A stretch of 64,000 nt of DNA from Thermogemmata fonticola (lineage in GTDB: Bacteria > Planctomycetota > Planctomycetia > Gemmatales > Gemmataceae): assembly GCF_013694095.1 (NCBI RefSeq), contig NZ_JACEFB010000001.1:868001-932000 (forward strand), given 5' to 3'. Positions 1 to 64,000 of the stretch are shown in pieces (the first letter of the stretch is position 1; every line of letters starts with the position of its first letter). The notes beneath the pieces were generated by a model. The model was not told where the DNA came from, ran no database searches, and saw only the letters and a program-made list of their open reading frames with translations. The position numbers were made by a program, and so were the translations under genes.

Positions 1-35
1 TGATCTGAGCTTTGCTGTATCCAGGAGGCCACCGC

Positions 36-1502
36 GTGACCACAACCCCCCCTTCCGTAGCCGCCCCTCTTTCCCCATTGGTTCGCAGTCTGGTGCTGAT
101 TGCCGCAGCCATCGGCTTCCTATTTGACACTTACGAACTGCTCATGTTTCCCGTCATTGGTGCCCAGGCGTTGTCGGAACTACTCCAAGTGGAGCAGAAT
201 TCGACCGAGGTGAGACTGTGGGCTGGACGCATGTTGTGGATGGCGGCTCTCTCCGGCGGCATTTTCGGGCTTTTCGGAGGCGTGCTGGTCGATCGATTCG
301 GGCGCAAAACGGTTATGATCGGCAGCATTCTGTTGTATTCCCTCTCTCCTGTGGCAGCAGCGGGGAGCACGGCGTTATGGCACTTCGTGCTCTTTCGGTG
401 TACCACGTTCATCGGTGTATGCGTTGAGTTAGTTGCAGCGGTCACTTGGCTGGCTGAGTTGTTCCTGGACAAACGCCAGCGGGAACGGGCCATCGGTTGG
501 ACCCTTGCCTTTGCTTCCCTTGGTGGCATCCTGGTGACCGAGGTTTTCAACGGTATTGTTGCCTGGCTTCACCACCAGCCCCAGGGACTGAGCTGGCTCA
601 GCCACGTGGGCATCTCCCCGACACCGTGGCGCTATACTTTGCTGACCGGTCTGATACCAGGAGTATTGATCCTCCTATTGATGCCGTTTGTTCCAGAAAG
701 CCGTATTTGGCGGGAGAAAAAGCTAGCTGGCACCTTGCAGCGGCCCCGCATTGCCGAGTTGTTTTCACCCCAGCTCCGGCGAACCACACTGGTTACGACC
801 ATCCTCTCGGCTTGCAGTTACGGCGCTGCGTTTGGCGCTTTGCAATTAGGGCCATCTGTTATGGTCGCGGGACTGCCCGATGTCCATCAAGCGAGGCAGG
901 AAAGCAAAGAGAAAGTATCCGCTTTGCAAGCGGCGTTGAAAAGCCCCTCCGCCGAGGAACGCCAACAGGCACAAGAACAGCTCCAGCAGGCCCAGGCTGC
1001 GGTACCGCGGCTGATCGATGCCAAGCGCGGCCAGATGCAACGCTGGCAGGAAATCGGAGGTCTGACCGGGCGTATTCTCTTTGCCTTACTGGTCGTCTAT
1101 GTATCCAGTCAACTCCTCATCCGCATGTTTCTCCTACCCGGCTTGGTCCTGTTCCCCGTGACCTATCTCGTGCTCTACCACAGCGACTTTGCCCTTTTCT
1201 GCGCCGCACTTTTCCTCTGCGGGTTAGTCACTGTGGCACAGTTCAGTTACGTGAGCGAATACCTACCCAAGGTATTTCCGGTGCATCTGCGAGGAACGGG
1301 CAGCAGCTTTGCTACCAACATCGGGGGACGCATGATTGGGACCATGGCAGCCGTCATCAACACGGAACTGCTAGCCCCTCTCTTTTCCGGAGAGAATCCT
1401 CACCGAGTGGCCATCGCCGCGGCGGTCATTGGCACGGCGGTTTATGCCATCGCGTTGCTCGCTTCCTTCTTCCTTCCTCCCCCACGGCAGGAGGCCGATT
1501 GA
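36..1502 (+). CDS. MFS transporter with long coiled-coil loop
   Basis: A 488-residue inner-membrane transporter of the major facilitator superfamily; substrate unknown. The loop motif GGVLVDRFGRK between the second and third membrane segments is the classic MFS signature, and hydrophobic segments run along the whole length (about 12). The GTG start at 36 is chosen because AGGAGG lies at 23-28 with ideal spacing; an upstream in-frame TTG at 12 would place this ribosome site inside the gene. Residues about 282-343 form a hydrophilic Glu/Gln/Ala-rich stretch predicted to be a coiled coil, unusual for this family. It converges on the sugar isomerase gene. The MFS call is firm, the substrate is open. 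Confidence 0.88.
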   Translation: MTTTPPSVAAPLSPLVRSLVLIAAAIGFLFDTYELLMFPVIGAQALSELLQVEQNSTEVRLWAGRMLWMAALSGGIFGLFGGVLVDRFGRKTVMIGSILLYSLSPVAAAGSTALWHFVLFRCTTFIGVCVELVAAVTWLAELFLDKRQRERAIGWTLAFASLGGILVTEVFNGIVAWLHHQPQGLSWLSHVGISPTPWRYTLLTGLIPGVLILLLMPFVPESRIWREKKLAGTLQRPRIAELFSPQLRRTTLVTTILSACSYGAAFGALQLGPSVMVAGLPDVHQARQESKEKVSALQAALKSPSAEERQQAQEQLQQAQAAVPRLIDAKRGQMQRWQEIGGLTGRILFALLVVYVSSQLLIRMFLLPGLVLFPVTYLVLYHSDFALFCAALFLCGLVTVAQFSYVSEYLPKVFPVHLRGTGSSFATNIGGRMIGTMAAVINTELLAPLFSGENPHRVAIAAAVIGTAVYAIALLASFFLPPPRQEAD

Positions 1503-1712
1503 CCCGCCTTCATTATGCAACTTGCAACCGTAGATGCTGCCCGCAATGCCACCCTGGCAAATACAATGCCCCAAGCCAAGCGTTGGGCTACATCGTATAT
1601 TCACTTCCACTTGTGACTCTACTCATCCCCCCAACCTAAAGGAATAGGAATGGTTTGGGCAGTCCCAGGAGCAGCGTAACAGGTCTGCCTTCCGAATCAC
1701 GGAGAAGAGCGA

Positions 1713-2681
1713 CTAGCCGACTAGTTGACGGAGCTGTTTGAGATAGCGGGGGACTGCCACTTTCGGCTCCTCGGCCGCTTCATACTCCAGGGCGACGTAT
1801 CCCTGGAAGTTGGCCTCTTTGAGGATGCGGATAATGCGAGGTAAGTCGGCTTCTTCCCGTTTCTTGTCCGCCCGGATGATCTCCGTTTTCACTTGGGCCA
1901 CAATACCATAGGGCACTATTTTGGCGATGTCGGCGTAGGGGTCAGCAGTGTGGAAATTGCCAGTATCCACATTGACTCCAAAGGCTTTGCTGCGGACTTG
2001 TTTAACGAGTGTCAGAAGCAATTCCGGGGTCGCCGTAATGCCGCCGTGATTCTCCAATGCCACTTTGACGCCGACTTTTTCGGCATGAGCGCAACACTCT
2101 TCGATGGCAGCCACGACGCGCCGTTGGGCATCTTCGAGGGTGTCGCCGCGCTCCAGGCTTCCCGCAAAAATGCGAACCGTTTCAGCCTCCAGCTTCGCCG
2201 CTCGCTCCAGCCAGGCTTTCACCGTATCGATCTCGGACTTAAGACGCTCCGGATCGCGCCGGCAGAAATTGTTCCCCACCGGAACTCCGGAAATAGCCAA
2301 ACCATGCTGGCGGCACCGATCCTTAAGTTTCTTCAGATAAGCATCACTGGTTTCGGCAAAATAGTAGGAGGTCAGTTCCACTGCCTCCAGGGGTCCCCAA
2401 GCCGCGATGTCGATGAAGTCGAACAAGGTGAGAGACGGCTTTTTCAAATCCAGATATTGCCGGTAGCTATAGGCAGCTAAACTCAACTTGAGGAGCGGTT
2501 TGTTTCCGGGCCGCGGGACAGGATCAATCGCTTCCGGAATACGACCGGCGTTTGTTTGCCCGATGCCGGCCGATGCCGGAGCTGGTACCACCAGTGAGTT
2601 GGAAGATCGAGCTAAAGCCCCCGTTCCAACCGTCAGCATTCCGCCCACAACAGCGAGGAAATCGCGGCGCGAGCCTCTCAT
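1713..2681 (-). CDS. Tat-secreted sugar phosphate isomerase/epimerase family protein
   Basis: A 322-residue protein with a twin-arginine leader (SRRDFLAVVGG) followed by a xylose-isomerase-like TIM barrel. Features seen are an early strand LKLSLAAYSYRQYL, the central VKVALENHGG with a metal-ligand type Glu, and VNVDTGNFH followed by QVKTE, all typical of the AP_endonuc_2/sugar isomerase family. The start is set at the ATG at 2681 because GGAGGT lies 6 nt upstream (2688-2693); a longer reading frame extends further but would bury that site and the Tat signal. Such exported isomerases are abundant in planctomycetes and are thought to act on sugars in the periplasm; the substrate cannot be told here. 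Confidence 0.85.
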   Translation of the reverse strand: MRGSRRDFLAVVGGMLTVGTGALARSSNSLVVPAPASAGIGQTNAGRIPEAIDPVPRPGNKPLLKLSLAAYSYRQYLDLKKPSLTLFDFIDIAAWGPLEAVELTSYYFAETSDAYLKKLKDRCRQHGLAISGVPVGNNFCRRDPERLKSEIDTVKAWLERAAKLEAETVRIFAGSLERGDTLEDAQRRVVAAIEECCAHAEKVGVKVALENHGGITATPELLLTLVKQVRSKAFGVNVDTGNFHTADPYADIAKIVPYGIVAQVKTEIIRADKKREEADLPRIIRILKEANFQGYVALEYEAAEEPKVAVPRYLKQLRQLVG

Positions 2682-2867
2682 GTCAGCACCTCCTAATTCA
2701 CAGAGTTCGCGATCAATTACCTCCGGCCAATCCCCTCCGTAAACTTTCTCCGGAGAGCATGGTAAGCTCCGAGTGTGGTGTACCCCGTTGAGCCGTGTCG
2801 TCAACCGGAGAAATCTTCTCGCATCTGAGGGAAAATGCCGCCCGGAGTCAACGGCGTGGGACCATTC

Positions 2868-5800
2868 TCAAGCCGATGCAGCCAAAGGTTTCGCTTGCAA
2901 CGCTCGGTCCCATTCTTCCTGCCATTCCTTCCAAGCAACATGGCGGCGCAAATCGTCGAAATCTTTAGCCAAAGGAACGTCTAATTCCAGTCTCTGGCGT
3001 GTCGCATAAACTTCGACCGCCGCCTTATCGAGCAAGCCCCGAAACGCCAGGATCAAGATCGAACGTTGTTCATCGCTGAGCCGTCGGGTCCAGCCCCACT
3101 CGACAATTTCGGCGTGGATACGGCCTTCCATCTCTTCAAAAGCCAGTTGCAGCGGAACAGGCCCGAGGTGGGGATGGTGGAAGCTAACCGTTACGCGCCG
3201 GCATCCAGTCTGAATGTGATCGAGGTGCAGCGGCAAGCTGTCCTTGGCCACACGATGGAGCAGCGCAAGGCACTCCCGCTCGACAAAGTGCTGGAGTTCG
3301 TCCACTACGTGATGGAGCCTCTGCCGCCAGAAGTGCTGTTTATCCCGTGTTTGGGCGCGGCGCAGTTTGCGATAGCAGCGCGGCAAGGTTCCCGAATGAA
3401 ACCCTGGCCGCAAAAGTCCGCGCATCGTTTCTCCGTGGCTGCCAATAACCACGGGAGACAAGCGCCGCGGGCGGTTGGCGGCGTACAGCCGCCAATTCTC
3501 CTTCAACTCCCAGGCAATAAAACCGAATATGCCCGGAATCCCATTGATGATCATGCTGACGGTCCAAACGGAAATACCAGTCCAATCCGCGATTTGCGGG
3601 ACCAAAGGCCAAATCACTTTGTGCGAAACTGTCACGACCGGGAAATGTTTGATCGGGTTGACCTGCGGCTCAACTAACAAGTAGAAGACAAAGCGGAAGG
3701 TATAGGCGACGGGAAACCAGAGCAATCCGAGCACAGCCTTGAGCGCCACGCGACCGCGAGAATCTCCCCGGCGATAACGCAGCCATTCATCCACGGCGTA
3801 CAGACCGCGCTCCACCCAATTCACCAGCCGGTGAAACCAGTCGATAAAGACGCTGATCAATCCGGGAAGGAGATTGACCCGCACTTGCCTCCACCAATCG
3901 GCGAGAGCTTCGGCAATGCGATCTTGGATCACCCATCCCCAAGGAGTGTTGTAGGCGATCGTCAGGCCCGCCCAGATAACCATCCAGAGCCAGTCGAACA
4001 GGAATACCGGACTGACACCCAGCAGAATGAGGACCAGATAGCAGAGCAGGGTGAGGATGGTGGGAGTCCAGAAATGATGGAAGAGGAAACGGATTGGCCG
4101 GCTCTGGCGCAGGGAGCGGAATAGGGGTGCTCGCCAAAGAGCGCGCGGCCCATCCCAGAGCGCCAACCGCAGCAGCACGCCGGCCCGCCAGAGAAACTGT
4201 ACCACGAAGCGGCGGAATGGTGCCACATGAAGAAGGAGAAGCAAAAATATCCCTACCGCTATGATGGTCGGCGGAGCCACGAGCCATGACGGCTGGTGTT
4301 TCTCCGGCGTCGTCACTGCTGCAGATGACGTTAACACTCCAGTCACCAGGGCGGAACCTGGCTCACTTCCGTACCACAAGATGGTCCCATCTGGCGAAGT
4401 AGGTGATGAGGATGAGGCGGGAGCCGCAGTTTCACCCGCAGGGTCCTCCACGTCCCATTCCTCCGTCCATTCGTCATCGGGTGGCACAGAGATGGCACGA
4501 GGGGGTGGAGCAACCGCCAGTCCCGTTTCGGAATCGACGCCCATTTCAGAGGAGATAGCATCGGGAAGCGGTACAGTTGGGAGCGCTGGAGCCGTGATGC
4601 CTGGTACGAATAAGTGGATCGCCTTCTCCCCTAAGTGGCGTACCTCTTCGAGAAACATCAAGATCAAAAACGCACCGCCGAAGGGCAGTGCCAGGTACAA
4701 TGTCAGCCAACGACCGAACACTGTTCCGAAGAATAGAGCGCTGAAGCGCTGCAAGCCCCGAAGATAGATTTCCCCCCGATGATAGATGCCATCCAAGGTT
4801 TCCGCAAGCAAGGCATCGGCCCGAAGCAGTCCATCTCCCCGAAACCATTCGCCCAAGCCTTGGAGGTCCGGCAATTTCAAGGTGTTGCGTGCCACGGCAT
4901 CCCGCAGGTGGCCAAAGCGTGCATAACCGCTAGTGCAAATCTGGTCGAGCAACTCGGCAATCAGTTTTTCTCGGCCCACCTCCTCGACCACCGAGGTAGG
5001 AACCAAACCGGCCTGCTGCAAGCAGTCCCGGATCAACGGCGCCAACCGCTCTCGCACGGAATGTTCCAACTGCTGAATCTGATGAGCGAAGAGCTGGTCG
5101 AGTCGCAACCGCGCCGCGGGGGATAAACCGCTGCGTTGCATCTGTCGCCGGGCTTTCTGAAGGCTGATCAGTTGGCGCACCCAGCGCGCATGAGGCAGGG
5201 ACCGGACAATCGGACGGCGCCCCAAGGTGGCGAGAAACTCGACCAGATCAACGGTATAAACATCCCGCTGGAGGGTGCTTTGCAACTTCTGCAACTCGTA
5301 AAGGCAACGGGCGGCACGAGGCCAACCTCCACAAGCCGCCAGGGGCAGGAGGGGGCGCAAGGCTTGTTGCCATTCGTTTTGCATGGCCTCATCCCATTGC
5401 CACAACTGCCCCAAACCGGCGACCACTTGCCGCAAAGCATCTTCTGCTTCTGTGTAGGCACGCCGTTGTTCCTCCTCCGCCGTTTCCAACCCCGCTCGGC
5501 GCATCTGGAGGATAGCAGCCCGAATCCAATTCCTTTGCGCGAGAGCTTCCGCGGTTTGCCGTTTCAGAGTTTCGAGGTCAGCGGAATGCCTCCTACTGGC
5601 ACCGGAGAGACGCTCCGATCCCGACAATACCGTCATGGCGCGAGAATCTGAGACAGTGGGCAATTCCCACCAATGCTCCTCGATGGGAGGAGGTTCGTAG
5701 GCCTCAGCAGCCCCTTCCGGACGTGTCCGAAACAATATCTCTTCTGCTCCAATTTCTCGGGCCAGCTCTGCCCGGACCTGCTCAACAGCCGGAAGCGAGG

Positions 5801-6338
5801 GGAAAAAGTCCGAGACGCGCTCGGGGTCGAAAAAAGCTAGGTCGAGGTACACAGCAGAGAAAGTACGGTAGACGATGGACGCCGAGGCGTTTTCCGGCAA
5901 AAGATGTTCTTCCGTTAAAACGTGCAGGATTTCGCGTGCGGTCGCAGGTCCCCACCGCTCCAGAAGGTGCCAGCAGTCCTGCGGCTTCATACCTTCCTGT
6001 TGAAATCGCTGCTCCCATTGGTGTGCTATAGCCGCTTGAAACAGCACCCGCCAATACGCCCGCAGTACTGCCGCAGCGGGAAGATGATCCAATAAACGGT
6101 CATCCGGGGTGGTGACCAACAGGAGTGACGATTCCTTTCCTCGAAAAACCGACTCCGGCAGCGTACCCATCGCCTCCAGGTCGGTGCGGGAGACCCAATA
6201 AGGTAAGGCCGGATGCAGCGGATAGGGATAGCCCCAATCCGTCAAGTAGTAGAGCACTTGCAGCAAATGCCGCTCGCTGATCAAGCGCACAGCCGGCTCT
6301 ACACGCTGGAGTTTCGCTTCCAGTTCCTGCACATCCAC
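2868..6338 (-). CDS. Very large multi-domain membrane protein of unknown function
   Basis: A 1156-residue protein that I do not recognise. The N-terminal half is soluble and helical (Leu/Arg/Gln-rich, about residues 1-540). A membrane segment lies near residue 545-570, followed by a Pro/Ser/Thr-rich low-complexity linker (about 600-680), further hydrophobic segments near 690-710 and 770-820, amphipathic Trp-rich stretches, another membrane pair near 880-930, and a soluble C-terminal domain (about 980-1156) ending in charged helices. No catalytic motif is evident. It stands alone between the isomerase gene and a divergent retropepsin-like gene. The length, single continuous frame and absence of stops make it a real gene; it may be lineage-specific. 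Confidence 0.8.
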   Translation of the reverse strand: MDVQELEAKLQRVEPAVRLISERHLLQVLYYLTDWGYPYPLHPALPYWVSRTDLEAMGTLPESVFRGKESSLLLVTTPDDRLLDHLPAAAVLRAYWRVLFQAAIAHQWEQRFQQEGMKPQDCWHLLERWGPATAREILHVLTEEHLLPENASASIVYRTFSAVYLDLAFFDPERVSDFFPSLPAVEQVRAELAREIGAEEILFRTRPEGAAEAYEPPPIEEHWWELPTVSDSRAMTVLSGSERLSGASRRHSADLETLKRQTAEALAQRNWIRAAILQMRRAGLETAEEEQRRAYTEAEDALRQVVAGLGQLWQWDEAMQNEWQQALRPLLPLAACGGWPRAARCLYELQKLQSTLQRDVYTVDLVEFLATLGRRPIVRSLPHARWVRQLISLQKARRQMQRSGLSPAARLRLDQLFAHQIQQLEHSVRERLAPLIRDCLQQAGLVPTSVVEEVGREKLIAELLDQICTSGYARFGHLRDAVARNTLKLPDLQGLGEWFRGDGLLRADALLAETLDGIYHRGEIYLRGLQRFSALFFGTVFGRWLTLYLALPFGGAFLILMFLEEVRHLGEKAIHLFVPGITAPALPTVPLPDAISSEMGVDSETGLAVAPPPRAISVPPDDEWTEEWDVEDPAGETAAPASSSSPTSPDGTILWYGSEPGSALVTGVLTSSAAVTTPEKHQPSWLVAPPTIIAVGIFLLLLLHVAPFRRFVVQFLWRAGVLLRLALWDGPRALWRAPLFRSLRQSRPIRFLFHHFWTPTILTLLCYLVLILLGVSPVFLFDWLWMVIWAGLTIAYNTPWGWVIQDRIAEALADWWRQVRVNLLPGLISVFIDWFHRLVNWVERGLYAVDEWLRYRRGDSRGRVALKAVLGLLWFPVAYTFRFVFYLLVEPQVNPIKHFPVVTVSHKVIWPLVPQIADWTGISVWTVSMIINGIPGIFGFIAWELKENWRLYAANRPRRLSPVVIGSHGETMRGLLRPGFHSGTLPRCYRKLRRAQTRDKQHFWRQRLHHVVDELQHFVERECLALLHRVAKDSLPLHLDHIQTGCRRVTVSFHHPHLGPVPLQLAFEEMEGRIHAEIVEWGWTRRLSDEQRSILILAFRGLLDKAAVEVYATRQRLELDVPLAKDFDDLRRHVAWKEWQEEWDRALQAKPLAASA

Positions 6339-6525
6339 AGCACTGTCCCCCGTTGCCGATTTGCTCGGTCGCTGCCTATCCTGGCTCTGAAGTCTTAGCC
6401 CCTGCCCTGTCCGGCCTGGTTGTTATCGAAGAATCTGTGGTAACAGCCATCCCTGAACCTTGCGGAGGGGATGTGCTATCATACTAGCATCAAACGATCC
6501 TGGGCCAGATTCCAACCCGTAACGG

Positions 6526-7461
6526 ATGTCAGTTATGCGCTCCCGTTTTCAGAAAATTACGATGGCTCCCATTACCATTCTGGACACGGGGAATCGCCGG
6601 CAGTGTTGGTACATTGCCGCCGCTCTTTTCCTGCTCGCGGGGAGCATAGCAGCAGACGTCGCACAGCCTGCGTTCGCCAACCCCACCCCTCCAGGAACCC
6701 ATCGGTACAAGGTACCTTACCGCTTGACAGATAGCCAGCATGTGTTGGTCCGCGTCAAACTGAATGGCAAAGGACCGTTCCACTTCATACTCGACACGGG
6801 AGCACCTGCGGTCTTCCTCACCAAAAGTGTGGCGAAGAAAGTCGGGGTGACGGCGGACAGGCAAGGTTGGGCTGTCTTCGACAGTTTCGAGATTGAAGGC
6901 GGTGTCCGCCTAGGCAAGGTGAAAGGCCGGATCGAAGACCTGGTGCAACTCGACGGGATGAACACCTTGGGGCTGGCAGGGGTTGAGCTGCACGGTGTCA
7001 TCGGTTATAACGTGCTGGCCCGCTTCCGCATCGAATACGACTTCACAGCGGACAAGTTGGGCTTTGAGTACCTGCCGCATTTCGAACCACCGGACCCAGA
7101 GCGTTTGCGCGCGGAAGGCCCCGATGACATCCAAATGATGGGACCGTTCATCAAGATGATCGCGGCCCTAACCGGGATCAAGGCGAACTTCGCCGTAGCG
7201 CCTCGCGGCTTCCTCGGAATCGAAGTCGCACAAAGAGATGGCAAGGTAGTGATTCAACGCGTCTATCCCGGTACTGCCGCAGCTCAAGCTGGTTTGCAAC
7301 CTGGCGATATCATCGCCTCTGTCCGGAACCAGAGTATCGATGTTCCCGCTGACCTTCATCGTGCTTTGCGGCGTGCTGGGGTCGGCAGCCCGCTGGTTTT
7401 GACCATCGAACGACAGGGGAAAACCCTAGAAATCCGCCTGGAACTCGGCCGAGGATTGTAA
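6526..7461 (+). CDS. Secreted retropepsin-like aspartic protease with PDZ domain (copy 1)
   Basis: A 311-residue exported protein. An N-terminal hydrophobic leader (about residues 25-45, WYIAAALFLLAGSIA) precedes a clan AA aspartic protease domain with the active-site motif LDTGA (Asp90) and the downstream hydrophobic-Gly motif ELHGVIGYN. A PDZ domain occupies about residues 225-310 (GFLGIEV, GTAAAQAGLQPGDII). The first ATG of several is used; a start at the internal ATG about 12 codons later is possible. The next gene begins 2 nt after the stop and has the same architecture, so the two form an operon and probably arose by duplication. Retropepsin domains act as dimers, so the two products might pair; that is inference. 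Confidence 0.82.
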   Translation: MSVMRSRFQKITMAPITILDTGNRRQCWYIAAALFLLAGSIAADVAQPAFANPTPPGTHRYKVPYRLTDSQHVLVRVKLNGKGPFHFILDTGAPAVFLTKSVAKKVGVTADRQGWAVFDSFEIEGGVRLGKVKGRIEDLVQLDGMNTLGLAGVELHGVIGYNVLARFRIEYDFTADKLGFEYLPHFEPPDPERLRAEGPDDIQMMGPFIKMIAALTGIKANFAVAPRGFLGIEVAQRDGKVVIQRVYPGTAAAQAGLQPGDIIASVRNQSIDVPADLHRALRRAGVGSPLVLTIERQGKTLEIRLELGRGL

Positions 7462-7463
7462 GC

Positions 7464-8402
7464 ATGCGATGGGGAATTGCTGGAAGAGTTTTTCGGCGAA
7501 GCATGCCGCTGTTCGCAGTGTTGGCTGCGATGCTTGGGTCAGCCGCCGGGGCGGTTTCGGACCCAGCGAATCCTCCGCGGCCAGCCGACACTCCTAAGCC
7601 AGCACAAGCAGGCGATCCCACCACGGCTCCAGAATCGAAGGGCCAAACCGAGCCGATCGTCATTCCTTTTGAACTGCTCCGCTCCCGGCACATGGCCGTG
7701 CAAGTCAAAGTGAATGGAACCGGTCCCTATCGACTTGTCTTCGACACCGGGGCACCGATGAATCTGGTCAGCAATAAGCTGGCACGAGAAGCAGGGTTGC
7801 TCAAAAAGGGTGAGCGACCGGTGCTGCCCCTCTTCGGCATGGGCGGACCGAAGACGATCCAAACGCTGGAAATCGGCCAAATCAAGTTGCAGAATGTGCC
7901 CGCCATCGTCATGGACCATCCAACCGTCGGTGCGATGGCGAAAGTGCTCGGTCCCATCGAGGGGATCATCGGCTTCCCTTTTTTCGCTAGGTACAAGACG
8001 ACAGTGGATTATCAGAAGCGTGAGATAACCTTGGTACCTAACGGATACGAACCGAAAGATGTGATGCAGGGATTGATGGAAAAACTGATGAACCCCCCCA
8101 AAGGAAAGCCGGAACCGCGCATCCTCGCCCCCGCCGCTTTGTGGGGTTTCCAAGTGGATAAAGCGAACGACGACACGCAAGAGGGAGTAACAGTCATCCG
8201 CGTCCTGCCTGATAGTCCGGCGGCTCAGGCGGGGTTACGGCCCGGCGATCGGCTACTGATTCTGGACGGCCGGTGGACCGACTCCGTAGCGGATACCTAC
8301 ACCGCCGCTGAAGCCATCAAGCCGGGGCAGAAGGTCGTGGCAGTGGTGCTCAGGAAGGGCCAACGCTTGGAACTGACTGTAATACCCCGTGCAGGATTCT
8401 GA
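7464..8402 (+). CDS. Secreted retropepsin-like aspartic protease with PDZ domain (copy 2)
   Basis: A 312-residue paralogue of the gene just upstream, starting 2 nt after its stop codon. It has a signal peptide (about residues 8-30, with SAAGAVS near the cleavage region), a Pro-rich stretch, the aspartic protease motif FDTGAP (Asp94), a second conserved segment IEGIIGFPFF, and a C-terminal PDZ domain (about 225-310; GVTVIRVLPDSPAAQAGLRPGDRL). PDZ domains of this sort normally bind C-termini or control access to the protease site. The gene ends in front of a pair of short repeats and a hairpin that separate it from the convergent gene. Confidence 0.82.
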   Translation: MRWGIAGRVFRRSMPLFAVLAAMLGSAAGAVSDPANPPRPADTPKPAQAGDPTTAPESKGQTEPIVIPFELLRSRHMAVQVKVNGTGPYRLVFDTGAPMNLVSNKLAREAGLLKKGERPVLPLFGMGGPKTIQTLEIGQIKLQNVPAIVMDHPTVGAMAKVLGPIEGIIGFPFFARYKTTVDYQKREITLVPNGYEPKDVMQGLMEKLMNPPKGKPEPRILAPAALWGFQVDKANDDTQEGVTVIRVLPDSPAAQAGLRPGDRLLILDGRWTDSVADTYTAAEAIKPGQKVVAVVLRKGQRLELTVIPRAGF

Positions 8403-8436
8403 TAGGTCTCTTGCTTCAACATCCAACTCCGTGAGG

Positions 8437-8465
8437 TGCCGGCAGTATCATGAAATGCCGGCAGT
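8437..8465. repeat. Two direct copies of a palindromic 10-mer
   Basis: TGCCGGCAGT occurs at 8437-8446 and again at 8456-8465, separated by 9 nt. Its core TGCCGGCA is its own reverse complement, so each copy could be a dimeric protein site, or the two could pair as a stem. They lie in the short gap between two convergent genes, which makes a terminator-related role as likely as an operator. Confidence 0.5.
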
Positions 8466-8478
8466 TCAAGGCAAGCGA

Positions 8479-8497
8479 GAGCTTTCCGGGAAAGCTC
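8479..8497. terminator. Perfect hairpin between convergent genes
   Basis: GAGCTTTC (8479-8486) and GAAAGCTC (8490-8497) form an 8-bp stem with a 3-nt loop. The hairpin overlaps the stop codon of the minus-strand gene and follows the plus-strand retropepsin gene. No clear T-run follows on either strand, so the terminator call rests on position and stem only. Confidence 0.45.
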
Positions 8498-11096
8498 AGC
8501 GCTTGAGGGAGTAAAGCACGACGGCAGCAGCGATGCGCAAGGCACTCTCCTTGTCGTGACCGAGGCAATCGGCGGCCTTGTGGCCTTCGATCGCACATCC
8601 CACGTCATATTTGCTGTAGATGACCACCCATCGGCCATCGACTTGGATTCCCTCCAGCAGCACAGGATAGGTGCGCATTTCTATCTCCGGTCCACTCCCA
8701 TCGGCCTTTTCCCGGCGGCAGCGCACGGTCCGCAGATCGATTCCTGCCTCGCGTGCCATGCGGAACAATGGTTCCTCTCGGCCATCGGGCAATTGGCTCT
8801 CGATGACCACGAGTTTATGGTTCGGGTAAAGCCGGTTACAGAGGTCCCGGAAGGACCGGTCAAACGCCTTCCAGGCTTCCATTCCATTGCACGCAGCATC
8901 GACAAAAAGCAGTCCCCCGGAATTGAGATTGGCCTGGAGGGTTTCGATTTCGAGATCGGAGAGTTGCAAAGGCTTGCGTCCATGCAGATACATGAACTTG
9001 AAGAGGAACAGTTGTTCGTCCCCTGGCGGGAGCACCACGCTGGTTTGCGCCACATCCAAGCGCGCCTGATCCCGCAGGAACGCCATGAGGTTTTTCAATG
9101 CGTCCGGGGCAGGTCGATCGCCGACATCGAGTTGCGCCGCTCGGAAATGACTGCGGGTTACGCCTGTCTCTGCCCCCTTGGCCACCACCTGAGTCCGCGT
9201 CAGTTTAGGTTTGGGCAATTCCAGCCCTGTGGCATAAGCGACGATATTGCGGGCTAAGCAAAAGGCCTTTTCGCCGCGCTGGGTGGGCCGGCGGGAATCC
9301 TTGGGCATGTATTTGGCCTCTTCCCAATAACCAGCCAATGGTTTGGGAGAAAAAACACAGACCGTGCGGCATCCCCGCTCCAGTACCTCCAGATCGGGAA
9401 AATCGAGCGGCGTGATCCCCGGTAGGATCGACCAAATGGCGTGCTCCGGAGGCAGACGACGGAATGTGTTATCGGGAAACAGCTCCTGCATTAGCTCCTT
9501 GAAAGAGGCAGCGAATTCTGGATCACCACAGCAGGCTTCAGCCAGAACGAATCCCCCCTCCTCGATGTAAGTTTTGAGTATTTCCTTCTGGGCCGCACTC
9601 AGGCTGCCGCGCCCCCCGACGATCCGCCCATGACCGTTAATGTAAAGCAACGGGGATTGGAGTAGCACCCCGACTTCCTCCAGGATTTTGTCCTTGCTGG
9701 AACGCCCTCCTGGTGCCAAGTCGTTGTCAAAGCTCAAGCGGCGCGCGTCGTACACTTGCCAACTGAGAGGGACACCGTCAAACAACTCCCGGCTACAAAA
9801 CTCCACGATGTTTCGCACATCATTGTGCTTGCGATTCCAGTTGACCTGGCCGCTGTCTCCCAGGGACAACTCGATGAGCACACCATTGCGGAATTGGAAA
9901 TCCCCCCAAGCCCATTTACTGATGAGCACGGGTGTCCGACCCTTGGCCAAAAACAGCAGAGCAAATGAGGTAGAAATGATCGGAGCCGCATCGATGCCAC
10001 CCTTGCCGACAATCGCTCCGCTGGGTTCCTGGCGTGTGATCAACCACTGGCAGCCTTCCCGATACCAATCATGCCGACCGATGAAACGCTCCCCGGAGAG
10101 GCGGCCCAACCGCTCGATGCCATAAACGTTGTAGAAACTGGACTTGGGCGAATCAAAATTGAAGTGGGAAGCCACCCAGTTCAGGCCGCGGGTGAGGGCT
10201 TGGTTTTCGCTATAGACGCCGCAGTTAGCGGCTACGCCGGTTTGCGGATCGAGTTGCTGTTCACTCTCATCGAGTCCCATACTGGCGATGTACAAGCCAC
10301 AGACCCCTGCCACCGTCATGCTCAAGCTGGGTTGCATCCCTCCGATGTTGGCGAGCGTGGCATAACTCCACGAGCCACTCATAGGTCCTTCGACTCGCTG
10401 GGTGCGGGTGTAGAAGGCACGGATCTCACGCCAGACGGTCGGATCAATCATGGCACCGGCTTGCTTGGCGGCATAGAGACCCAGCAAGGCATACTGGGTG
10501 TTGGAATTATCTGCCATGTTAGAAGGTCCGGCAGGGTAACTCCATCCGCGCAACTGCCCGCCGACCACTCGCCCTCGCTCGTCGATTTGCCAGCCGACTC
10601 CTTGGCGGATAAGCCAGTCCGCGTTGCGTTGGATCAAAGGCAGGTCCCGTTTCTGGCGGGCTTCGGCGAAGACCATCGTCTGCAAGCCGACCACGTAGGT
10701 TTTGCGGGGGGGCAAGGAACGGAGATAATCCAGGGCTTTGGCGACCGCGGGATCATCCGGGGGAACGCCACTGGTTAGCAGCGCCAAAGTCGCCAAGGCA
10801 GTAACTCCACCCTCCATATCTGCGAGCACATTCAGTACCACCCCTTCCCAATTCCCATCCCGCTGCTGGCTCTTGAGATATTTGACGCCCAGTTCGATCG
10901 CTTTACGCACCTTATCGACGAGTTCCTCTTCAGCCTTGATGACGGGAGCGCGTGAGCCGGCCGCCTTGGCATTGGGAGGTGTTGGCCGAGGGGGTTGAGC
11001 TGGCAGAGGCAAACTCACCGCTATCAGTATCCCTCCGATCACACTTGCCATTCCTCCCCTGCATAGCAGTGAGCTGGTTCCAAGCCGGCGGCTCAT
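8496..11096 (-). CDS. Secreted alpha-toroid plus DUF4159 protein
   Basis: An 866-residue exported protein. After a signal peptide (MSRRLGTSSLL... ending near SLPLPAQ), residues about 55-420 resemble the squalene cyclase/prenyltransferase-type alpha-alpha toroid, with repeated QRDGNWEG and similar Gly-Trp motifs. The rest holds two DUF4159-like modules (around residues 425-640 and 650-866), each with a hydrophobic strand followed by Gly-Gly (EEGGFVLAEACCG; NSGGLLFVDAACNG). The ATG at 11096 is preferred over upstream candidates because GGAGAG lies 7 nt before it. DUF4159 resembles Rossmann/ThuA-like folds; no enzyme activity is established. This architecture is common in planctomycetes, function unknown. 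It follows purL in the same direction. Confidence 0.78.
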   Translation of the reverse strand: MSRRLGTSSLLCRGGMASVIGGILIAVSLPLPAQPPRPTPPNAKAAGSRAPVIKAEEELVDKVRKAIELGVKYLKSQQRDGNWEGVVLNVLADMEGGVTALATLALLTSGVPPDDPAVAKALDYLRSLPPRKTYVVGLQTMVFAEARQKRDLPLIQRNADWLIRQGVGWQIDERGRVVGGQLRGWSYPAGPSNMADNSNTQYALLGLYAAKQAGAMIDPTVWREIRAFYTRTQRVEGPMSGSWSYATLANIGGMQPSLSMTVAGVCGLYIASMGLDESEQQLDPQTGVAANCGVYSENQALTRGLNWVASHFNFDSPKSSFYNVYGIERLGRLSGERFIGRHDWYREGCQWLITRQEPSGAIVGKGGIDAAPIISTSFALLFLAKGRTPVLISKWAWGDFQFRNGVLIELSLGDSGQVNWNRKHNDVRNIVEFCSRELFDGVPLSWQVYDARRLSFDNDLAPGGRSSKDKILEEVGVLLQSPLLYINGHGRIVGGRGSLSAAQKEILKTYIEEGGFVLAEACCGDPEFAASFKELMQELFPDNTFRRLPPEHAIWSILPGITPLDFPDLEVLERGCRTVCVFSPKPLAGYWEEAKYMPKDSRRPTQRGEKAFCLARNIVAYATGLELPKPKLTRTQVVAKGAETGVTRSHFRAAQLDVGDRPAPDALKNLMAFLRDQARLDVAQTSVVLPPGDEQLFLFKFMYLHGRKPLQLSDLEIETLQANLNSGGLLFVDAACNGMEAWKAFDRSFRDLCNRLYPNHKLVVIESQLPDGREEPLFRMAREAGIDLRTVRCRREKADGSGPEIEMRTYPVLLEGIQVDGRWVVIYSKYDVGCAIEGHKAADCLGHDKESALRIAAAVVLYSLKR

Positions 11097-11270
11097 GATG
11101 TTTCTCTCCATCCTCACCGTTCCCCCTGGCATAGACTTCGTGAGGGAAACAGGTGGTATGTTCAGCGAGCAGTGATGTGCCGGCCCCTCGTCTCCCGATT
11201 GAGCAGCACAACATTTGCGCGAGATGCATAAACTGTCCCGCACCCCTGCTCTGTCTCCATTGTACCGGAA

Positions 11271-14195
11271 TTAAGCGATCTGGAGACTCTGAGATAAGGG
11301 CCTCTGCCAGGCCTGCTTCAATTCTCGAAGCGACGCCCAGATGCACCACTGGCCATTCTGATCAGCGATGCGAAGGCGAGGTTCGCTAACCGTGATGCCG
11401 ATTTCGAACCAGGGAAGGTCGCCTAACACAGCCGCCAGAGCATCGCGATGTTCTGGGGCCACCTCCAGGAGGAATCGCGAGGGGGATTCGCTGAAGAGCC
11501 GCTCCGCCTTGCTACCCTCTCCGGGGAGCCGCTGCACATCGGCACCCACCTGGCCAGCAAAAGCCATTTCCGCAATGGCTACGGCCAATCCTCCTTCGCT
11601 CAGGTCATGGCAAGCCCGTACCCACCCGTGCATGATGGCCTCATGTACGGCAGAGAAGATGCGGGGGGCCTGCTGAGCATCCACCTGAGGGATGCGTCCT
11701 CCGACTCGACGGGTGATTTGGGAATAGAGCGAGCCGCCCATCTCAGCTCGACTCTCGCCAACGAGAATGAGATGATGGCCAGGACCTTTCAAATCCATAG
11801 TCACGCAGCGGCGTACATCCGGGATGCGTCCCAGGGCAGAAATCAATAGGGTGTGGGGAATGTCCCGGCGAGAGCCGTCAGGACCGCGATAGGTGTTGTG
11901 CAGGCTATCCTTGCCGCTGATGAAAGGGGTCATGTAGGCGATGGCTACATCCCGGCAGGCTTCCGCCGCCCGCACCAATGCTCCGAGAACCACAGGGTCC
12001 TGGACATTTCCCCAGCAGAAATTGTCAAGTAGGGCGATGCGACGGGGATCAGCACCCACGGCCACCACGTTGCGCACCGCTTCATCAATAGCCAGAGCGG
12101 CCATCGCGTAAGGGTCCCATTCACCGTAGAGCGGATTGATACCACATCCCACGGCCACTCCGAGCCAGCTATCCGCTAAAGGTCGCAGCACGGCCGCATC
12201 GGACGGCCCGTCATTCTCGGCCCCGACCAGCGGCTTGATGACACTCCCTCCCTGCACCTCGTGGTCATATTGCCGGATCACCCATTCCTTAGAGGCTACG
12301 GTGTAATGCCCTAGTAATCGCAGCAACGCTTCCTGTTCACTCAACTCCAGGGGTGGAGTGGAGGCGGAAGCAGGCCCAGCGTAGAGAGCGCCATCGGAGC
12401 GCGGTGTTGGTGGAGGCCATGCGGCTTCGCGCACGACGGCAGGCCGGCCTTCATGGAGGAAGTGAATATCCAGGTCGGCCACAACGTGGCCTTCATAGGT
12501 TAGTTTCAGTCGGCCGCTAGCCTCGAATTGTCCCAGCACCGCGGCTTCCACATCTTCGGACGCACACAAGGCCTGCAGCTCCGGCCATTTCTCCGGAGGC
12601 ACAGCTAAGATCATGCGCTCCTGGGATTCGCTGATCCAGATTTCCGTGTAACTCAGCCCCGTATATTTAAGCGGGGCCGCCTCCAACCGAACCGTGGCCC
12701 CCAATCCCGCAGCCATCTCACCAATTGCGGAGCTGAATCCTCCTGCTCCACAATCCGTGACTGCGCGAAACAGATTGCGGTCTCGCGCTTGCAGCAGGAC
12801 ATCTAGCAGTTTCTTTTCCGTAATGGCGTTACCGATCTGTACCGCGCCGCCGCTGACCGCCTCAGACTCATGAGTCAGTTCCAGACTGGAGAAGGTCGCA
12901 CCGTGGATACCATCCCGACCTGTCCGACCGCCGACCACTACAATCCAGTCTCCCGCGGCTACGGATTTGCTGGCTCGATCGACTGGCAGCAAGCCTAAGG
13001 TGCCGCAATATACGAGTGGATTCGCTAGATAACGCTCATCAAAAATGATTGCGCCATTGACAGTGGGAATTCCCATACGATTGCCGTAGTCCCGAACGCC
13101 GGCCACCACCCCTTGCAAGACGCGGCGGGGATGCAACACACCTTCCGGCAACTGTTCGGGGGGATAATCAGGGGGGGCAAAGCAAAAGACATCCGTGTTG
13201 GCGATCGGTTTGGCACCACATCCTGTTCCTAACACATCGCGGATCACCCCGCCCACGCCGGTGTTGGCACCCCCGTAAGGCTCCAGGGCGGACGGATGAT
13301 TGTGTGTCTCCACCTTGAAGCAGAGATGGTAGCGCGGCTCCCACTGCACCACCCCGGCATTGTCCTCGAAGACGCTCACGCACCAATCCTCCGCTCCCAA
13401 TCTCCGGCGGATCTCGGTTGTGGCTGCAAAGATCGTTTCGCGGAGCAGGTGACGGTACGTTCGGCTGCTGCCGAGGGTTCCGTCCCGCAATGTGATGGTC
13501 CCTTTGAGCGTCTTGTGGGAACAGTGTTCGGACCAAGTTTGGGCAATGGTTTCCAGTTCGCAATCGGTGGGTTCACGACCCAATTGGCGGAAGTGGTCCT
13601 GGATGGCTTGCATCTCTTCTAAGGAAAGGGCCAGCATCCCTTCCCGGCTGACGCGAAGCAGGCCTTCCGGGTCTAGGTCCCGCAATGGCACTGAGACTAA
13701 GTGAAAGCGGTAATTGGCGCCCAAGCTCAGATGACGGACAGGCAAAGGGCCTTCCAAGACCTGCTCGATGGCCTCGTTGGCTAGTACCTTGCCGATGAGG
13801 CGGGTGCGATCCTCTGCGTTGAGTGCACCCCGGAGATAATATCGGCGGAAGGTCCGCACTGCCTCGATGGCCCAGCCGAGCCTCCGGGCTGTTTCCAGCA
13901 CGGTTTGCGCGACCGGGTCCATCACGCCGGGCTTGTAGGTAATTGTCAATGCATTGCCAGCATCTGTCCCGGCAGGTCCAACGATTCCTTCTTCCACAAT
14001 GGGATCCACGAGCACTTCCCGGACCAAGCGGGAGAGGGCCTCCGAACTGATATTCCCTTCCAGCCAGTAACCCCGTGCGGTCGATTGGATCAACTCCTCT
14101 GCCCGCCGGGCATGGACAAGCAGATCGAACTCTTGGCAGACGCGTTCCCGCTCCGCATCACGTCCGATCGGACGGATTTCCACTTCCCAAAGCAT
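11271..14195 (-). CDS. purL: Phosphoribosylformylglycinamidine synthase, PurL with PurS-like N-terminus
   Basis: FGAM synthase of purine synthesis: it converts FGAR, ATP and ammonia to FGAM in the cytoplasm. The 974-residue chain is longer than small PurL (about 740) and shorter than large PurL (about 1300). Residues 1-165 contain two PurS-like segments, the second with YKPGVMDPVAQTVLETARRL, matching the PurS signature. The catalytic core follows (TWSEHCSHKTLKG; KVETHNHPSALEPYGGANTG; GKDSLHN). The glutaminase (PurQ) domain is absent, so PurQ must be separate. The start at 14195 (MLWEVEIRPIG) overlaps the end of tyrA by 38 bp; a longer frame upstream lies inside tyrA and is not conserved-looking. 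Confidence 0.93.
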   Translation of the reverse strand: MLWEVEIRPIGRDAERERVCQEFDLLVHARRAEELIQSTARGYWLEGNISSEALSRLVREVLVDPIVEEGIVGPAGTDAGNALTITYKPGVMDPVAQTVLETARRLGWAIEAVRTFRRYYLRGALNAEDRTRLIGKVLANEAIEQVLEGPLPVRHLSLGANYRFHLVSVPLRDLDPEGLLRVSREGMLALSLEEMQAIQDHFRQLGREPTDCELETIAQTWSEHCSHKTLKGTITLRDGTLGSSRTYRHLLRETIFAATTEIRRRLGAEDWCVSVFEDNAGVVQWEPRYHLCFKVETHNHPSALEPYGGANTGVGGVIRDVLGTGCGAKPIANTDVFCFAPPDYPPEQLPEGVLHPRRVLQGVVAGVRDYGNRMGIPTVNGAIIFDERYLANPLVYCGTLGLLPVDRASKSVAAGDWIVVVGGRTGRDGIHGATFSSLELTHESEAVSGGAVQIGNAITEKKLLDVLLQARDRNLFRAVTDCGAGGFSSAIGEMAAGLGATVRLEAAPLKYTGLSYTEIWISESQERMILAVPPEKWPELQALCASEDVEAAVLGQFEASGRLKLTYEGHVVADLDIHFLHEGRPAVVREAAWPPPTPRSDGALYAGPASASTPPLELSEQEALLRLLGHYTVASKEWVIRQYDHEVQGGSVIKPLVGAENDGPSDAAVLRPLADSWLGVAVGCGINPLYGEWDPYAMAALAIDEAVRNVVAVGADPRRIALLDNFCWGNVQDPVVLGALVRAAEACRDVAIAYMTPFISGKDSLHNTYRGPDGSRRDIPHTLLISALGRIPDVRRCVTMDLKGPGHHLILVGESRAEMGGSLYSQITRRVGGRIPQVDAQQAPRIFSAVHEAIMHGWVRACHDLSEGGLAVAIAEMAFAGQVGADVQRLPGEGSKAERLFSESPSRFLLEVAPEHRDALAAVLGDLPWFEIGITVSEPRLRIADQNGQWCIWASLRELKQAWQRPLSQSLQIA

Positions 14196-15042
14196 GGCGC
14201 ACCTGTTGGGCTTGAGCCAGCCATTCGCGGAGACCTCGGCCATCGCCGGTCTCCAGCAAGCGGCGGAACCGAAGTAATTCTCGTTCCCATTCATGAAGCG
14301 ATTGCTGGACGGCGTCACAGTTGGCTTGCAGGATCGCGGCCCAGAGCTGGGCATCACCTGCCGCTACGCGGGTCGTGTCTCGAAAGCCGGAGGCGGCAAA
14401 CACCAGCCATTGAGCTGGCGTGGCCAGCACCAAGGAGGCCGCCAGAACATGGGGCAGATGACTGATGGCGGCAGCCATCCGGTCATGTTCCTCCGCCGAC
14501 ATTTCCAGCACCTCAGCGCCTAATGCGGTCCAGAAGGCCCGGGCGCGCGCTAGCCCACGCGGAGTATTTTGCGCCGTAGGAGTGAGAATGACCCGACGCT
14601 GGTGGAACAGATCGGCTTGGGCGTGGCGTGCCCCGCTTTTCTCTGACCCGGCCAAAGGATGCCCAGGCACATACTCCACATGCCGCGGCAGCTTGCCTTC
14701 CAGAGCAGAGATGATGTTACGTTTGGTGCTGCCGACATCGGTGATCAAGCTCCCTAATGGCATATGTTTGGCAGCTTCACTGATGCAGGGAGCGATCTGA
14801 TCCACAGGAACGCAGACCACCACCAGGTCGGCCCGGCTGACACCTTGGGCTAGGGAACAGGTCCACTCGTGAATGACACCCTGTTGTTGTGCCAGTTCCA
14901 GTTCCTCTTGTTGACGTCCCACACCGATGACGCGCTCCGCCAACTGCCGCTGGCATAACGCCTTCCCCACCGAACCTCCGATCAGCCCCACTCCCACAAT
15001 TGTGACGGCTCCCCACTTGTCAGGGAGCGATGTTTGCGGCAT
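14158..15042 (-). CDS. tyrA: Prephenate dehydrogenase
   Basis: TyrA oxidatively decarboxylates prephenate to 4-hydroxyphenylpyruvate with NAD(P), the tyrosine branch of aromatic synthesis. The N-terminal Rossmann motif VGVGLIGGSVG, the strand VVVCVPVDQI, the TDVGSTK motif and the substrate-site YVPGHPLAGSEKSG are all present, followed by an all-helical dimerisation domain with HLPHVLAASL. Starting at 15042 gives 294 residues and the usual short lead before the nucleotide site; an ATG at 15081 is an alternative, and neither has a strong ribosome site. The 3' end overlaps purL by 38 bp, implying co-transcription. No ACT or chorismate mutase domain is fused. Confidence 0.92.
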   Translation of the reverse strand: MPQTSLPDKWGAVTIVGVGLIGGSVGKALCQRQLAERVIGVGRQQEELELAQQQGVIHEWTCSLAQGVSRADLVVVCVPVDQIAPCISEAAKHMPLGSLITDVGSTKRNIISALEGKLPRHVEYVPGHPLAGSEKSGARHAQADLFHQRRVILTPTAQNTPRGLARARAFWTALGAEVLEMSAEEHDRMAAAISHLPHVLAASLVLATPAQWLVFAASGFRDTTRVAAGDAQLWAAILQANCDAVQQSLHEWERELLRFRRLLETGDGRGLREWLAQAQQVRHALGSGNPSDRT

Positions 15043-15091
15043 GATAGTAGCAGTTTCCCCACCGGATAAGTCCAACGGCATAACAGTCCGT

Positions 15092-16507
15092 ATGCTCCGT
15101 ATTCCTCGACTGATAAGCCACCCTGGTTACCCACCCTCCCGGCGCGAATGGCTCCGCCTAAGCACCGCGGCTCTCTCGCCCCTGTTGCTTCACGCTGGCA
15201 AGGGAGTTACCGCACGGCCTGAGCGTTTCACCTCCGCCTCCGCTTCCCTGCCGGGTTTAGGCCGCGCCAAATCTGTGGTCATTATCTTCACCAGCGGGGG
15301 ACAAAGCCAACTGGACACCTGGGACCCCAAGCCCCAAGCGCCGGAACAAGTCCGCGGTGCCTTCCGCACTATTGCCACAACCGTGCCGGGAATCCGCCTA
15401 TGCGAACATCTGCCTCGCCTGGCTCGCCTAGCCCATCGCTACCTCATCGTGCGGACTATGTCCCATGATGATCTGGATCATGGCTCGGCCTGCTACCTGG
15501 CGCTCACTGGGCAGTTCCACCCGCGCAAATCTTCGAATCCTCCGCCACGACCGGATGATTACCCTGCCCTCGGTGCTGTACTCACACGTTTGCGGCCCCA
15601 TCCTCAACTGCCCTACACAGCCCTCCATATCAACGGCCCACTGTTGGCGCCGCGGGAACCCGCACCGGGGCAATTCGCCGGCTTTTTGGGACAAGCTTAC
15701 CAACCCCCTGAGCTAGGCAATCCTCTGGAAGAGAATCGCTTCCTCCCAGTCCTCCGCCTCTCTCCGGACATCACGCCTCAGCGCTTGGCCCAACGCTGCG
15801 AATTGCTACGCCGCTTGGACCCTCAGCAAGCCGCCCATCCCCTCACCCAACAGGCTTTGGAACTGCTCCGCAGCCCCCAAGTCGCCACAGCGATGGACTT
15901 GCGGCGAGAACCCCTATCCCTCCGAGAACGCTACGGATTGTATCGATCAGGGCAAGCTTGCCTCCTCGCCCGCCGGCTCGTCGAAATCGGCGTCCCGTGG
16001 ATCACCGTGTTCTTCAACCACAATATCCGCGGGCAAGATGCCCACCCAAACGTTACCGATGAATATGGTTGGGATACCCACAACGATATTTTTGAAGCCT
16101 TGCGGGATCACCTTCTGCCCCGTTTCGATCTAAGCGTCTCGACATTTCTCGAAGACTTGCAGCAACGCGGTTTACTGGACACCACTCTGGTGGTCATCAT
16201 GGGTGAATTTGGACGTGCCCCCCTCGTGGCTAAAGAAAGCCGTTTTGCCGGCTCCACACCCGGACGCAAACACTGGGCCGCTTGTTACTCCGTTGTCCTG
16301 GCCGGCGCGGGCATCGCAGCCGGAGGTGCCGACGGTGTCTCGGATCGCCATGCCGCCTACCCCACCACACCCCCCGTTTCCCCTGCCGATTTGGTAGCCA
16401 CACTCTTCCATGCTCTAGGCATCCCTCCGCACACCCACTACACCGACCCTGTGGGACGAAGTTTCCCCATCACGACGGGACAACCCGTCCTTCGTTGGTT
16501 CCGTTGA
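15092..16507 (+). CDS. DUF1501 family protein, exported
   Basis: A 471-residue DUF1501 protein (sulfatase/alkaline-phosphatase-like fold), a family greatly expanded in planctomycetes and usually exported by the Tat route. The N-terminus contains SRREWLRLSTAAL, a Tat-type leader. Family marks are IFTSGGQSQLDTWDPK, MSHDDLDHGSACYLALTGQ, DTHNDIF and MGEFGRAP. The ATG at 15092 follows closely on divergent tyrA and has no strong Shine-Dalgarno; longer upstream readings would run antisense into tyrA. DUF1501 genes often pair with DUF1549/DUF1553 cytochrome-like genes, but here the partner is a DUF1080 gene 34 nt downstream. Biochemical role unknown. Confidence 0.87.
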   Translation: MLRIPRLISHPGYPPSRREWLRLSTAALSPLLLHAGKGVTARPERFTSASASLPGLGRAKSVVIIFTSGGQSQLDTWDPKPQAPEQVRGAFRTIATTVPGIRLCEHLPRLARLAHRYLIVRTMSHDDLDHGSACYLALTGQFHPRKSSNPPPRPDDYPALGAVLTRLRPHPQLPYTALHINGPLLAPREPAPGQFAGFLGQAYQPPELGNPLEENRFLPVLRLSPDITPQRLAQRCELLRRLDPQQAAHPLTQQALELLRSPQVATAMDLRREPLSLRERYGLYRSGQACLLARRLVEIGVPWITVFFNHNIRGQDAHPNVTDEYGWDTHNDIFEALRDHLLPRFDLSVSTFLEDLQQRGLLDTTLVVIMGEFGRAPLVAKESRFAGSTPGRKHWAACYSVVLAGAGIAAGGADGVSDRHAAYPTTPPVSPADLVATLFHALGIPPHTHYTDPVGRSFPITTGQPVLRWFR

Positions 16508-16541
16508 CGTCCTCACGCTCCCCCTATTCCAGGAGGTTGTC

Positions 16542-17234
16542 ATGCGCTACCTGATGTTTGCCACAGCCGGTTGGATTGCCGGATGCTTAGCTACCCTAAC
16601 TGCGACGCCGCCACTACCTGCGGCCCAAAATGAAGGTTTCACACCCCTGTTTGACGGCAAGTCCTTCGAGGGCTGGTACTTCACCCTGCGGGCCAACAAA
16701 GATGGGTCCAAACCGGATCCCAAACTGACTTGGTCCATCGTGGAGGGTTACATCCGCTGCACCGGCAAACCCAACGGCTGCATGGTTACACAAAAGGAAT
16801 ACAGCGACTATGTCCTCAAACTGAAATGGCGCTTCCCTGCCGGGAGCAAAGGAGGCAATAGCGGCGTTCTCCTCCATGTGCAAGACGATGAAATCTGGCC
16901 CACCTCTGTGGAAGCCCAGCTCCAGTCCGGACGCGCCGGTGACTTCTGGCTCATTTATCCCCCCAAAGTCAAACTGGAGGTAGATCCTAAACGCCAGGAC
17001 CCCAAACAGGCACGCCATTACTTCCGGATCGAAGCGGACAAGCCTATCGAAAAACCCTTCGGCGAGTGGAACGAATACGAAATCACCTGCAAAGGCGGCG
17101 ACATCACTCTGGTCGTCAACGGCATGAAGGTCAATGAAGGCAAGAATGGCAACCTCACCAAAGGCAAAATCGCCTTACAGTCCGAAGGCGCAGAAATCCA
17201 CTTCAAGGACATCATGATCAAGTCCCTCAAGTGA
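16542..17234 (+). CDS. DUF1080 (3-keto-disaccharide hydrolase type) secreted protein
   Basis: A 230-residue exported protein with a signal peptide (residues 1-28) and one DUF1080 concanavalin-like domain: FTPLFDGKSFEGWYF at the start of the domain, TWSIVEGYIRCTG, the GNSGVLLH strand, the VEAQLQSGRAGDFW motif and the closing IALQSEGAEIHFKDI. Members of this family include 3-keto-glycoside hydrolases; others are uncharacterised sugar-binding proteins. AGGAGG sits about 6 nt before the ATG. It probably shares a transcript with the DUF1501 gene. A hairpin follows 58 nt after the stop. Confidence 0.88.
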   Translation: MRYLMFATAGWIAGCLATLTATPPLPAAQNEGFTPLFDGKSFEGWYFTLRANKDGSKPDPKLTWSIVEGYIRCTGKPNGCMVTQKEYSDYVLKLKWRFPAGSKGGNSGVLLHVQDDEIWPTSVEAQLQSGRAGDFWLIYPPKVKLEVDPKRQDPKQARHYFRIEADKPIEKPFGEWNEYEITCKGGDITLVVNGMKVNEGKNGNLTKGKIALQSEGAEIHFKDIMIKSLK

Positions 17235-17548
17235 TCGCCGCCCACATCCCATCAAAGTTCAACCTTGCCATCCACCGGGTTCGCTCGGACGGCCTTTCCA
17301 AACCGAGGAAAGGCTAAAGCCGCCCGAAGTTGCATGGACTCAACGCACCTTGGTCGAGCGGAGGACCTAGACAAGGCCCTACACAAGGCTGCTTGGCATG
17401 TGTGTCTGACGAACAACAAAAGCAACATTCCCACAGAGCGTTGCTACTGACACGGAGGGGGTTGCAATTTCAATTGTGGGAAAATTGCGGTGATAGACGA
17501 ACTGATGAGTCTGCTCCGGTGGGGTATGATCCCTTGAGCAGTATCAAG
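17235..17548. other. Intergenic region between DUF1080 gene and tRNA-Val
   Basis: 314 nt with no supportable gene. Apart from the inverted repeat at 17292-17314, I see only weak short frames with no ribosome site. It carries the 3' flank of the minus-strand tRNA; no CCA is encoded. Confidence 0.6.
17292..17314 (+). terminator. Inverted repeat downstream of DUF1080 gene
   Basis: GCCTTTCC (17292-17299) and GGAAAGGC (17307-17314) form a perfect 8-bp stem with a 7-nt loop, 58 nt after the stop of the DUF1080 gene. There is no T-run after it, so it may act as an RNA-stabilising stem rather than an intrinsic terminator. Confidence 0.4.
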
Positions 17549-17621
<73 letters not shown>

Positions 17622-17903
17622 TCGATCAACTAACACCTTTGCTGCAACCATCGTGAGCAAGGGTTTCCCTCACAATGAGGGGAATGATGTTAGTATTATA
17701 TCGCAGCCTGTCTGATCGAGTAGGGGGGACCAACGCTCACCTATCCCCCGTCGTGGAGCCAGTGAAAGGCGGCCGGTTCCTCGTCAGCCCTCCTTGATCA
17801 AAGGCGCTTCGCCGTGTGGTTGCATGTCTTGGCGACCCCAAGCGGAATCGGCACGCGGCAAGTCCGTCAGTATGAGTATCGTGCGCGAACGAGCCAGATG
17901 CGT

Positions 17904-19253
17904 TCAGTCCGGCAAGCGATAGGGCTTGCGATATTCGTAATGCAAGAATTGGTTAGCCTGGGTGTTATTGGTAAAGCGTTCGGCTGTGGCATCCCATTCA
18001 AGGTAGCTGCGGGTGCGATGGGCGATATTTGCGATCAAAGCTGCCGTTGTGACAGCATGTCCCAATTCGATCGGACAACTGGGTTGCTGGCGAGTTTTGA
18101 CACAATCGAGGAAATTGCGAGCATGATCCGTGTCAAGGATGCGAGCGGTGACTTTGCGCGGTTCAATCTTAGGTTTGGCACCCATCCGATAGTTACGCTC
18201 TAAGCTGCGATCCAAAGGTGTGCGAGCGGGAAACTCATTGGGTGTGAGAACTTCCGGCACGACTTCATAACCGCTGGTGCTCAGATAAAGCGTGCCTAAG
18301 GTGCCGCGGAACTCGATTTCGCAGGGCCGGGCAGCCGCCGGGGCGCCGTTGGCGTTGTACTGTGAGAATGTCACCAAGATGTCACCGGGATAGTGCCAGA
18401 GGACCTCCAGAGTGTCGGGCACCTCGCGGTTGTCATAATTGGCGAATTTGCCCCCCATGGCGACCACAGCCCGTGGTGCTTGCAGGTTCAAGGCCCAGTG
18501 GATGGACGCCAGATAATGGACGCCAAAGTTGGTGAGTTGTCCGCCGGAGTAGTCGTAAAACCAGCGGAAGCGGTAAAAGGTACGATTTTTGTTGTAGGGT
18601 TTGCGGGGTGCAGGTCCGAGCCAAGCATCCCAGTCAAAGCCAGGGGACGGATCGCTATCCGGCGGCGAGCCGATTCCTTGGGGCCATTCGTTCTGAATGT
18701 GGAAAGCGCGGGCGACCGTCACCCGCCCAATTCCTCCGCCGCGAATGAACTCTGCCACCTCCCGACCCAAAGCCGAAGAGAGGCGCTGAATACCGACTTG
18801 GACCACCCGGCGGTGCTTGCGGGCCGCTTCGACCATTTTGCGTCCTTCCACGACCGTCAAAGAGAGCGGCTTTTCTACATAGACGTCTTTATTGGCTTGG
18901 CAGGCGTGTATAGTTTGCAAAGCATGCCAGTGATCCGGGGTGCAAATGACCACGGCATCAAGCGTTTTGTCATCGAGCATTTGGCGATAATCATGATAGA
19001 GAGCCGGCTGAGTACCAATTTTTTTCGCGGCAAATTCCCGGTAAGGCGGGTAGATGTCACAGACGGCGGCGACTTCGCAATCCTTATGAGCCAAAAACGC
19101 TGATAGGACCTGATCTCCGCGATTCCCCACTCCAATAAACCCCACCCGCACGCGTTCATTGGCTCCGTAGACCCGGCGGGCACTCAGAGCCGACAAACCC
19201 ACAGCAGCGGCTGCACTGGTGCGATGAAATTGCCGTCGTGTTAAGTCTGACAT
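17904..19253 (-). CDS. Gfo/Idh/MocA family oxidoreductase, Tat-exported
   Basis: A 449-residue NAD(P)-dependent sugar oxidoreductase family protein with a Tat leader ([15 protein letters not shown]). The Rossmann motif [13 protein letters not shown], the strand [10 protein letters not shown] and the catalytic-type motif VYVEKPLSL are characteristic; the C-terminal alpha/beta domain includes [11 protein letters not shown] and [15 protein letters not shown], typical of planctomycete exported members. The ATG at 19253 is set by AAAGGAGG about 8 nt upstream. Such proteins are common companions of secreted sugar isomerases and DUF1080 proteins, suggesting periplasmic sugar turnover through keto intermediates; substrate unknown. 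Confidence 0.9.
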
Positions 19254-19702
19254 GGCCACACCTCCTTTTACTACGTCATCATCATCCGGTGGTTTAGCAT
19301 ACACCGCTTGCATCGTCGGCTGGTACAACTTGCTCCTATCCTACCACCCTGTAAACAAGTTGTCCAAAACCTCAAATCGCCCTCAGTACCAACCTACTCG
19401 ACTCCACGAGGAATAAGAAACGAGGGACATCCCCCGCTGGCATCTCCGAGCAATGCTCACACTTGCTTCCAAACAGTTCCGACATCACGGAAAGGAAATA
19501 CAATCGGACTATACTGACAATAATACGACAGCAGAGTATGTGAATTCCGTCCGAAAACCCTATCTCTGTGATTAGGTATATGGGCTGAAAAAATGGGTTA
19601 TTCCGATGATATAGATCAGGCAGACGATTGAGTGGAGGAGACAGCATGCTGGTGTCGATAACAACTTGATGTAAGGAACAACTAAGCGAAGTAGGAGGCA
19701 CG
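19254..19702. other. Divergent intergenic region
   Basis: 449 nt between the divergent oxidoreductase and outer-membrane factor genes, AT-richer than its surroundings. It should contain both promoters. Ribosome sites are visible at both ends (AAAGGAGG on the minus strand near 19261-19268; AGGAGG near 19692 on the plus strand). TATACT near 19509 could be a -10 element, but I find no convincing -35. No gene or structured RNA is recognised. Confidence 0.5.
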
Positions 19703-21448
19703 ATGGTTTATGTCAGCCTCAGGTGCGGTGTGATTGGAAGGCTGACAGCCGTGATGTTAGGGCTTTTACCGGCCTGCACAAGCCTGGAATCGAGCCGCCT
19801 TGCCATCCCTACGGAGCTTTCAGCAACGACGAAGACAATTCAGCAGATCCCTGATTCTCAAAGTATCCCCGAAGGAGGGTTGTCCTCGGAGTCCTTGCGT
19901 GAGATGCCCCCGCTTGAGGAATGGGTTTTAGCCCAGAACACCAAGCCGGATCCTCCATTGTCCTTACCTTCGCCGCCGGCTGAGGTGGATAATCCCCTGC
20001 CGATCACTTTGGGGGCGGCTCTGCGTCTCACGGGAGCGAATGCCCTGGATATTCAGATCGCGGACGAACGGGTGCGGATAGCGTCGGCTCAGTTAGCACG
20101 GGCCCAGGTATTGTGGCTACCGAGCATCAATCTGGGGGTAGACTATTTCCGACATGATGGTCAGATTCAAGACGTGATCGGCCACGTTTTCACGACCAGC
20201 CGCTCCTCATTGTTACTAGGTGCAGGACCTCAAGCAACGGTATCCCTGACCGACGCCGTGTATGCTCCTTTGGCTGCTCGACAAGTTGAACGTGTGGCAC
20301 AAGCCGACGCTCAGGCGACGCGCAATGATACCACCTTGGCTGTGGCATTGGCTTATTTTCAGGTGCAGCAAGCGCGCGGAGAGGTCGCCGGTGCCTTGGA
20401 TACTTGGCGGCGAGCAGAAGAACTGGCCAAACGCACACAAAAACTGGCTCCCGATTTGGCTCCAGAGCTGGAAGTCCATCGGGCCAAGGCGGAAGCCGCT
20501 CGACTGCGGCAAGTGGTGGAAAGTGCCTATGAACGCTGGCAGACCGCAAGCGCGGAACTGAGCCGCCTGCTCCGCCTTCCCCCAGGCACCTTGCTGACTC
20601 CCATCGAAGACCCCGCCCTGACGATAGACCTGATCGTCCCTCAAACGCCGCTCCAAGAATTGATCGCTCTGAGTTTGTCTCATCGGCCCGAACTTGCGTC
20701 TTATCAGGCAGCGGTGCAAGCGGCTCTGGTTCGGCTGCAACAGGAACAACGCCGGCCGTTCTATCCGACGGTAGTCATCCGGGGTGTCGGTTCCTACACA
20801 GCAGGGTTGGCAGGCGGATACTTCGGCGGTGGAATCAATGACGACCTCCAGAATTTCAACGCCCGTTTCAGCGTGGATCTGCAAGCCATCTGGGAGCTAG
20901 AAGGGTTGGGGCTGGGTAATCGGGCACGCATTCGCGAACGGCAAGCCGAGTATCGCAAGGCACTTCTGGAATTGCAACGGAGTCGGGACATCGTGGCGGC
21001 CGATGTCGTCCAAGCCCATGCTCAAATGGAGCGATCCATCCGACGGCTCCAAGCTGCTCAGGAGGGTGTGCGCCAGGCGCAGGCCACTGTGGAAAAAATC
21101 TTGCAAGGATTGGGCCAGACCCGCCAAGTGGGCGGACAACAGGTGCTGGTCTTTCGTCCACAAGAAGCGGTAGCGGCAGTGATCGCCATAGAGCAAGCCT
21201 ATCGCAATCTTTATCAGGCAGTAGCCGACTACAATCGCGCCCAATTCCGTTTATATCGTGCCCTCGGTTATCCTGCCCAAGCGTTAATCCAACCCGAGCA
21301 CTCCGGTGTGACTTTGCCGGGGACCACGGTGCCGCAATTGCCTATCACAGCGCCCCAGCCCGTATCAGTGTTTCCGCCGCTGACTGCACCTCAAAAGCCT
21401 CAATCTCTCGAGCGTGTTCCGAGTGAATCGTCTGGGGACGGCCAATGA
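19703..21448 (+). CDS. TolC-type outer membrane efflux lipoprotein
   Basis: A 581-residue outer-membrane factor of the TolC/NodT type. The leader ends in a lipobox-like LLPAC, suggesting lipid attachment at about Cys25. Two OEP repeats follow, with long heptad-rich helices (about residues 105-290 and 310-510; ANALDIQIADERVRIASAQL and the counterpart RQAQATVEKILQGL). A Pro-rich tail closes the protein. AGGAGG precedes the ATG with good spacing. It is the first gene of a three-gene tripartite pump: inner-membrane RND transporter and periplasmic adaptor follow on the same strand, giving a complete cell-envelope conduit. Confidence 0.9.
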   Translation: MVYVSLRCGVIGRLTAVMLGLLPACTSLESSRLAIPTELSATTKTIQQIPDSQSIPEGGLSSESLREMPPLEEWVLAQNTKPDPPLSLPSPPAEVDNPLPITLGAALRLTGANALDIQIADERVRIASAQLARAQVLWLPSINLGVDYFRHDGQIQDVIGHVFTTSRSSLLLGAGPQATVSLTDAVYAPLAARQVERVAQADAQATRNDTTLAVALAYFQVQQARGEVAGALDTWRRAEELAKRTQKLAPDLAPELEVHRAKAEAARLRQVVESAYERWQTASAELSRLLRLPPGTLLTPIEDPALTIDLIVPQTPLQELIALSLSHRPELASYQAAVQAALVRLQQEQRRPFYPTVVIRGVGSYTAGLAGGYFGGGINDDLQNFNARFSVDLQAIWELEGLGLGNRARIRERQAEYRKALLELQRSRDIVAADVVQAHAQMERSIRRLQAAQEGVRQAQATVEKILQGLGQTRQVGGQQVLVFRPQEAVAAVIAIEQAYRNLYQAVADYNRAQFRLYRALGYPAQALIQPEHSGVTLPGTTVPQLPITAPQPVSVFPPLTAPQKPQSLERVPSESSGDGQ

Positions 21449-21545
21449 GATGCCTCTCGCACTTCCAGTAGCAAAATCCTACCGCTTGGATTGCTCACGT
21501 CATAGGATGCTGGAATAATAATCAGCAGCGGTTCTTATCATCCGA

Positions 21546-24500
21546 GTGGCGAAAGCGATGAATCCCATAACTGCGGCACTGCACCGGCCGATCACCGTTT
21601 TGGTCGCAGCAGTGGGTGTTGTATTCGCCGGGGGGCTAGCTTACAGCCGGATGCGGGTGGACATTTTTCCGCCTCTCAATTTGCCGGTGATCTATGTGTG
21701 CCAGCCTTATGGCGGAATGGACCCGCAGCAGATGGAGGGCCTCATTGCCAACTACTATGAGTACCACTTCCTGTACATCAACGGGATTCACCATGTGGAA
21801 TCCCGCAATGTGCAGGGCATGTCGTTGATGAAGCTGTTTTTCCATCCGGGCACGGATATGGCCCAGGCCATGAGTGAGACGGTGGGATACGTCAACCGGG
21901 CGCGAGCGTTCATGCCGCCGGGCACAGTCAATCCATTCATCATGCGTTTTGACACGGGCAGCGTTCCGGTAGGCTATCTGGTCCTTTCCAGTGAGACACG
22001 CACGATCGATGAGATTCAGGATAAAGCTCTCTTTCGAGTCCGGCCCATGTTCGCGGCCATTGAAGGAGTGAGCGCTCCCCCACCATTTGGCGGGAGTCAG
22101 CGGACGATTGTGGTCCGGCTCGATCCCCAGCGGTTGAAAGCCCATGGATTGTCAGCTGACGACGTGGTGCAAAAGCTCAGCGACGGAAACACCATCGCGC
22201 CATCGGGTCAGATTCGGGAAGCCATGCGAATGCCTTTGGTACCCAGCAACGCGATGGTAGTGCGGCCGGAGGAGCTAGGAGCTATCGAAATGCGGCCGGG
22301 TATCTTCCTGCGCGATGTTGTCCAACAGGACCCGGTGACCCATCGACCCATGATCGACGATGCCAGTGACATTCCCACAGGCTACGCTCTGGTCAACGGC
22401 AAACGGGCGGTGTACATACCAGTTACCAAGCGGGCGCAGGCCAGCACTTTGGAAGTCGTGAAGAATGTCCGTGCCAATCTGCCCAAAATGCAGGCCGAAT
22501 TACCGGACGACATCCACGTCAGTTTCGAGTTGGATCAATCGCCGTTCGTCACCCGCGCGATGCAGAACGTCGCCCTGGAAGGCCTGATGGCGGCTCTCTT
22601 GGTCGGCCTCATGGTGTTACTCTTCCTCCGCGACTGGCGGAGCGTGATCGTTGTGGTCCTGAACATTCCGCTGGCTCTAATTGCCGCCTTGGTGGCCTTA
22701 TGGCTCAGTGGGCAGACGATCAACCTGATGACGCTGGGTGGACTAGCCCTGGCGGTTGGTATCCTGGTCGATGAAGCTACGGTGGCCGTGGAGAATGTTC
22801 ACGTCCATCGGGCGCGGACGCCATCGTTGGCCTTGGCCGTCTGGCGAGGGGTGGCAGAAACAGCGGTGCCGCGACTTCTGGCCATGCTCTGCATCCTGGC
22901 AGTTTTTATTCCTTCTTTGCTGATGCCCGGAGCGGCTGGTGCGCTATTCCTCCCCTTGACCTTGGCCGTTGGATTCGCCATGGTCGCCAGCTACATTCTT
23001 TCCAGCACCTTCGTTCCGATTCTGTGTGTGTGGCTTCTGACCCCCCCCACACACACCTCTTCCACCCTGACCATATCAGATCGCCCTACCCGCTGGCGCC
23101 GGGCGGTGCTTGCTCCGGCCGCCTTTCTGGTCCGCTGGCGGTATGCGGTTCTTCCGTTCTATCTCCTCGCCACAAGTAGCGCCATGCTCCTCCTTGGACC
23201 CCGCTTGGGCATGGATATTTTCCCGCAGGTTGATACAGGAACTTTCCAATTGCGCCTGCGCGCTCCTACCGGAACCCGGATCGAAGAAACCGAAGCCCTC
23301 ACTCAGGAAGCTCTCCGCTTTATTCAACAGGAGGTGCACAAATTGGGAGGCGAAGTCGCCATTTCCTTGGGATACGTAGGGGTGGTCGGTTCCAGCTATC
23401 CGATCAACGCCATTTATCTGTGGATGGGTGGGCCGCATGAATCAGCCATACGCATTCAATTGCGGCCAGGATCAGTCTCTCTTTCCGAATTGCAGTCGCA
23501 TTTGCGAGAAAAGCTGCCGGGCCACTTGCAGAGCTGGCTAGCCGCCCGCTGGAAACAGCCTCGCTACGTCTTGCCCGATGCCGTTGCAGAGCAGCGCGCG
23601 CGGGAAGTGCAAGTCTCGTTCGAGCCTGCCGACATTGTCAACGAGATTATGAGTTTCGGTGCTCCGACGCCGGTCGAGATTCAAATCGCCGGAGCCTCCC
23701 TTCCCAGCAACCGTCTTTATGCGGAACATTTGCTGAACCAGCTCCGTTCGCTGACAGCTTTACAGGATTTGCAATTTGTCCAGACGCTGGATTATCCCAC
23801 AATTCAAGTTCAGTTCGACCGGGAAAAGCTCGCATTCAGCGGAGTAACGACGGCGGAAGCTGCACGAGCTATGGTCCCCTTTACTTCCTCGAGCCGCTTC
23901 ACGGTGCCAAACTACTGGCGAGATCCCTCCTCCGGCATCGGGTACCAAGTCCAGGTGGAAGTCCCCTATGCCCTGGTGCAGCAGGCTCGCGACCTGGAGC
24001 TAATCCCCGTATCGGCAAGTGGTACAAACACAGTCTACCTGCGGGATGTGGCCCAGGTGAGCGAAGGGGTCATGCCTGGCCAGATCGACCGGTACAACAT
24101 GAAGCGCGTAGTCAGTTTGATGGCCAACATCCAGGGAAGCGACTTGGGTAGAGTCCGCCGGCAACTCACTCAAGCTATCACTGCGGCCAATGCCAGCCTC
24201 TGGTCCCCTGTGGACGGTTTCGCACCTCCTGGCCAACGGCTGTGGAAAAATCGGATCAGTCAGGAAGTGAAAGCATCCGCTGAACCTCCCGATCACCCCC
24301 CACGTGGCATCAGTGTAGACATCCGCGGGCAAATCACGCCCTTTCAGGAATTGTTCCGGAACCTGACCTTGGGCTTAGCTGTGGCGGTGGTGGTAATTGT
24401 TTTGATGCTCGTGGCCTATTATCAGTCGCTGCGTCTAGCGGTTGCGGCTGTCGTACCCATCGCCGCAAGTTTGGTCGGCGTGACAGGAGTTCTGCTCATC

Positions 24501-24929
24501 ACGGGCACGACACTCAATGTGCAGTCGTTCATGGGGGCCATCATGGCTGTCGGAGTGGTTACGGCTAATGCGATCCTGTTGGTGACATTCGCGGAGCGCG
24601 CCCGGCAAGCGGGTCAATCCGCTCCTGAAGCCGGCCTGACTGCCCTGCGTGAGCGGATGCGTGCCATTCTGATGACCAGCACCGCCATGATCGCCGGCAT
24701 GCTGCCCATGGCGTGGGGTTTGGGAGAAGGAGGTGACCAAACTGCACCCTTGGGACGGGCGGTGATTGGGGGATTGGTCGCGGGCACAGCCACGACCCTG
24801 CTTGTGCTACCAGCCATCTTCGCCGCTGTGATGGGTCACTCTCCGGCCCGTTCCCCTTCCCTTAGCCCTTTCCATCCGGAGAGCCGGTATTATGACTCCT
24901 CTGCCCAGGAGAGTTCCCATGCCGCCTAA
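21546..24929 (+). CDS. RND efflux transporter permease (AcrB/HAE1-like)
   Basis: A 1127-residue inner-membrane proton-driven efflux pump with two halves, each of six membrane segments and a large periplasmic loop. Typical segments are ALHRPITVLVAAVGVVFAGG at the start, VYIPVTKRAQASTLEVV, and TM4 ALAVGILVDEATVAVENVHV. The TM4 pair is Asp-Glu rather than Asp-Asp, and the TM10 position usually holding Lys is Ala (GVVTANAILLVTFAERA), so the proton relay differs from AcrB. Start GTG at 21546, or ATG at 21558. The last codons overlap the adaptor gene. Substrate class (drug or metal) cannot be read; the missing metal Met pairs argue mildly against a CusA type. Confidence 0.92.
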   Translation: MAKAMNPITAALHRPITVLVAAVGVVFAGGLAYSRMRVDIFPPLNLPVIYVCQPYGGMDPQQMEGLIANYYEYHFLYINGIHHVESRNVQGMSLMKLFFHPGTDMAQAMSETVGYVNRARAFMPPGTVNPFIMRFDTGSVPVGYLVLSSETRTIDEIQDKALFRVRPMFAAIEGVSAPPPFGGSQRTIVVRLDPQRLKAHGLSADDVVQKLSDGNTIAPSGQIREAMRMPLVPSNAMVVRPEELGAIEMRPGIFLRDVVQQDPVTHRPMIDDASDIPTGYALVNGKRAVYIPVTKRAQASTLEVVKNVRANLPKMQAELPDDIHVSFELDQSPFVTRAMQNVALEGLMAALLVGLMVLLFLRDWRSVIVVVLNIPLALIAALVALWLSGQTINLMTLGGLALAVGILVDEATVAVENVHVHRARTPSLALAVWRGVAETAVPRLLAMLCILAVFIPSLLMPGAAGALFLPLTLAVGFAMVASYILSSTFVPILCVWLLTPPTHTSSTLTISDRPTRWRRAVLAPAAFLVRWRYAVLPFYLLATSSAMLLLGPRLGMDIFPQVDTGTFQLRLRAPTGTRIEETEALTQEALRFIQQEVHKLGGEVAISLGYVGVVGSSYPINAIYLWMGGPHESAIRIQLRPGSVSLSELQSHLREKLPGHLQSWLAARWKQPRYVLPDAVAEQRAREVQVSFEPADIVNEIMSFGAPTPVEIQIAGASLPSNRLYAEHLLNQLRSLTALQDLQFVQTLDYPTIQVQFDREKLAFSGVTTAEAARAMVPFTSSSRFTVPNYWRDPSSGIGYQVQVEVPYALVQQARDLELIPVSASGTNTVYLRDVAQVSEGVMPGQIDRYNMKRVVSLMANIQGSDLGRVRRQLTQAITAANASLWSPVDGFAPPGQRLWKNRISQEVKASAEPPDHPPRGISVDIRGQITPFQELFRNLTLGLAVAVVVIVLMLVAYYQSLRLAVAAVVPIAASLVGVTGVLLITGTTLNVQSFMGAIMAVGVVTANAILLVTFAERARQAGQSAPEAGLTALRERMRAILMTSTAMIAGMLPMAWGLGEGGDQTAPLGRAVIGGLVAGTATTLLVLPAIFAAVMGHSPARSPSLSPFHPESRYYDSSAQESSHAA

Positions 24930-26274
24930 CCGCTGCTTCATCCCGCTGGTTGCTCTGTTGAACCTGCTTGGGCTGGGTTGCAGCCGCTCGACACCCGCCC
25001 CTCCTCCGAACCCCACCACCGTTGCCCCTGACATCACGGTGATAACGCCCCAACAGCGCTCGATCACCTGGACCATCGTTGTGCCTGGAACCACCCAAGC
25101 ATTTGAGGAAACAGCCCTCTGCGCCCGCATCCCTGCTTATGTACGGTCCATTGCGGAAGACCCGGACAAACGTAACCATCCCTCCTACGACCGAGGTATT
25201 GATATCGGAAGTCGGGTCAAAGCCGGGCAGGTTCTCGCCGAGCTGGCTGCCCCCGAACTGGAGGAGGAACAGAAGCAGAAAGCGGCATTAGTCCGGCAAG
25301 TGGAAGCGGAAATCTTACAAGCGCAGAAAGCGTTAGCAGTGGCTGAGGCTGCCGTCGCTGCCGCCAAAGCCCAAGTTGTCCAAGCGCGCGCTGCCGCCAC
25401 CCGTGCCCAAGCTCTCTATGACCGCTGGCACGCCGAAATGGAACGGATCAATCGCTTGGTCGCCAGCGGACTGATCGATACGCAAACGCGGGATGAGACG
25501 CTGCATCAATTCCAGGCAGCAGAAGCGACCCGGCAGGAAGCGAACGCCCAGGTCCAGTCCGCTGAGGCAGCAGTGGCGCGTGCCATCGCGGAGCGGGATA
25601 AAGCCGCTGCCGATATCGCTGCTGTTCAAGCCCGGCGGGAGGTAGCCCGTGCCGAAGAGCGCCGCCTCGCGGCCCTGTGCAGCTACTGCCGCCTGGTGGC
25701 TCCCTACGACGGGGTCATCACCCGGCGCTCGGTGCACCCCGGCGATTTTGTGACCCCAAACCAGCAGCAACCCCTGTTTACCCTGTCTCGCATCGACCCT
25801 GTCCGTGTGGTGCTGCAAGTGCCCGAAGCTGACGCCGGTTGGATCCGTGAAGGACAAATGGTCCAAGTAACGCTGCCGGGGGATAGCACTTCCCTGCGCA
25901 CTGCCCCTGTGATTCGCACAGCTTGGTCGTTGCAAACACCGTCACGCACCCTGCGGGTCGAACTCGATCTGCCCAATGCGGATGGCCAGGTGCGGCCCGG
26001 TATGTACGTTTCCGCTCGTATCCCTGTGGAATTGCCCCCCCATTGGTCCGTTCCATCGGCGGCGATTGCAAGGATTCAGGATGAACCGGTCATGTACCTG
26101 GCGGAAAACGGCAAAGCAGTACGTGTGGCCGTGCAACTCCATCGGGGCGATGGCCGCTACATTCAGATTCTCCGTTATCGTCGATCCTCTGCCACCGAAT
26201 GGTCTCCCATCACTGGACAGGAACGCATCGCCATCCCTGCTACCGCTCTCACCGACGGCCAAGCCTTGCCGTAG
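24919..26274 (+). CDS. RND efflux periplasmic adaptor subunit (HlyD/MFP family), lipoprotein
   Basis: A 451-residue membrane-fusion protein that links the RND pump to the outer-membrane factor. The leader ends with the lipobox LGLGC, so it is probably anchored in the inner membrane. It has the split biotinyl-lipoyl motif (VKAGQVLAELAAPELEEEQ and CRLVAPYDGVITRRSVHPGD), a long coiled-coil hairpin (about residues 120-245, Ala/Glu/Gln-rich) and a beta-barrel domain. The ATG at 24919 follows AGGAG at about 24908 and overlaps the pump's end by 11 bp, evidence of translational coupling; an ATG at 24892 is in frame but lacks a ribosome site. Confidence 0.9.
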   Translation: MPPNRCFIPLVALLNLLGLGCSRSTPAPPPNPTTVAPDITVITPQQRSITWTIVVPGTTQAFEETALCARIPAYVRSIAEDPDKRNHPSYDRGIDIGSRVKAGQVLAELAAPELEEEQKQKAALVRQVEAEILQAQKALAVAEAAVAAAKAQVVQARAAATRAQALYDRWHAEMERINRLVASGLIDTQTRDETLHQFQAAEATRQEANAQVQSAEAAVARAIAERDKAAADIAAVQARREVARAEERRLAALCSYCRLVAPYDGVITRRSVHPGDFVTPNQQQPLFTLSRIDPVRVVLQVPEADAGWIREGQMVQVTLPGDSTSLRTAPVIRTAWSLQTPSRTLRVELDLPNADGQVRPGMYVSARIPVELPPHWSVPSAAIARIQDEPVMYLAENGKAVRVAVQLHRGDGRYIQILRYRRSSATEWSPITGQERIAIPATALTDGQALP

Positions 26275-26338
26275 CCCTGCCGATGTCTCATACCACGCAT
26301 GGAACATCCCTTTGATTGGACCGAGGGGGAGAAGGAAC

Positions 26339-27214
26339 ATGCGTGCTGTGGTGGTAGGCGCTGGCGGTCAGTTAGGACAGGAAGTGTGCCGCCATTGGCC
26401 TGGCGAGGTGATCCCGCTCAGTAAAAACCAGTGCGATCTATCGCGTGAGGAATCGGAGATCCTGCAAGCCCTCCAACTCCATCAAGGCGAAATTTGCATC
26501 AATTGTGCGGCTTACAACTTCGTGGATCGAGCGGAATGGGAGGTATCCGCGGCTTTCGCTGTCAATGCCTGGGGCGTCCAAAAACTGGCCGCCGCCTGCC
26601 AGAAACTCCAGATGCGTTTGGTACATATCAGTACGGATTACGTCTTCGGCTTGGACCATTACACTAGTCCCATCGGCGAGGAGGCTGCTCCTGGACCCGT
26701 CAATATCTACGGACTGAGCAAACTAGCGGGGGAATATCTGGCCCGCCAAGTGCTGGGTGAGCAGGTTCTGATCATCCGCACCTGTGGCCTGTACGGCCAC
26801 CGAGGTTCCGGAGGAAAAGGGCGGCATTTTGTTGAGACGATGTTGCGATTGGCTCAGCAAAAGCAAACCCTCCGGGTCGTAGACGATCAAATCTGCACCC
26901 CCAGTTATACTGCGGATGTTGCAGAGGCTCTCATCCGCTTGGTGGAGCGGCGTGCTGGCGGCATTTACCATGTGGTCAACAGCGGCTCCTGCTCTTGGTA
27001 CGAGTTTGCCCAAGCGATCTTCCGGCTCACGGGTCTTTCCCCCCGCCTCGAGGCGATCCGTAGCGCGGATTACGGAGCCGCGGCGCGCCGCCCCCATTAC
27101 AGCGTCCTGTCCACGGCGAAAATGCAGCAACTCGGTCTGCCCCCCCTACGCCCTTGGTCAGAGGCACTCGCCGCCTACTTGACAGAGATCGGTTATGCCA
27201 CTGCGAACCGATAA
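26339..27214 (+). CDS. rfbD: dTDP-4-dehydrorhamnose reductase (RmlD family)
   Basis: A 291-residue extended SDR of the RmlD type, which makes dTDP-L-rhamnose from its 4-keto precursor for cell-surface polysaccharide. The nucleotide motif VVVGAGGQLGQEV, the segment NCAAYNFVDRAE (family NAAAYTAVDKAE), HISTDYVFGL, the catalytic YGLSK (Tyr-x-x-x-Lys) and IRTCGLYG are all present. Start at 26339, where GGGGGAGAAGGAA precedes the ATG. The adjacent rml genes (A, B, C) are not in this window, so a related SDR with another dTDP-sugar is possible. Its reading frame continues upstream within the adaptor gene, but that part is a shadow. Confidence 0.88.
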   Translation: MRAVVVGAGGQLGQEVCRHWPGEVIPLSKNQCDLSREESEILQALQLHQGEICINCAAYNFVDRAEWEVSAAFAVNAWGVQKLAAACQKLQMRLVHISTDYVFGLDHYTSPIGEEAAPGPVNIYGLSKLAGEYLARQVLGEQVLIIRTCGLYGHRGSGGKGRHFVETMLRLAQQKQTLRVVDDQICTPSYTADVAEALIRLVERRAGGIYHVVNSGSCSWYEFAQAIFRLTGLSPRLEAIRSADYGAAARRPHYSVLSTAKMQQLGLPPLRPWSEALAAYLTEIGYATANR

Positions 27215-27326
27215 GCTCGCTCCCACTCTGATCAGCCGAATGCTTAGGGCGGAATCTCCGAGCGAAAAAAATACACCAAGTCCCGGTTTTCCCCTTGACG
27301 AAACAGACTCAAAGGCCGAATACTAG

Positions 27327-27638
27327 ATGAGACAGGATCGCAACAAGCTGGATTTCCGGGTGGCCGACCGGGCAGTCAACTTGAATGCGGGAGCCAAATT
27401 GATGGTGCTACCCTTGGACATGCTACAAGCCGGGGAATGGGGCGAGGTGGCCGAAATCGCGGGCCAATCCCCCTTGCTGCAACGCTTGGCCGAAATGGGC
27501 TTGCGGACGGGTTGCCGGATACGCATGGTCCAACCGGGTACGCCGTGTCTTCTGGACCTCGGTGGGTGCAAGCTGTGCCTACGGGCAGACGATTGTTCCC
27601 ACATTTACGTACGGGTGGTTTCTCCATGCAACCGTTGA
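27327..27638 (+). CDS. feoA: FeoA family ferrous iron transport protein (first copy)
   Basis: A 103-residue cytoplasmic SH3-like FeoA protein, accessory to FeoB-mediated Fe(II) uptake. The core reads MLQAGEWGEVAEIAG, RLAEMGLRTGCRIRM and LGGCKLCLRADDCSHIYV, the standard FeoA pattern with the MGL turn. The N-terminus carries about 28 extra residues before the domain. It overlaps a second FeoA gene by 13 bp, and FeoB follows, so this is an operon. Two additional cysteines near the C-terminus (GGCKLCL) are unusual and might bind metal. Confidence 0.88.
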   Translation: MRQDRNKLDFRVADRAVNLNAGAKLMVLPLDMLQAGEWGEVAEIAGQSPLLQRLAEMGLRTGCRIRMVQPGTPCLLDLGGCKLCLRADDCSHIYVRVVSPCNR

Positions 27639-27880
27639 GTGCTTTCCAGCGTGGCGAGTATGCCCGAATCTGCCAAATCAGCGGCCCGCCTGGCGTGGTC
27701 CAACGACTTTATGAATTTGGCTTACTCGAAGGTCAAATCGTAGAGATTCTAGGCTTCGCACCCCTGGGAGACCCCATGGAAATCCGCGTCGGTCAGACCC
27801 GCCTCAGTATCCGCAAGGCGGAGGCGGCAGGGATATTGGCGGAACTGTGTTCCAACCCGCAGGCCCTCACAAGCTCTTGA
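27626..27880 (+). CDS. feoA: FeoA family ferrous iron transport protein (second copy)
   Basis: An 84-residue FeoA protein in a different frame from the first copy, starting with ATG at 27626 and overlapping it by 13 bp, which indicates coupled translation. Motifs: LSAFQRGEYARICQISG, RLYEFGLLEGQIVEILG (family MGL position holds FGL) and the closing IRVGQTRLSIRKAEAAGI. Having two FeoA genes ahead of FeoB is known in several bacteria; the two may form a hetero-oligomer on FeoB. A longer in-frame extension upstream lies inside the first feoA and is rejected. Confidence 0.88.
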   Translation: MQPLSAFQRGEYARICQISGPPGVVQRLYEFGLLEGQIVEILGFAPLGDPMEIRVGQTRLSIRKAEAAGILAELCSNPQALTSS

Positions 27881-27973
27881 GGCTCAGATAAACCAGGAAC
27901 AGAAAGCCCCAACCTCTACATCCGTCGTAACAAACTCTCTTCCCTCCGCCCTTTGCGACGTCGATCCACTCCC

Positions 27974-30241
<2,268 letters not shown>

Positions 30242-30286
30242 CGCTTTTGACCCCTGTGTCCACCCTGCTCCCCAGAGGGTGATTCG

Positions 30287-30532
30287 ATGGACCTGTCCCT
30301 GCCTCCCCTACTCGGCGCGACCCCTCCGGCACTCCTTCCCCTAACGCTCGATGTCCAATGGCTTCTGGTCGATCTACTCGTGGCAGGTGCTGCCCTCTAT
30401 GTAGCATGGAGCCTGTGGCGTTCCTGGCGGGGAAAAGCCGGCTGCGCCTCCCGCTGCCACTCTTGCTCGGCTACTGTGGAACCGCCAGAGTCTCCGCCAT
30501 CCTCCACACGTTTTCCCCTGAAGCAGTTGTGA
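30287..30532 (+). CDS. FeoB-associated Cys-rich small membrane protein
   Basis: An 81-residue protein with one membrane helix (about residues 22-42, WLLVDLLVAGAALYVAW) followed by a basic turn and a cysteine cluster GCASRCHSC. This matches the small FeoB-associated Cys-rich membrane protein family (FeoC-like position in the operon), whose exact role in iron uptake is unclear. GAGGGTG precedes the ATG. It is the last gene of the Feo operon, 45 nt after feoB. Confidence 0.75.
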   Translation: MDLSLPPLLGATPPALLPLTLDVQWLLVDLLVAGAALYVAWSLWRSWRGKAGCASRCHSCSATVEPPESPPSSTRFPLKQL

Positions 30533-30683
30533 CGATACGGCTGGCCCGTAATGGCAGTCCCCCCGTTGGCACAAGATGACAGACACAAGATAACAGCCCC
30601 CCGGCTCATGGTTTGGAAAAAGTGAAGAGCGTTTCGGACCACGACTTGGAAGACCCGAAAGGCGGTAAGACAGGACAGCGGGG

Positions 30684-32456
30684 TCACTTTTCCGGTTGCA
30701 AGGACCAGCGCATTTGGCAACGGAGGGTCCAGCACATTCGCTGTTCCTTGCGTTCATACAACAGGTGCACGGAGTCGACGGGTTCCAGTAGCACTGCCAA
30801 CCGCCGGAAGTGTTCATTCAACTCCTTCTGGTCCATTCCGAAAAGCGGGGCCAGAGAACGCGCCAAATGCTCCGACCGCTGCTGGAGATATGCTTGCACA
30901 CGGCGGACATCGAAAGTAGCGACGGGCCAAGCTTGCGATGCGGAGGAATTCGCCACGGTTGGGCCTTTTGCAGTTTGCTGTAACCGTTGAGCCAGACGTT
31001 GCAAAGCCACGGGCGAACTGGCCAGGATGAGATGATCCTCAATCACGGCAAAGCAGGGGGCCACTCCTGGCGGAAAACCGCGCTCGTTGACTAGCATGCC
31101 AGATAGTCCCGCTTCGCCAACCTTTGGTTCCATCCAAGTGATTTGGTCGGCATGGGTGGCATTGTACTGGACGCGCCAAGCGTGGAAGGCAAAGGTGAGG
31201 GCCTGACAGAGAGCGCGGGCTGCTCGCTGACGTTGCCCCTTCTCGCCTTGCAAAGAAACCACCGCCGCCAAAATCGGTAAATCATTTTCCACCGCAGGTG
31301 GCTCCAGCCACACCGCCCAATGGGGTCCCAAACATTCACGCACAGCGGGGAAATGATCCCGGCCCACAAGCGGCCCGACCGCTTGCTCCAGCCATTGGGA
31401 AAGTGGTCGCTGATCCTCGTGGGGCAGGAGCACATCCAAGCGGTCCAGCCAATCGGCCAACCGGCCATAGCCTTGCACGGCGAGCCAAGCATCTGGTGGC
31501 AGGAGATGCAGCGAGGCTGGCTGAACGGGTGCAGACCACCACTTTTGCCACGGTTGAGGCAAACGTTGCGGTGTCACTTCCAGCAGGAGGTGCAAATCCA
31601 CACCCCGATGGAGATGCAGGCCGAGAGCCACCGCCTCAATGCCTGACCATACCTGAGACCAACGCAGCAGGAGGGCTTTCTCTTGGCCTTGGGCTTGTTC
31701 CATGCGGCGCGTCCATTGGGCGTCCCAACTCCGCGGCTCCACCGCTACGATGGCTGTCATGTCGTTCCAACCCCAGCGCTGCCAACGCTTCCTCCAGGGC
31801 GTGGCAGTTTCAGAAGCATCTAAGCGCCGCAAAGCCGCTTGCAACTCGCTCTCCCAAGGGGAAAAGAGGAACAAGCCGTGGGAAAAGGCGTAATACTCCG
31901 CCTCGCCTGGGCCTTTTTTCCGCACGAAGTACGTCCATGGGCCTTGCTGACGTTGTTCGACTGCGGATACTTCTCTGGATTGAATTTGCAACTCGTTGAG
32001 TCGCTGGACGAGAGCTTGCAAGCGAGCCGGGCGCCGCGGAGCGATGACCAACAAGCTGCTCTGAGGGCCGGCTGGCTGTTCTCCGGCCGGCGTGTAAGCA
32101 AATGCCACGACGCGTCCAAACACATCTTCCAATAATTCCTCCGGTGTGGTTTTTAGCTCTCGCAGAACGAGTTCCACGGTTTGCTCCACCTGGTGGAAAG
32201 GTATGGCAGCTTGCAATTCCCGCCCGAATTCGGTCTGAGGAAACACCTTCAGGAACGGGGAGCTGCGAAGCTGCTGCCAGTGCGTGTGGAGGTCCTGGAC
32301 ATAGAGAACCAGCGCTGCCTGAGGCGGAAGGCAGCGCAAGACCTTCTCGCGCGAAGCTGCCAGAGCTGGCGGTTCCTCCAGAGCCAGGGCTGATGGCGAA
32401 AAACCGATCAGGAGCACCAACGCCGCGGCTCTGACAAACAATCCCTTCCGCTTCAC
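30684..32456 (-). CDS. DUF3352-like secreted protein
   Basis: A 590-residue exported protein of the kind annotated as DUF3352-like in planctomycetes; no enzymatic role is known. The signal peptide (residues 1-27; VKRKGLFVRAAALVLL) is followed by CLPPQAALVLYVQDL, a typical opening for this family, and later repeats of the same fold (DAWLAVQGYGRLADWLDRL; PCFAVIEDHLILASSPVAL). Start GTG at 32456: GGAGGAG precedes it by 7 nt, whereas a longer in-frame GTG start at 32477 lacks one. It may be the last gene of the sigma/anti-sigma unit upstream, though 180 nt separate them. Confidence 0.72.
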   Translation of the reverse strand: MKRKGLFVRAAALVLLIGFSPSALALEEPPALAASREKVLRCLPPQAALVLYVQDLHTHWQQLRSSPFLKVFPQTEFGRELQAAIPFHQVEQTVELVLRELKTTPEELLEDVFGRVVAFAYTPAGEQPAGPQSSLLVIAPRRPARLQALVQRLNELQIQSREVSAVEQRQQGPWTYFVRKKGPGEAEYYAFSHGLFLFSPWESELQAALRRLDASETATPWRKRWQRWGWNDMTAIVAVEPRSWDAQWTRRMEQAQGQEKALLLRWSQVWSGIEAVALGLHLHRGVDLHLLLEVTPQRLPQPWQKWWSAPVQPASLHLLPPDAWLAVQGYGRLADWLDRLDVLLPHEDQRPLSQWLEQAVGPLVGRDHFPAVRECLGPHWAVWLEPPAVENDLPILAAVVSLQGEKGQRQRAARALCQALTFAFHAWRVQYNATHADQITWMEPKVGEAGLSGMLVNERGFPPGVAPCFAVIEDHLILASSPVALQRLAQRLQQTAKGPTVANSSASQAWPVATFDVRRVQAYLQQRSEHLARSLAPLFGMDQKELNEHFRRLAVLLEPVDSVHLLYERKEQRMCWTLRCQMRWSLQPEK

Positions 32457-32637
32457 CGGAGCACTCCTCCATTCCACCCTCTCTTGGAGAGGGCATCTAT
32501 CTCAGCATGCCACAGCGGGGCGAAGCGATTTCGGGGTTGCACCGCTTGTGCGGTCCCTCGCTGAGGATTATGGTTCCATGGCAAAATGTGGGGAAGGAGT
32601 GTGGTTGCGCGGGAATCCCTCCCCCAGCCATTCCCCT

Positions 32638-33354
32638 TCAGGATTTCGGGGAAGGTGGTTGCCAAGCAGCCAAGTCCCGGAGGAAGCAATCGACGGCTTT
32701 TTGGGTGGTATCCTTGACCGGTTCCAAGCCGGTGCGCACGGAAGTTAGCAACAAGCCTCCCCACGGCGGCGGTTCGGAAGGCGGGGTGGCCGGGAGGGGA
32801 TCAGGCCAGCGGGGCCAGGTTGGTTCTGCCCAATCCGTGATGCTCTCCAGGACTGTGCCAGCCGCCTGGGACAAAGTCTCATGGACACGCAAGGTCGGCT
32901 TGGCAGGTTCAACGTGGGTATTTTCCTCCGACGCTGATACCGAAGTCTTAGCCCAAGGTGAGGGCGAGGAATGTGTGGAATTGTTCAACTGCATCCTCAT
33001 CCCGATGCTCAGGAGTACGGCGGCGGCCAGAGCGGCGGCGGTAGCGGCCAGCCAGCGGCGGAATCGGCGGCGGTAGTGGGGGACTGCGCGTGCCCTGAGA
33101 ACAATCTGCGCGGCAGCAGGTGAATCGGTTTGGGAGACAAAGTCTGTCAGAGGATGGTGCAGCGCCGTCAGAAGTAAACGGCCCGCCAGCCAACGTTCCC
33201 GGCAATGGGAGCAGCATTGTCGATGCGGCAGGCTGAGCACTTCGGCTCTTTCCCAAGGGAATTCACCATCCAGGCACTCTTGCAATAGAGCGATCACGGC
33301 TTCACAGGGACCGCTTTCCGGCAGAGGCTCTCGGTCTTCCCATTGGCTGATCAT
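32638..33354 (-). CDS. Anti-sigma factor-like membrane protein
   Basis: A 238-residue protein with a zf-HC2-like N-terminal domain (ECLDGEFPWERAEVLS, followed by HRQCCSHCRERWLAG), one membrane helix at about residues 105-125 (WLAATAAALAAAVLLSIGM) and a Pro/Ser/Thr-rich extracytoplasmic tail. This is the design of a transmembrane anti-sigma factor, with Cys/His ligands binding zinc and the sigma factor held at the membrane. Its ATG overlaps the sigma gene stop as ATGA, indicating coupling. A longer frame upstream lies inside the sigma gene and is discarded. Confidence 0.82.
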   Translation of the reverse strand: MISQWEDREPLPESGPCEAVIALLQECLDGEFPWERAEVLSLPHRQCCSHCRERWLAGRLLLTALHHPLTDFVSQTDSPAAAQIVLRARAVPHYRRRFRRWLAATAAALAAAVLLSIGMRMQLNNSTHSSPSPWAKTSVSASEENTHVEPAKPTLRVHETLSQAAGTVLESITDWAEPTWPRWPDPLPATPPSEPPPWGGLLLTSVRTGLEPVKDTTQKAVDCFLRDLAAWQPPSPKS

Positions 33355-33920
33355 GCCAAACCCTCCGGCGGAAGAGGCGGACCCGCCCCCTCCACCCAGC
33401 CCCCAGCCCGTAACTGATCCAGGATTTCCAAGCGGGCGCGATGTAGCCAGGTTTTGATCGTACCGACAGGGCGGGCCAAAGCCGCGGCGATCTCCTCGTA
33501 TGAACACCGCTGCTCATGAAACAAGACGAACACTGTGCGATGCTCGGGACGCAGTCGTTCCAAAGCCTGCAGGATGGCCGCCCGCAACTCGGCGGTCTGA
33601 TCCTGTTTCCGCGGGTCAGCCCGGTCCGCCAAATACTCCACGGGATGGGGCCGAAGCGAGCGGCGCCTGAGCCATGTGCGGCAACGGTTGATCGCAATGC
33701 CGATGATCCAAGGCTGCAGGGGCCGCTGCTGATCCCAGCTCCGCAGACTGCGGAAGACCCGGACAAAAACCTCTTGGGTCACATCCTCTGCGTCATGCCG
33801 ACAACGCAACAGGCGGCAACAGAGACGGTACACGAGCGTGTGGTACCGCTCTATTAGCTCGCGATAAGCCGCCGTATCACCGTGGAGACAGCGACGAACC
33901 AAGCCGCCTTCGTTACTCAC
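33351..33920 (-). CDS. ECF RNA polymerase sigma factor
   Basis: A 189-residue sigma-70 family ECF factor. Region 2 is seen as AYRELIERYHTLVYRLCCRL with DAEDVTQEVFVRVFRSL, and region 4 as LERLRPEHRTVFVLFHEQRC followed by the helix-turn-helix SYEEIAAALARPVGTIKTWL. It is coupled by an ATGA overlap to a membrane anti-sigma gene, so the pair should respond to an envelope signal. The target promoters are unknown; autoregulation is common in such pairs. Confidence 0.93.
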   Translation of the reverse strand: MSNEGGLVRRCLHGDTAAYRELIERYHTLVYRLCCRLLRCRHDAEDVTQEVFVRVFRSLRSWDQQRPLQPWIIGIAINRCRTWLRRRSLRPHPVEYLADRADPRKQDQTAELRAAILQALERLRPEHRTVFVLFHEQRCSYEEIAAALARPVGTIKTWLHRARLEILDQLRAGGWVEGAGPPLPPEGLA

Positions 33921-34249
33921 GTCGGCCTCATCTACTGCACTATACCCTGCTTCTCACCCCGGAGTTTCACCCAATGATTCGCTGCACGGGGAAGAAAAAG
34001 CTCTGCTACTGGAGGCATTCGCCTGCCGCACCAACTTCTTTGGGTCTCTGCTTACATAGTACATTTTCTCACTCCTGCTTCTACTGATTTTGGCGAGTTG
34101 GTCCGGGGTATCCGGTTCTGCTTCTGCCTCCATTGCCCGCAGCAACAACTTGCGAAGCCGTTGCTGAGGCTATAACATCCAAAAAGGGAGGTCACGCCGG
34201 TGTTGTGGGGCGTGTGACCGGATTGACCGATTCCGTGGGATTCGCCACC
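33921..34249. other. Divergent intergenic region
   Basis: 329 nt between the divergent sigma factor and FHA-phosphatase genes. It should contain both promoters; no consensus element stands out. A GGGAGGT at about 34184-34190 with in-frame GTG codons after it leaves a longer start for the phosphatase gene possible. No structured RNA recognised. Confidence 0.5.
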
Positions 34250-35983
34250 ATGCCCAAGCTTGTCCTGCTCAAAGCACCGGATGGTCCCGCACCGCACCGC
34301 CACATCCTATTGACTGGTGAGCCGCAAACGATCGGCCGTGATGCCGACCGTTGCCAAATCGTTATTCCCCATGCTTCTGTCAGCCGGGAACACGCCCGGA
34401 TTACCCAAGAGAACGGCGTCTTTTACATCGAAGACCTGAAAAGCCGCAATCACACTTTCGTCAATAGTCGGCAGATCACGGAGCGCACTCCTCTCCAGCC
34501 GGATGACCGCATCCGCATCTGCGATTACCTTTTCGTCTTCCAAGCGGACACACAAGATCGTCCCAGTCCTTTGCCGGACTACATGCGTAAGGTCAAAGGT
34601 ACCGAGGCTGGGGAAGAGGCGGTCCAGGAAATCAGCACGATAGAAGCCAGCGGCAACCAGGACAGCGTCCGCGACTTCCTGCAAGTGGCCCCCTCCGAAC
34701 GCCTGCGCGCCTTGCTCGACATCAGCCGTTCCCTTTCCCTGACCCTGGAACTGGAACCGTTGCTGACACAGATCGCTGATGTTCTCTTCCAGGTCTTCCG
34801 CCAGGCCGACCGCTGCTTCATTCTGCTCAAGGAAGACAATCACCTGATTCCCAAGGTCGTCAAATCCCGGCGGCCCACAGATGAGACTCCTCGTTACAGC
34901 CGTACGGTTGTCCGCAGGGCCTTCGAAACGGGACAATCTTTTCTTACGGAGGACGCCTCCTTAGACACCTCGCTGGGCAGCGCGGCCAGTATCGCGGAAC
35001 TCCGCATCCGTTCCGCTATGTGCGTCCCCATGATTGGAATGGATGGCCAACCCCTCGGTGCCATTCAGGTAGACACGTTGGATCGCGGGCGCAAGTTCAC
35101 CCAGGATGATCTGCACCTGCTCACCATCGTCGGCAATTTAGCGGGTGTCGCGGTGCAAAAAGCCCATCTCTATGAACAGAATCTCCAACGCCAGCGAGAA
35201 GAGAGGGAAATTGAGCTGGCGCGAAAAGTGCAATTGGGCCTGCTGCCCCATAAGCCGCCGAGCATTCCGGGATATGACTTCTACTCCTACTACAGCCCGG
35301 CCCGGATGATTGGCGGGGATTACTATGACTTCATCCCGTTGTCCGACGGCCGGTGGGCCATTGTCCTCGGTGATGTGGCTGGTAAAGGTGTGCCAGCGGC
35401 TCTCCTGGTTGCCAAACTCTCATCGGAAGTTCGCTACCACCTGTTGACGCATACCGACGTCGCCCAAGCTGTCGCGAAACTCAACAATCACCTCATTCAG
35501 GCTGGTTTGCAGGATCGGTTCATTACTATGGTGGTCATCGTTCTAGACCCCAATACGCACCAGTTGACGCTGGTGAATGCCGGTCATCTCAGTCCCAAGT
35601 GGTCGCAAGCCTCTCGGCGGGACTTATGCGACTTGGGCCAGCCGGAAAACCAGGGTTTACCCCTCGGAGTACTTCCGGATTTCCTCTACGTCGCTGAGAC
35701 CTATCACCTCGACGCAGGGGATACAATCACCCTCTTCACGGACGGAGTCACCGATGCTTTGGACCGAGAGGGAGAGTTTTTCGGAATGGGGCGTGTTGAT
35801 TATGTTCTCCGCCCGGATGTGGACGATGGCCCGCAAACCTTCACCGCCCAATTCCGCGGCCGCCAACTGGTGGATGCCGTCCAAACCCACTCTGCCGGCC
35901 GGCCCCAGAATGATGACATTGCCATCGTTTGCTTCGGGCGCCTGCCGGACCACTATGAACCTCCGAGTGCCAGCTATATTTGA
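34250..35983 (+). CDS. FHA-GAF-SpoIIE (PP2C) phosphatase
   Basis: A 577-residue signalling protein with three modules: an FHA domain (about 10-105; IGRDADRCQIVIPHASVSRE) that binds phosphothreonine, a GAF domain (about 165-320), and a SpoIIE/RsbU-type PP2C phosphatase (about 335-570; ARMIGGDYYDF, VLGDVAGKGVPAALL, FTDGVTDALD, NDDIAIVC). Asp residues for Mn binding are kept. It should dephosphorylate an anti-sigma antagonist or kinase targets in response to kinase signalling. Start at the ATG 34250 (MPKLVLLKAP, the usual beginning of FHA); a GTG near 34207 after GGGAGGT is an alternative. ClpS follows 65 nt downstream. Confidence 0.88.
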   Translation: MPKLVLLKAPDGPAPHRHILLTGEPQTIGRDADRCQIVIPHASVSREHARITQENGVFYIEDLKSRNHTFVNSRQITERTPLQPDDRIRICDYLFVFQADTQDRPSPLPDYMRKVKGTEAGEEAVQEISTIEASGNQDSVRDFLQVAPSERLRALLDISRSLSLTLELEPLLTQIADVLFQVFRQADRCFILLKEDNHLIPKVVKSRRPTDETPRYSRTVVRRAFETGQSFLTEDASLDTSLGSAASIAELRIRSAMCVPMIGMDGQPLGAIQVDTLDRGRKFTQDDLHLLTIVGNLAGVAVQKAHLYEQNLQRQREEREIELARKVQLGLLPHKPPSIPGYDFYSYYSPARMIGGDYYDFIPLSDGRWAIVLGDVAGKGVPAALLVAKLSSEVRYHLLTHTDVAQAVAKLNNHLIQAGLQDRFITMVVIVLDPNTHQLTLVNAGHLSPKWSQASRRDLCDLGQPENQGLPLGVLPDFLYVAETYHLDAGDTITLFTDGVTDALDREGEFFGMGRVDYVLRPDVDDGPQTFTAQFRGRQLVDAVQTHSAGRPQNDDIAIVCFGRLPDHYEPPSASYI

Positions 35984-36048
35984 ACTGCCTGAACTCAGCG
36001 AAGCGGATAGCATTCCCCGGAAAATCCGTTTCAGGAGGTGTGGAGCTT

Positions 36049-36372
36049 ATGAGTACGGTGACCTTACCGGAAACCGATGTGGACACCCAGCAACAAACAC
36101 GACGCCAGCCGCCGTACCATGTTATCTTGCTCAATGACGATGACCATACCTACGAATACGTCATCATCATGTTGAAGGACCTGTTCGGCTACCCCCTGGA
36201 AAAGGGGTACCAATTGGCCAAAGAAGTGGACACCCGGGGGCGAGCCATCGTCTGTACAACCACTCTAGAACGAGCGGAATTGAAACGAGATCAAATTCAC
36301 GCCTACGGTCCCGATCCACGCATTCCTCGCTGCAAAAGTTCCATGCGGGCTATCATCGAACCGGCAGAGTAA
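36049..36372 (+). CDS. clpS: ATP-dependent Clp protease adaptor ClpS
   Basis: A 107-residue ClpS, the N-end rule adaptor that delivers substrates to ClpAP/ClpCP. The core PPYHVILLNDDDHTYEYVI contains the signature (family NDDxTPMxFV), followed by KEVDTRGRAIVCTT and the closing AELKRDQI. The usual Thr-Pro-Met after the Asp run is His-Thr-Tyr here, so the substrate pocket may differ, as in other planctomycete ClpS proteins. AGGAGGTG lies at about 36033. ClpX and a peptidase lie within 5 kb; no clpA or clpC is present in the window. Confidence 0.88.
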   Translation: MSTVTLPETDVDTQQQTRRQPPYHVILLNDDDHTYEYVIIMLKDLFGYPLEKGYQLAKEVDTRGRAIVCTTTLERAELKRDQIHAYGPDPRIPRCKSSMRAIIEPAE

Positions 36373-36572
36373 GACCATACGCCATTCGCATGGAATGAAG
36401 TCCCTCTCTGCTCGTCTCCCTCTGTCGCAATCAGAACCAAGAGCGTTTTCGTGCCTTTCTCCTTCAGTCTCTGCCCCGGAAATCTCAACTTCTTCTCCGC
36501 TGGGAGGTCGATATGATGTGTCCTAGCTAGTCTTTATAACAGCGGCAGCATTCCGTAGGGAGGGAGATACTC

Positions 36573-38960
36573 ATGTCAATGGTGTATCCTTGGCGCGGGT
36601 GGCTGCTAGCCCTGGGGTGTTTCTGGGGCTTACTCGCAAGCGGACAGGAGGATCGCCTCCTCCCTGCGTCAGTCACAAGCATGCAAAAAGGGAAGCAAGG
36701 CATCCCACGAGTTTATAAGGCACGCGTGGAGCCGCATTGGTTTGCCAATGAGAGCAAGTTCTGGTATCGCAACGATCTACCCCAGGGTAAAAGGGAATAC
36801 TGGCTGGTGGATGCCCAGCGGGGGGAGAAACAGCCAGCCTTCGACCACGGGCGCCTGGCGGCAGCTCTGAGTCGCGCCGCCCGGCAAACCGTGACAGCCG
36901 ATCGCTTGCCCATCGATACCCTGGAATTCAGCGAGGACTTGGGCACGCTCCGTTTCACCGCTTTGGGCCGCCGCTGGTCCTGCGATCTGAAAGATTACCG
37001 CTGCCAAGATCTGGGTCCAGCACGCCGCTCCCCTGCCCCGGAAAGTCCCACTCCTGCGAGTCCCTTACCGGAAAGTCCTATTATTTTGCAACAGCCAGCT
37101 TCAGACGATCCCTTGCTGGATCCAGCGGATCCTGACAATCCGTTCTTCGATCCACTCGCCGTCAGTGTGCGTTCGGTCCCAGAGGTCTTGTCCTCACTCC
37201 AGCAACCTCCGCGACTCGACGAGCGGCCCGTGCGTTCCCCGAACGGCCAGTGGACAGCCGCCATCCGTAATGCCAACATCATCCTGCGAGATGCGCAGGG
37301 GAAGGAAATAGTCCTTACCCGTGACGGCAAGGAAGGCAATTCCTACGGCCTCTTGCAGTGGTCGCCCGACAGCCGCCGTCTGGTAGCCTTTCGCATCGAA
37401 CCGGGCGACCGCAAGGAAGTTTACCTCATCGAATCCTCGCCTCCTGGAGGAGGACGGGCCCGGCTGCACACCCGCCCCTACATGCTTCCTGGCGATAAAT
37501 ACCCGCGTTACGAACTGCACCTGTTCGATGTGGACCAACTCCGCGAGATTCCGGTCCGCGCCGACCCCATCGATTTCGGCTTCCCCCGCCTCCGCTGGGG
37601 CCGTGACGGCCAGCGCTTCACTTACCAACAGGTAGACCGGGGACACCAGCGGTTCCGACTGGTCGAAGTCGACGTCCGTCAAGGCGCTGTCCGCCACCTC
37701 ATCGACGAGCGCAGCCAAACTTTCCTTTGGACAGCCCACACCGAAAGCATGGGGGTCCCGCTCATCACCTGGTTGAACAAAACCAATGAGTTGATTTACG
37801 CCTCCGAAAAAAGCGGCTGGCGGCATCTATATCTCATCGACGCCGACACAGGCCAGGAAAAGAACGCCATCACTCACGGCGAATACGTCGTCCGCGGAAT
37901 CGACTTCATCGACGAAGAGCGCCGGGAAATCTACTTCCGCGCGAGCGGACGCCGCCAGGACCAAGACCCCTACTTCATCCACTACTACCGCGTCAAGTTC
38001 GATGGCAGTGCTTTGACACCTCTGACTGATGGCAACGGTACGCACACGGTACAATTCTCTCCCTCTCGCCGCTATCTGATCGACACTTACAGCCGAGTGG
38101 ATCACCCCCCCATCACTGAGCTACGCCGTGGCAGCGATGGCACCCTGGTGTGCCGGTTGGAGGAGGCGGACATCTCAGAATTGCAAGCGAACGGCTGGCA
38201 ACCTCTAGAACCGTTTGCTGCCAAGGGACGCGACGGGCGGACCGACATCTGGGGCGTCATCGCTCGTCCCCGCAACTTCGACCCCCGCAAAAAGTATCCG
38301 GTGATCGAATCCATCTATGCCGGACCGCAGGGGGCGTTCGTACCCAAAGCCTTCAGCCCCGTTTCCCGCTACCGCTTCCTGACCGAACTCGGCTATGTTG
38401 TGGTTCAGATCGACGGTATGGGTACTGCCTTCCGCTCCAAGGCGTTCCACGATGTGTGCTGGAAGAACCTCAAGGATGCCGGCTTCCCCGATCGTATCCT
38501 CTGGCACAAGGCCGTGGCCGCTCGATACCCCTGGTACGACATCTCCCGCGGTGTCGGCATCTATGGCACTTCCGCTGGCGGACAGAATGCCCTCGCCGCT
38601 CTGCTCTTTCATGGCGACTTTTACACCGCTGCCGTCGCTGCCTGCGGCTGCCATGATAACCGCCTGGACAAGGCCAGTTGGAACGAACAATGGATGGGGT
38701 ATCCCGTCGGCCCGCACTATGCCGCTTGCTCTAATGTGGACAATGCTCACCGGCTCCAGGGCAAGCTCCTGTTGATCGTTGGCGAGATGGATACCAATGT
38801 TCCCCCGGAGAACACCTATCGAGTCGTAGACGCCCTGATCAAAGCCAACAAGGATTTCGAGTTGCTAGTCATTCCCGGCATGGGGCATTCGGATGGCGGC
38901 CCCTACGGCCGGCGCCGTTTGCAACAATTCTTCCTCCGCCATCTACCCCCGCCTCCGTGA
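36573..38960 (+). CDS. S9 family prolyl oligopeptidase / dipeptidyl peptidase IV-like protease
   Basis: A 795-residue serine peptidase. After a hydrophobic leader (residues 8-25, WLLALGCFWGLLASG) comes a beta-propeller region (about 60-520; DPIDFGFPRLRWGRDGQRFT, AHTESMGVPLITWLNKTNEL) and the alpha/beta-hydrolase catalytic domain. The triad is readable: Ser667 in GTSAGG, Asp740 in GEMDTNVP and His772 in GMGHSDGG. It should release dipeptides or cleave after proline in the periplasm or outside. A GGGAGGGAG lies upstream of the ATG. Between it and clpX lies a small SHOCT-like gene; all run in the same direction. Confidence 0.92.
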   Translation: MSMVYPWRGWLLALGCFWGLLASGQEDRLLPASVTSMQKGKQGIPRVYKARVEPHWFANESKFWYRNDLPQGKREYWLVDAQRGEKQPAFDHGRLAAALSRAARQTVTADRLPIDTLEFSEDLGTLRFTALGRRWSCDLKDYRCQDLGPARRSPAPESPTPASPLPESPIILQQPASDDPLLDPADPDNPFFDPLAVSVRSVPEVLSSLQQPPRLDERPVRSPNGQWTAAIRNANIILRDAQGKEIVLTRDGKEGNSYGLLQWSPDSRRLVAFRIEPGDRKEVYLIESSPPGGGRARLHTRPYMLPGDKYPRYELHLFDVDQLREIPVRADPIDFGFPRLRWGRDGQRFTYQQVDRGHQRFRLVEVDVRQGAVRHLIDERSQTFLWTAHTESMGVPLITWLNKTNELIYASEKSGWRHLYLIDADTGQEKNAITHGEYVVRGIDFIDEERREIYFRASGRRQDQDPYFIHYYRVKFDGSALTPLTDGNGTHTVQFSPSRRYLIDTYSRVDHPPITELRRGSDGTLVCRLEEADISELQANGWQPLEPFAAKGRDGRTDIWGVIARPRNFDPRKKYPVIESIYAGPQGAFVPKAFSPVSRYRFLTELGYVVVQIDGMGTAFRSKAFHDVCWKNLKDAGFPDRILWHKAVAARYPWYDISRGVGIYGTSAGGQNALAALLFHGDFYTAAVAACGCHDNRLDKASWNEQWMGYPVGPHYAACSNVDNAHRLQGKLLLIVGEMDTNVPPENTYRVVDALIKANKDFELLVIPGMGHSDGGPYGRRRLQQFFLRHLPPPP

Positions 38961-39167
38961 GTACCGGCTTTTTAGCTCAGCCGACGCACCTGCAAGATTC
39001 GGAGCACAAATCGCTTCCAAATCTGCTGGAGATTCCGGCCTAGCGCAACTCACCCTGCCGAGGAAAGAGATAAGGTAGGCTTTCCAGATGCCTCTCAGAA
39101 GGTTAGATTGGGGGCAAAGGAACCAACAGTTACAGGGCGGACATTTTTTCAGCAAACTGGGTGCGTC

Positions 39168-39551
39168 ATGAGTTGGTGGGGATTGCTTCTGGCCCAAGTG
39201 GGACGGCCCGATAAGGACCCGCTCCGTCAACCGGAGGTGATCTGGGGGACAGTGGCTTTGGCCGTGGCCCTCTTTGCCGGGGCTTTCATCATCTGGCTCG
39301 TGGACCGCTGGCGTAAACGCCTGGGACAACAACAGGCCGCCTTTGACGAACTGACGGAGTATCGCCAGATGCTGGAAAACGGCGAGATTACCGAAGAGGA
39401 ATATCAGCGCTTGCGGGCCAAAGTGTCCCGGCGCATCCATTCCGGGCTTCAATCCTTACCGAATGCGGGTGTTTCCTCCCCAACGGCAGCGCCATCCTCC
39501 ACGCCGCCCCAACGGCCCACTGACGACCCAAATTCCGCCGCCCCTCCCTGA
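39168..39551 (+). CDS. Small membrane protein with SHOCT-like C-terminus
   Basis: A 127-residue protein. One membrane helix (about residues 27-46, VALAVALFAGAFIIWLV) is followed by a charged coil and the motif ENGEITEEEYQRLRAKV, which resembles a SHOCT domain; a Pro/Ser/Ala-rich tail ends it. Such proteins are common in planctomycetes and their role is unknown. No strong ribosome site is seen at the chosen ATG; a longer frame begins 60 nt upstream but adds no recognisable signal. A 9-bp hairpin lies directly behind its stop. Confidence 0.68.
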   Translation: MSWWGLLLAQVGRPDKDPLRQPEVIWGTVALAVALFAGAFIIWLVDRWRKRLGQQQAAFDELTEYRQMLENGEITEEEYQRLRAKVSRRIHSGLQSLPNAGVSSPTAAPSSTPPQRPTDDPNSAAPP

Positions 39552-39553
39552 CA

Positions 39554-39582
39554 GTCCCTTTGCTCAACGGCACCAAAGGGAC
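39554..39582 (+). terminator. Stem-loop behind the SHOCT-like gene
   Basis: GTCCCTTTG (39554-39562) and CAAAGGGAC (39574-39582) make a perfect 9-bp stem with an 11-nt loop, starting 2 nt after the stop codon. No T-run follows, so it may be an attenuating or Rho-linked stem rather than a canonical intrinsic terminator. Confidence 0.5.
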
Positions 39583-39763
39583 AATCGTCATGAAATGAAG
39601 GCCTTTGGAACGGCAGGAACCTTTTTTCCAGAAAATCTCCCCAAAGACAGGTCGAAAACGGTAAGATGTGGCAGAGGGAGGATCGAGGTCTCTGTGACGC
39701 GCCCTAGAGATCTTACGGCTGGACCGAGCATCGACCCCAAACCCGAGTGACGATAGGAGTTCT

Positions 39764-41056
39764 ATGCCTTCGGATCGCAGTTCCGATACCGGCGGACGGC
39801 GCCCTCCCAGTACCACGGGGCGTAACCGTAACGCCTTCTGTTCCTTCTGCCGCCGCTCCCACCGCGACGTGGGACCGCTTGTGGAAGGACCAGGGGAAGT
39901 GTACATCTGCGGCGAATGCATCGAATTGTGCCAATCGATTCTCGACCAGGAGCGTAAGCGCCGTGGGGGAAACCGCGGGCCGATTCACCAAATTCCCTCG
40001 CCGCGCGCCATCAAAGAGAAATTGGATGCCTACGTCATCGGCCAGCAGCGGGCCAAAAAAGTCCTGGCGGTTGCCGTCCACAACCATTACAAGCGGCTTA
40101 GTCTCGGCACGGATGTCCGGGATGTGGAAATTGAAAAGAGCAATATCCTGCTCATCGGTCCGACCGGCAGCGGCAAAACTCTCTTGGCACGCACTTTGGC
40201 CCGCATCCTCGATGTTCCCTTTGCCATCGGCGATGCCACCACCTTGACCGAAGCCGGCTATGTCGGGGAGGATGTCGAAAATCTCCTTCTCAAACTCCTG
40301 CACGCTGCGGACTTCGATATCGAAGCGGCCCAGCGAGGCATAGTTTACATCGACGAAATCGACAAGATCGCCAAAACCAGCCACAATGTCTCCATCACTC
40401 GCGACGTCTCCGGAGAAGGCGTCCAACAAGCCTTGCTGAAAATGCTGGAAGGCACCATCTCCAATGTCCCGCCTCAAGGCGGACGTAAACATCCGGAGCA
40501 GCAATACATCCAGGTGGATACCACCAACATTCTCTTCATCTGCGGGGGTACATTCGTTGGGATCGAGGAGATTATCAGCCGCCGACTCGGTCGCAAGACC
40601 ATCGGCTTCGGAGCTGTCGGCGATCTGCATCAGGAACGCACTTTGGGCGAACTGCTCAACCAAGTCACGGCGGATGACCTGATCGAATACGGCATGATTC
40701 CGGAGTTTGTCGGGCGGCTGCCGGTCATCGCTCCGCTTGACCCCCTTGACGAAGAGGCGATGGTCCGCATCCTGACCGAGCCGAAAAACGCCCTGGTTCG
40801 CCAGTATCAGAAACTCTTCGAGATGGAAGGAGCGGAAGTGGAATTTGAACCGGCGGCCCTGCGTGAGATCGCCCGCTTGGCCAAGGCACGAGATACCGGC
40901 GCCCGAGGACTGCGCGCCATCGTCGAGGAGATCATGCTGGACTTGATGTTCGAACTGCCCGACATGGAAACCAAAGGCAAGCACATCATCACGGTCGATG
41001 TCGTTCGCGGCTTGCAAAAGCCTCAATGCTTACACACCAACCGCAAAAGCGCTTGA
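39764..41056 (+). CDS. clpX: ATP-dependent Clp protease ATP-binding subunit ClpX
   Basis: A 430-residue AAA+ unfoldase that feeds ClpP. The N-terminal zinc-binding domain has two Cys pairs (FCSFCRRS and ICGECIELC), followed by [18 protein letters not shown], Walker [12 protein letters not shown], Walker [12 protein letters not shown], the [20 protein letters not shown] segment with the pore region near GYVGEDVE, and the sensor-2 Arg in [20 protein letters not shown] lies 5 nt before the ATG. No clpP is in the window. The nearby ClpS and S9 peptidase genes fit a proteolysis cluster. Confidence 0.96.
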
Positions 41057-41082
41057 TTTGGATTCTCTTGCAATTCCCCTCG

Positions 41083-41099
41083 CCAGTGAGGCGCACTGG
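41083..41099. terminator. Short hairpin between clpX and convergent gene
   Basis: CCAGTG (41083-41088) and CACTGG (41094-41099) form a 6-bp stem with a 5-nt loop, 26 nt after the clpX stop. It may be part of a terminator for clpX; no T-run is present, so the call is weak. Confidence 0.3.
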
Positions 41100-41211
41100 T
41101 CGACCCCACGGGACGACCTCGCGGAACTACCGGCCTCTCCACAATTGAGTCGCTCGACTTTCTAGATCAGATCACACCTCTAGCCCGATAGTGCCTCGAC
41201 AGGTCGCTCGG

Positions 41212-41670
41212 TCACTTGAGCTTTTCCAGCAGAAAGTACATGCCCTCCTTGCCACTGAAATCCACGGGCCGCTTGTCGCTCATAGCATAGGCCAGCTTGA
41301 CCTGTTTGCCGTCGAAGGCCACGATGCCGACCGCCTTGCTGCCCTTGGTCCCTTCCGGCCCTTGAACGATGATCATGTCGATGCCGATCGGCTCCATGCT
41401 CGTGTCGAGTTGGTATTGGATGACAAATGCCGCTCCCTTGCCCTTGATAGTGATAGACTTGGCGTCGATGTGATATTCCGCCTTTCGGGCAGCCTCATCG
41501 AGAGGTTTGCCTTGGATTTTACCCTCCAAAAGGCGATAATTCCCTTCCCAACGCAACACTCCCCCCTGAGCCAATAGTGCCGGCGCGGAGAACACCGCGG
41601 CCATGTGCAACAGGCCCGCGACCAGCAACACCCCAGCACCCATACGCATGAGTGGTATGTACAAGGCCAT
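41212..41670 (-). CDS. Small exported TIGR03067-like protein
   Basis: A 152-residue protein with a signal peptide or membrane anchor (residues 8-33; GAGVLLVAGLLHMAAV) and a beta-rich domain: WEGNYRLLEGKIQGKP, EYHIDAKSITIKGKG, PIGIDMIIVQGPEGTKGSKA, KQVKLAY. The pattern of a gain of Trp/Gly at the start and a Lys/Asp-Gly middle resembles TIGR03067, a lipocalin-like family enriched in planctomycetes, though I am not certain of the match. GGGGTGAA precedes the ATG. Function unknown. Confidence 0.6.
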   Translation of the reverse strand: MALYIPLMRMGAGVLLVAGLLHMAAVFSAPALLAQGGVLRWEGNYRLLEGKIQGKPLDEAARKAEYHIDAKSITIKGKGAAFVIQYQLDTSMEPIGIDMIIVQGPEGTKGSKAVGIVAFDGKQVKLAYAMSDKRPVDFSGKEGMYFLLEKLK

Positions 41671-41861
41671 ATGTTCACCCCTGGAAAAGACCTTCCCAAC
41701 TACCCACTAACACAGTTGACTTTATAAGAGCGTATCCTGGCCGGACACCAAACTCTTGTTTTCCCGCAAAAACAAGGCTGCTGCGCCAGGAAACGAAGAT
41801 CGTAACCAACCCTCAGCGAGCGTTTCGGTTACTACCATGGCTTTCACGGGGAATACCCCCT

Positions 41862-42572
41862 TCAGATTAAACGGCGGGACAGTTGAGCGAACGCGCGGTC
41901 CAGGAAGGCGAAAAGATCAGGAAGGAAACTTTCCGGAGATCGCTGCTGGTCGAGGAGAGCCTGATGAGGAACGCCATGAGCGAGCAGTTTTTCTTGGAGC
42001 CGGTCATTACCGCGGTGCCAATAACTGTCGGGTGAACAAGCCAGGAAGAGGAATTCAGGCCAAGCGGTGCTTTTTAGGTGCATCAAGGCGGAGTCCCGGC
42101 GGGCTGCCTCCCGGCTGGGGTAGATGTCATCCAAAGGAGTGCCCCATCCCCAGGCATCTTGTAAGTCCATCGCTCCGTCAATGCTAGCCGCCACGGGGAA
42201 GACAGCGGGATGCCGGAGTGCCAACCGAATCGCTCCCTGCCCCCCCATGCCGAATCCCACGACGGCCAGCCGTTGGGGAGTGACCTGCCATCTCTCTTGC
42301 ATCCAGGGAAGGACAGTGTTGAGGAGATGCTCTTCCGGGCTGATCGTGGGGTCGAAGAGCGGGATGGGATGCTGGAGCCACCAAGAACATCCTGAGGCGG
42401 GAGCCAGGCAACGCCAGCGACGCCGGGCCAGCATCTCCGTCCAGCCAGAGATCGCATCCGGAGGAGTGGCGCGGGCATCGTGGAGAAACAAAATGGCGGG
42501 AGATGCAGAGAAGAAAGATGGTTCGGCGCAGAGTGCGGGCTTGCCTCCGATCACCACCTCGTGCCATTGCAT
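41862..42572 (-). CDS. Alpha/beta-hydrolase fold protein lacking the serine nucleophile
   Basis: A 236-residue esterase-D-like protein. The family motif GHSMGG here reads GFGMGG, with Gly (GGC) where the nucleophile Ser should be; the codon is unambiguous. Strand-helix order (AILFLHDARATPPDAISGW, RLAVVGFGMGGQGAIRLAL, FLFLACSPDSYWHRG) fits the alpha/beta-hydrolase fold, and the usual C-terminal catalytic His region is replaced by LDQQRSPESF. It may bind or scaffold rather than hydrolyse. ATG 42572 is preferred (GAGGTGG upstream); an ATG five codons earlier is possible. It sits 40 nt behind the TPR gene. Confidence 0.75.
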   Translation of the reverse strand: MQWHEVVIGGKPALCAEPSFFSASPAILFLHDARATPPDAISGWTEMLARRRWRCLAPASGCSWWLQHPIPLFDPTISPEEHLLNTVLPWMQERWQVTPQRLAVVGFGMGGQGAIRLALRHPAVFPVAASIDGAMDLQDAWGWGTPLDDIYPSREAARRDSALMHLKSTAWPEFLFLACSPDSYWHRGNDRLQEKLLAHGVPHQALLDQQRSPESFLPDLFAFLDRAFAQLSRRLI

Positions 42573-42612
42573 AAGGCCACATCCCACCTCGCCGCATTCC
42601 CCTTAGGACAGG

Positions 42613-43929
42613 CTAATCTTTTTTCCTGCCGCTACTGGATTGGCCTTCTCGTGCTTTCTTCAACTTCTCGCTGACCTTCCGCCGCCGCTCTCCATCTCGC
42701 TTGCTGATATCCTCGGTTTTCAGCCCTTTTTCCCACGCTGCGATGGCCTCCTGAACCATTCCTAGGGCCATGTAACAATCCCCGAGGTGATCCCAGATTT
42801 CCAGGTGCTGCCCTTCCTCTTCGTCCTCGACTGCCTTCTTTAGATATTCCAAAGCTTCCTTGTACTTCTTCTTTTTGAAGAGGACCCAACCCATGCTGTC
42901 GAGGTAGGCGGCGTTCTCGCGGACTTCGTCGATCTCTCCCTTGGCCTTGAGCTTCTCTTTCTCCTTGCGATCAAGTTCCAGAGCTTCGCGGATGAGTTTT
43001 TCGGCCTCGTCTAAATTTCGGTCGTGATCCGCCCAGATATAGCCGAGATCATTTTTGTAGGTGGCATTGTCGGGGTTCTTTTTGACGAGGATTTGCAACT
43101 GCTTGGTCGCCGAGTCCACATCTCCCGCATCGAGATACAAGGCGCTGAGGATGTAGCGGGTCCGATCCTTTTCCCGATCCTTGATTTCAGCTTTGAGGTC
43201 TTCGTCCGTATCAAGCTTGTCGAGGACCTGCTCGAAGGTCTTGATGGCATCCTTGTATTTCTCCGCCTCGCGTTCCACCCAACCCTTGAGGCGGAGGAAA
43301 TACCAGGAATTGTTGGTCAGTTCCAACAGGCCGCGGGTGATCCGCATGGCTTCGTCGAAATCCCCCTTTTTGGCTTTGGCCTGAACCAGCCGCTCGATGA
43401 TGAACGGTTTGACGCGCTCCAGTTCTTCCGGTCCTTTCAAATCCAGGAATCGTTCGCAGGTATCGATGACCTGATCGTAGCGTTTCATGTCGAAGTAGAG
43501 GATGATGAGATTTTCATAGGCGTCGATGATGCTTTCCGCACTTTTCTTGACCTTTTGAGCAAGTTCGAGCTGGCGTTCGTAGAGCCGTTCGGCGGCGTCA
43601 TGGTTCTTGAGAGAGTGGGCTGTCCGACCCAAGATGGCAATGGCGTTATAGTTCAGTTTCCGACCGTTTTCGGAGTCGAGGATTTTCACGGCCAACTCAA
43701 CCAGGGCTTTGGCCTTCGCTTTGTCCTGGCGGAGTTGACGTAATTTGACCTTTTGCAGCTCGTCGGTGGTGGCTTGATTGAGCTTGAGTAGCTCCGCCAA
43801 GAGGGCTTTGTCCCCGCTGTCCTGCGCCGCCGTGATCCGGCTGGCACGCGCCGGTGCAGCCATGATCAAAACCCCGGCTATCGCCGTAACGGTCCAAAAC
43901 ATTTTGAAGAATGGATTTCGCGCAAACAT
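42613..43929 (-). CDS. Exported TPR-repeat protein
   Basis: A 438-residue protein. A signal peptide (MFARNPFFKMFWTVTAIAG..., cleavage after about 28) is followed by several TPR units through most of the length, for example YDQVIDTCERFLDLKGPEEL, YKDAIKTFEQVLDKLDTDED and KYKEALEYLKKAVEDEEEGQ. TPR arrays mediate protein contacts; in secreted form they often support envelope assembly. The ATG at 43929 has GAGGGGG upstream; a longer frame to 44025 exists but would put that site inside the gene. It is divergent from cobL and upstream of the hydrolase-like gene. Confidence 0.82.
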   Translation of the reverse strand: MFARNPFFKMFWTVTAIAGVLIMAAPARASRITAAQDSGDKALLAELLKLNQATTDELQKVKLRQLRQDKAKAKALVELAVKILDSENGRKLNYNAIAILGRTAHSLKNHDAAERLYERQLELAQKVKKSAESIIDAYENLIILYFDMKRYDQVIDTCERFLDLKGPEELERVKPFIIERLVQAKAKKGDFDEAMRITRGLLELTNNSWYFLRLKGWVEREAEKYKDAIKTFEQVLDKLDTDEDLKAEIKDREKDRTRYILSALYLDAGDVDSATKQLQILVKKNPDNATYKNDLGYIWADHDRNLDEAEKLIREALELDRKEKEKLKAKGEIDEVRENAAYLDSMGWVLFKKKKYKEALEYLKKAVEDEEEGQHLEIWDHLGDCYMALGMVQEAIAAWEKGLKTEDISKRDGERRRKVSEKLKKAREGQSSSGRKKD

Positions 43930-44148
43930 AAGTACCGACCCCCTCATGTCGCTGACGTTTCCTGGAATAGCTCTGATGCGATTGTAGCCGAGCAGCTTTC
44001 TTTCCGCCATGCCCCTTTGTATCAATCTTGCCCCACCTCCTCCCCTTCACCCTTGAGAGGGGGACAAAGCGAATCACCGTGTCTATGCCAACCAGAGGTC
44101 AACCCCGAAAGGTTCCGCTAACATCCGGCGCGGGTGGAGGGCCAACGT

Positions 44149-45447
44149 ATGGCAAGTCAGGTTCCGGGAGGCGGCAACGTGGCCGTTTCTGAGAGTGGGA
44201 AACCAATGGTCACACGCATTCCCATCATCGGCATCGGTCCGGACGGCCTGGCGGGCATTTCCCCCCGGAGCCGAGAACTGCTGCAACAAGCGGAGGTGGT
44301 TTTCGGTTCCGAGGGGGCATTGCGTCTGTTGCCAGAGCTGGAGGCGGAACGGGTAGTCATTGGCAGCGATCTGCCGGGAGTAGTCGAGAGGATGCGCAGC
44401 TTCTTGGGCCGCCGAAACATGGCCATCGTGGCCCACGGCGATCCGCTTTTCTATGGCACCGCTCGCTATTTTTGCGAGAAACTCGGCCCAGACACTTTTG
44501 AGGTGATCCCGCATGTTTCCTCCATGCAACTGGCTTTCGCCCGCATCAAGCAATCCTGGGAGGAAGCTTATCTGACCGACGTATCGACCCGCCCCTTGGA
44601 GGAGATCATCGACAAGATTCGCACGGCAGAGACAGTGGGTCTGTTCACCAGCGAGGAGATTTCTCCCAGCCGCATTGCTCGGGAATTGCTAGCTCGCGGT
44701 ATCGACTATTTCACCGTTTGGGTCTGCGAAAATCTCGGCGGCAAGGATGAACGGATCACGCATGGCGAGCTGGCGGAAATTCGCGATCTCTCTTTCCATC
44801 CACTCAACATCATGATTCTCAAGCGACACCCTGGCCGGCCTGACAAGCCGCGCAAGGGAGTCCGCCTCCGTCGTTTCGGCAATCCGGATGACGTGTTTGC
44901 CCAAACTCTTCCCAAGAGTGGTCTGATCACTCAAGCGGAAGTGCGCGCCGTGGCTTTGTCTCAACTCGACTTGCATTCCGGGGATGTGTTCTGGGATGTG
45001 GGGGCAGGCAGCGGCAGTGTGGCCATCGAGGCCGCCGGGCTAGTCTTTCCTGGTCCTAGTTACGCCATCGAGCAGGATGCCGCAGATTACCACTTGATCG
45101 TCGCCAATGCAGAGACGTTCGGCGTGACGAATGTCCGTCCCGTTTTCGGCACAGCTCCTGAGGTGTTTGCCAAGCTGCCGCCGCCCGATGCCATCTTCGT
45201 CGGAGGTAATGGAGGGGAAGTCGCTCGCTTGCTGGAAGCTTGCTATGCCGCCCTACGACCCGGAGGCCGACTCGTTACCAACGTAGGCACCCTGGAAATG
45301 ATTTCGGCAACCTATCAGGTCCTCAAGCGCCTCGGCGGACGGGTCGAAGTGGTCTTGATGAATCTGGCCCGCGGTGTGGAACAATTGGAGTCCTTGCGCT
45401 TCGAGGCTGTCAATCCGACTGTCCTGCTCCGCATCGAGAAAACCTGA
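44149..45447 (+). CDS. cobL: Precorrin-6Y C5,15-methyltransferase (decarboxylating), CbiE-CbiT fusion
   Basis: A 432-residue fused enzyme of corrin ring synthesis that methylates precorrin-6Y at C5 and C15 and decarboxylates the C12 acetate. The N-terminal CbiE part shows IIGIGPDGLAGISPRSRELL, AHGDPLFYGTA and IPHVSSMQLAFARIKQSWEE; the C-terminal CbiT part has the SAM motif VFWDVGAGSGSVAIEAA and DAIFVGGNGGE. Start ATG 44149, with GGAGG 8 nt upstream. No other cobalamin gene and no B12 riboswitch was seen in the window, so the gene is isolated from the rest of the pathway. Confidence 0.92.
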   Translation: MASQVPGGGNVAVSESGKPMVTRIPIIGIGPDGLAGISPRSRELLQQAEVVFGSEGALRLLPELEAERVVIGSDLPGVVERMRSFLGRRNMAIVAHGDPLFYGTARYFCEKLGPDTFEVIPHVSSMQLAFARIKQSWEEAYLTDVSTRPLEEIIDKIRTAETVGLFTSEEISPSRIARELLARGIDYFTVWVCENLGGKDERITHGELAEIRDLSFHPLNIMILKRHPGRPDKPRKGVRLRRFGNPDDVFAQTLPKSGLITQAEVRAVALSQLDLHSGDVFWDVGAGSGSVAIEAAGLVFPGPSYAIEQDAADYHLIVANAETFGVTNVRPVFGTAPEVFAKLPPPDAIFVGGNGGEVARLLEACYAALRPGGRLVTNVGTLEMISATYQVLKRLGGRVEVVLMNLARGVEQLESLRFEAVNPTVLLRIEKT

Positions 45448-45758
45448 ACCCTTGTTGGTAGCGAGAAAACCCGACTCGCCGCCTGGTATCCCAACCGGAT
45501 GCTCCGGGTATTTCCCACTGCCGTCGTCCCCCCTGAACACTTTCTGCTTGGAGAAATGTGAAAACGAGAGATAATGAGATGGCCACCTTCCCCGCCTGCC
45601 GGGCATCGTGGAACCACTCCCCCTGCTGCAAGGGACAGGGAGGAAACCCGTCGAGCCGAAGCGGCCAACACAGTGGCACGACGAATGGACCTTTTTTAGG
45701 GTGAAGGAGCCATCCCCATAAGTTTCCTCCACGAATCGTCCAGCCCTGGAGTCGAACG
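45448..45758. other. Intergenic region between cobL and HD-domain gene
   Basis: 311 nt with no supportable gene. It ends with GGAG before the HD-domain gene. Frames on either strand are short and lack ribosome sites. A small CCGG-atgct-CCGG repeat near the middle is too weak to call. Confidence 0.55.
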
Positions 45759-46778
45759 ATGTCCAAGTCTCGCCGCCCGCCCTTGCTCAAACTCGCCGAG
45801 ATTCAACCGGGACAGTTTGCCGACTGTTTTGCCCAACTTGTGGAGAAGCGGCGCGGTCTGACCCAAAGCGGCAAGCCGTATTACCAACTCCGCTTTCGTG
45901 ATGCCCGCCGGACAGTTGTCGTCATGATCTGGCAAGACAGTGAGCTGTTCGAGGCTTGTCAGTTGCAATGGCAGGTGGGGCAGTTTTTCAAGCTCCGCGG
46001 TACGTTCGTAGAACATGAGCGTTACGGGCCACAACTCGAAGTGGAAGCCATCCGCCCCGTGGAGGAACGGGACCGGGAGGACGGTTTCCAGGAACGGGAT
46101 TTCATTCAGACTTCCCGGCACGATCCCGAGCAGATGTACCAGCAACTCGTGCAGTGGGTGGAACAGGAAATCCAGACAGCCCCCCTGCGGGTATTGGTTT
46201 TGCGGTTATTGCACAAATATGAAGCGGAGTTGAAGCCGCTGCCGGCCTCGGACCGCCGATATTATCCCTTCGCGGGCGGCTGGCTCGAACATACCCTGAC
46301 CGTAGCCCGGCATAGCGTTTGGCTCGCGGATCGCTACATCCAGCTTTATCCCGAATTGCAACCGCCGATCAATCGGGACCTCATCGCCGCTGCGGCTGTG
46401 CTTCATGACATCGGCCGGGTCCGTGAACTGGACCTGAGCGGAGGCTTGCCTCCACGCGTAAGCATCGCCGGCGAATTATTCGGACACCTGATACTGGCCC
46501 ATGACATGATTCGTTCCGCTGCGGCAGAAGTCACGGACCTTTCCGCCGAGATGCTCGAGCTGTTGTTGCATATCGTGCTCGCCCACCTGCGACTGCCGGA
46601 ATGGGGATCCACCCGACTTCCCTGTATTCCCGAAGTGCTGATTTTGCATCATGCCGACGATTTGGACGCCAAGCTGGAAATGTACATCCGCTGCCTGACC
46701 ACAGACAGTACTGATGGCCCTTTCACGGAACGCGACCCGGTCCTGGGCCGACCGTTGCTCAAACAGCGCTCCGTATGA
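45759..46778 (+). CDS. HD-domain nuclease, YhaM-like (OB-fold plus HD)
   Basis: A 339-residue protein combining an N-terminal OB-fold (about 10-110; GKPYYQLRFRDARRTVVVMI, FKLRGTFVEHERYGPQLEV) with an HD hydrolase domain (about 150-310): the first His in GGWLEHTLTVARHS, the HD pair in AVLHDIGRVREL, and further ligands in LLHIVLAHLRLPEWG and HHADDLDAKL. This is the YhaM/CbfA arrangement of metal-dependent 3'-5' exoribonucleases. The ATG has GGAG 7 nt upstream. It converges on the FG-GAP protein gene. Confidence 0.85.
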   Translation: MSKSRRPPLLKLAEIQPGQFADCFAQLVEKRRGLTQSGKPYYQLRFRDARRTVVVMIWQDSELFEACQLQWQVGQFFKLRGTFVEHERYGPQLEVEAIRPVEERDREDGFQERDFIQTSRHDPEQMYQQLVQWVEQEIQTAPLRVLVLRLLHKYEAELKPLPASDRRYYPFAGGWLEHTLTVARHSVWLADRYIQLYPELQPPINRDLIAAAAVLHDIGRVRELDLSGGLPPRVSIAGELFGHLILAHDMIRSAAAEVTDLSAEMLELLLHIVLAHLRLPEWGSTRLPCIPEVLILHHADDLDAKLEMYIRCLTTDSTDGPFTERDPVLGRPLLKQRSV

Positions 46779-46909
46779 GCGACTCCGGGAGAGCACTCCG
46801 ACGGGCATTCGTTTCCACCCAGTCAAACAGAACGGGCCAAGCCCATCCGTTGAGCACATGGGAGTGTGGAGTAACACATGAACAAATGGTGGAGTGAAGT
46901 AACACCCCT

Positions 46910-48028
46910 TTACGGCAAGCGGCGGGAACCGTTGAAGCCAGCGGGTGAGCCTTTCTGACCAAAGAAAGCGATAGGGAATTGATTGAGCCGGCTATCCGCC
47001 GCGACGACCACCAGGTCGGCTGTGTTGTAAATGTCGTTGAAGTCGTCATCCGTCGTGGCGATGGCAAAATTGACAGCGCGGGTATAACCGGGCGGGAAAA
47101 CAGTGTAAGGATAAACGGACCGAATCTGGCCGATGAGAGTACCCGTTTGTCCCCGAAAGACGCGGATGGTGCCGGAGTTTCGCAAGGCGACGTAAATTTC
47201 CGCACCCCGTTGAGCATCGGTACTCCCAGCCGCGAGATGGATTCCTTGAAGATTCGCGGGATTGTTCGGATCAAAAGCCATGTAACTGGCCAACATGCGT
47301 ACCGCCGGCGTCTGAACGTCGAAAACGCGGATTTGTGGCAAGCCCACCGAACGGCCCGTAATGACCTCCGCATAGTTGTAATCGTAAGGATCAGTAGGCG
47401 AGTTCTTCGTGGTGTGGATATTGGCAGCGGCCAGTGTCACACCGGTATTCAACGCACCGTAAGCATTGAACTGCCGAACGAGATTAAAGGCAGTCACGAT
47501 CGGATCAAATGCATAGACTTGAACTGTGGAGCGTCCCCGTTCCCGCCCCACGATCAATTCCGCTTCCGGTCCTCCCGTAACGTTAGCCGAAGCAATTTGC
47601 ACCCCGCCTGTGTACGTGGGGCCAAACGGTGCCAGCACCGCCAATTGTTGCAAGCCACCACTACCATAACTATATACCTTGACCCGACCAACGGTGTTTC
47701 CCGCAGTTGAAACGATCAATTCCTTGATCTGCGCTGGATCTCCATCGATATTGCCAGTGGCGACATAGACCCCGCCACGGTAGTTCCGGCCAAAGGGATA
47801 GAAGGCGGAGATAAGGTTGCCCTTAGTACTGTCCCACACCTGGACCAAACCCGGAGCGCCCGGACCATTCCCGGTAATGTATTCGACGCCGAAACTGTCC
47901 GGCACCACATCCGCGGCAGCGATACTCCAACCCAAAGTCCCTGTGAAACTCGTCAAAACCGTCCGACTCTCCAATTGTTCCACTTCCAGCCGAACGGTAC
48001 GCCGTGTTGGGGTTCGGTCCTGCATCAT
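46910..48028 (-). CDS. FG-GAP-like repeat protein with planctomycete leader
   Basis: A 372-residue protein whose N-terminus carries the motif RLEVEQLESRTVLTS, the leader seen on many planctomycete surface or secreted proteins. The body consists of beta-propeller-like repeats of the integrin alpha/FG-GAP type, each with an Ile/Val-rich strand and a Gly-Ala-Asp turn (GVYVATGNIDGDPAQIKELI, GVQIASANVTGGPEAELIVG, GVTLAAANIHT). It is presumably exported; no catalytic site is seen. The ATG at 48028 follows AGGAGAG; a longer frame reaching 48178 is not favoured. Confidence 0.78.
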   Translation of the reverse strand: MMQDRTPTRRTVRLEVEQLESRTVLTSFTGTLGWSIAAADVVPDSFGVEYITGNGPGAPGLVQVWDSTKGNLISAFYPFGRNYRGGVYVATGNIDGDPAQIKELIVSTAGNTVGRVKVYSYGSGGLQQLAVLAPFGPTYTGGVQIASANVTGGPEAELIVGRERGRSTVQVYAFDPIVTAFNLVRQFNAYGALNTGVTLAAANIHTTKNSPTDPYDYNYAEVITGRSVGLPQIRVFDVQTPAVRMLASYMAFDPNNPANLQGIHLAAGSTDAQRGAEIYVALRNSGTIRVFRGQTGTLIGQIRSVYPYTVFPPGYTRAVNFAIATTDDDFNDIYNTADLVVVAADSRLNQFPIAFFGQKGSPAGFNGSRRLP

Positions 48029-48372
48029 GGCGTCTTCTCTCCTGGGTGGTGCTGTCCCCTTTAGAATCACCTTCCCCCCCGCCTCTAGCCTGCCCGGCTC
48101 TCCGCGGAGAAGATAAATCCATACACCGGGGCCGAGGCGGTTCTGCCCGTGCGTAATTTCATCCTTCCAGTATGCCACTCGGTGTTGTCTCTGGCAATCA
48201 GAAATAACGCGTAAACAGCCTCAACGTTGGCCATTCCAGCGGAGGGACTCGTCAGCTCCGCAGATTGGGAGTAACGCTCCTCCTCGATCCAGCCCGCTGC
48301 CACATCTCGCGGGCGAAATCCCGTAACATGCCTTTTCTTTAGACAGGTCCCACAACCAATGGAACCAATGGC
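48029..48372. other. Intergenic region between ppa and FG-GAP gene
   Basis: 344 nt between two minus-strand genes. It must hold the promoter of the FG-GAP gene; I see no gene, repeat or clear element in it. Confidence 0.55.
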
Positions 48373-48933
48373 TCAGTCTTTGACGCTCCCCAAGGAAGCG
48401 CGGAACCGTTCGACCGAAGCCCGGACTTCCGCCGTCCCCTCCTCGTGGGAAGCCCAGCCTAGTGGTTCCGTCGTCACTCCTTCCAGTTGCTTATAAGTCG
48501 TGAAGAAGAACTCGACTTCCCGAATGAAATGCGGCGGAACGTGCTCTAGCTTGCGGATGTGGCTGAAGAGCGGGTCTTTGTGGGGAACGCCGAGGATTTT
48601 GTAATCATTTTGGCCTTTGTCACGCATACGAAAAATGCCCACCACACGAGCCTCGATCAAGCAGCCGGAAAAAGTGGGTTCATTGACCATCACGAGAATG
48701 TCGAGTGGATCGCCATCCTCGGCCAGGGTTTGCGGAATGAAGCCGTAGTCGCCGGGGTAAACCGCGGAGCTGTAAAGGTAGCGGTCCAATTTGATCAGGC
48801 CGGTGTGTTTGTCCAGTTCATACTTGTTGCGCCGTCCTTTAGGGATTTCCACAATAACATGAACCACAGCCGGCTCACCGGTGCCGGGAGGTATCATCAT
48901 GTAATCCCGCAACGTCTGGGAAGGGGTCAACAT
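48373..48933 (-). CDS. ppa: Inorganic pyrophosphatase (family I)
   Basis: A 186-residue soluble pyrophosphatase, which hydrolyses PPi to phosphate with Mg and drives biosynthetic reactions. Signature segments are VIVEIPKGRRNKYELDK, SAVYPGDYGFIPQTL and EDGDPLDILVMV (the metal-binding D-x-D-P-x-D), with KGQNDYKILGVP later. The ATG at 48933 is supported by AGGAG 9 nt upstream; an upstream ATG at 48978 lacks one. It lies alone, divergent from the DMT transporter. Confidence 0.93.
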   Translation of the reverse strand: MLTPSQTLRDYMMIPPGTGEPAVVHVIVEIPKGRRNKYELDKHTGLIKLDRYLYSSAVYPGDYGFIPQTLAEDGDPLDILVMVNEPTFSGCLIEARVVGIFRMRDKGQNDYKILGVPHKDPLFSHIRKLEHVPPHFIREVEFFFTTYKQLEGVTTEPLGWASHEEGTAEVRASVERFRASLGSVKD

Positions 48934-49178
48934 GTCCCAGCACTCCTGAATCGGGCGCCGCCTAAGCAGTAGAGCCACTCAGGCAGTGTAAGGGAGGAGC
49001 CGCACGGAAGGCAATCCCTGATGATCCGCAAGAGACGCCCAGCTTAGTGAGACGAGAGAGACGTTCTGCATAGCCGAGGAGAATACTTTTTCCGATAACG
49101 TTACTCCAGCCGCGTCCGGTTTGGGAGCGGTGGAAGGAATCCCATTGCGCCGCAGGGGTACGAGAAAGGAAGCGGTTC

Positions 49179-50189
49179 GTGTCCACGGAACCGTCGGTTT
49201 GGGTCGCCCGTGTCTGTCTGATTGCGGCTGCTCTCCTTTGGAGTATTAGCAGCCTGTTCATGCGGCTGCTCAGCGCTCCGCTCGGACTCGGCCTAGAAGA
49301 GCCGCGACTCACCCCTCTGCAAATCGCTTTCTTCCGGGGGTTTTTCGGCGGTCTGCTCATGCTCCTTTTGCTTCGCCGGGAACAAATGCGCTTCCATCCG
49401 GCTATGCTGGGCATGGTGGCCACGTTTACCATCATGAGCGGCTTGTATCTATCCGCCTTGGGTCTGGGGGCAGCCGCCAACGCCATTTTTCTGCAAAATA
49501 CCGCTCCGATGTGGGTTTATGTCTGTTCCATTTGGCTGTTGGGGGAACGGCCCAGCCGGCGGGGGTGGCAGGCGGTTTGCTTGAGTGCTGTGGGTGCAGG
49601 GATCATCGTGGCCGGAGGCTGGCCTAGCGACCTTCCCCCGGAACAAAGCCAACATTCCGCCAGCGTTCTCCTGATGGGTCTGGGCAGTGGCTGCGCTTAT
49701 GCCGGAGTCATCCTGTTCCTGCGCGCTCTGCGAGGATATGCCACCACCTGGTTGGTCACCCTCAACCTCCTGGGAACTGCTGGCATGCTAGCTGCCTTTG
49801 TCCTTCTCCGCGATGGGGTTGCCGGATTTTACACCTGGGTCACGACTCCTACGCCCCCTCAATTGCGCGTACTCATTGCCTTCGGCCTACTGCAAATGGC
49901 TTTACCTTACTATCTGTTCACGCGCGGCCTGCGAACCATTCCTGCTGCGGAGGCCGCCCTCATCGGATTGTTGGAACCCGTCTTCAGCCCACTCTGGGCT
50001 TACCTGCTCACACCGGAAACGGACACTCCCACCCTCCCCATGCTTTTCGGCGGCGGACTCATTCTTCTGGCCATTCTCTGGCGATATGTCCCGATGGCCT
50101 CATCGACCCAACACACCAACACCCCCGGACTCAGCGCCTCATCCACCTCCACCTCTGCCCCCACACCCACAACCTCCTCCGGTCCCTGA
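49179..50189 (+). CDS. EamA/DMT family transporter
   Basis: A 336-residue inner-membrane protein with ten hydrophobic segments in two EamA repeats (first: RVCLIAAALLWSISSLFMRL; second half: GLGSGCAYAGVILFLRALRG). The GLxxxANAIFLQNTAPMW and YYLFTRGLRTIPAAEAALIG segments are typical of drug/metabolite transporters. A GTG start at 49179 follows AGGA at suitable spacing. The C-terminus carries a Ser/Thr/Pro-rich tail. Substrate unknown; amino acid or metabolite export are the usual options. Confidence 0.87.
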   Translation: MSTEPSVWVARVCLIAAALLWSISSLFMRLLSAPLGLGLEEPRLTPLQIAFFRGFFGGLLMLLLLRREQMRFHPAMLGMVATFTIMSGLYLSALGLGAAANAIFLQNTAPMWVYVCSIWLLGERPSRRGWQAVCLSAVGAGIIVAGGWPSDLPPEQSQHSASVLLMGLGSGCAYAGVILFLRALRGYATTWLVTLNLLGTAGMLAAFVLLRDGVAGFYTWVTTPTPPQLRVLIAFGLLQMALPYYLFTRGLRTIPAAEAALIGLLEPVFSPLWAYLLTPETDTPTLPMLFGGGLILLAILWRYVPMASSTQHTNTPGLSASSTSTSAPTPTTSSGP

Positions 50190-50292
50190 TCACTAAAGCA
50201 AAACAGACCCCGCCTGTTGCCCTCCCCTACTCTTCTTCGTTCCCCGCCCTATGGAGCTTCACAACGCCAGAACTACAAGAGCACAATAATGG

Positions 50293-51600
50293 ATGGAAGT
50301 ATGCTGTCTGGCGGATGGAAGTTTCGACATACCCCGCCGATGGGGTGACACAGCCGTGTCTGTAGATCAGGCTCTAGATCGGCATGATATACGCCGGCGT
50401 TACGGCACGCCTACGGTGTCCGTGCTGATAGCACCAATCGGCAAGGGCGGGCAGCTCTGGCACCGCTGGGCGCAAGGTAAAAACCGGCAGGTCGTGTCCG
50501 TCTCCACCCTCTGCGGGGCGGAGCAACGCTGGCTAGCAACTCTATGCTCCCAGGAGGATTTAACCCGGCTTGCGGTGACACGCCTGGCTCATGAATTGGG
50601 TCAAGATGCAAACGCATTCCGTTGCGAATGGTTCCGCAAGACCCAGGGTGAACGGGAGCAATTCTGGCAATCCGTCTATAAGCAACCGGTGACACCTGCA
50701 TTACGGACCTTGTGCGACCTCGCTGCCAGTGGAGATACCCTATCCCCTCATGACTTAGCCGTAAGGCTTCTCGAATCCTATGCCGATCCTCTCGCCGCTC
50801 TAGCGGATCTAGATTCCATTCTGCGCCCCCTATACCCGGCTGAATCTGGGCCTGTGCTTTTACTCCAACCCGATGTGGCCGTGGATGTAGCTTGGCTTGT
50901 CAATATAGCCCCTGGCCTTACCCAATGGGCCTTCCAAGTACCACAAATTGCCTTGGCAGTCATCGTGCCACCACCTGTATGGCAAAGTTACCTGATGCAT
51001 ACCCCAGAGAGCCGGTCCAAGGCCCTGTTGCGGGAAGGAGCCGTTGAATGTCCCCATTTTTCATCTCATGAGATTCTCCAAAGACTCATCGCAGCAGGAT
51101 GGAGTAACGCGCCTCACCCTGTCGCCCAAGTTTTGGCAGAGCACGGGGCAGATGAAGGCGTCCTGGAAGCCGCCGCTCAATTGGTTCATGCTACGCGAAC
51201 TAATACCGCTCCCGAATTAGCACGTAGCGCGGCCGAACGGTTCCTTTTTGACTTCTTGCAGCTTGTACCTGAAACGGCTGGACGCTGGGAGCTTAACGCC
51301 ACCCTGGATTTCTCGTTTGGTCATCGTCCTATGGAAGTCGATTTGCTTGCGCGCTCCCGACGTCTCGTGATCGAAATCGATGGATACTATCACTTCCGTG
51401 ATCCGGACGCCTATCGCCGCGATCGCAGCAAAGATTATTTGCTCCAGAAACATGGGTATGTTGTTTTGCGATTTTTGGCAGAGGATGTACTCTGTCAATT
51501 GGAACAAGTTCGTGATAGAATTTTGGACGCTTGGCAGCACTTTCAACCAGGAGTTGAAACACAATGGAAGTACAATGCGATGAATTCCGGCAGTGGCTAG
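50293..51600 (+). CDS. DUF559-type PD-(D/E)xK nuclease-like protein
   Basis: A 435-residue protein of two parts. The C-terminal third is a DUF559/Vsr-like endonuclease fold: Asp350 in MEVDLL, Glu361 and Asp363 in VIEIDGYYHF, then RDRSKDYLLQKHGYVVLRF, matching the family E-D-(E)xD-H-D-R-L-G-VLRF series. The N-terminal about 300 residues are unrecognised; APIGKGGQLW resembles a degenerate phosphate loop and VLLLQPDVAVDVAW lies further on. It overlaps the next gene by 37 bp. Together with the winged-helix and HerA proteins it forms an operon, suggesting a DNA-cleaving effector; defence or repair are both possible. Confidence 0.78.
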   Translation: MEVCCLADGSFDIPRRWGDTAVSVDQALDRHDIRRRYGTPTVSVLIAPIGKGGQLWHRWAQGKNRQVVSVSTLCGAEQRWLATLCSQEDLTRLAVTRLAHELGQDANAFRCEWFRKTQGEREQFWQSVYKQPVTPALRTLCDLAASGDTLSPHDLAVRLLESYADPLAALADLDSILRPLYPAESGPVLLLQPDVAVDVAWLVNIAPGLTQWAFQVPQIALAVIVPPPVWQSYLMHTPESRSKALLREGAVECPHFSSHEILQRLIAAGWSNAPHPVAQVLAEHGADEGVLEAAAQLVHATRTNTAPELARSAAERFLFDFLQLVPETAGRWELNATLDFSFGHRPMEVDLLARSRRLVIEIDGYYHFRDPDAYRRDRSKDYLLQKHGYVVLRFLAEDVLCQLEQVRDRILDAWQHFQPGVETQWKYNAMNSGSG

Positions 51601-52334
51601 TGGCTGAATTGCTTCTCGTTCGTATGCTCCTGCCAGTTGGGAAACCGCCAACTCCCAAAGAGGTGCGCGAATCGCTCAGCACCCTTTTGGGTTGGACGGT
51701 AAGCGAGAATACATTGAACCCCATCCGGGACCAGCTCGTCAAAGGCGGCGATCTGCTTCGTACGCCTCGTATGGCATACCGTTTGACGGATACAGGCCGG
51801 CGACGGGCCCTGAAATTCCTCGGTCTCAAAGCCCTACCTCCGCGCTGCAATTGGACCCGACTAATGAGCAAATACCTCCTGCCAGCCCTCATTCGCCATT
51901 GGGAGCAAGATCGCGTTAGCCAAAAGAACTGGTCAAGCCCCGCAAGACCCTTCGTTTTCAATGCGCTGCAACATACTCCACCTTCGAGTTCACAGGCCGA
52001 TGCCAAGATGACATCCATCGACATGCAACAGTTTGCTCAGGCCGTCCTCCGCCACGCCGCTTCTTTACCCCACGAGAAACGCTTCGGCCCTAACAAAGCC
52101 TACATCTCTTGTGTTTGGGAATCCACTCAAGCGGACCCCACTTTTCCCCGCATGAGTTTGGAGACATTCAAGCAACATCTGGTTGAATCTAATCTCCGAG
52201 GTTTCTTGCAATTGAGTCGAGCTGACTTGGTTCAGGCTATGAACCCTGTACTGCTGTCTCAATCCGAGACGCATTACCTCAATGCTCAATTCCACTTCGT
52301 GCTTTTGCAGGAGTTGCACACACGGAGGAGATAA
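51564..52334 (+). CDS. Winged-helix-like protein of unknown function
   Basis: A 256-residue protein in a different frame from its neighbour, beginning with ATG at 51564 (GGAG 10 nt upstream) and overlapping it by 37 bp. Residues about 5-85 look like a winged helix (KPPTPKEVRESLSTLLGW, SENTLNPIRDQLVKGGDLLR, PRMAYRLTDTGRRRALKFL), with the pattern of a small DNA-binding domain. The rest (residues 130-256) is alpha-rich with IDMQQFAQAVLRHAASLPHE. It stops 3 nt before the HerA fusion gene, which has its own GGAGGAG. A regulator or DNA adaptor of the nuclease is plausible but not shown. Confidence 0.7.
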   Translation: MEVQCDEFRQWLVAELLLVRMLLPVGKPPTPKEVRESLSTLLGWTVSENTLNPIRDQLVKGGDLLRTPRMAYRLTDTGRRRALKFLGLKALPPRCNWTRLMSKYLLPALIRHWEQDRVSQKNWSSPARPFVFNALQHTPPSSSQADAKMTSIDMQQFAQAVLRHAASLPHEKRFGPNKAYISCVWESTQADPTFPRMSLETFKQHLVESNLRGFLQLSRADLVQAMNPVLLSQSETHYLNAQFHFVLLQELHTRRR

Positions 52335-52337
52335 ATT

Positions 52338-55300
52338 ATGTCAGTGGCACTTATGACACCTCCGCAAAAATCAGACCCTTGGTTGCAGGCATATTGTGAC
52401 CCGTCTGCTCCAGAAATCTTCGGTTCTATAACAACTCCCGTAGAAGTCTGGAGATATGATCCCTTCGATGTGGAAGCCATCCACCAAGAGGCACGAGAAC
52501 GATTTGCTCAACTTGTGGACCGCGTAATACAGCGCCGGAGCAACCTAAGTCGCGGAGGCATTCTCGTATTACTCGGCGAGTCTGGCAGTGGTAAGACCCA
52601 CCTCATGCGTGCCTTCCGCAACTACGTCCATACCCGGCAAATTGGTTATTGTGCTTATATGCAAATGGCATCCCAAATTAGCAACTACGCCAGATATTTA
52701 CTTAACTCTCTTATTGATAGCCTAGATAGGGCATACAATCCCACTGGTGAAGATTCTACCACATCCTTAGATTATCTCAGCAGACGCTTGGTAGCACAAA
52801 TTCCTAGTATTACAGAAGATGATCGCCGCAAACTTTGTGAGGAAGAGGGAGATCTGTCCCAAACGATTAATCAATATGCGGATCGTCTCACAGCTTTAGA
52901 CCGCTTCCACACTTGCGATTTGGAACTTATCCGTATCTTTCTGCATCTGTACCGAGAGGATCACCGAATTCACAAGCGTGCCGTAATGTGGTTGCGTTGC
53001 CAAAACCTCACCGACTTTGACCGTCATTGGATAGGTCAGGCTGTCCCACGTACCGATGAAGCTGACCCTATGCGGATGCTCTGCGCCGTGGCTCAATTGA
53101 TTGGAGCGATCCAAGATGTGCCCCTCATTTTCTTGATTGATCAACTGGAAGATTTGCAAAATCTTGAACAACCAGTCGAACAATTTCGCCGATTGGTGGA
53201 CACAGTTGCAGCTCTCACTGACCAAGCCTCTAACTTAATCATAGTTCTAGCTTGCTTAGAAGACTATTATCATGCTAATAAACAACATCTCATAAGATCA
53301 AAAATCGATCGCCTAGAGAACCCATACCCTCCTATGCGTTTAATAAGCTTACGTAGTATCGAGGAAATCCGCAAAATCATTGAACGTCGCTTGGAATATC
53401 TTTATCAGGAGAGAGATTTGTCTACTCCGCCTGATTGTTTGTACCCACTTAGGTCAGACGAATTGGAACGCTTGGCTCAGATGAGGACTCGCGACATCCT
53501 CGATCTTCTGCGTAGACATCAGGAGGAATGCCGCAGGACCGGACAATTCGTCTCACTGGTGCAAGTTATCGACAAAAATGGTCCTCCAGATAATGGAAAT
53601 GGAACAGCCGTTCCCCAAGAAAATTGGAACAACTTCCTAGCAAATTTCAGCCCGGAGCAAGGAATACCGGATAACGAAAGAGAACTCGCGCAGTTGCTCG
53701 CCCGCATGATAGCCCTTTGTTCGGCGGAAATGCCGAATGGCGTCCACTTCAGCCAGCCTAAAGCCGATCACAACTGTATTGAGCTAGAAGTCCAATTCGC
53801 CAATCGGAAGGATCAACTCTTAGTCGCTGTGTGTAACGCAAGAGCGCAAGGTGGTGGCTTGCTCCGGCAATTAGAACATGTGCAGCAGCGGGCGAATGGA
53901 AGACCCGTCGCCATTGTGCGAACCTTAGAGTTCCCAAAATCAGGTGAATCGCTCAAGCTCATGGCGACCTTGCTCAGGCAAAATGGCCGCCGCCTACGTT
54001 TGCACGACAGCGAACTGCGTCACATGTTAGCCTTTGAACAGTTTGCCACACAATCTTGCCAACACCCAGCCTTCGCGCGTTGGCGGCGGCAATTTCGTCC
54101 CTTAACCCAACTCTCTTTTTTCCAGGAATTACTCAACCTCGAAGGTATGATTCCACCCCCTCCCCCTCCTCCACCACCACCGCCTCCCCCTCCGCCCTCC
54201 TCCAACACCCTGACCTTAGGCACACGAATCCCCGCTGTTTCTGCATCGGACGTTACGCTCCCCATCGAGGTTCTCACCCAACATACAGCCTTCCTCGGAG
54301 GCACGGGAAGCGGGAAAACCACCGCCGCTCTGAATTTGATCGAGCAATTGTTGGCTCGCGGTATCCCGGCGATTCTGGTCGATCGCAAGGGGGACCTGAG
54401 TCGCTATGCTGACCCCCAAGCGTGGCAAGAGCCGCTAGAGAACAGCAGTGATGCGAGAATGCGAGAGGATTTGCGGCAACGCTTGCAAATCACCCTTTAT
54501 ACCCCCGGTGATATCAACGGCTGCCATCTAGCTTTACCTCTCGTGCCCTTCGGTCACTCGACAGACAATTCTCTTGACCGAGAGAGCTTAGTACGATTTA
54601 CAGCCGCTGCCCTCAGCAAGATGATGAAGCTAGGCGACTCCGCTAACGAGCAGGCTAAATCGGCCATCCTCATCAAGGCCTTGGAACTACTTCTTGCACG
54701 TCACCAACGCGACATAACTATCCCCCTGCTACGAGAATTGATCGCGAGCAAGGACGATGATTTGATCTCCTCCGTAGAAGGAACTTATCGTGAGTCACAC
54801 TACGATAATCTAGCCGAACGCCTACAAACCTTTTGGGTGCGTTATGAGAAACTCTTCAGTGGGCCGAGCCAACTAGATATCGAAACCTTACTCAGACCGC
54901 GTTCGCCTTCCCCAAACGGCCAAGTCCGTCTGACCATCATCTGCACTCAATTCCTGCCCGACGATATTTCCCGGGATTTTTGGATGGCCCAATTCCTGAT
55001 TGCCCTGGGCCGTTGGTGTACCTTTCATCCCAGTTCTCAGTTGCAGGCTGTCCTGCTTTTGGATGAGGCTGATAAATACTTACCGGCCCAGGGGCGTCCT
55101 CCAGCCACGAAGGAACCTTTGGAGCACCTCTTGCGGCGTGCTCGCTCCGCTGGCTTGGGCTTGTTGTTAGCCACTCAAACACCTGGAGATTTCGACTACC
55201 GTTGCCGGGAAAATATCACCACTTGGTTTCTCGGACGGATCACGCAAGAACGAGCATTGCAAAAAGTCCGCACTTTACTGGAAGCCAGCCGGGACAAACA

Positions 55301-55463
55301 GGCCGCCGATCACCTGTCCAGCCTGAAAACTGGCGAATTTTACTTGGCCACATCGCATCAGGAGCCTTTGCGATTCCTCTCACGTTCATCCTGGATTCGC
55401 ACCCAGCAACTTCCTCAAGAGCAAATCCGACAATTGGCGCGCCAAACGTGCCCTTGTGCTTAG
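52338..55463 (+). CDS. Fused AAA (ORC/STAND-like) and HerA/DUF87 ATPase
   Basis: A 1041-residue protein with two P-loop modules. The N-terminal AAA module has Walker A GESGSGKTH (Lys86) and Walker B FLIDQLED (Asp268), with KIDRLENPYPPMRLISLRSI and a helical lid after it, reminiscent of ORC/Cdc6 and STAND ATPases. A middle domain (about 440-600) is unrecognised. Fifteen consecutive prolines (606-620) link it to a HerA/DUF87 translocase with Walker A GTGSGKTT (Lys660), LVDRKGDLSRYA and Walker B LLLDEADKYLP (Asp909, Glu910), then LLATQTPGDFDY. Ribosome site GGAGGAG lies 7 nt upstream. The coding sequence is AT-richer at its 5' part than its neighbours. ssrA follows in the same direction. Confidence 0.8.
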   Translation: MSVALMTPPQKSDPWLQAYCDPSAPEIFGSITTPVEVWRYDPFDVEAIHQEARERFAQLVDRVIQRRSNLSRGGILVLLGESGSGKTHLMRAFRNYVHTRQIGYCAYMQMASQISNYARYLLNSLIDSLDRAYNPTGEDSTTSLDYLSRRLVAQIPSITEDDRRKLCEEEGDLSQTINQYADRLTALDRFHTCDLELIRIFLHLYREDHRIHKRAVMWLRCQNLTDFDRHWIGQAVPRTDEADPMRMLCAVAQLIGAIQDVPLIFLIDQLEDLQNLEQPVEQFRRLVDTVAALTDQASNLIIVLACLEDYYHANKQHLIRSKIDRLENPYPPMRLISLRSIEEIRKIIERRLEYLYQERDLSTPPDCLYPLRSDELERLAQMRTRDILDLLRRHQEECRRTGQFVSLVQVIDKNGPPDNGNGTAVPQENWNNFLANFSPEQGIPDNERELAQLLARMIALCSAEMPNGVHFSQPKADHNCIELEVQFANRKDQLLVAVCNARAQGGGLLRQLEHVQQRANGRPVAIVRTLEFPKSGESLKLMATLLRQNGRRLRLHDSELRHMLAFEQFATQSCQHPAFARWRRQFRPLTQLSFFQELLNLEGMIPPPPPPPPPPPPPPPSSNTLTLGTRIPAVSASDVTLPIEVLTQHTAFLGGTGSGKTTAALNLIEQLLARGIPAILVDRKGDLSRYADPQAWQEPLENSSDARMREDLRQRLQITLYTPGDINGCHLALPLVPFGHSTDNSLDRESLVRFTAAALSKMMKLGDSANEQAKSAILIKALELLLARHQRDITIPLLRELIASKDDDLISSVEGTYRESHYDNLAERLQTFWVRYEKLFSGPSQLDIETLLRPRSPSPNGQVRLTIICTQFLPDDISRDFWMAQFLIALGRWCTFHPSSQLQAVLLLDEADKYLPAQGRPPATKEPLEHLLRRARSAGLGLLLATQTPGDFDYRCRENITTWFLGRITQERALQKVRTLLEASRDKQAADHLSSLKTGEFYLATSHQEPLRFLSRSSWIRTQQLPQEQIRQLARQTCPCA

Positions 55464-55514
55464 TTAGCTCTCGCCACTCAAAATGAAAATAATTTGGTTC
55501 GCCCTGCGAACCGA

Positions 55515-55520
55515 TATAAT
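55515..55520 (+). promoter_or_regulatory. -10 element upstream of ssrA
   Basis: A perfect TATAAT lies about 36 nt before the mature tmRNA 5' end. The -35 is weak (TTGGTT about 15 nt upstream). A short CACTC-TAAAA-GAGTG hairpin sits between it and the gene and may mark processing of the precursor. Confidence 0.55.
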
Positions 55521-55555
55521 GAGAGCAGCACTCTAAAAGAGTGACGCCCAAGCTC

Positions 55556-55960
55556 GGGGGCGAAAGGTTTCGACCGGGCGCTGAAAGTGATCGGCTGCGT
55601 GTCGTGGTTGATCAGCAGGCCACGTAAAAAGCTGATCGCACCAACCTGCCGAACCGCAGGTTTCTCTCGCGGCTTAATGCAGCCCGCGACCGCCTTTGCT
55701 CCTCGCCTGAGGGAGTAAATAGCGGCTGGCAATTCAGGCTCGCGATCGTCTGAGGACTGGTCCAATCACCAGTCCGCCGCGGGGGCGACGATCGCTAGAT
55801 TCTCTGCCCGCTAGCGACCTTGTGATCCTGTTCGTCGGAGCACGAGGGAGCGAACACGGAGGGAAGCCTTACGGACAGCCTTCCGAAAAAAGACGAACTA
55901 CACACGTAGATGCCGTCATGGACACGCACCGGGACGCGGGTTCAATTCCCGCCGCCTCCA
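55556..55960 (+). ncRNA. ssrA: Transfer-messenger RNA (tmRNA)
   Basis: A 405-nt one-piece tmRNA that rescues stalled ribosomes. The 5' end GGGGGCG pairs with CGCCTCC at the 3' end to make the acceptor stem, with the discriminator A following and CCA not encoded. The 3' T-arm reads GGACGCGGGTTCAATTCCCGCC, as in all tmRNAs, and the 5' end reads GAAAGGTTTCGACC. The tag reading frame at 55648-55677 gives Ala-Glu-Pro-Gln-Val-Ser-Leu-Ala-Ala then TAA, ending in the LAA degron recognised by Clp-type proteases; clpX is in the same window. Confidence 0.95.
55648..55677 (+). other. tmRNA tag-peptide reading frame (AEPQVSLAA)
   Basis: Within ssrA, GCC is the resume codon and the frame runs to TAA at 55675-55677, encoding AEPQVSLAA. 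The terminal Leu-Ala-Ala is the conserved degron. The Ala-Glu start fits planctomycete tags as I recall them. The frame just upstream is closed by TGA at 55633-55635. Confidence 0.85.
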
Positions 55961-56103
55961 CTGATCACCCACTGAGTAAACTCTGGGGAAACTGTCAACT
56001 TAGCATATCAGGAGTTTAGACCCGCATTGGCGATATGACTCACACTTCCCGAACCTTATCCGGTCACTTGATTCCTAATGAGACCTGCACTGCACCTGCA
56101 AGC

Positions 56104-56847
56104 TCAGGAGATCGGTGAAGCGGAGAGGCAGGAACGGAACTCGCCGAACACACCGGGAAAGGATTCTTCGTGGAGCGTGCCCTGATTCATCCGCAGAACG
56201 CGATCTGTCAGAGCAGCAATTTCCATATTGTGGGTGACCATAACGATGGTCACTCCTTCGTTTCGATTCAGTTCCCGTAAAAGTTGGACAATCTCCGCCC
56301 CCGTGGCGGCATCCAAATTCCCCGTGGGTTCATCTGCTAAAAGCACGCGGGGTTGCATCAGCAGAGCGCGAGCGACCGCCGCCCGCTGCATCTCTCCGCC
56401 GGACAATTCTCGCGGACGGTGAAACATGCGGTGTTCCAAACCCACTCGGCGCAGCAAATCGATCGCTCGGGAGCGCCACCGACTCCGCGACTTCCACCAA
56501 CCCCATACAGTATGGGCAATGTAAGCAGGCATGAGCACATTATCCAAAGCATTCAATTCCGGCAGCAAGTGATAAAATTGGAAAATATAACCAAACGTAC
56601 AATTGCGTAATAAATCTCGTTCTTTTGGTGGAAGATTATCGATACGTTTTCCTTCGAGTACAATTCGACCCTGATCCGGAACATCCAGGGTACCTAACAA
56701 ATGTAAGAGTGTGCTCTTACCGGACCCCGATGCTCCAACAATACTGATGAATTCACCATGTTTAACCTCAAGGTTCAAATTCTTGAGCACGGGTATCGTG
56801 AGGGAATGACGGCGGTAGGATTTGTGGAGATTTTCTGCGATCAGCAT
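56104..56847 (-). CDS. lolD: ABC transporter ATP-binding protein, LolD/MacB type
   Basis: A 247-residue ABC ATPase with Walker A GASGSGKST, Q-loop FQFYHLLPELNALDN, signature LSGGEMQRAAVARAL, Walker B VLLADEPTGNLD and the switch His in MVTHN. This is the LolD/MacB group, which powers lipoprotein release or macrolide-type export with an FtsX-like permease. The ATG has AAAGGA upstream. The permease gene lies 81 nt before it in the same direction. LolD is favoured because of the LolC/E-like partner, but other MacB-type functions cannot be ruled out. Confidence 0.85.
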   Translation of the reverse strand: MLIAENLHKSYRRHSLTIPVLKNLNLEVKHGEFISIVGASGSGKSTLLHLLGTLDVPDQGRIVLEGKRIDNLPPKERDLLRNCTFGYIFQFYHLLPELNALDNVLMPAYIAHTVWGWWKSRSRWRSRAIDLLRRVGLEHRMFHRPRELSGGEMQRAAVARALLMQPRVLLADEPTGNLDAATGAEIVQLLRELNRNEGVTIVMVTHNMEIAALTDRVLRMNQGTLHEESFPGVFGEFRSCLSASPIS

Positions 56848-56928
56848 AGCGTATCCTTTTCATCAGCTCAAGGAGTCATCGGCTCCACCCTAGGTCAAAC
56901 GCTCGTGTTCCGGAAAACGCTGGCGGTA

Positions 56929-58422
56929 TCATTCAAACCGCAGCGCTTGCACGGGATGCAGTCGTGCCGCCCGCCAGGCCGGAAGCAGACTGAATAACAC
57001 TGCGATTCCAATGGCACCCAGGTTGACCAATACAACAGCGAATGGTTCGACGTTGGTAGGTATCTCCTTGAAGTAGTACACATCTCGCGGGAAGAGTGCT
57101 CGCCCACTCATGCGTGTGAGGAAAACCTCAATTTCATTGATATTCGATGTTATCCACAATCCTAGTACTGTACCCAATATACAACCAACAATTCCTAAGA
57201 GTAATCCGTAACCTAGGAATATACTCATAACTCCACGATGACTTGCTCCCAAAGATTTGAGTATTCCAATATCGCGATATTTTTCAGAGACAATCATGGT
57301 GAAGATAGCAAGAATACTGAATCCCGCAACACCGACGATCATGAAGAGCAAGAGGTTGAGGATGCCTCGTTCGATGTCGATAGCCGCCAGAAGCGGTCCC
57401 TGGTGTTCTTCCCAAGTGGCGACCCGGACTTCAGGATGGGTAAAGATACGCCGCAATTCGTGGACAACTAAGGCTTTCGAGCCTTCGTAATCCTTCAATT
57501 TAATCTGCAATGATGTACAGCGATTTTCCATACCCCTTATGGATTGCAATTGCTCCAATGGAACAAACACAAATGTCTGATCGTATTCACTCATTTCCGT
57601 TTTCAAATAATCTGTAATAATGAATGTTCCCCAGACAGGTTTGATGTCTCGGCCACCGATGGTTATCACAGTGACATCATCACCAGGTCTGAGGAGTGGT
57701 TCCTCGATGACTTTTCCCTGATCATCCCGGTAGCGGAAATGGGCCAGCGTGTACCCTGCGATCAAGCCATGCAATTGCGGCTGCGGCATGCCTTGGGTCA
57801 TCATCTGCGGGTCCGGTGGAGGGATCGTTTCCCCCACTGGGGACAAGACGGGCGAAGCGGCATCCCCGGAGGGAGGAGAGAACAGGCGAGAATGGCGCCG
57901 CAGTTGCTCGTGCCGCTCGCGGGCTTCGGGGGACAGGTCGAAGCTGGGTTTTTCCGCACCTTTCTGCCGTACCAAGTACTCGCGAAAGCCGCCTACCGCT
58001 GCCCGCCCCACGGGATCGATACCGATAAGACGGACCGGCTTTGTTTGCTCTTCCATCCCAAAGCGGAAGCGCAAAATGGCAAAGACTTCTATGGTGGGAG
58101 TCATCGCCTCGATGTGAGAGGCCACAGCACTGGAGCGAATCAGACTCATCATCTCATCTGGCGTGAGCGGTATCGTTCGGCCATCCGCATCAAATAATGG
58201 ATAACCTACAGCATCATATTTCACAAATCCATCCATACGTGTCGTATCGATGATGACATCGGAAAGTATGCCGTGAAGTCGATCTTTCAACTTGGTACTG
58301 AAACCACTCATCACGGAATTGACGACGATGAGAGTTGCCACCCCCAGCATCATGCTCACAATACAAATGAAAGCCAGATAACGCGTCTGGAGATAGCGAA
58401 GACACAGGAGCAAGCGATACAC
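56929..58422 (-). CDS. LolC/LolE-type ABC transporter permease
   Basis: A 497-residue inner-membrane protein with one N-terminal membrane helix (LAFICIVSMMLGVATLIVVN), a large periplasmic domain (about 50-340) and three C-terminal helices of the FtsX type (NLLLFMIVGVAGFSILAIFT, MSIFLGYGLLLGIVGCILG, VVLVNLGAIGIAVLFSLLPA). The start is a GTG at 58422 with GAGGA 6 nt upstream; TTG at 58428 lies too close to it. A single permease may serve as a homodimer, unlike the LolC-LolE pair of enterobacteria. The partner lolD gene follows; mnmE lies upstream. Confidence 0.85.
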   Translation of the reverse strand: MYRLLLCLRYLQTRYLAFICIVSMMLGVATLIVVNSVMSGFSTKLKDRLHGILSDVIIDTTRMDGFVKYDAVGYPLFDADGRTIPLTPDEMMSLIRSSAVASHIEAMTPTIEVFAILRFRFGMEEQTKPVRLIGIDPVGRAAVGGFREYLVRQKGAEKPSFDLSPEARERHEQLRRHSRLFSPPSGDAASPVLSPVGETIPPPDPQMMTQGMPQPQLHGLIAGYTLAHFRYRDDQGKVIEEPLLRPGDDVTVITIGGRDIKPVWGTFIITDYLKTEMSEYDQTFVFVPLEQLQSIRGMENRCTSLQIKLKDYEGSKALVVHELRRIFTHPEVRVATWEEHQGPLLAAIDIERGILNLLLFMIVGVAGFSILAIFTMIVSEKYRDIGILKSLGASHRGVMSIFLGYGLLLGIVGCILGTVLGLWITSNINEIEVFLTRMSGRALFPRDVYYFKEIPTNVEPFAVVLVNLGAIGIAVLFSLLPAWRAARLHPVQALRFE

Positions 58423-58590
58423 GGTCAATCCTCAGCAGGCGAGTGAAACACCCTGTCCAATTTTACCCGAAGAGGGTACTCTTCCAACGAGTTCGCTAGC
58501 GGTTCATACCAGTTTCTGCGCTTTCTGAAAAGCCGAAGTGCACGGAGTAGCTAGGTTGTTCATTTCCGCGGTGGTTATCCCGCCTTGGAA

Positions 58591-59988
58591 TTACTTGCCG
58601 ATGCAAAACCGCGAGAATATGCGATCGAGCAGCTCGTTGGTATAGACGACCCCAGTGAGTTCACCCAACTGATGCAGGGCCGCGCGCAGAGCAGCCGCTG
58701 GAAATTCCAACGGTTCCTGAGCAACAATCTGTTCCGCCGCCGCTTGCAAGTGCCGGACAGCCGCTTCCAAGTGATGTTGACACCGGCTGGATCCCGGAGC
58801 CAGGGAAGACGGAGGCCGCGTGGCCAGCTTCTCGCGCAAGAGCAAGCGGAGCGGGCCCAATCCCTCCGCTGATAATACGGAACAGGCCACATCCGCTGGC
58901 CAAGCGCCCGCGGTCAGACTTGGATGGGTATCAGTCGGCAAGTCCGCTTTGGTGCGTACCCGCACGACAATGGCCGAACTCCAGGCTTCGGGCGATTGGG
59001 GGTGATCCGGAGGAAGAAAGGCGCCCTTCTCATCACACCAGAGAATGACATCTGCGTGTTCTGCCGCTTGACGGGCCAGATGCTGCGCTTGTTCTTCGAT
59101 GCCGTCCCCCGCCGGTTGCCAACCCGCTGTATCGACGAGTTCGACACGGACTCCCTCAAGGTTGCAGCAGTGCGTCAGGTAATCGCGGGTCGTACCCGGC
59201 ATAGGACTCACCAATGCTTGGGCACCGCTGAGAGCATTGAAGAGACTGCTCTTGCCCGCATTGGGAGGACCCACCAGAACGATCCGGGGGAGCCGGCCCG
59301 CGACCTGCCGTCCTTGAAGTTGCTGTAACAATCCCTGCAAGCGATCCATCCCATCTTGAATCCGCTGGAACGCTTCCTGGGGCGTGAGGAACGTGATGTC
59401 TTCGTCCACGAAATCCAAATTGGCCTCCAGGTCCGCCAACAGGTTCAGCAAGTCGTCGCGTAATGTCTGAAGCGGTCCGGATAACCCTCCCGCGAGTTGT
59501 TGTAGGGCACGCTGGAGATCGCTCTGATCATCGGCCTCAATGACGGCACGGATGGCTTCAGCTTGGGCCAGGTCTTTTTTTCCTGCAAGAAACGCACGCA
59601 AAGTGAACTCTCCAGGCCGGGCTGCTCGGGCGCCTGCGCGCAAAAGCTCCGCGATGAGTTGCTCGACCAGAGGTGGGGACCCCAGGGTGTGAATTTCCGC
59701 CATATCTTGCCCAGTATAAGAGCGGGGGGCAAAGAAGCGATAAAGCCAAGCGGGTAACGGCGCGGAAACGCCTTGGAGAAAGACAGAACCGGGAATCACC
59801 CTGCGGCGATCGGCCTGGGTAGGGCTAATGCTACCATCGCTCCCCGTTGGCCGGAAAATGGCCGCTGTGATATGGTGTGCCTCGGGGCCGCTGAGGCGTA
59901 CAATGGCACGCGTCCCCGCTCCTGGAGCGGAACTGAGCGCGACGATCGTATCTTCGGGGTCCGGCAGATCAACCTTTTCGAATGCCAT
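58591..59988 (-). CDS. mnmE: tRNA uridine-5-carboxymethylaminomethyl modification GTPase MnmE
   Basis: A 465-residue GTPase that, with MnmG, modifies U34 of tRNAs reading NNA/NNG codons. The N-terminal tetrahydrofolate-binding domain (about 1-115; DTIVALSSAPGAGTRAIVRL, YTGQDMAEIHTLG) is followed by helices and the G domain with G1 VLVGPPNAGKSSLFN, the conserved SPMPGTTRDYL switch, and G3 VDTAGWQ. The C-terminus ends in the required Cys-x-Gly-Lys motif (FCIGK). ATG 59988 (MAFEKVDLPDPEDT) fits the family; a longer frame upstream lacks a ribosome site. mnmG is not in the window. It is divergent from the M32 peptidase gene. Confidence 0.95.
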   Translation of the reverse strand: MAFEKVDLPDPEDTIVALSSAPGAGTRAIVRLSGPEAHHITAAIFRPTGSDGSISPTQADRRRVIPGSVFLQGVSAPLPAWLYRFFAPRSYTGQDMAEIHTLGSPPLVEQLIAELLRAGARAARPGEFTLRAFLAGKKDLAQAEAIRAVIEADDQSDLQRALQQLAGGLSGPLQTLRDDLLNLLADLEANLDFVDEDITFLTPQEAFQRIQDGMDRLQGLLQQLQGRQVAGRLPRIVLVGPPNAGKSSLFNALSGAQALVSPMPGTTRDYLTHCCNLEGVRVELVDTAGWQPAGDGIEEQAQHLARQAAEHADVILWCDEKGAFLPPDHPQSPEAWSSAIVVRVRTKADLPTDTHPSLTAGAWPADVACSVLSAEGLGPLRLLLREKLATRPPSSLAPGSSRCQHHLEAAVRHLQAAAEQIVAQEPLEFPAAALRAALHQLGELTGVVYTNELLDRIFSRFCIGK

Positions 59989-60194
59989 GATATTGTGTCC
60001 ATCCTCCCTATTGTCATCATATTCTGCTCCCTTCTCCTTCGCTGTCGCTATCTGTCCTTGGAACAAGAGAGAAAAACAGAGCTGGCCAGAAATGATATGA
60101 GGAAACATCTTAGGAATACAGAGACCTCTTTGCGTACAATCCAGAGTACGATGCCGCTCACGAGTTCGAGGACACACCGAGAAAGGATAACACC

Positions 60195-61712
60195 ATGACG
60201 CCTACTGAAGCCTACGCCGCACTGGTACGGCGGTCGAAGGAAATCGGTATCATCCATTCGTGTGCGGCTCTCCTGAGTTGGGATCAACAGACCTATATGC
60301 CGCCGCAAGGTGCACGCTGGCGTGGAGAGCAGATGGCCTATCTCTCGGCGCTGGCTCATCAGAAACTGGCCGATCCGCAGGTAGGAGAATGGCTCGCCCA
60401 GGTGGAATCCTCGACACTGACAGCGGACCCACAATCCGATGAGGCTGCAAATATCCGGGAGTGGCGGCGCAGTTATGAACGAGCGATTCGTGTTCCCGCG
60501 GCTTTAGTTGAGGAGTTGGCGCGGGTGACGACTGCCGCTCAGCAAGTTTGGCAGGAAGCCAAAGCGCAAAACCGCTATAAGGCATTCCAGCCGCATCTGG
60601 AGAGAATCGTCTCCCTCAAAAGAGAGGAGGCCCACGCTCTCGGCTATTCTGGCCATCCCTATGATGCTTTGCTGGATGAATACGAACCGGGGATGACCAC
60701 CGAGGAAGTTCGCTCGCTCTTCACTCATTTGACGCGGGAATTGACCCCGTTAATTCAACGCTGGTCGGAGAGTGCTCGCCGTCCTGATACGAGTATTCTG
60801 CGGCGGGATTACCCTGTCGAGCGTCAGCGGATTTTCGCCGAGGCTGCCGCGGCAGCTTTAGGTTTTGACTTCTCCCAAGGGCGCCTGGATGTCACCGCTC
60901 ATCCTTTTTGCACCGGCATCGGGCCTGGGGACTGCCGCATCACCACCCGCTACAATCCGCGTTATTTCAGCGAGGCTTTCTTTGGGGTACTTCATGAGAC
61001 AGGCCACGCGTTGTATGAAATGCATCTTCCTGCAGAGCATGCCGGGACCCCGCTGGGCACAGCGTGTTCTCTGGGCATCCATGAATCCCAGTCCCGTCTG
61101 TGGGAGAATCAGGTCGGCAGGGGCCGGCCTTTCTGGGAACATTTCTTCCCGCGCTTGCAACAGACATTCCCTCACGCCCTTGCTGACATATCACTGGAGA
61201 CATTTTACTTTGCTATCAATGAAGTGCGCCCATCTTTGATCCGTGTAGAAGCCGATGAGGTCACTTACAATCTCCATATTGTCCTGCGATTTGAACTGGA
61301 AACGGAGATGCTGACGGGGAATCTTCAGGTCGCGGACTTGCCAGGAGCCTGGAGCGAGAAGATGCAACAGTATCTGGGATTGACGCCACCGGATGACACT
61401 CAAGGATGTTTGCAGGACATCCACTGGAGTTTCGGGGGAATCGGCTATTTTCCTACCTATACCTTGGGCAATCTCTACGCAGCTCAATTCATGGCAGCGG
61501 CCAAGGCACAACTGGGCGATGCAGAACTGATGCGTGATTTCCGCAACGGTCAATTTAGGCGTTTGCGAGAGTGGCTGATTGATCACATCCACCGGCATGG
61601 ACAACGTTATCGCGCCCAAGAGCTGTGCCAGCGAGCAACGGGCGAGCCGCTGCGTACGGAACCTCTGCTTACCTACCTCCGTGAAAAATATGAACCACTC
61701 TATGGATCATAA
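60195..61712 (+). CDS. M32 family carboxypeptidase (Taq-type)
   Basis: A 505-residue metallocarboxypeptidase of family M32, related to Thermus carboxypeptidase Taq. The zinc motif HETGH lies at residues 267-271 and the third ligand Glu297 in GIHESQSRLWEN, with the family motifs DVTAHPFCTGIGPGDCRITT and GIGYFPTYTLGNLYAAQF. It should release C-terminal residues from peptides in the cytoplasm (no signal peptide). AAAGGA lies 7 nt before the ATG. It is divergent from mnmE with about 200 nt between. Confidence 0.94.
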   Translation: MTPTEAYAALVRRSKEIGIIHSCAALLSWDQQTYMPPQGARWRGEQMAYLSALAHQKLADPQVGEWLAQVESSTLTADPQSDEAANIREWRRSYERAIRVPAALVEELARVTTAAQQVWQEAKAQNRYKAFQPHLERIVSLKREEAHALGYSGHPYDALLDEYEPGMTTEEVRSLFTHLTRELTPLIQRWSESARRPDTSILRRDYPVERQRIFAEAAAAALGFDFSQGRLDVTAHPFCTGIGPGDCRITTRYNPRYFSEAFFGVLHETGHALYEMHLPAEHAGTPLGTACSLGIHESQSRLWENQVGRGRPFWEHFFPRLQQTFPHALADISLETFYFAINEVRPSLIRVEADEVTYNLHIVLRFELETEMLTGNLQVADLPGAWSEKMQQYLGLTPPDDTQGCLQDIHWSFGGIGYFPTYTLGNLYAAQFMAAAKAQLGDAELMRDFRNGQFRRLREWLIDHIHRHGQRYRAQELCQRATGEPLRTEPLLTYLREKYEPLYGS

Positions 61713-61791
61713 ACATTTTATTCAAAAATGACGAGAATAGAATCCATTACATTATCCGAGAAATACATTCAGGTGTTTCATGGATTGCCAT

Positions 61792-62967
61792 TCAGGTACA
61801 ACACGCATTCAGCCATTGGATATCTTGGATCACGCCATCGGGATGCCAGCGAAAGGTGAGCCAATCGGCTGGCCGGCCTGGGGCTAGTTCCGGTAGCGGC
61901 AGTCCCAACAACCGGCGCGGTTGTAGCGCCGCCAGGTGAATCGCTTGAGACAAAGTCAAACCCGCATAACGGATGACGTTGGTGACACAGGTATCCGTGA
62001 ACAAGCCGCTTCCCGCCAGAAAGGGCGTACCGGCGACGCCGATGCGGCCTTCCGGGCTGATTTCCACATCCGTATCCCATTCCCGATAACGGCCGGGGGG
62101 CAGTCCTGCTAGGCTGCTCGCATCACAGGTGAGCAGCAGGCGGTCCAAAGTCTTCCCGCGCACCAGGCACTTGACCACAGCAGGGGGAAGATGGAAGCCG
62201 TCGCAGATGATACTGGCCCAGAGGTCGTCGCAAGCCAGTTGTTCCCAGAGGTAGTTCTCATGGCGCGGCAGAAGAGCATGACAGCCGTTGCCTAAATGCG
62301 TACTCAAGCGAGCACCTGCTCGTACAGCCGCCCGAATCGCTTCCGCCGAGGCAGCAGTATGACCAATGGCCACGATGATCCCCGCGGCTACAAGTTTCTC
62401 GATCATGGTGATGGCACCAGGCCGTTCGGGAGCCAAAGTGACCATGCGAATGTGACCGCCAGCCGCTTCTTGAAGGCGTTGAAATTCGTCCCAATCGGGA
62501 TTACGGATATGGGCGCGGGGATGCGCGCCGCGAGGACCGTCTTCGGGTGAAAGATACGGCCCCTCCAAATGATAACCGGGACAGACTTGACGGTATTGGG
62601 AATGGCTTTCACACACACGTTCCCATGTGCTCAGGGCTTGCTGCAAAGTCTCAAAACTCGCCGTGATCAACGTGGGAAGAAAAATGCCAATACCATGTGA
62701 GCGGCATGCCTGGAGGACACGATCCCACGCTTCCTCTGGTTCCATCGAGACTGGCCCGCTCTGCGTCATCCGCCGATGGGGATAGAGGAATGAGATGCCT
62801 ACAGCTCCGTTGATCTGTGGATCGCAGAAGCCGGGAGCCAGCCAAGGCAAATCGTCCGCAAGGCTCACCCCTGCCGCAACTTCGCGGACCGTAACGATGG
62901 TTTGGCCATCGACGACGAGTTCTAAGGGTTGGGCGGTTTCGTAATGGCGAGCGATAACACGAGTCAT
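61792..62967 (-). CDS. nagA: N-acetylglucosamine-6-phosphate deacetylase
   Basis: A 391-residue amidohydrolase-type deacetylase that converts GlcNAc-6-P to GlcN-6-P plus acetate, feeding amino-sugar recycling. Motifs seen: PGFCDPQINGAVG, YHLEGPYLSPEDGPRGAHP (metal Glu), IGHTAASAEAIRAA and THLGNGCHAL (metal His), and LLTCDASSLAGLPPG with the catalytic Asp (the usual TDA is TCDA here). The C-terminal LALQPRRLLGLPLPELAPGR closes the barrel. The window edge region beyond it holds the kinase gene. nagB or transporters are not visible nearby. Confidence 0.9.
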   Translation of the reverse strand: MTRVIARHYETAQPLELVVDGQTIVTVREVAAGVSLADDLPWLAPGFCDPQINGAVGISFLYPHRRMTQSGPVSMEPEEAWDRVLQACRSHGIGIFLPTLITASFETLQQALSTWERVCESHSQYRQVCPGYHLEGPYLSPEDGPRGAHPRAHIRNPDWDEFQRLQEAAGGHIRMVTLAPERPGAITMIEKLVAAGIIVAIGHTAASAEAIRAAVRAGARLSTHLGNGCHALLPRHENYLWEQLACDDLWASIICDGFHLPPAVVKCLVRGKTLDRLLLTCDASSLAGLPPGRYREWDTDVEISPEGRIGVAGTPFLAGSGLFTDTCVTNVIRYAGLTLSQAIHLAALQPRRLLGLPLPELAPGRPADWLTFRWHPDGVIQDIQWLNACCT

Positions 62968-63010
62968 GGAATTACGACTGTGGCGGGGTCCACGGTAGCA
63001 GGGTGAAAAC

Positions 63011-64000
63011 TCATTCGCTCGGCGGCGGTTCCGGAGGTTTGGGACTTAAGAGTCGGGCGATCACAAACCCCAGAGCTGTGGCAGAAAAAACGGAGGCTGA
63101 CCCTGCGATAAGCATCATCCAATCCCGGCGGCTCAGCTCGGTCAAGGGACGGTCCTCCGTCACCGGGCGATTCGCCAATTCCGTTGGTCCCGTCACCAAT
63201 TCCACATCGACTTCGAGCATGGGCGGAGATGGGGGCACAGGCTGAGGCGCAACTGCTGGTCCAGGTTGGGGCATCGGTACAGCTTGCGGTAAAGGGTAAG
63301 CAGGAGCTGCAGTGGCCAGGCCTGGGGGAGCACTGAGTCCAGCCATCTGCTGGACATTTCCCCCAGGAGGAATTGCCGTGGGAACAGACTCTGGAGGTAG
63401 AATCGGCTTGGGAGCCGTATCCGGAGCTGCCTTCCGAATGCCGGACGAACGATGCGGGACATCGCTGGATGTACCTTTGACACCTAGTGGGGGTGGAGCC
63501 AGTTCCAGTGCGGATTCGTTTTCCAACCAGGCTTTGTAAGCCGGAGTCAGACGAGCGAGGGTAGGCCGAGCACCGCGCGAAGTCAACAAGGGTTGCAAGG
63601 CAGTACTGGCAGCCGCGGGGGTTGCATAGCGCTTCTCGGGTTGTTTGGCTAACAGAGTATCCATAACCGCCTGTAACATCGGTGGGATATCGGGAACAAA
63701 CTCCCCCAGAGGCCGAGGTGGTTCCATCGCATGCCGGACCATCTGAGCCATGATATTGCTATCTGGAAAAGGAGGTTGACCTGTAATGCAGTGATACAGG
63801 ACACACCCCAAGCTGTAGATATCCGCCCGGATATCCGCACTACTAGCGTCACGAGCCTGTTCCGGGGCCATGTAGTCAGGGGTTCCCAACACAGAGCCTT
63901 CTTGGGTGATCTGCGTCTCGATTTGTCCTTCCGGAGCGTTTTCGTCAAAAAGTTCGCGGCCTAAGCCGATATCGAGAATCTTCAGAGTCGCATCCCAGGT
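63011..64000 (-). CDS. Serine/threonine protein kinase, C-terminal part (cut by window edge)
   Basis: The last about 329 residues of a Ser/Thr kinase whose N-terminal lobe lies beyond the window. The frame stays open to position 64000. Visible kinase motifs are KILDIGLGRE (the DFG motif is DIG here), LGTPDYMAPEQARD (the APE region) and DIYSLGCVLYHCITGQPPF. A Pro-rich linker and one C-terminal membrane helix (about 35-15 residues from the end; MLIAGSASVFSATALGFVI) follow, so the kinase faces the cytoplasm and is anchored in the membrane. Planctomycetes carry many such kinases. Its targets may include FHA proteins such as the one in this window (inference). Confidence 0.88.
   Translation of the reverse strand, partial: TWDATLKILDIGLGRELFDENAPEGQIETQITQEGSVLGTPDYMAPEQARDASSADIRADIYSLGCVLYHCITGQPPFPDSNIMAQMVRHAMEPPRPLGEFVPDIPPMLQAVMDTLLAKQPEKRYATPAAASTALQPLLTSRGARPTLARLTPAYKAWLENESALELAPPPLGVKGTSSDVPHRSSGIRKAAPDTAPKPILPPESVPTAIPPGGNVQQMAGLSAPPGLATAAPAYPLPQAVPMPQPGPAVAPQPVPPSPPMLEVDVELVTGPTELANRPVTEDRPLTELSRRDWMMLIAGSASVFSATALGFVIARLLSPKPPEPPPSE

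What the first reader, a model, noticed from the sequence alone, without database searches (positions are those of the whole stretch)
52338..55463. Two different P-loop ATPases joined by a 15-proline hinge in one chain
The chain has an ORC/STAND-like AAA module (Lys86, Asp268), an unknown middle domain, an uninterrupted run of 15 prolines (codons mixed, so not a simple repeat) and a HerA module (Lys660, Asp909-Glu910). Both Walker sets look intact. Sensor-type ATPase plus motor in one polypeptide suggests switch-like control of translocation. The proline run will demand EF-P for translation.
Basis: partly seen in the sequence, partly recalled or inferred. Interest (0 to 1): 0.55.

Follow-up and report, generated by a model that had tools for sequence, protein, structure and literature searches.

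The report
ORC–HerA double ATPase with nuclease
A bacterial protein that really does join an ORC-like switch ATPase to a HerA-type DNA-pumping ATPase in one chain, encoded next to a DNA-cutting enzyme; it most likely belongs to a predicted but untested class of anti-invader (phage or plasmid) defence systems, and its striking run of 15 prolines is only a local version of a variable, floppy linker.

Summary
In detail: ORF 52338-55463 (+, 1041 aa) has K86, D268, P606-620, K660 and D909-E910. The fusion is no artefact: I aligned 16 fused proteins (Planctomycetota, Actinomycetota, Alphaproteobacteria) and these Walker residues are kept in 16 of 16. Three refinements. (1) The AAA Walker B reads D-Q, not D-E, in 16 of 16, with an acid at +3; it may bind ATP but hydrolyse slowly (inference). 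(2) The "unknown" middle domain, folded alone (pLDDT 83), resembles PD-(D/E)XK nucleases (best Z 7.2, so moderate) but lacks (D/E)xK in 16 of 16: a probable dead REase. (3) The 15-proline run is not conserved: the linker is 27-117 residues, proline-rich, with runs of at most 4 elsewhere. The gene is the third of an operon: DUF559 nuclease, winged-helix-like protein, ATPase. This matches the predicted "Orc/CDC6-HerA/FtsK capture" anti-invader systems (PMC10853773). Most likely a restriction machine in which the AAA part licenses the HerA pump to feed DNA to the nuclease. Defence is inferred, not shown. New member of a known, untested kind; interest about 0.35.

The parts
50293..51600 (+). gene 1 of the operon: 435-aa protein with C-terminal DUF559/MTES_1575 PD-(D/E)XK nuclease domain (aa 349-413); its N-terminal ~300 aa are unassigned
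   Evidence: DUF559 E 9.4e-11, 9 of 9 members of A2 match DUF559 and MTES_1575; D350, E361, D363 kept in 13 of 13; PDB profile hits 3hrl and 3r3p
51564..52334 (+). gene 2: 256-aa winged-helix-like protein, about 100 aa shorter in the middle than relatives; overlaps the end of gene 1
   Evidence: present in 16 of 16 fused-ATPase loci; winged-helix label weak: Mrr_N in 3 of 9 members at best E 0.064, DUF6293_C winged helix E 0.0011 in the Methylobacterium member
52324..52330 (+). GGAGGAG, ribosome-binding-site-like, inside the end of gene 2 and 7 bases before the ATG of gene 3
   Evidence: direct reading
52338..55463 (+). gene 3: 1041-aa AAA - dead REase - proline linker - HerA ATPase
52386..53591 (+). 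ORC/STAND-like AAA module (aa 17-418)
   Evidence: AAA_22/AAA_16; RdrA, ORC/Cdc6, TnsC folds
52575..52598 (+). Walker A 1, GESGSGKT, K86
   Evidence: 16 of 16
53127..53153 (+). Walker B 1, D268-Q269-x-E271: Gln in place of the catalytic Glu, acid at +3
   Evidence: D and Q 16 of 16, +3 E in 8 and D in 8
53547..53630 (+). linker 1 between AAA and middle domain, variable
53616..54137 (+). middle domain (aa 427-600), PD-(D/E)XK-like without catalytic motif
   Evidence: AF2 of this part alone pLDDT 83, pTM 0.80; top fold matches EndoMS, EcoT38I, SfsA, BspD6I, Cap4, Z 6-7; no (D/E)xK in 16 of 16
54153..54197 (+). 15 proline codons (aa 606-620), linker 2
   Evidence: not conserved
54210..55460 (+). 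HerA/FtsK-type motor (aa 625-1041), no room for a HAS barrel
   Evidence: mad8 E 1e-23, HerA models; profile hits to 8xau, 8wiv, 9c1m, 8ziq
54297..54320 (+). Walker A 2, GGTGSGKT, K660
   Evidence: 16 of 16
55062..55067 (+). Walker B 2, D909-E910
   Evidence: 16 of 16

Best explanation
The chain is the motor of a three-gene restriction-type system of the predicted 'Orc/CDC6-HerA/FtsK capture' class. Shown here by sequence: the fusion, the conserved ATP sites, the operon, the active-site-bearing nuclease, the dead REase-like middle domain. Inferred steps: the HerA halves form a hexameric ring that pumps double-stranded DNA; the ORC/STAND-like halves bind ATP when the winged-helix-like protein and the dead REase domain have met foreign or otherwise licensed DNA, and because their Walker B lacks the catalytic glutamate they stay ATP-bound and act as a latch rather than a motor; the flexible proline-rich linker lets this head sit above the ring in place of the HAS barrel that canonical HerA uses; the ring then feeds DNA to the DUF559 nuclease. 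The likely purpose is to destroy invading DNA.
For: All five parts named for the class in PMC10853773 (Orc/CDC6 ATPase, inactive REase next to it, active REase, HerA/FtsK, wHTH) are found here, with the wHTH weakest. Operon order nuclease - winged-helix-like - ATPase at 13 of the 16 loci examined, the second gene at 16 of 16. The three proteins diverge together: nuclease-ATPase r 0.93 over 13 loci, 0.72 (permutation P 0.011) within the near clade alone. Patchy spread: fused protein in 5 of 25 genomes of the family sample, not in the same-genus genome G001, at least 7 of 392 genomes of the phylum sample, and on records of Methylobacterium, Nonomuraea and Tsukamurella. HerA-nuclease pairs are proven anti-phage effectors in other families (PMC11291478, abstract read). 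A split relative in G010 has the AAA, a winged-helix-gene relative and HerA as three genes, HerA carrying a Cas4-like nuclease: the parts work as one set and the nuclease is exchangeable.
Against: No experiment. No marked defence island: the neighbours in the window are an EamA transporter, tmRNA and LolD/LolE genes. Defence-type neighbours elsewhere are anecdotal and without control: VapBC by the Tsukamurella operon, an HsdS-like ORF by G002 (my reading of the translation). Three of 16 fused loci have no nuclease gene found nearby (G034, G357, G322), and the G357 genome has none by whole-genome search. PADLOC and NCBIfam hold no model for the whole system. The HerA half of the structure model is unreliable (pLDDT under 50). 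REase fold matches are all under Z 8 with unrelated carboxyltransferases from rank 9.
Confidence: 0.62

Rival explanations
1. A DNA-repair machine: a HerA-nuclease end-resection pair like archaeal HerA-NurA, with the ORC-like head loading it at breaks or stalled forks of the host's own chromosome.
For: HerA plus PD-(D/E)XK nuclease is the HerA-NurA logic (PMC12977600, abstract start seen); ORC/Cdc6 and clamp-loader-like AAA folds are loaders; linkage to housekeeping genes in the window.
Against: Patchy in close relatives (5 of 25 in the family sample) and spread over three phyla, unlike a housekeeping repair gene; many of the genomes carry a separate, more widely found ~830-aa HerA-like ORF.
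Confidence: 0.17
2. Transfer or maintenance machinery of a mobile element: an ORC/TnsC-like ATPase and a T4SS-coupling-protein-like pump that move the element's own DNA.
For: TrwB_AAD_bind matched in 13 of 13; TnsC folds among the matches; tRNA, tmRNA or toxin-antitoxin genes near some loci.
Against: In the ORF lists that I read around the loci I saw no relaxase, integrase or T4SS gene, and one IS200-like transposase ORF downstream in L060 (by eye, no systematic scan). No match in 50,697 phage records for the distant-clade protein.
Confidence: 0.13
3. The 15-proline run is itself functional: a rigid polyproline-II rod of fixed length or an EF-P-dependent translation brake that tunes how much of the HerA half is made.
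For: Uninterrupted run with mixed codons; EF-P gene present; the linker is proline-rich in all 16, 6-28 prolines; three near relatives have a run of 7 at the other linker.
Against: Position and length of runs are not kept: longest run 15 here, 1-4 in the other 15 at the same linker. Other frames of this genome have runs of 11-17, so it may be a local expansion habit.
Confidence: 0.08
4. Assembly or sequencing join of two genes.
For: The GC content differs along the gene (AAA 46.7%, HerA 54.8%).
Against: Same fusion in 16 aligned proteins from independent genomes; open frame without stops.
Confidence: 0.005

Closest known systems
Orc/CDC6-HerA/FtsK capture systems (predicted; PMC10853773, sections 22 and 26 read)
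   Same: Orc/CDC6-type AAA, inactive REase right after it, HerA/FtsK motor, separate active REase, winged-helix protein; parts fused in varying ways; predicted anti-invader role
   Different: The active nuclease here is of the DUF559/MTES_1575 type, which that text does not name; AAA, dead REase and HerA lie in one chain; no clear winged helix after the dead REase; HerA clade (their 4/5) not assigned here
Anti-phage HerA-DUF4297 and HerA-SIR2 pairs
   Same: HerA ring plus effector; HerA profiles and solved HerA hexamers are the best matches of the C-terminal half
   Different: No HAS barrel, an AAA-REase head instead; other nuclease; one more gene; two ATPases in one chain
MADS (Mad8 motor)
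   Same: Mad8 is the best PADLOC match of the motor in this protein, in L057 and in the Tsukamurella protein (E 1e-21 to 1e-26)
   Different: No other MADS component matched convincingly in the three proteins tested (mad3 only at the P-loop, E 4e-6)
BREX BrxC, RADAR RdrA (ORC/STAND-type defence ATPases)
   Same: AAA fold (RdrA Z 15.3; BrxC in Foldseek list; BrxC_BrxD Pfam in 3 of 13)
   Different: Fused to a HerA motor; no PglZ, BrxX or RdrB-like gene among the three operon genes
BREX-related capture (BRC) systems (PMC12839542, section 36 read)
   Same: ORC/Cdc6 ATPase, HerA/FtsK and a nuclease together
   Different: BRC has PglZ, STAND, DUF4007, GNAT and TGT as further parts; none is in this three-gene operon

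Membership tests
Orc/CDC6-HerA/FtsK capture systems (PMC10853773) | Orc/CDC6-type AAA+ ATPase | tested here: met
   ORC/Cdc6 rows at Z 11-13 over aa 17-418, RdrA Z 15.3; AAA_16/AAA_22 13 of 13
Orc/CDC6-HerA/FtsK capture systems (PMC10853773) | inactive REase directly after the AAA core | tested here: met
   middle domain alone: 7 of the 8 best VIA rows are PD-(D/E)XK nucleases and the eighth, SfsA, is a PD-(D/E)XK-like protein by recall; Z 6.1-7.2, so moderate; Foldseek best hit EcoT38I E 5.7e-3; (D/E)xK absent 16 of 16
Orc/CDC6-HerA/FtsK capture systems (PMC10853773) | C-terminal wHTH of Orc/CDC6 after the inactive REase | tested here: inconclusive
   three helices follow the REase core without a clear wing in the model
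Orc/CDC6-HerA/FtsK capture systems (PMC10853773) | active REase of one of two families (one shared with AbiJ) | tested here: inconclusive
   an REase with D350, E361, D363 in 13 of 13 is present, of DUF559/MTES_1575 type; whether that is one of the two families is not stated in the text read
Orc/CDC6-HerA/FtsK capture systems (PMC10853773) | HerA/FtsK motor domain | tested here: met
Orc/CDC6-HerA/FtsK capture systems (PMC10853773) | wHTH protein in the operon | tested here: inconclusive
   a second gene at 16 of 16 loci, winged-helix assignment weak
Orc/CDC6-HerA/FtsK capture systems (PMC10853773) | HerA of their clade 2, 4 or 5 | not tested
Canonical HerA (NurA, DUF4297, SIR2 partners) | N-terminal HAS barrel before the P-loop | tested here: not met
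   full-length HerA models are matched only from profile position 129-201 on (for example 129-179 of 487, 158-214 of 579) and about 26 residues lie between the linker end and Walker A
Canonical HerA (NurA, DUF4297, SIR2 partners) | NurA, DUF4297 or SIR2 partner gene | tested here: not met
   partner is DUF559; no such match in the operon proteins
MADS | further mad genes beside mad8 | tested here: not met
   PADLOC scan of the three operon proteins; definition of MADS as an eight-gene system is recalled
STAND NTPases | Walker B with acid at +3 instead of the +1 glutamate (recalled) | tested here: met
   D-Q-h-[DE] in 16 of 16
STAND NTPases | C-terminal superstructure-forming repeats (recalled) | tested here: inconclusive
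   no repeat family in Pfam hits; the C-terminal part is REase-like and HerA

The most novel reading that the evidence does not exclude
A single-chain two-ATPase restriction motor whose ORC/STAND-like head is naturally locked for hydrolysis (Walker B Glu to Gln in the whole family), so that ATP binding is a one-way latch; together with a dead REase it replaced the HAS barrel as the platform that licenses the HerA ring and docks exchangeable nucleases (DUF559 here, Cas4-like in the split relative).
Probability: 0.2. Interest if true: 0.6.

Novelty: new member of a known kind. Interest (0 to 1): 0.35.

Why it matters
The class to which this belongs was proposed from gene neighbourhoods; in my searches I saw no experiment on a member. 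This family gives a compact, three-gene, single-chain version with clear predictions: the AAA head should bind but hardly hydrolyse ATP, the middle domain should bind but not cut DNA, and the DUF559 protein should be the nuclease. It would show how a switch ATPase gates a DNA pump in bacterial immunity.

Tried and rejected
Assembly join: rejected, 16 fused homologues. Dpd system (DpdG/DpdH), my first guess from gene sizes: no DpdG or DpdH model matched in NCBIfam or PADLOC; the paper search for those names gave only unrelated papers among the 20 listed of 183.

Nuclease N-terminus as a degenerate AAA/STAND domain: a collinear profile match (P 0.0094 over 210 columns with 9 and 13 sequences; P 0.078 with the whole profiles) vanished with more sequences (P 0.36, 23 columns). 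Not claimed.

Island or empty site: G001 (same genus) keeps LolE and LolD at 83% (LolE) but then a different gene and no tmRNA in the fetched 13.5 kb, so no clean empty site. GC is low over the AAA half, but two of the seven 1-kb windows at or under 49% lie in the neighbouring LolE gene, so transfer is not shown by composition.

Distribution outside Planctomycetota: the window protein itself found only HerA-half matches on plasmid records; the distant-clade protein found three near-full ones. Viral contigs: 11 loci, all matching parts of the HerA half only. Sequence profiles of the middle domain against the PDB gave only short matches to designed TIM barrels, taken as chance. MADS paper: not held in the library (one search lists two other papers). 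VIA rows cover the AAA and middle domains; no statement is made on folds absent from those lists.
Full report
Observation. ORF 52338-55463 (+) is open, 1041 aa, with GESGSGKT (K86), IDQLED (D268), fifteen prolines (606-620), GGTGSGKT (K660) and LLLDEAD (D909-E910) as described. Pfam gives AAA_22/AAA_16 for the first half and DUF87/HerA_C for the last; PADLOC's best model for the motor is mad8, E 1e-23, then HerA models.

The fusion is real. tblastn-type searches found fused relatives in 5 of 25 genomes of the family sample (G000, G002, G006, G017, G024, 41 genomes in all) and in at least 7 of 392 of a phylum sample (only two candidates per genome scored; fusion of the distant ones checked by alignment), in Aquisphaera insulae, and on records of Methylobacterium aquaticum, Nonomuraea gerenzanensis and Tsukamurella tyrosinosolvens. 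I aligned 16: a near clade of 8 and a distant clade of 8. K86, D268, R325, R351, K660, D909, E910 and R936 are identical in 16 of 16. Only fused proteins entered that count. Left out of it: Planctomycetales bacterium 71-10 and Paludisphaera soli have the AAA and middle domain only, ending at linker 2; G390 has a lone HerA-like ORF on another contig; G010 has the parts as separate genes. Paludisphaera also has a separate distant-clade match with a 1328-codon frame, and a nuclease match nearby.

Three corrections to the reading. First, the AAA Walker B is D-Q in 16 of 16, with E (8) or D (8) at +3. In engineered AAA proteins Glu to Gln at this place traps ATP (recalled knowledge); the +3 acid is a STAND habit (recalled). 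So the head may be a slow or non-hydrolysing latch; this is inference. Second, the middle domain: in the full-length model (4 sequences, mean pLDDT 53) the first 600 residues are fair and the HerA half is not usable. Folded alone it gives pLDDT 83, pTM 0.80, with helix, strands, helix, strand in REase order. VIA-align's best rows are EndoMS 7.2 (96 aligned, 3.2 A), EcoT38I 6.6 (126, 5.5 A), SfsA 6.4 (110, 3.6 A), R.BspD6I small subunit 6.3 (128, 4.2 A), Cap4 6.2 (131, 4.6 A). These are moderate values: the tool warns that Z under 8 may mean only a common arrangement, and acetyl-CoA carboxyltransferases appear from rank 9. Foldseek's best hit is EcoT38I at E 5.7e-3, none under 0.001. At strand 3, where (D/E)xK should be, the near clade has A/G-x-C and the distant clade R-x-L/I/V, so no member could cut in the usual way. 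Third, linker 2 is 27 to 117 residues with 6 to 28 prolines; the longest run is 15 here and 1 to 4 in the other 15; linker 1 has runs of 7 in three relatives. Proline runs of 11 to 17 occur in three other regions of this genome. EF-P is present.

The operon. Upstream lie a 435-aa protein with a DUF559 nuclease domain and a 256-aa winged-helix-like protein, same strand, overlapping or 3 bases apart, with GGAGGAG before the ATPase. At 16 fused loci the second gene is present in 16 and the nuclease gene in 13; missing in G034, G322 and G357, and G357 has none in its genome by the search used. Nuclease residues D350, E361, D363 are kept in 13 of 13. Pairwise identities of the three proteins correlate: nuclease-ATPase 0.93, second gene-ATPase 0.94 over 13 loci; within seven near-clade loci 0.72 (P 0.011) and 0.83 (P 0.009). 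In Tsukamurella the record itself annotates DUF559 - hypothetical - DUF87, beside VapBC and amid ribosomal-protein genes. In G010 the AAA protein (740 aa) and HerA (746 aa) are separate; the HerA protein carries a Cas4-like region (PADLOC Cas4 E 1.5e-7) and the third gene matches the Tsukamurella second gene at E 8e-7.

Mechanism. AAA fold matches are RdrA of RADAR, ORC/Cdc6, TnsC and MuB and BrxC: DNA- or RNA-loading switch ATPases of defence, replication and transposition. HerA matches are anti-phage HerA rings. Canonical HerA has a HAS barrel before the P-loop; here full-length HerA models match only from position 129 on or later, and the AAA-REase head stands in its place. I propose a ring that pumps DNA to the DUF559 nuclease, gated by an ATP-bound head. 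Shown: parts, conservation, co-occurrence. Inferred: ring, gating, cutting, defence.

Comparison with what is known. PMC10853773 (passages, sections 22 and 26 read) describes mobile neighbourhoods with an Orc/CDC6 ATPase, an inactive REase placed after the AAA core, an active REase, HerA/FtsK and a wHTH, in one or several polypeptides, and proposes an anti-invader role. That is this architecture. It does not mention DUF559 or Planctomycetes in its main text; its supplement was not read. PMC12839542 (passages and section 36) describes a richer BREX-related cousin. PMC11291478 (abstract and outline) proves HerA plus nuclease as an anti-phage complex. Searches for DUF559 with DUF87 gave 0 papers. 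I therefore file it as a new member of a known, predicted kind, with three membership rows inconclusive and one not tested.

Verdict.

Noticed in passing
window 55556-55961 (+): The tmRNA gene starts 93 bases after the ATPase stop codon. A gene with a 15-proline stall-prone run next to the ribosome-rescue RNA is probably coincidence. In the same-genus genome G001 the syntenic LolE-LolD locus has no tmRNA found in the fetched stretch.
   Followed up: partly
L059 7546-13679: Split version in G010: Cas4-like nuclease fused to HerA, separate AAA gene, and a 557-aa coiled-coil-rich third gene related to the winged-helix-like gene.
   Followed up: partly
L022 9980-11803, L023 9971-11791: AAA plus dead-REase proteins that end exactly at linker 2, with the winged-helix-like gene but no HerA or nuclease beside them; either decay or a HerA-free variant.
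   Followed up: partly
L062 7923-9128: Lone 401-aa HerA-like ORF in G390, whose genome also has a complete distant-clade fusion on another contig.
   Followed up: no
L099 (G000 C4, near 244402-244460): A long run of C in a 666-codon stop-to-stop frame gives 16 prolines; could be a phase-variable site or an assembly problem.
   Followed up: no
window 51564-52334: The second gene lacks about 100 internal residues found in its relatives (256 against 343-381 aa in the near clade).
   Followed up: no
window 50293-51597, aa 1-300: The N-terminal two thirds of the nuclease protein has no assigned family; the distant clade is shorter there.
   Followed up: partly
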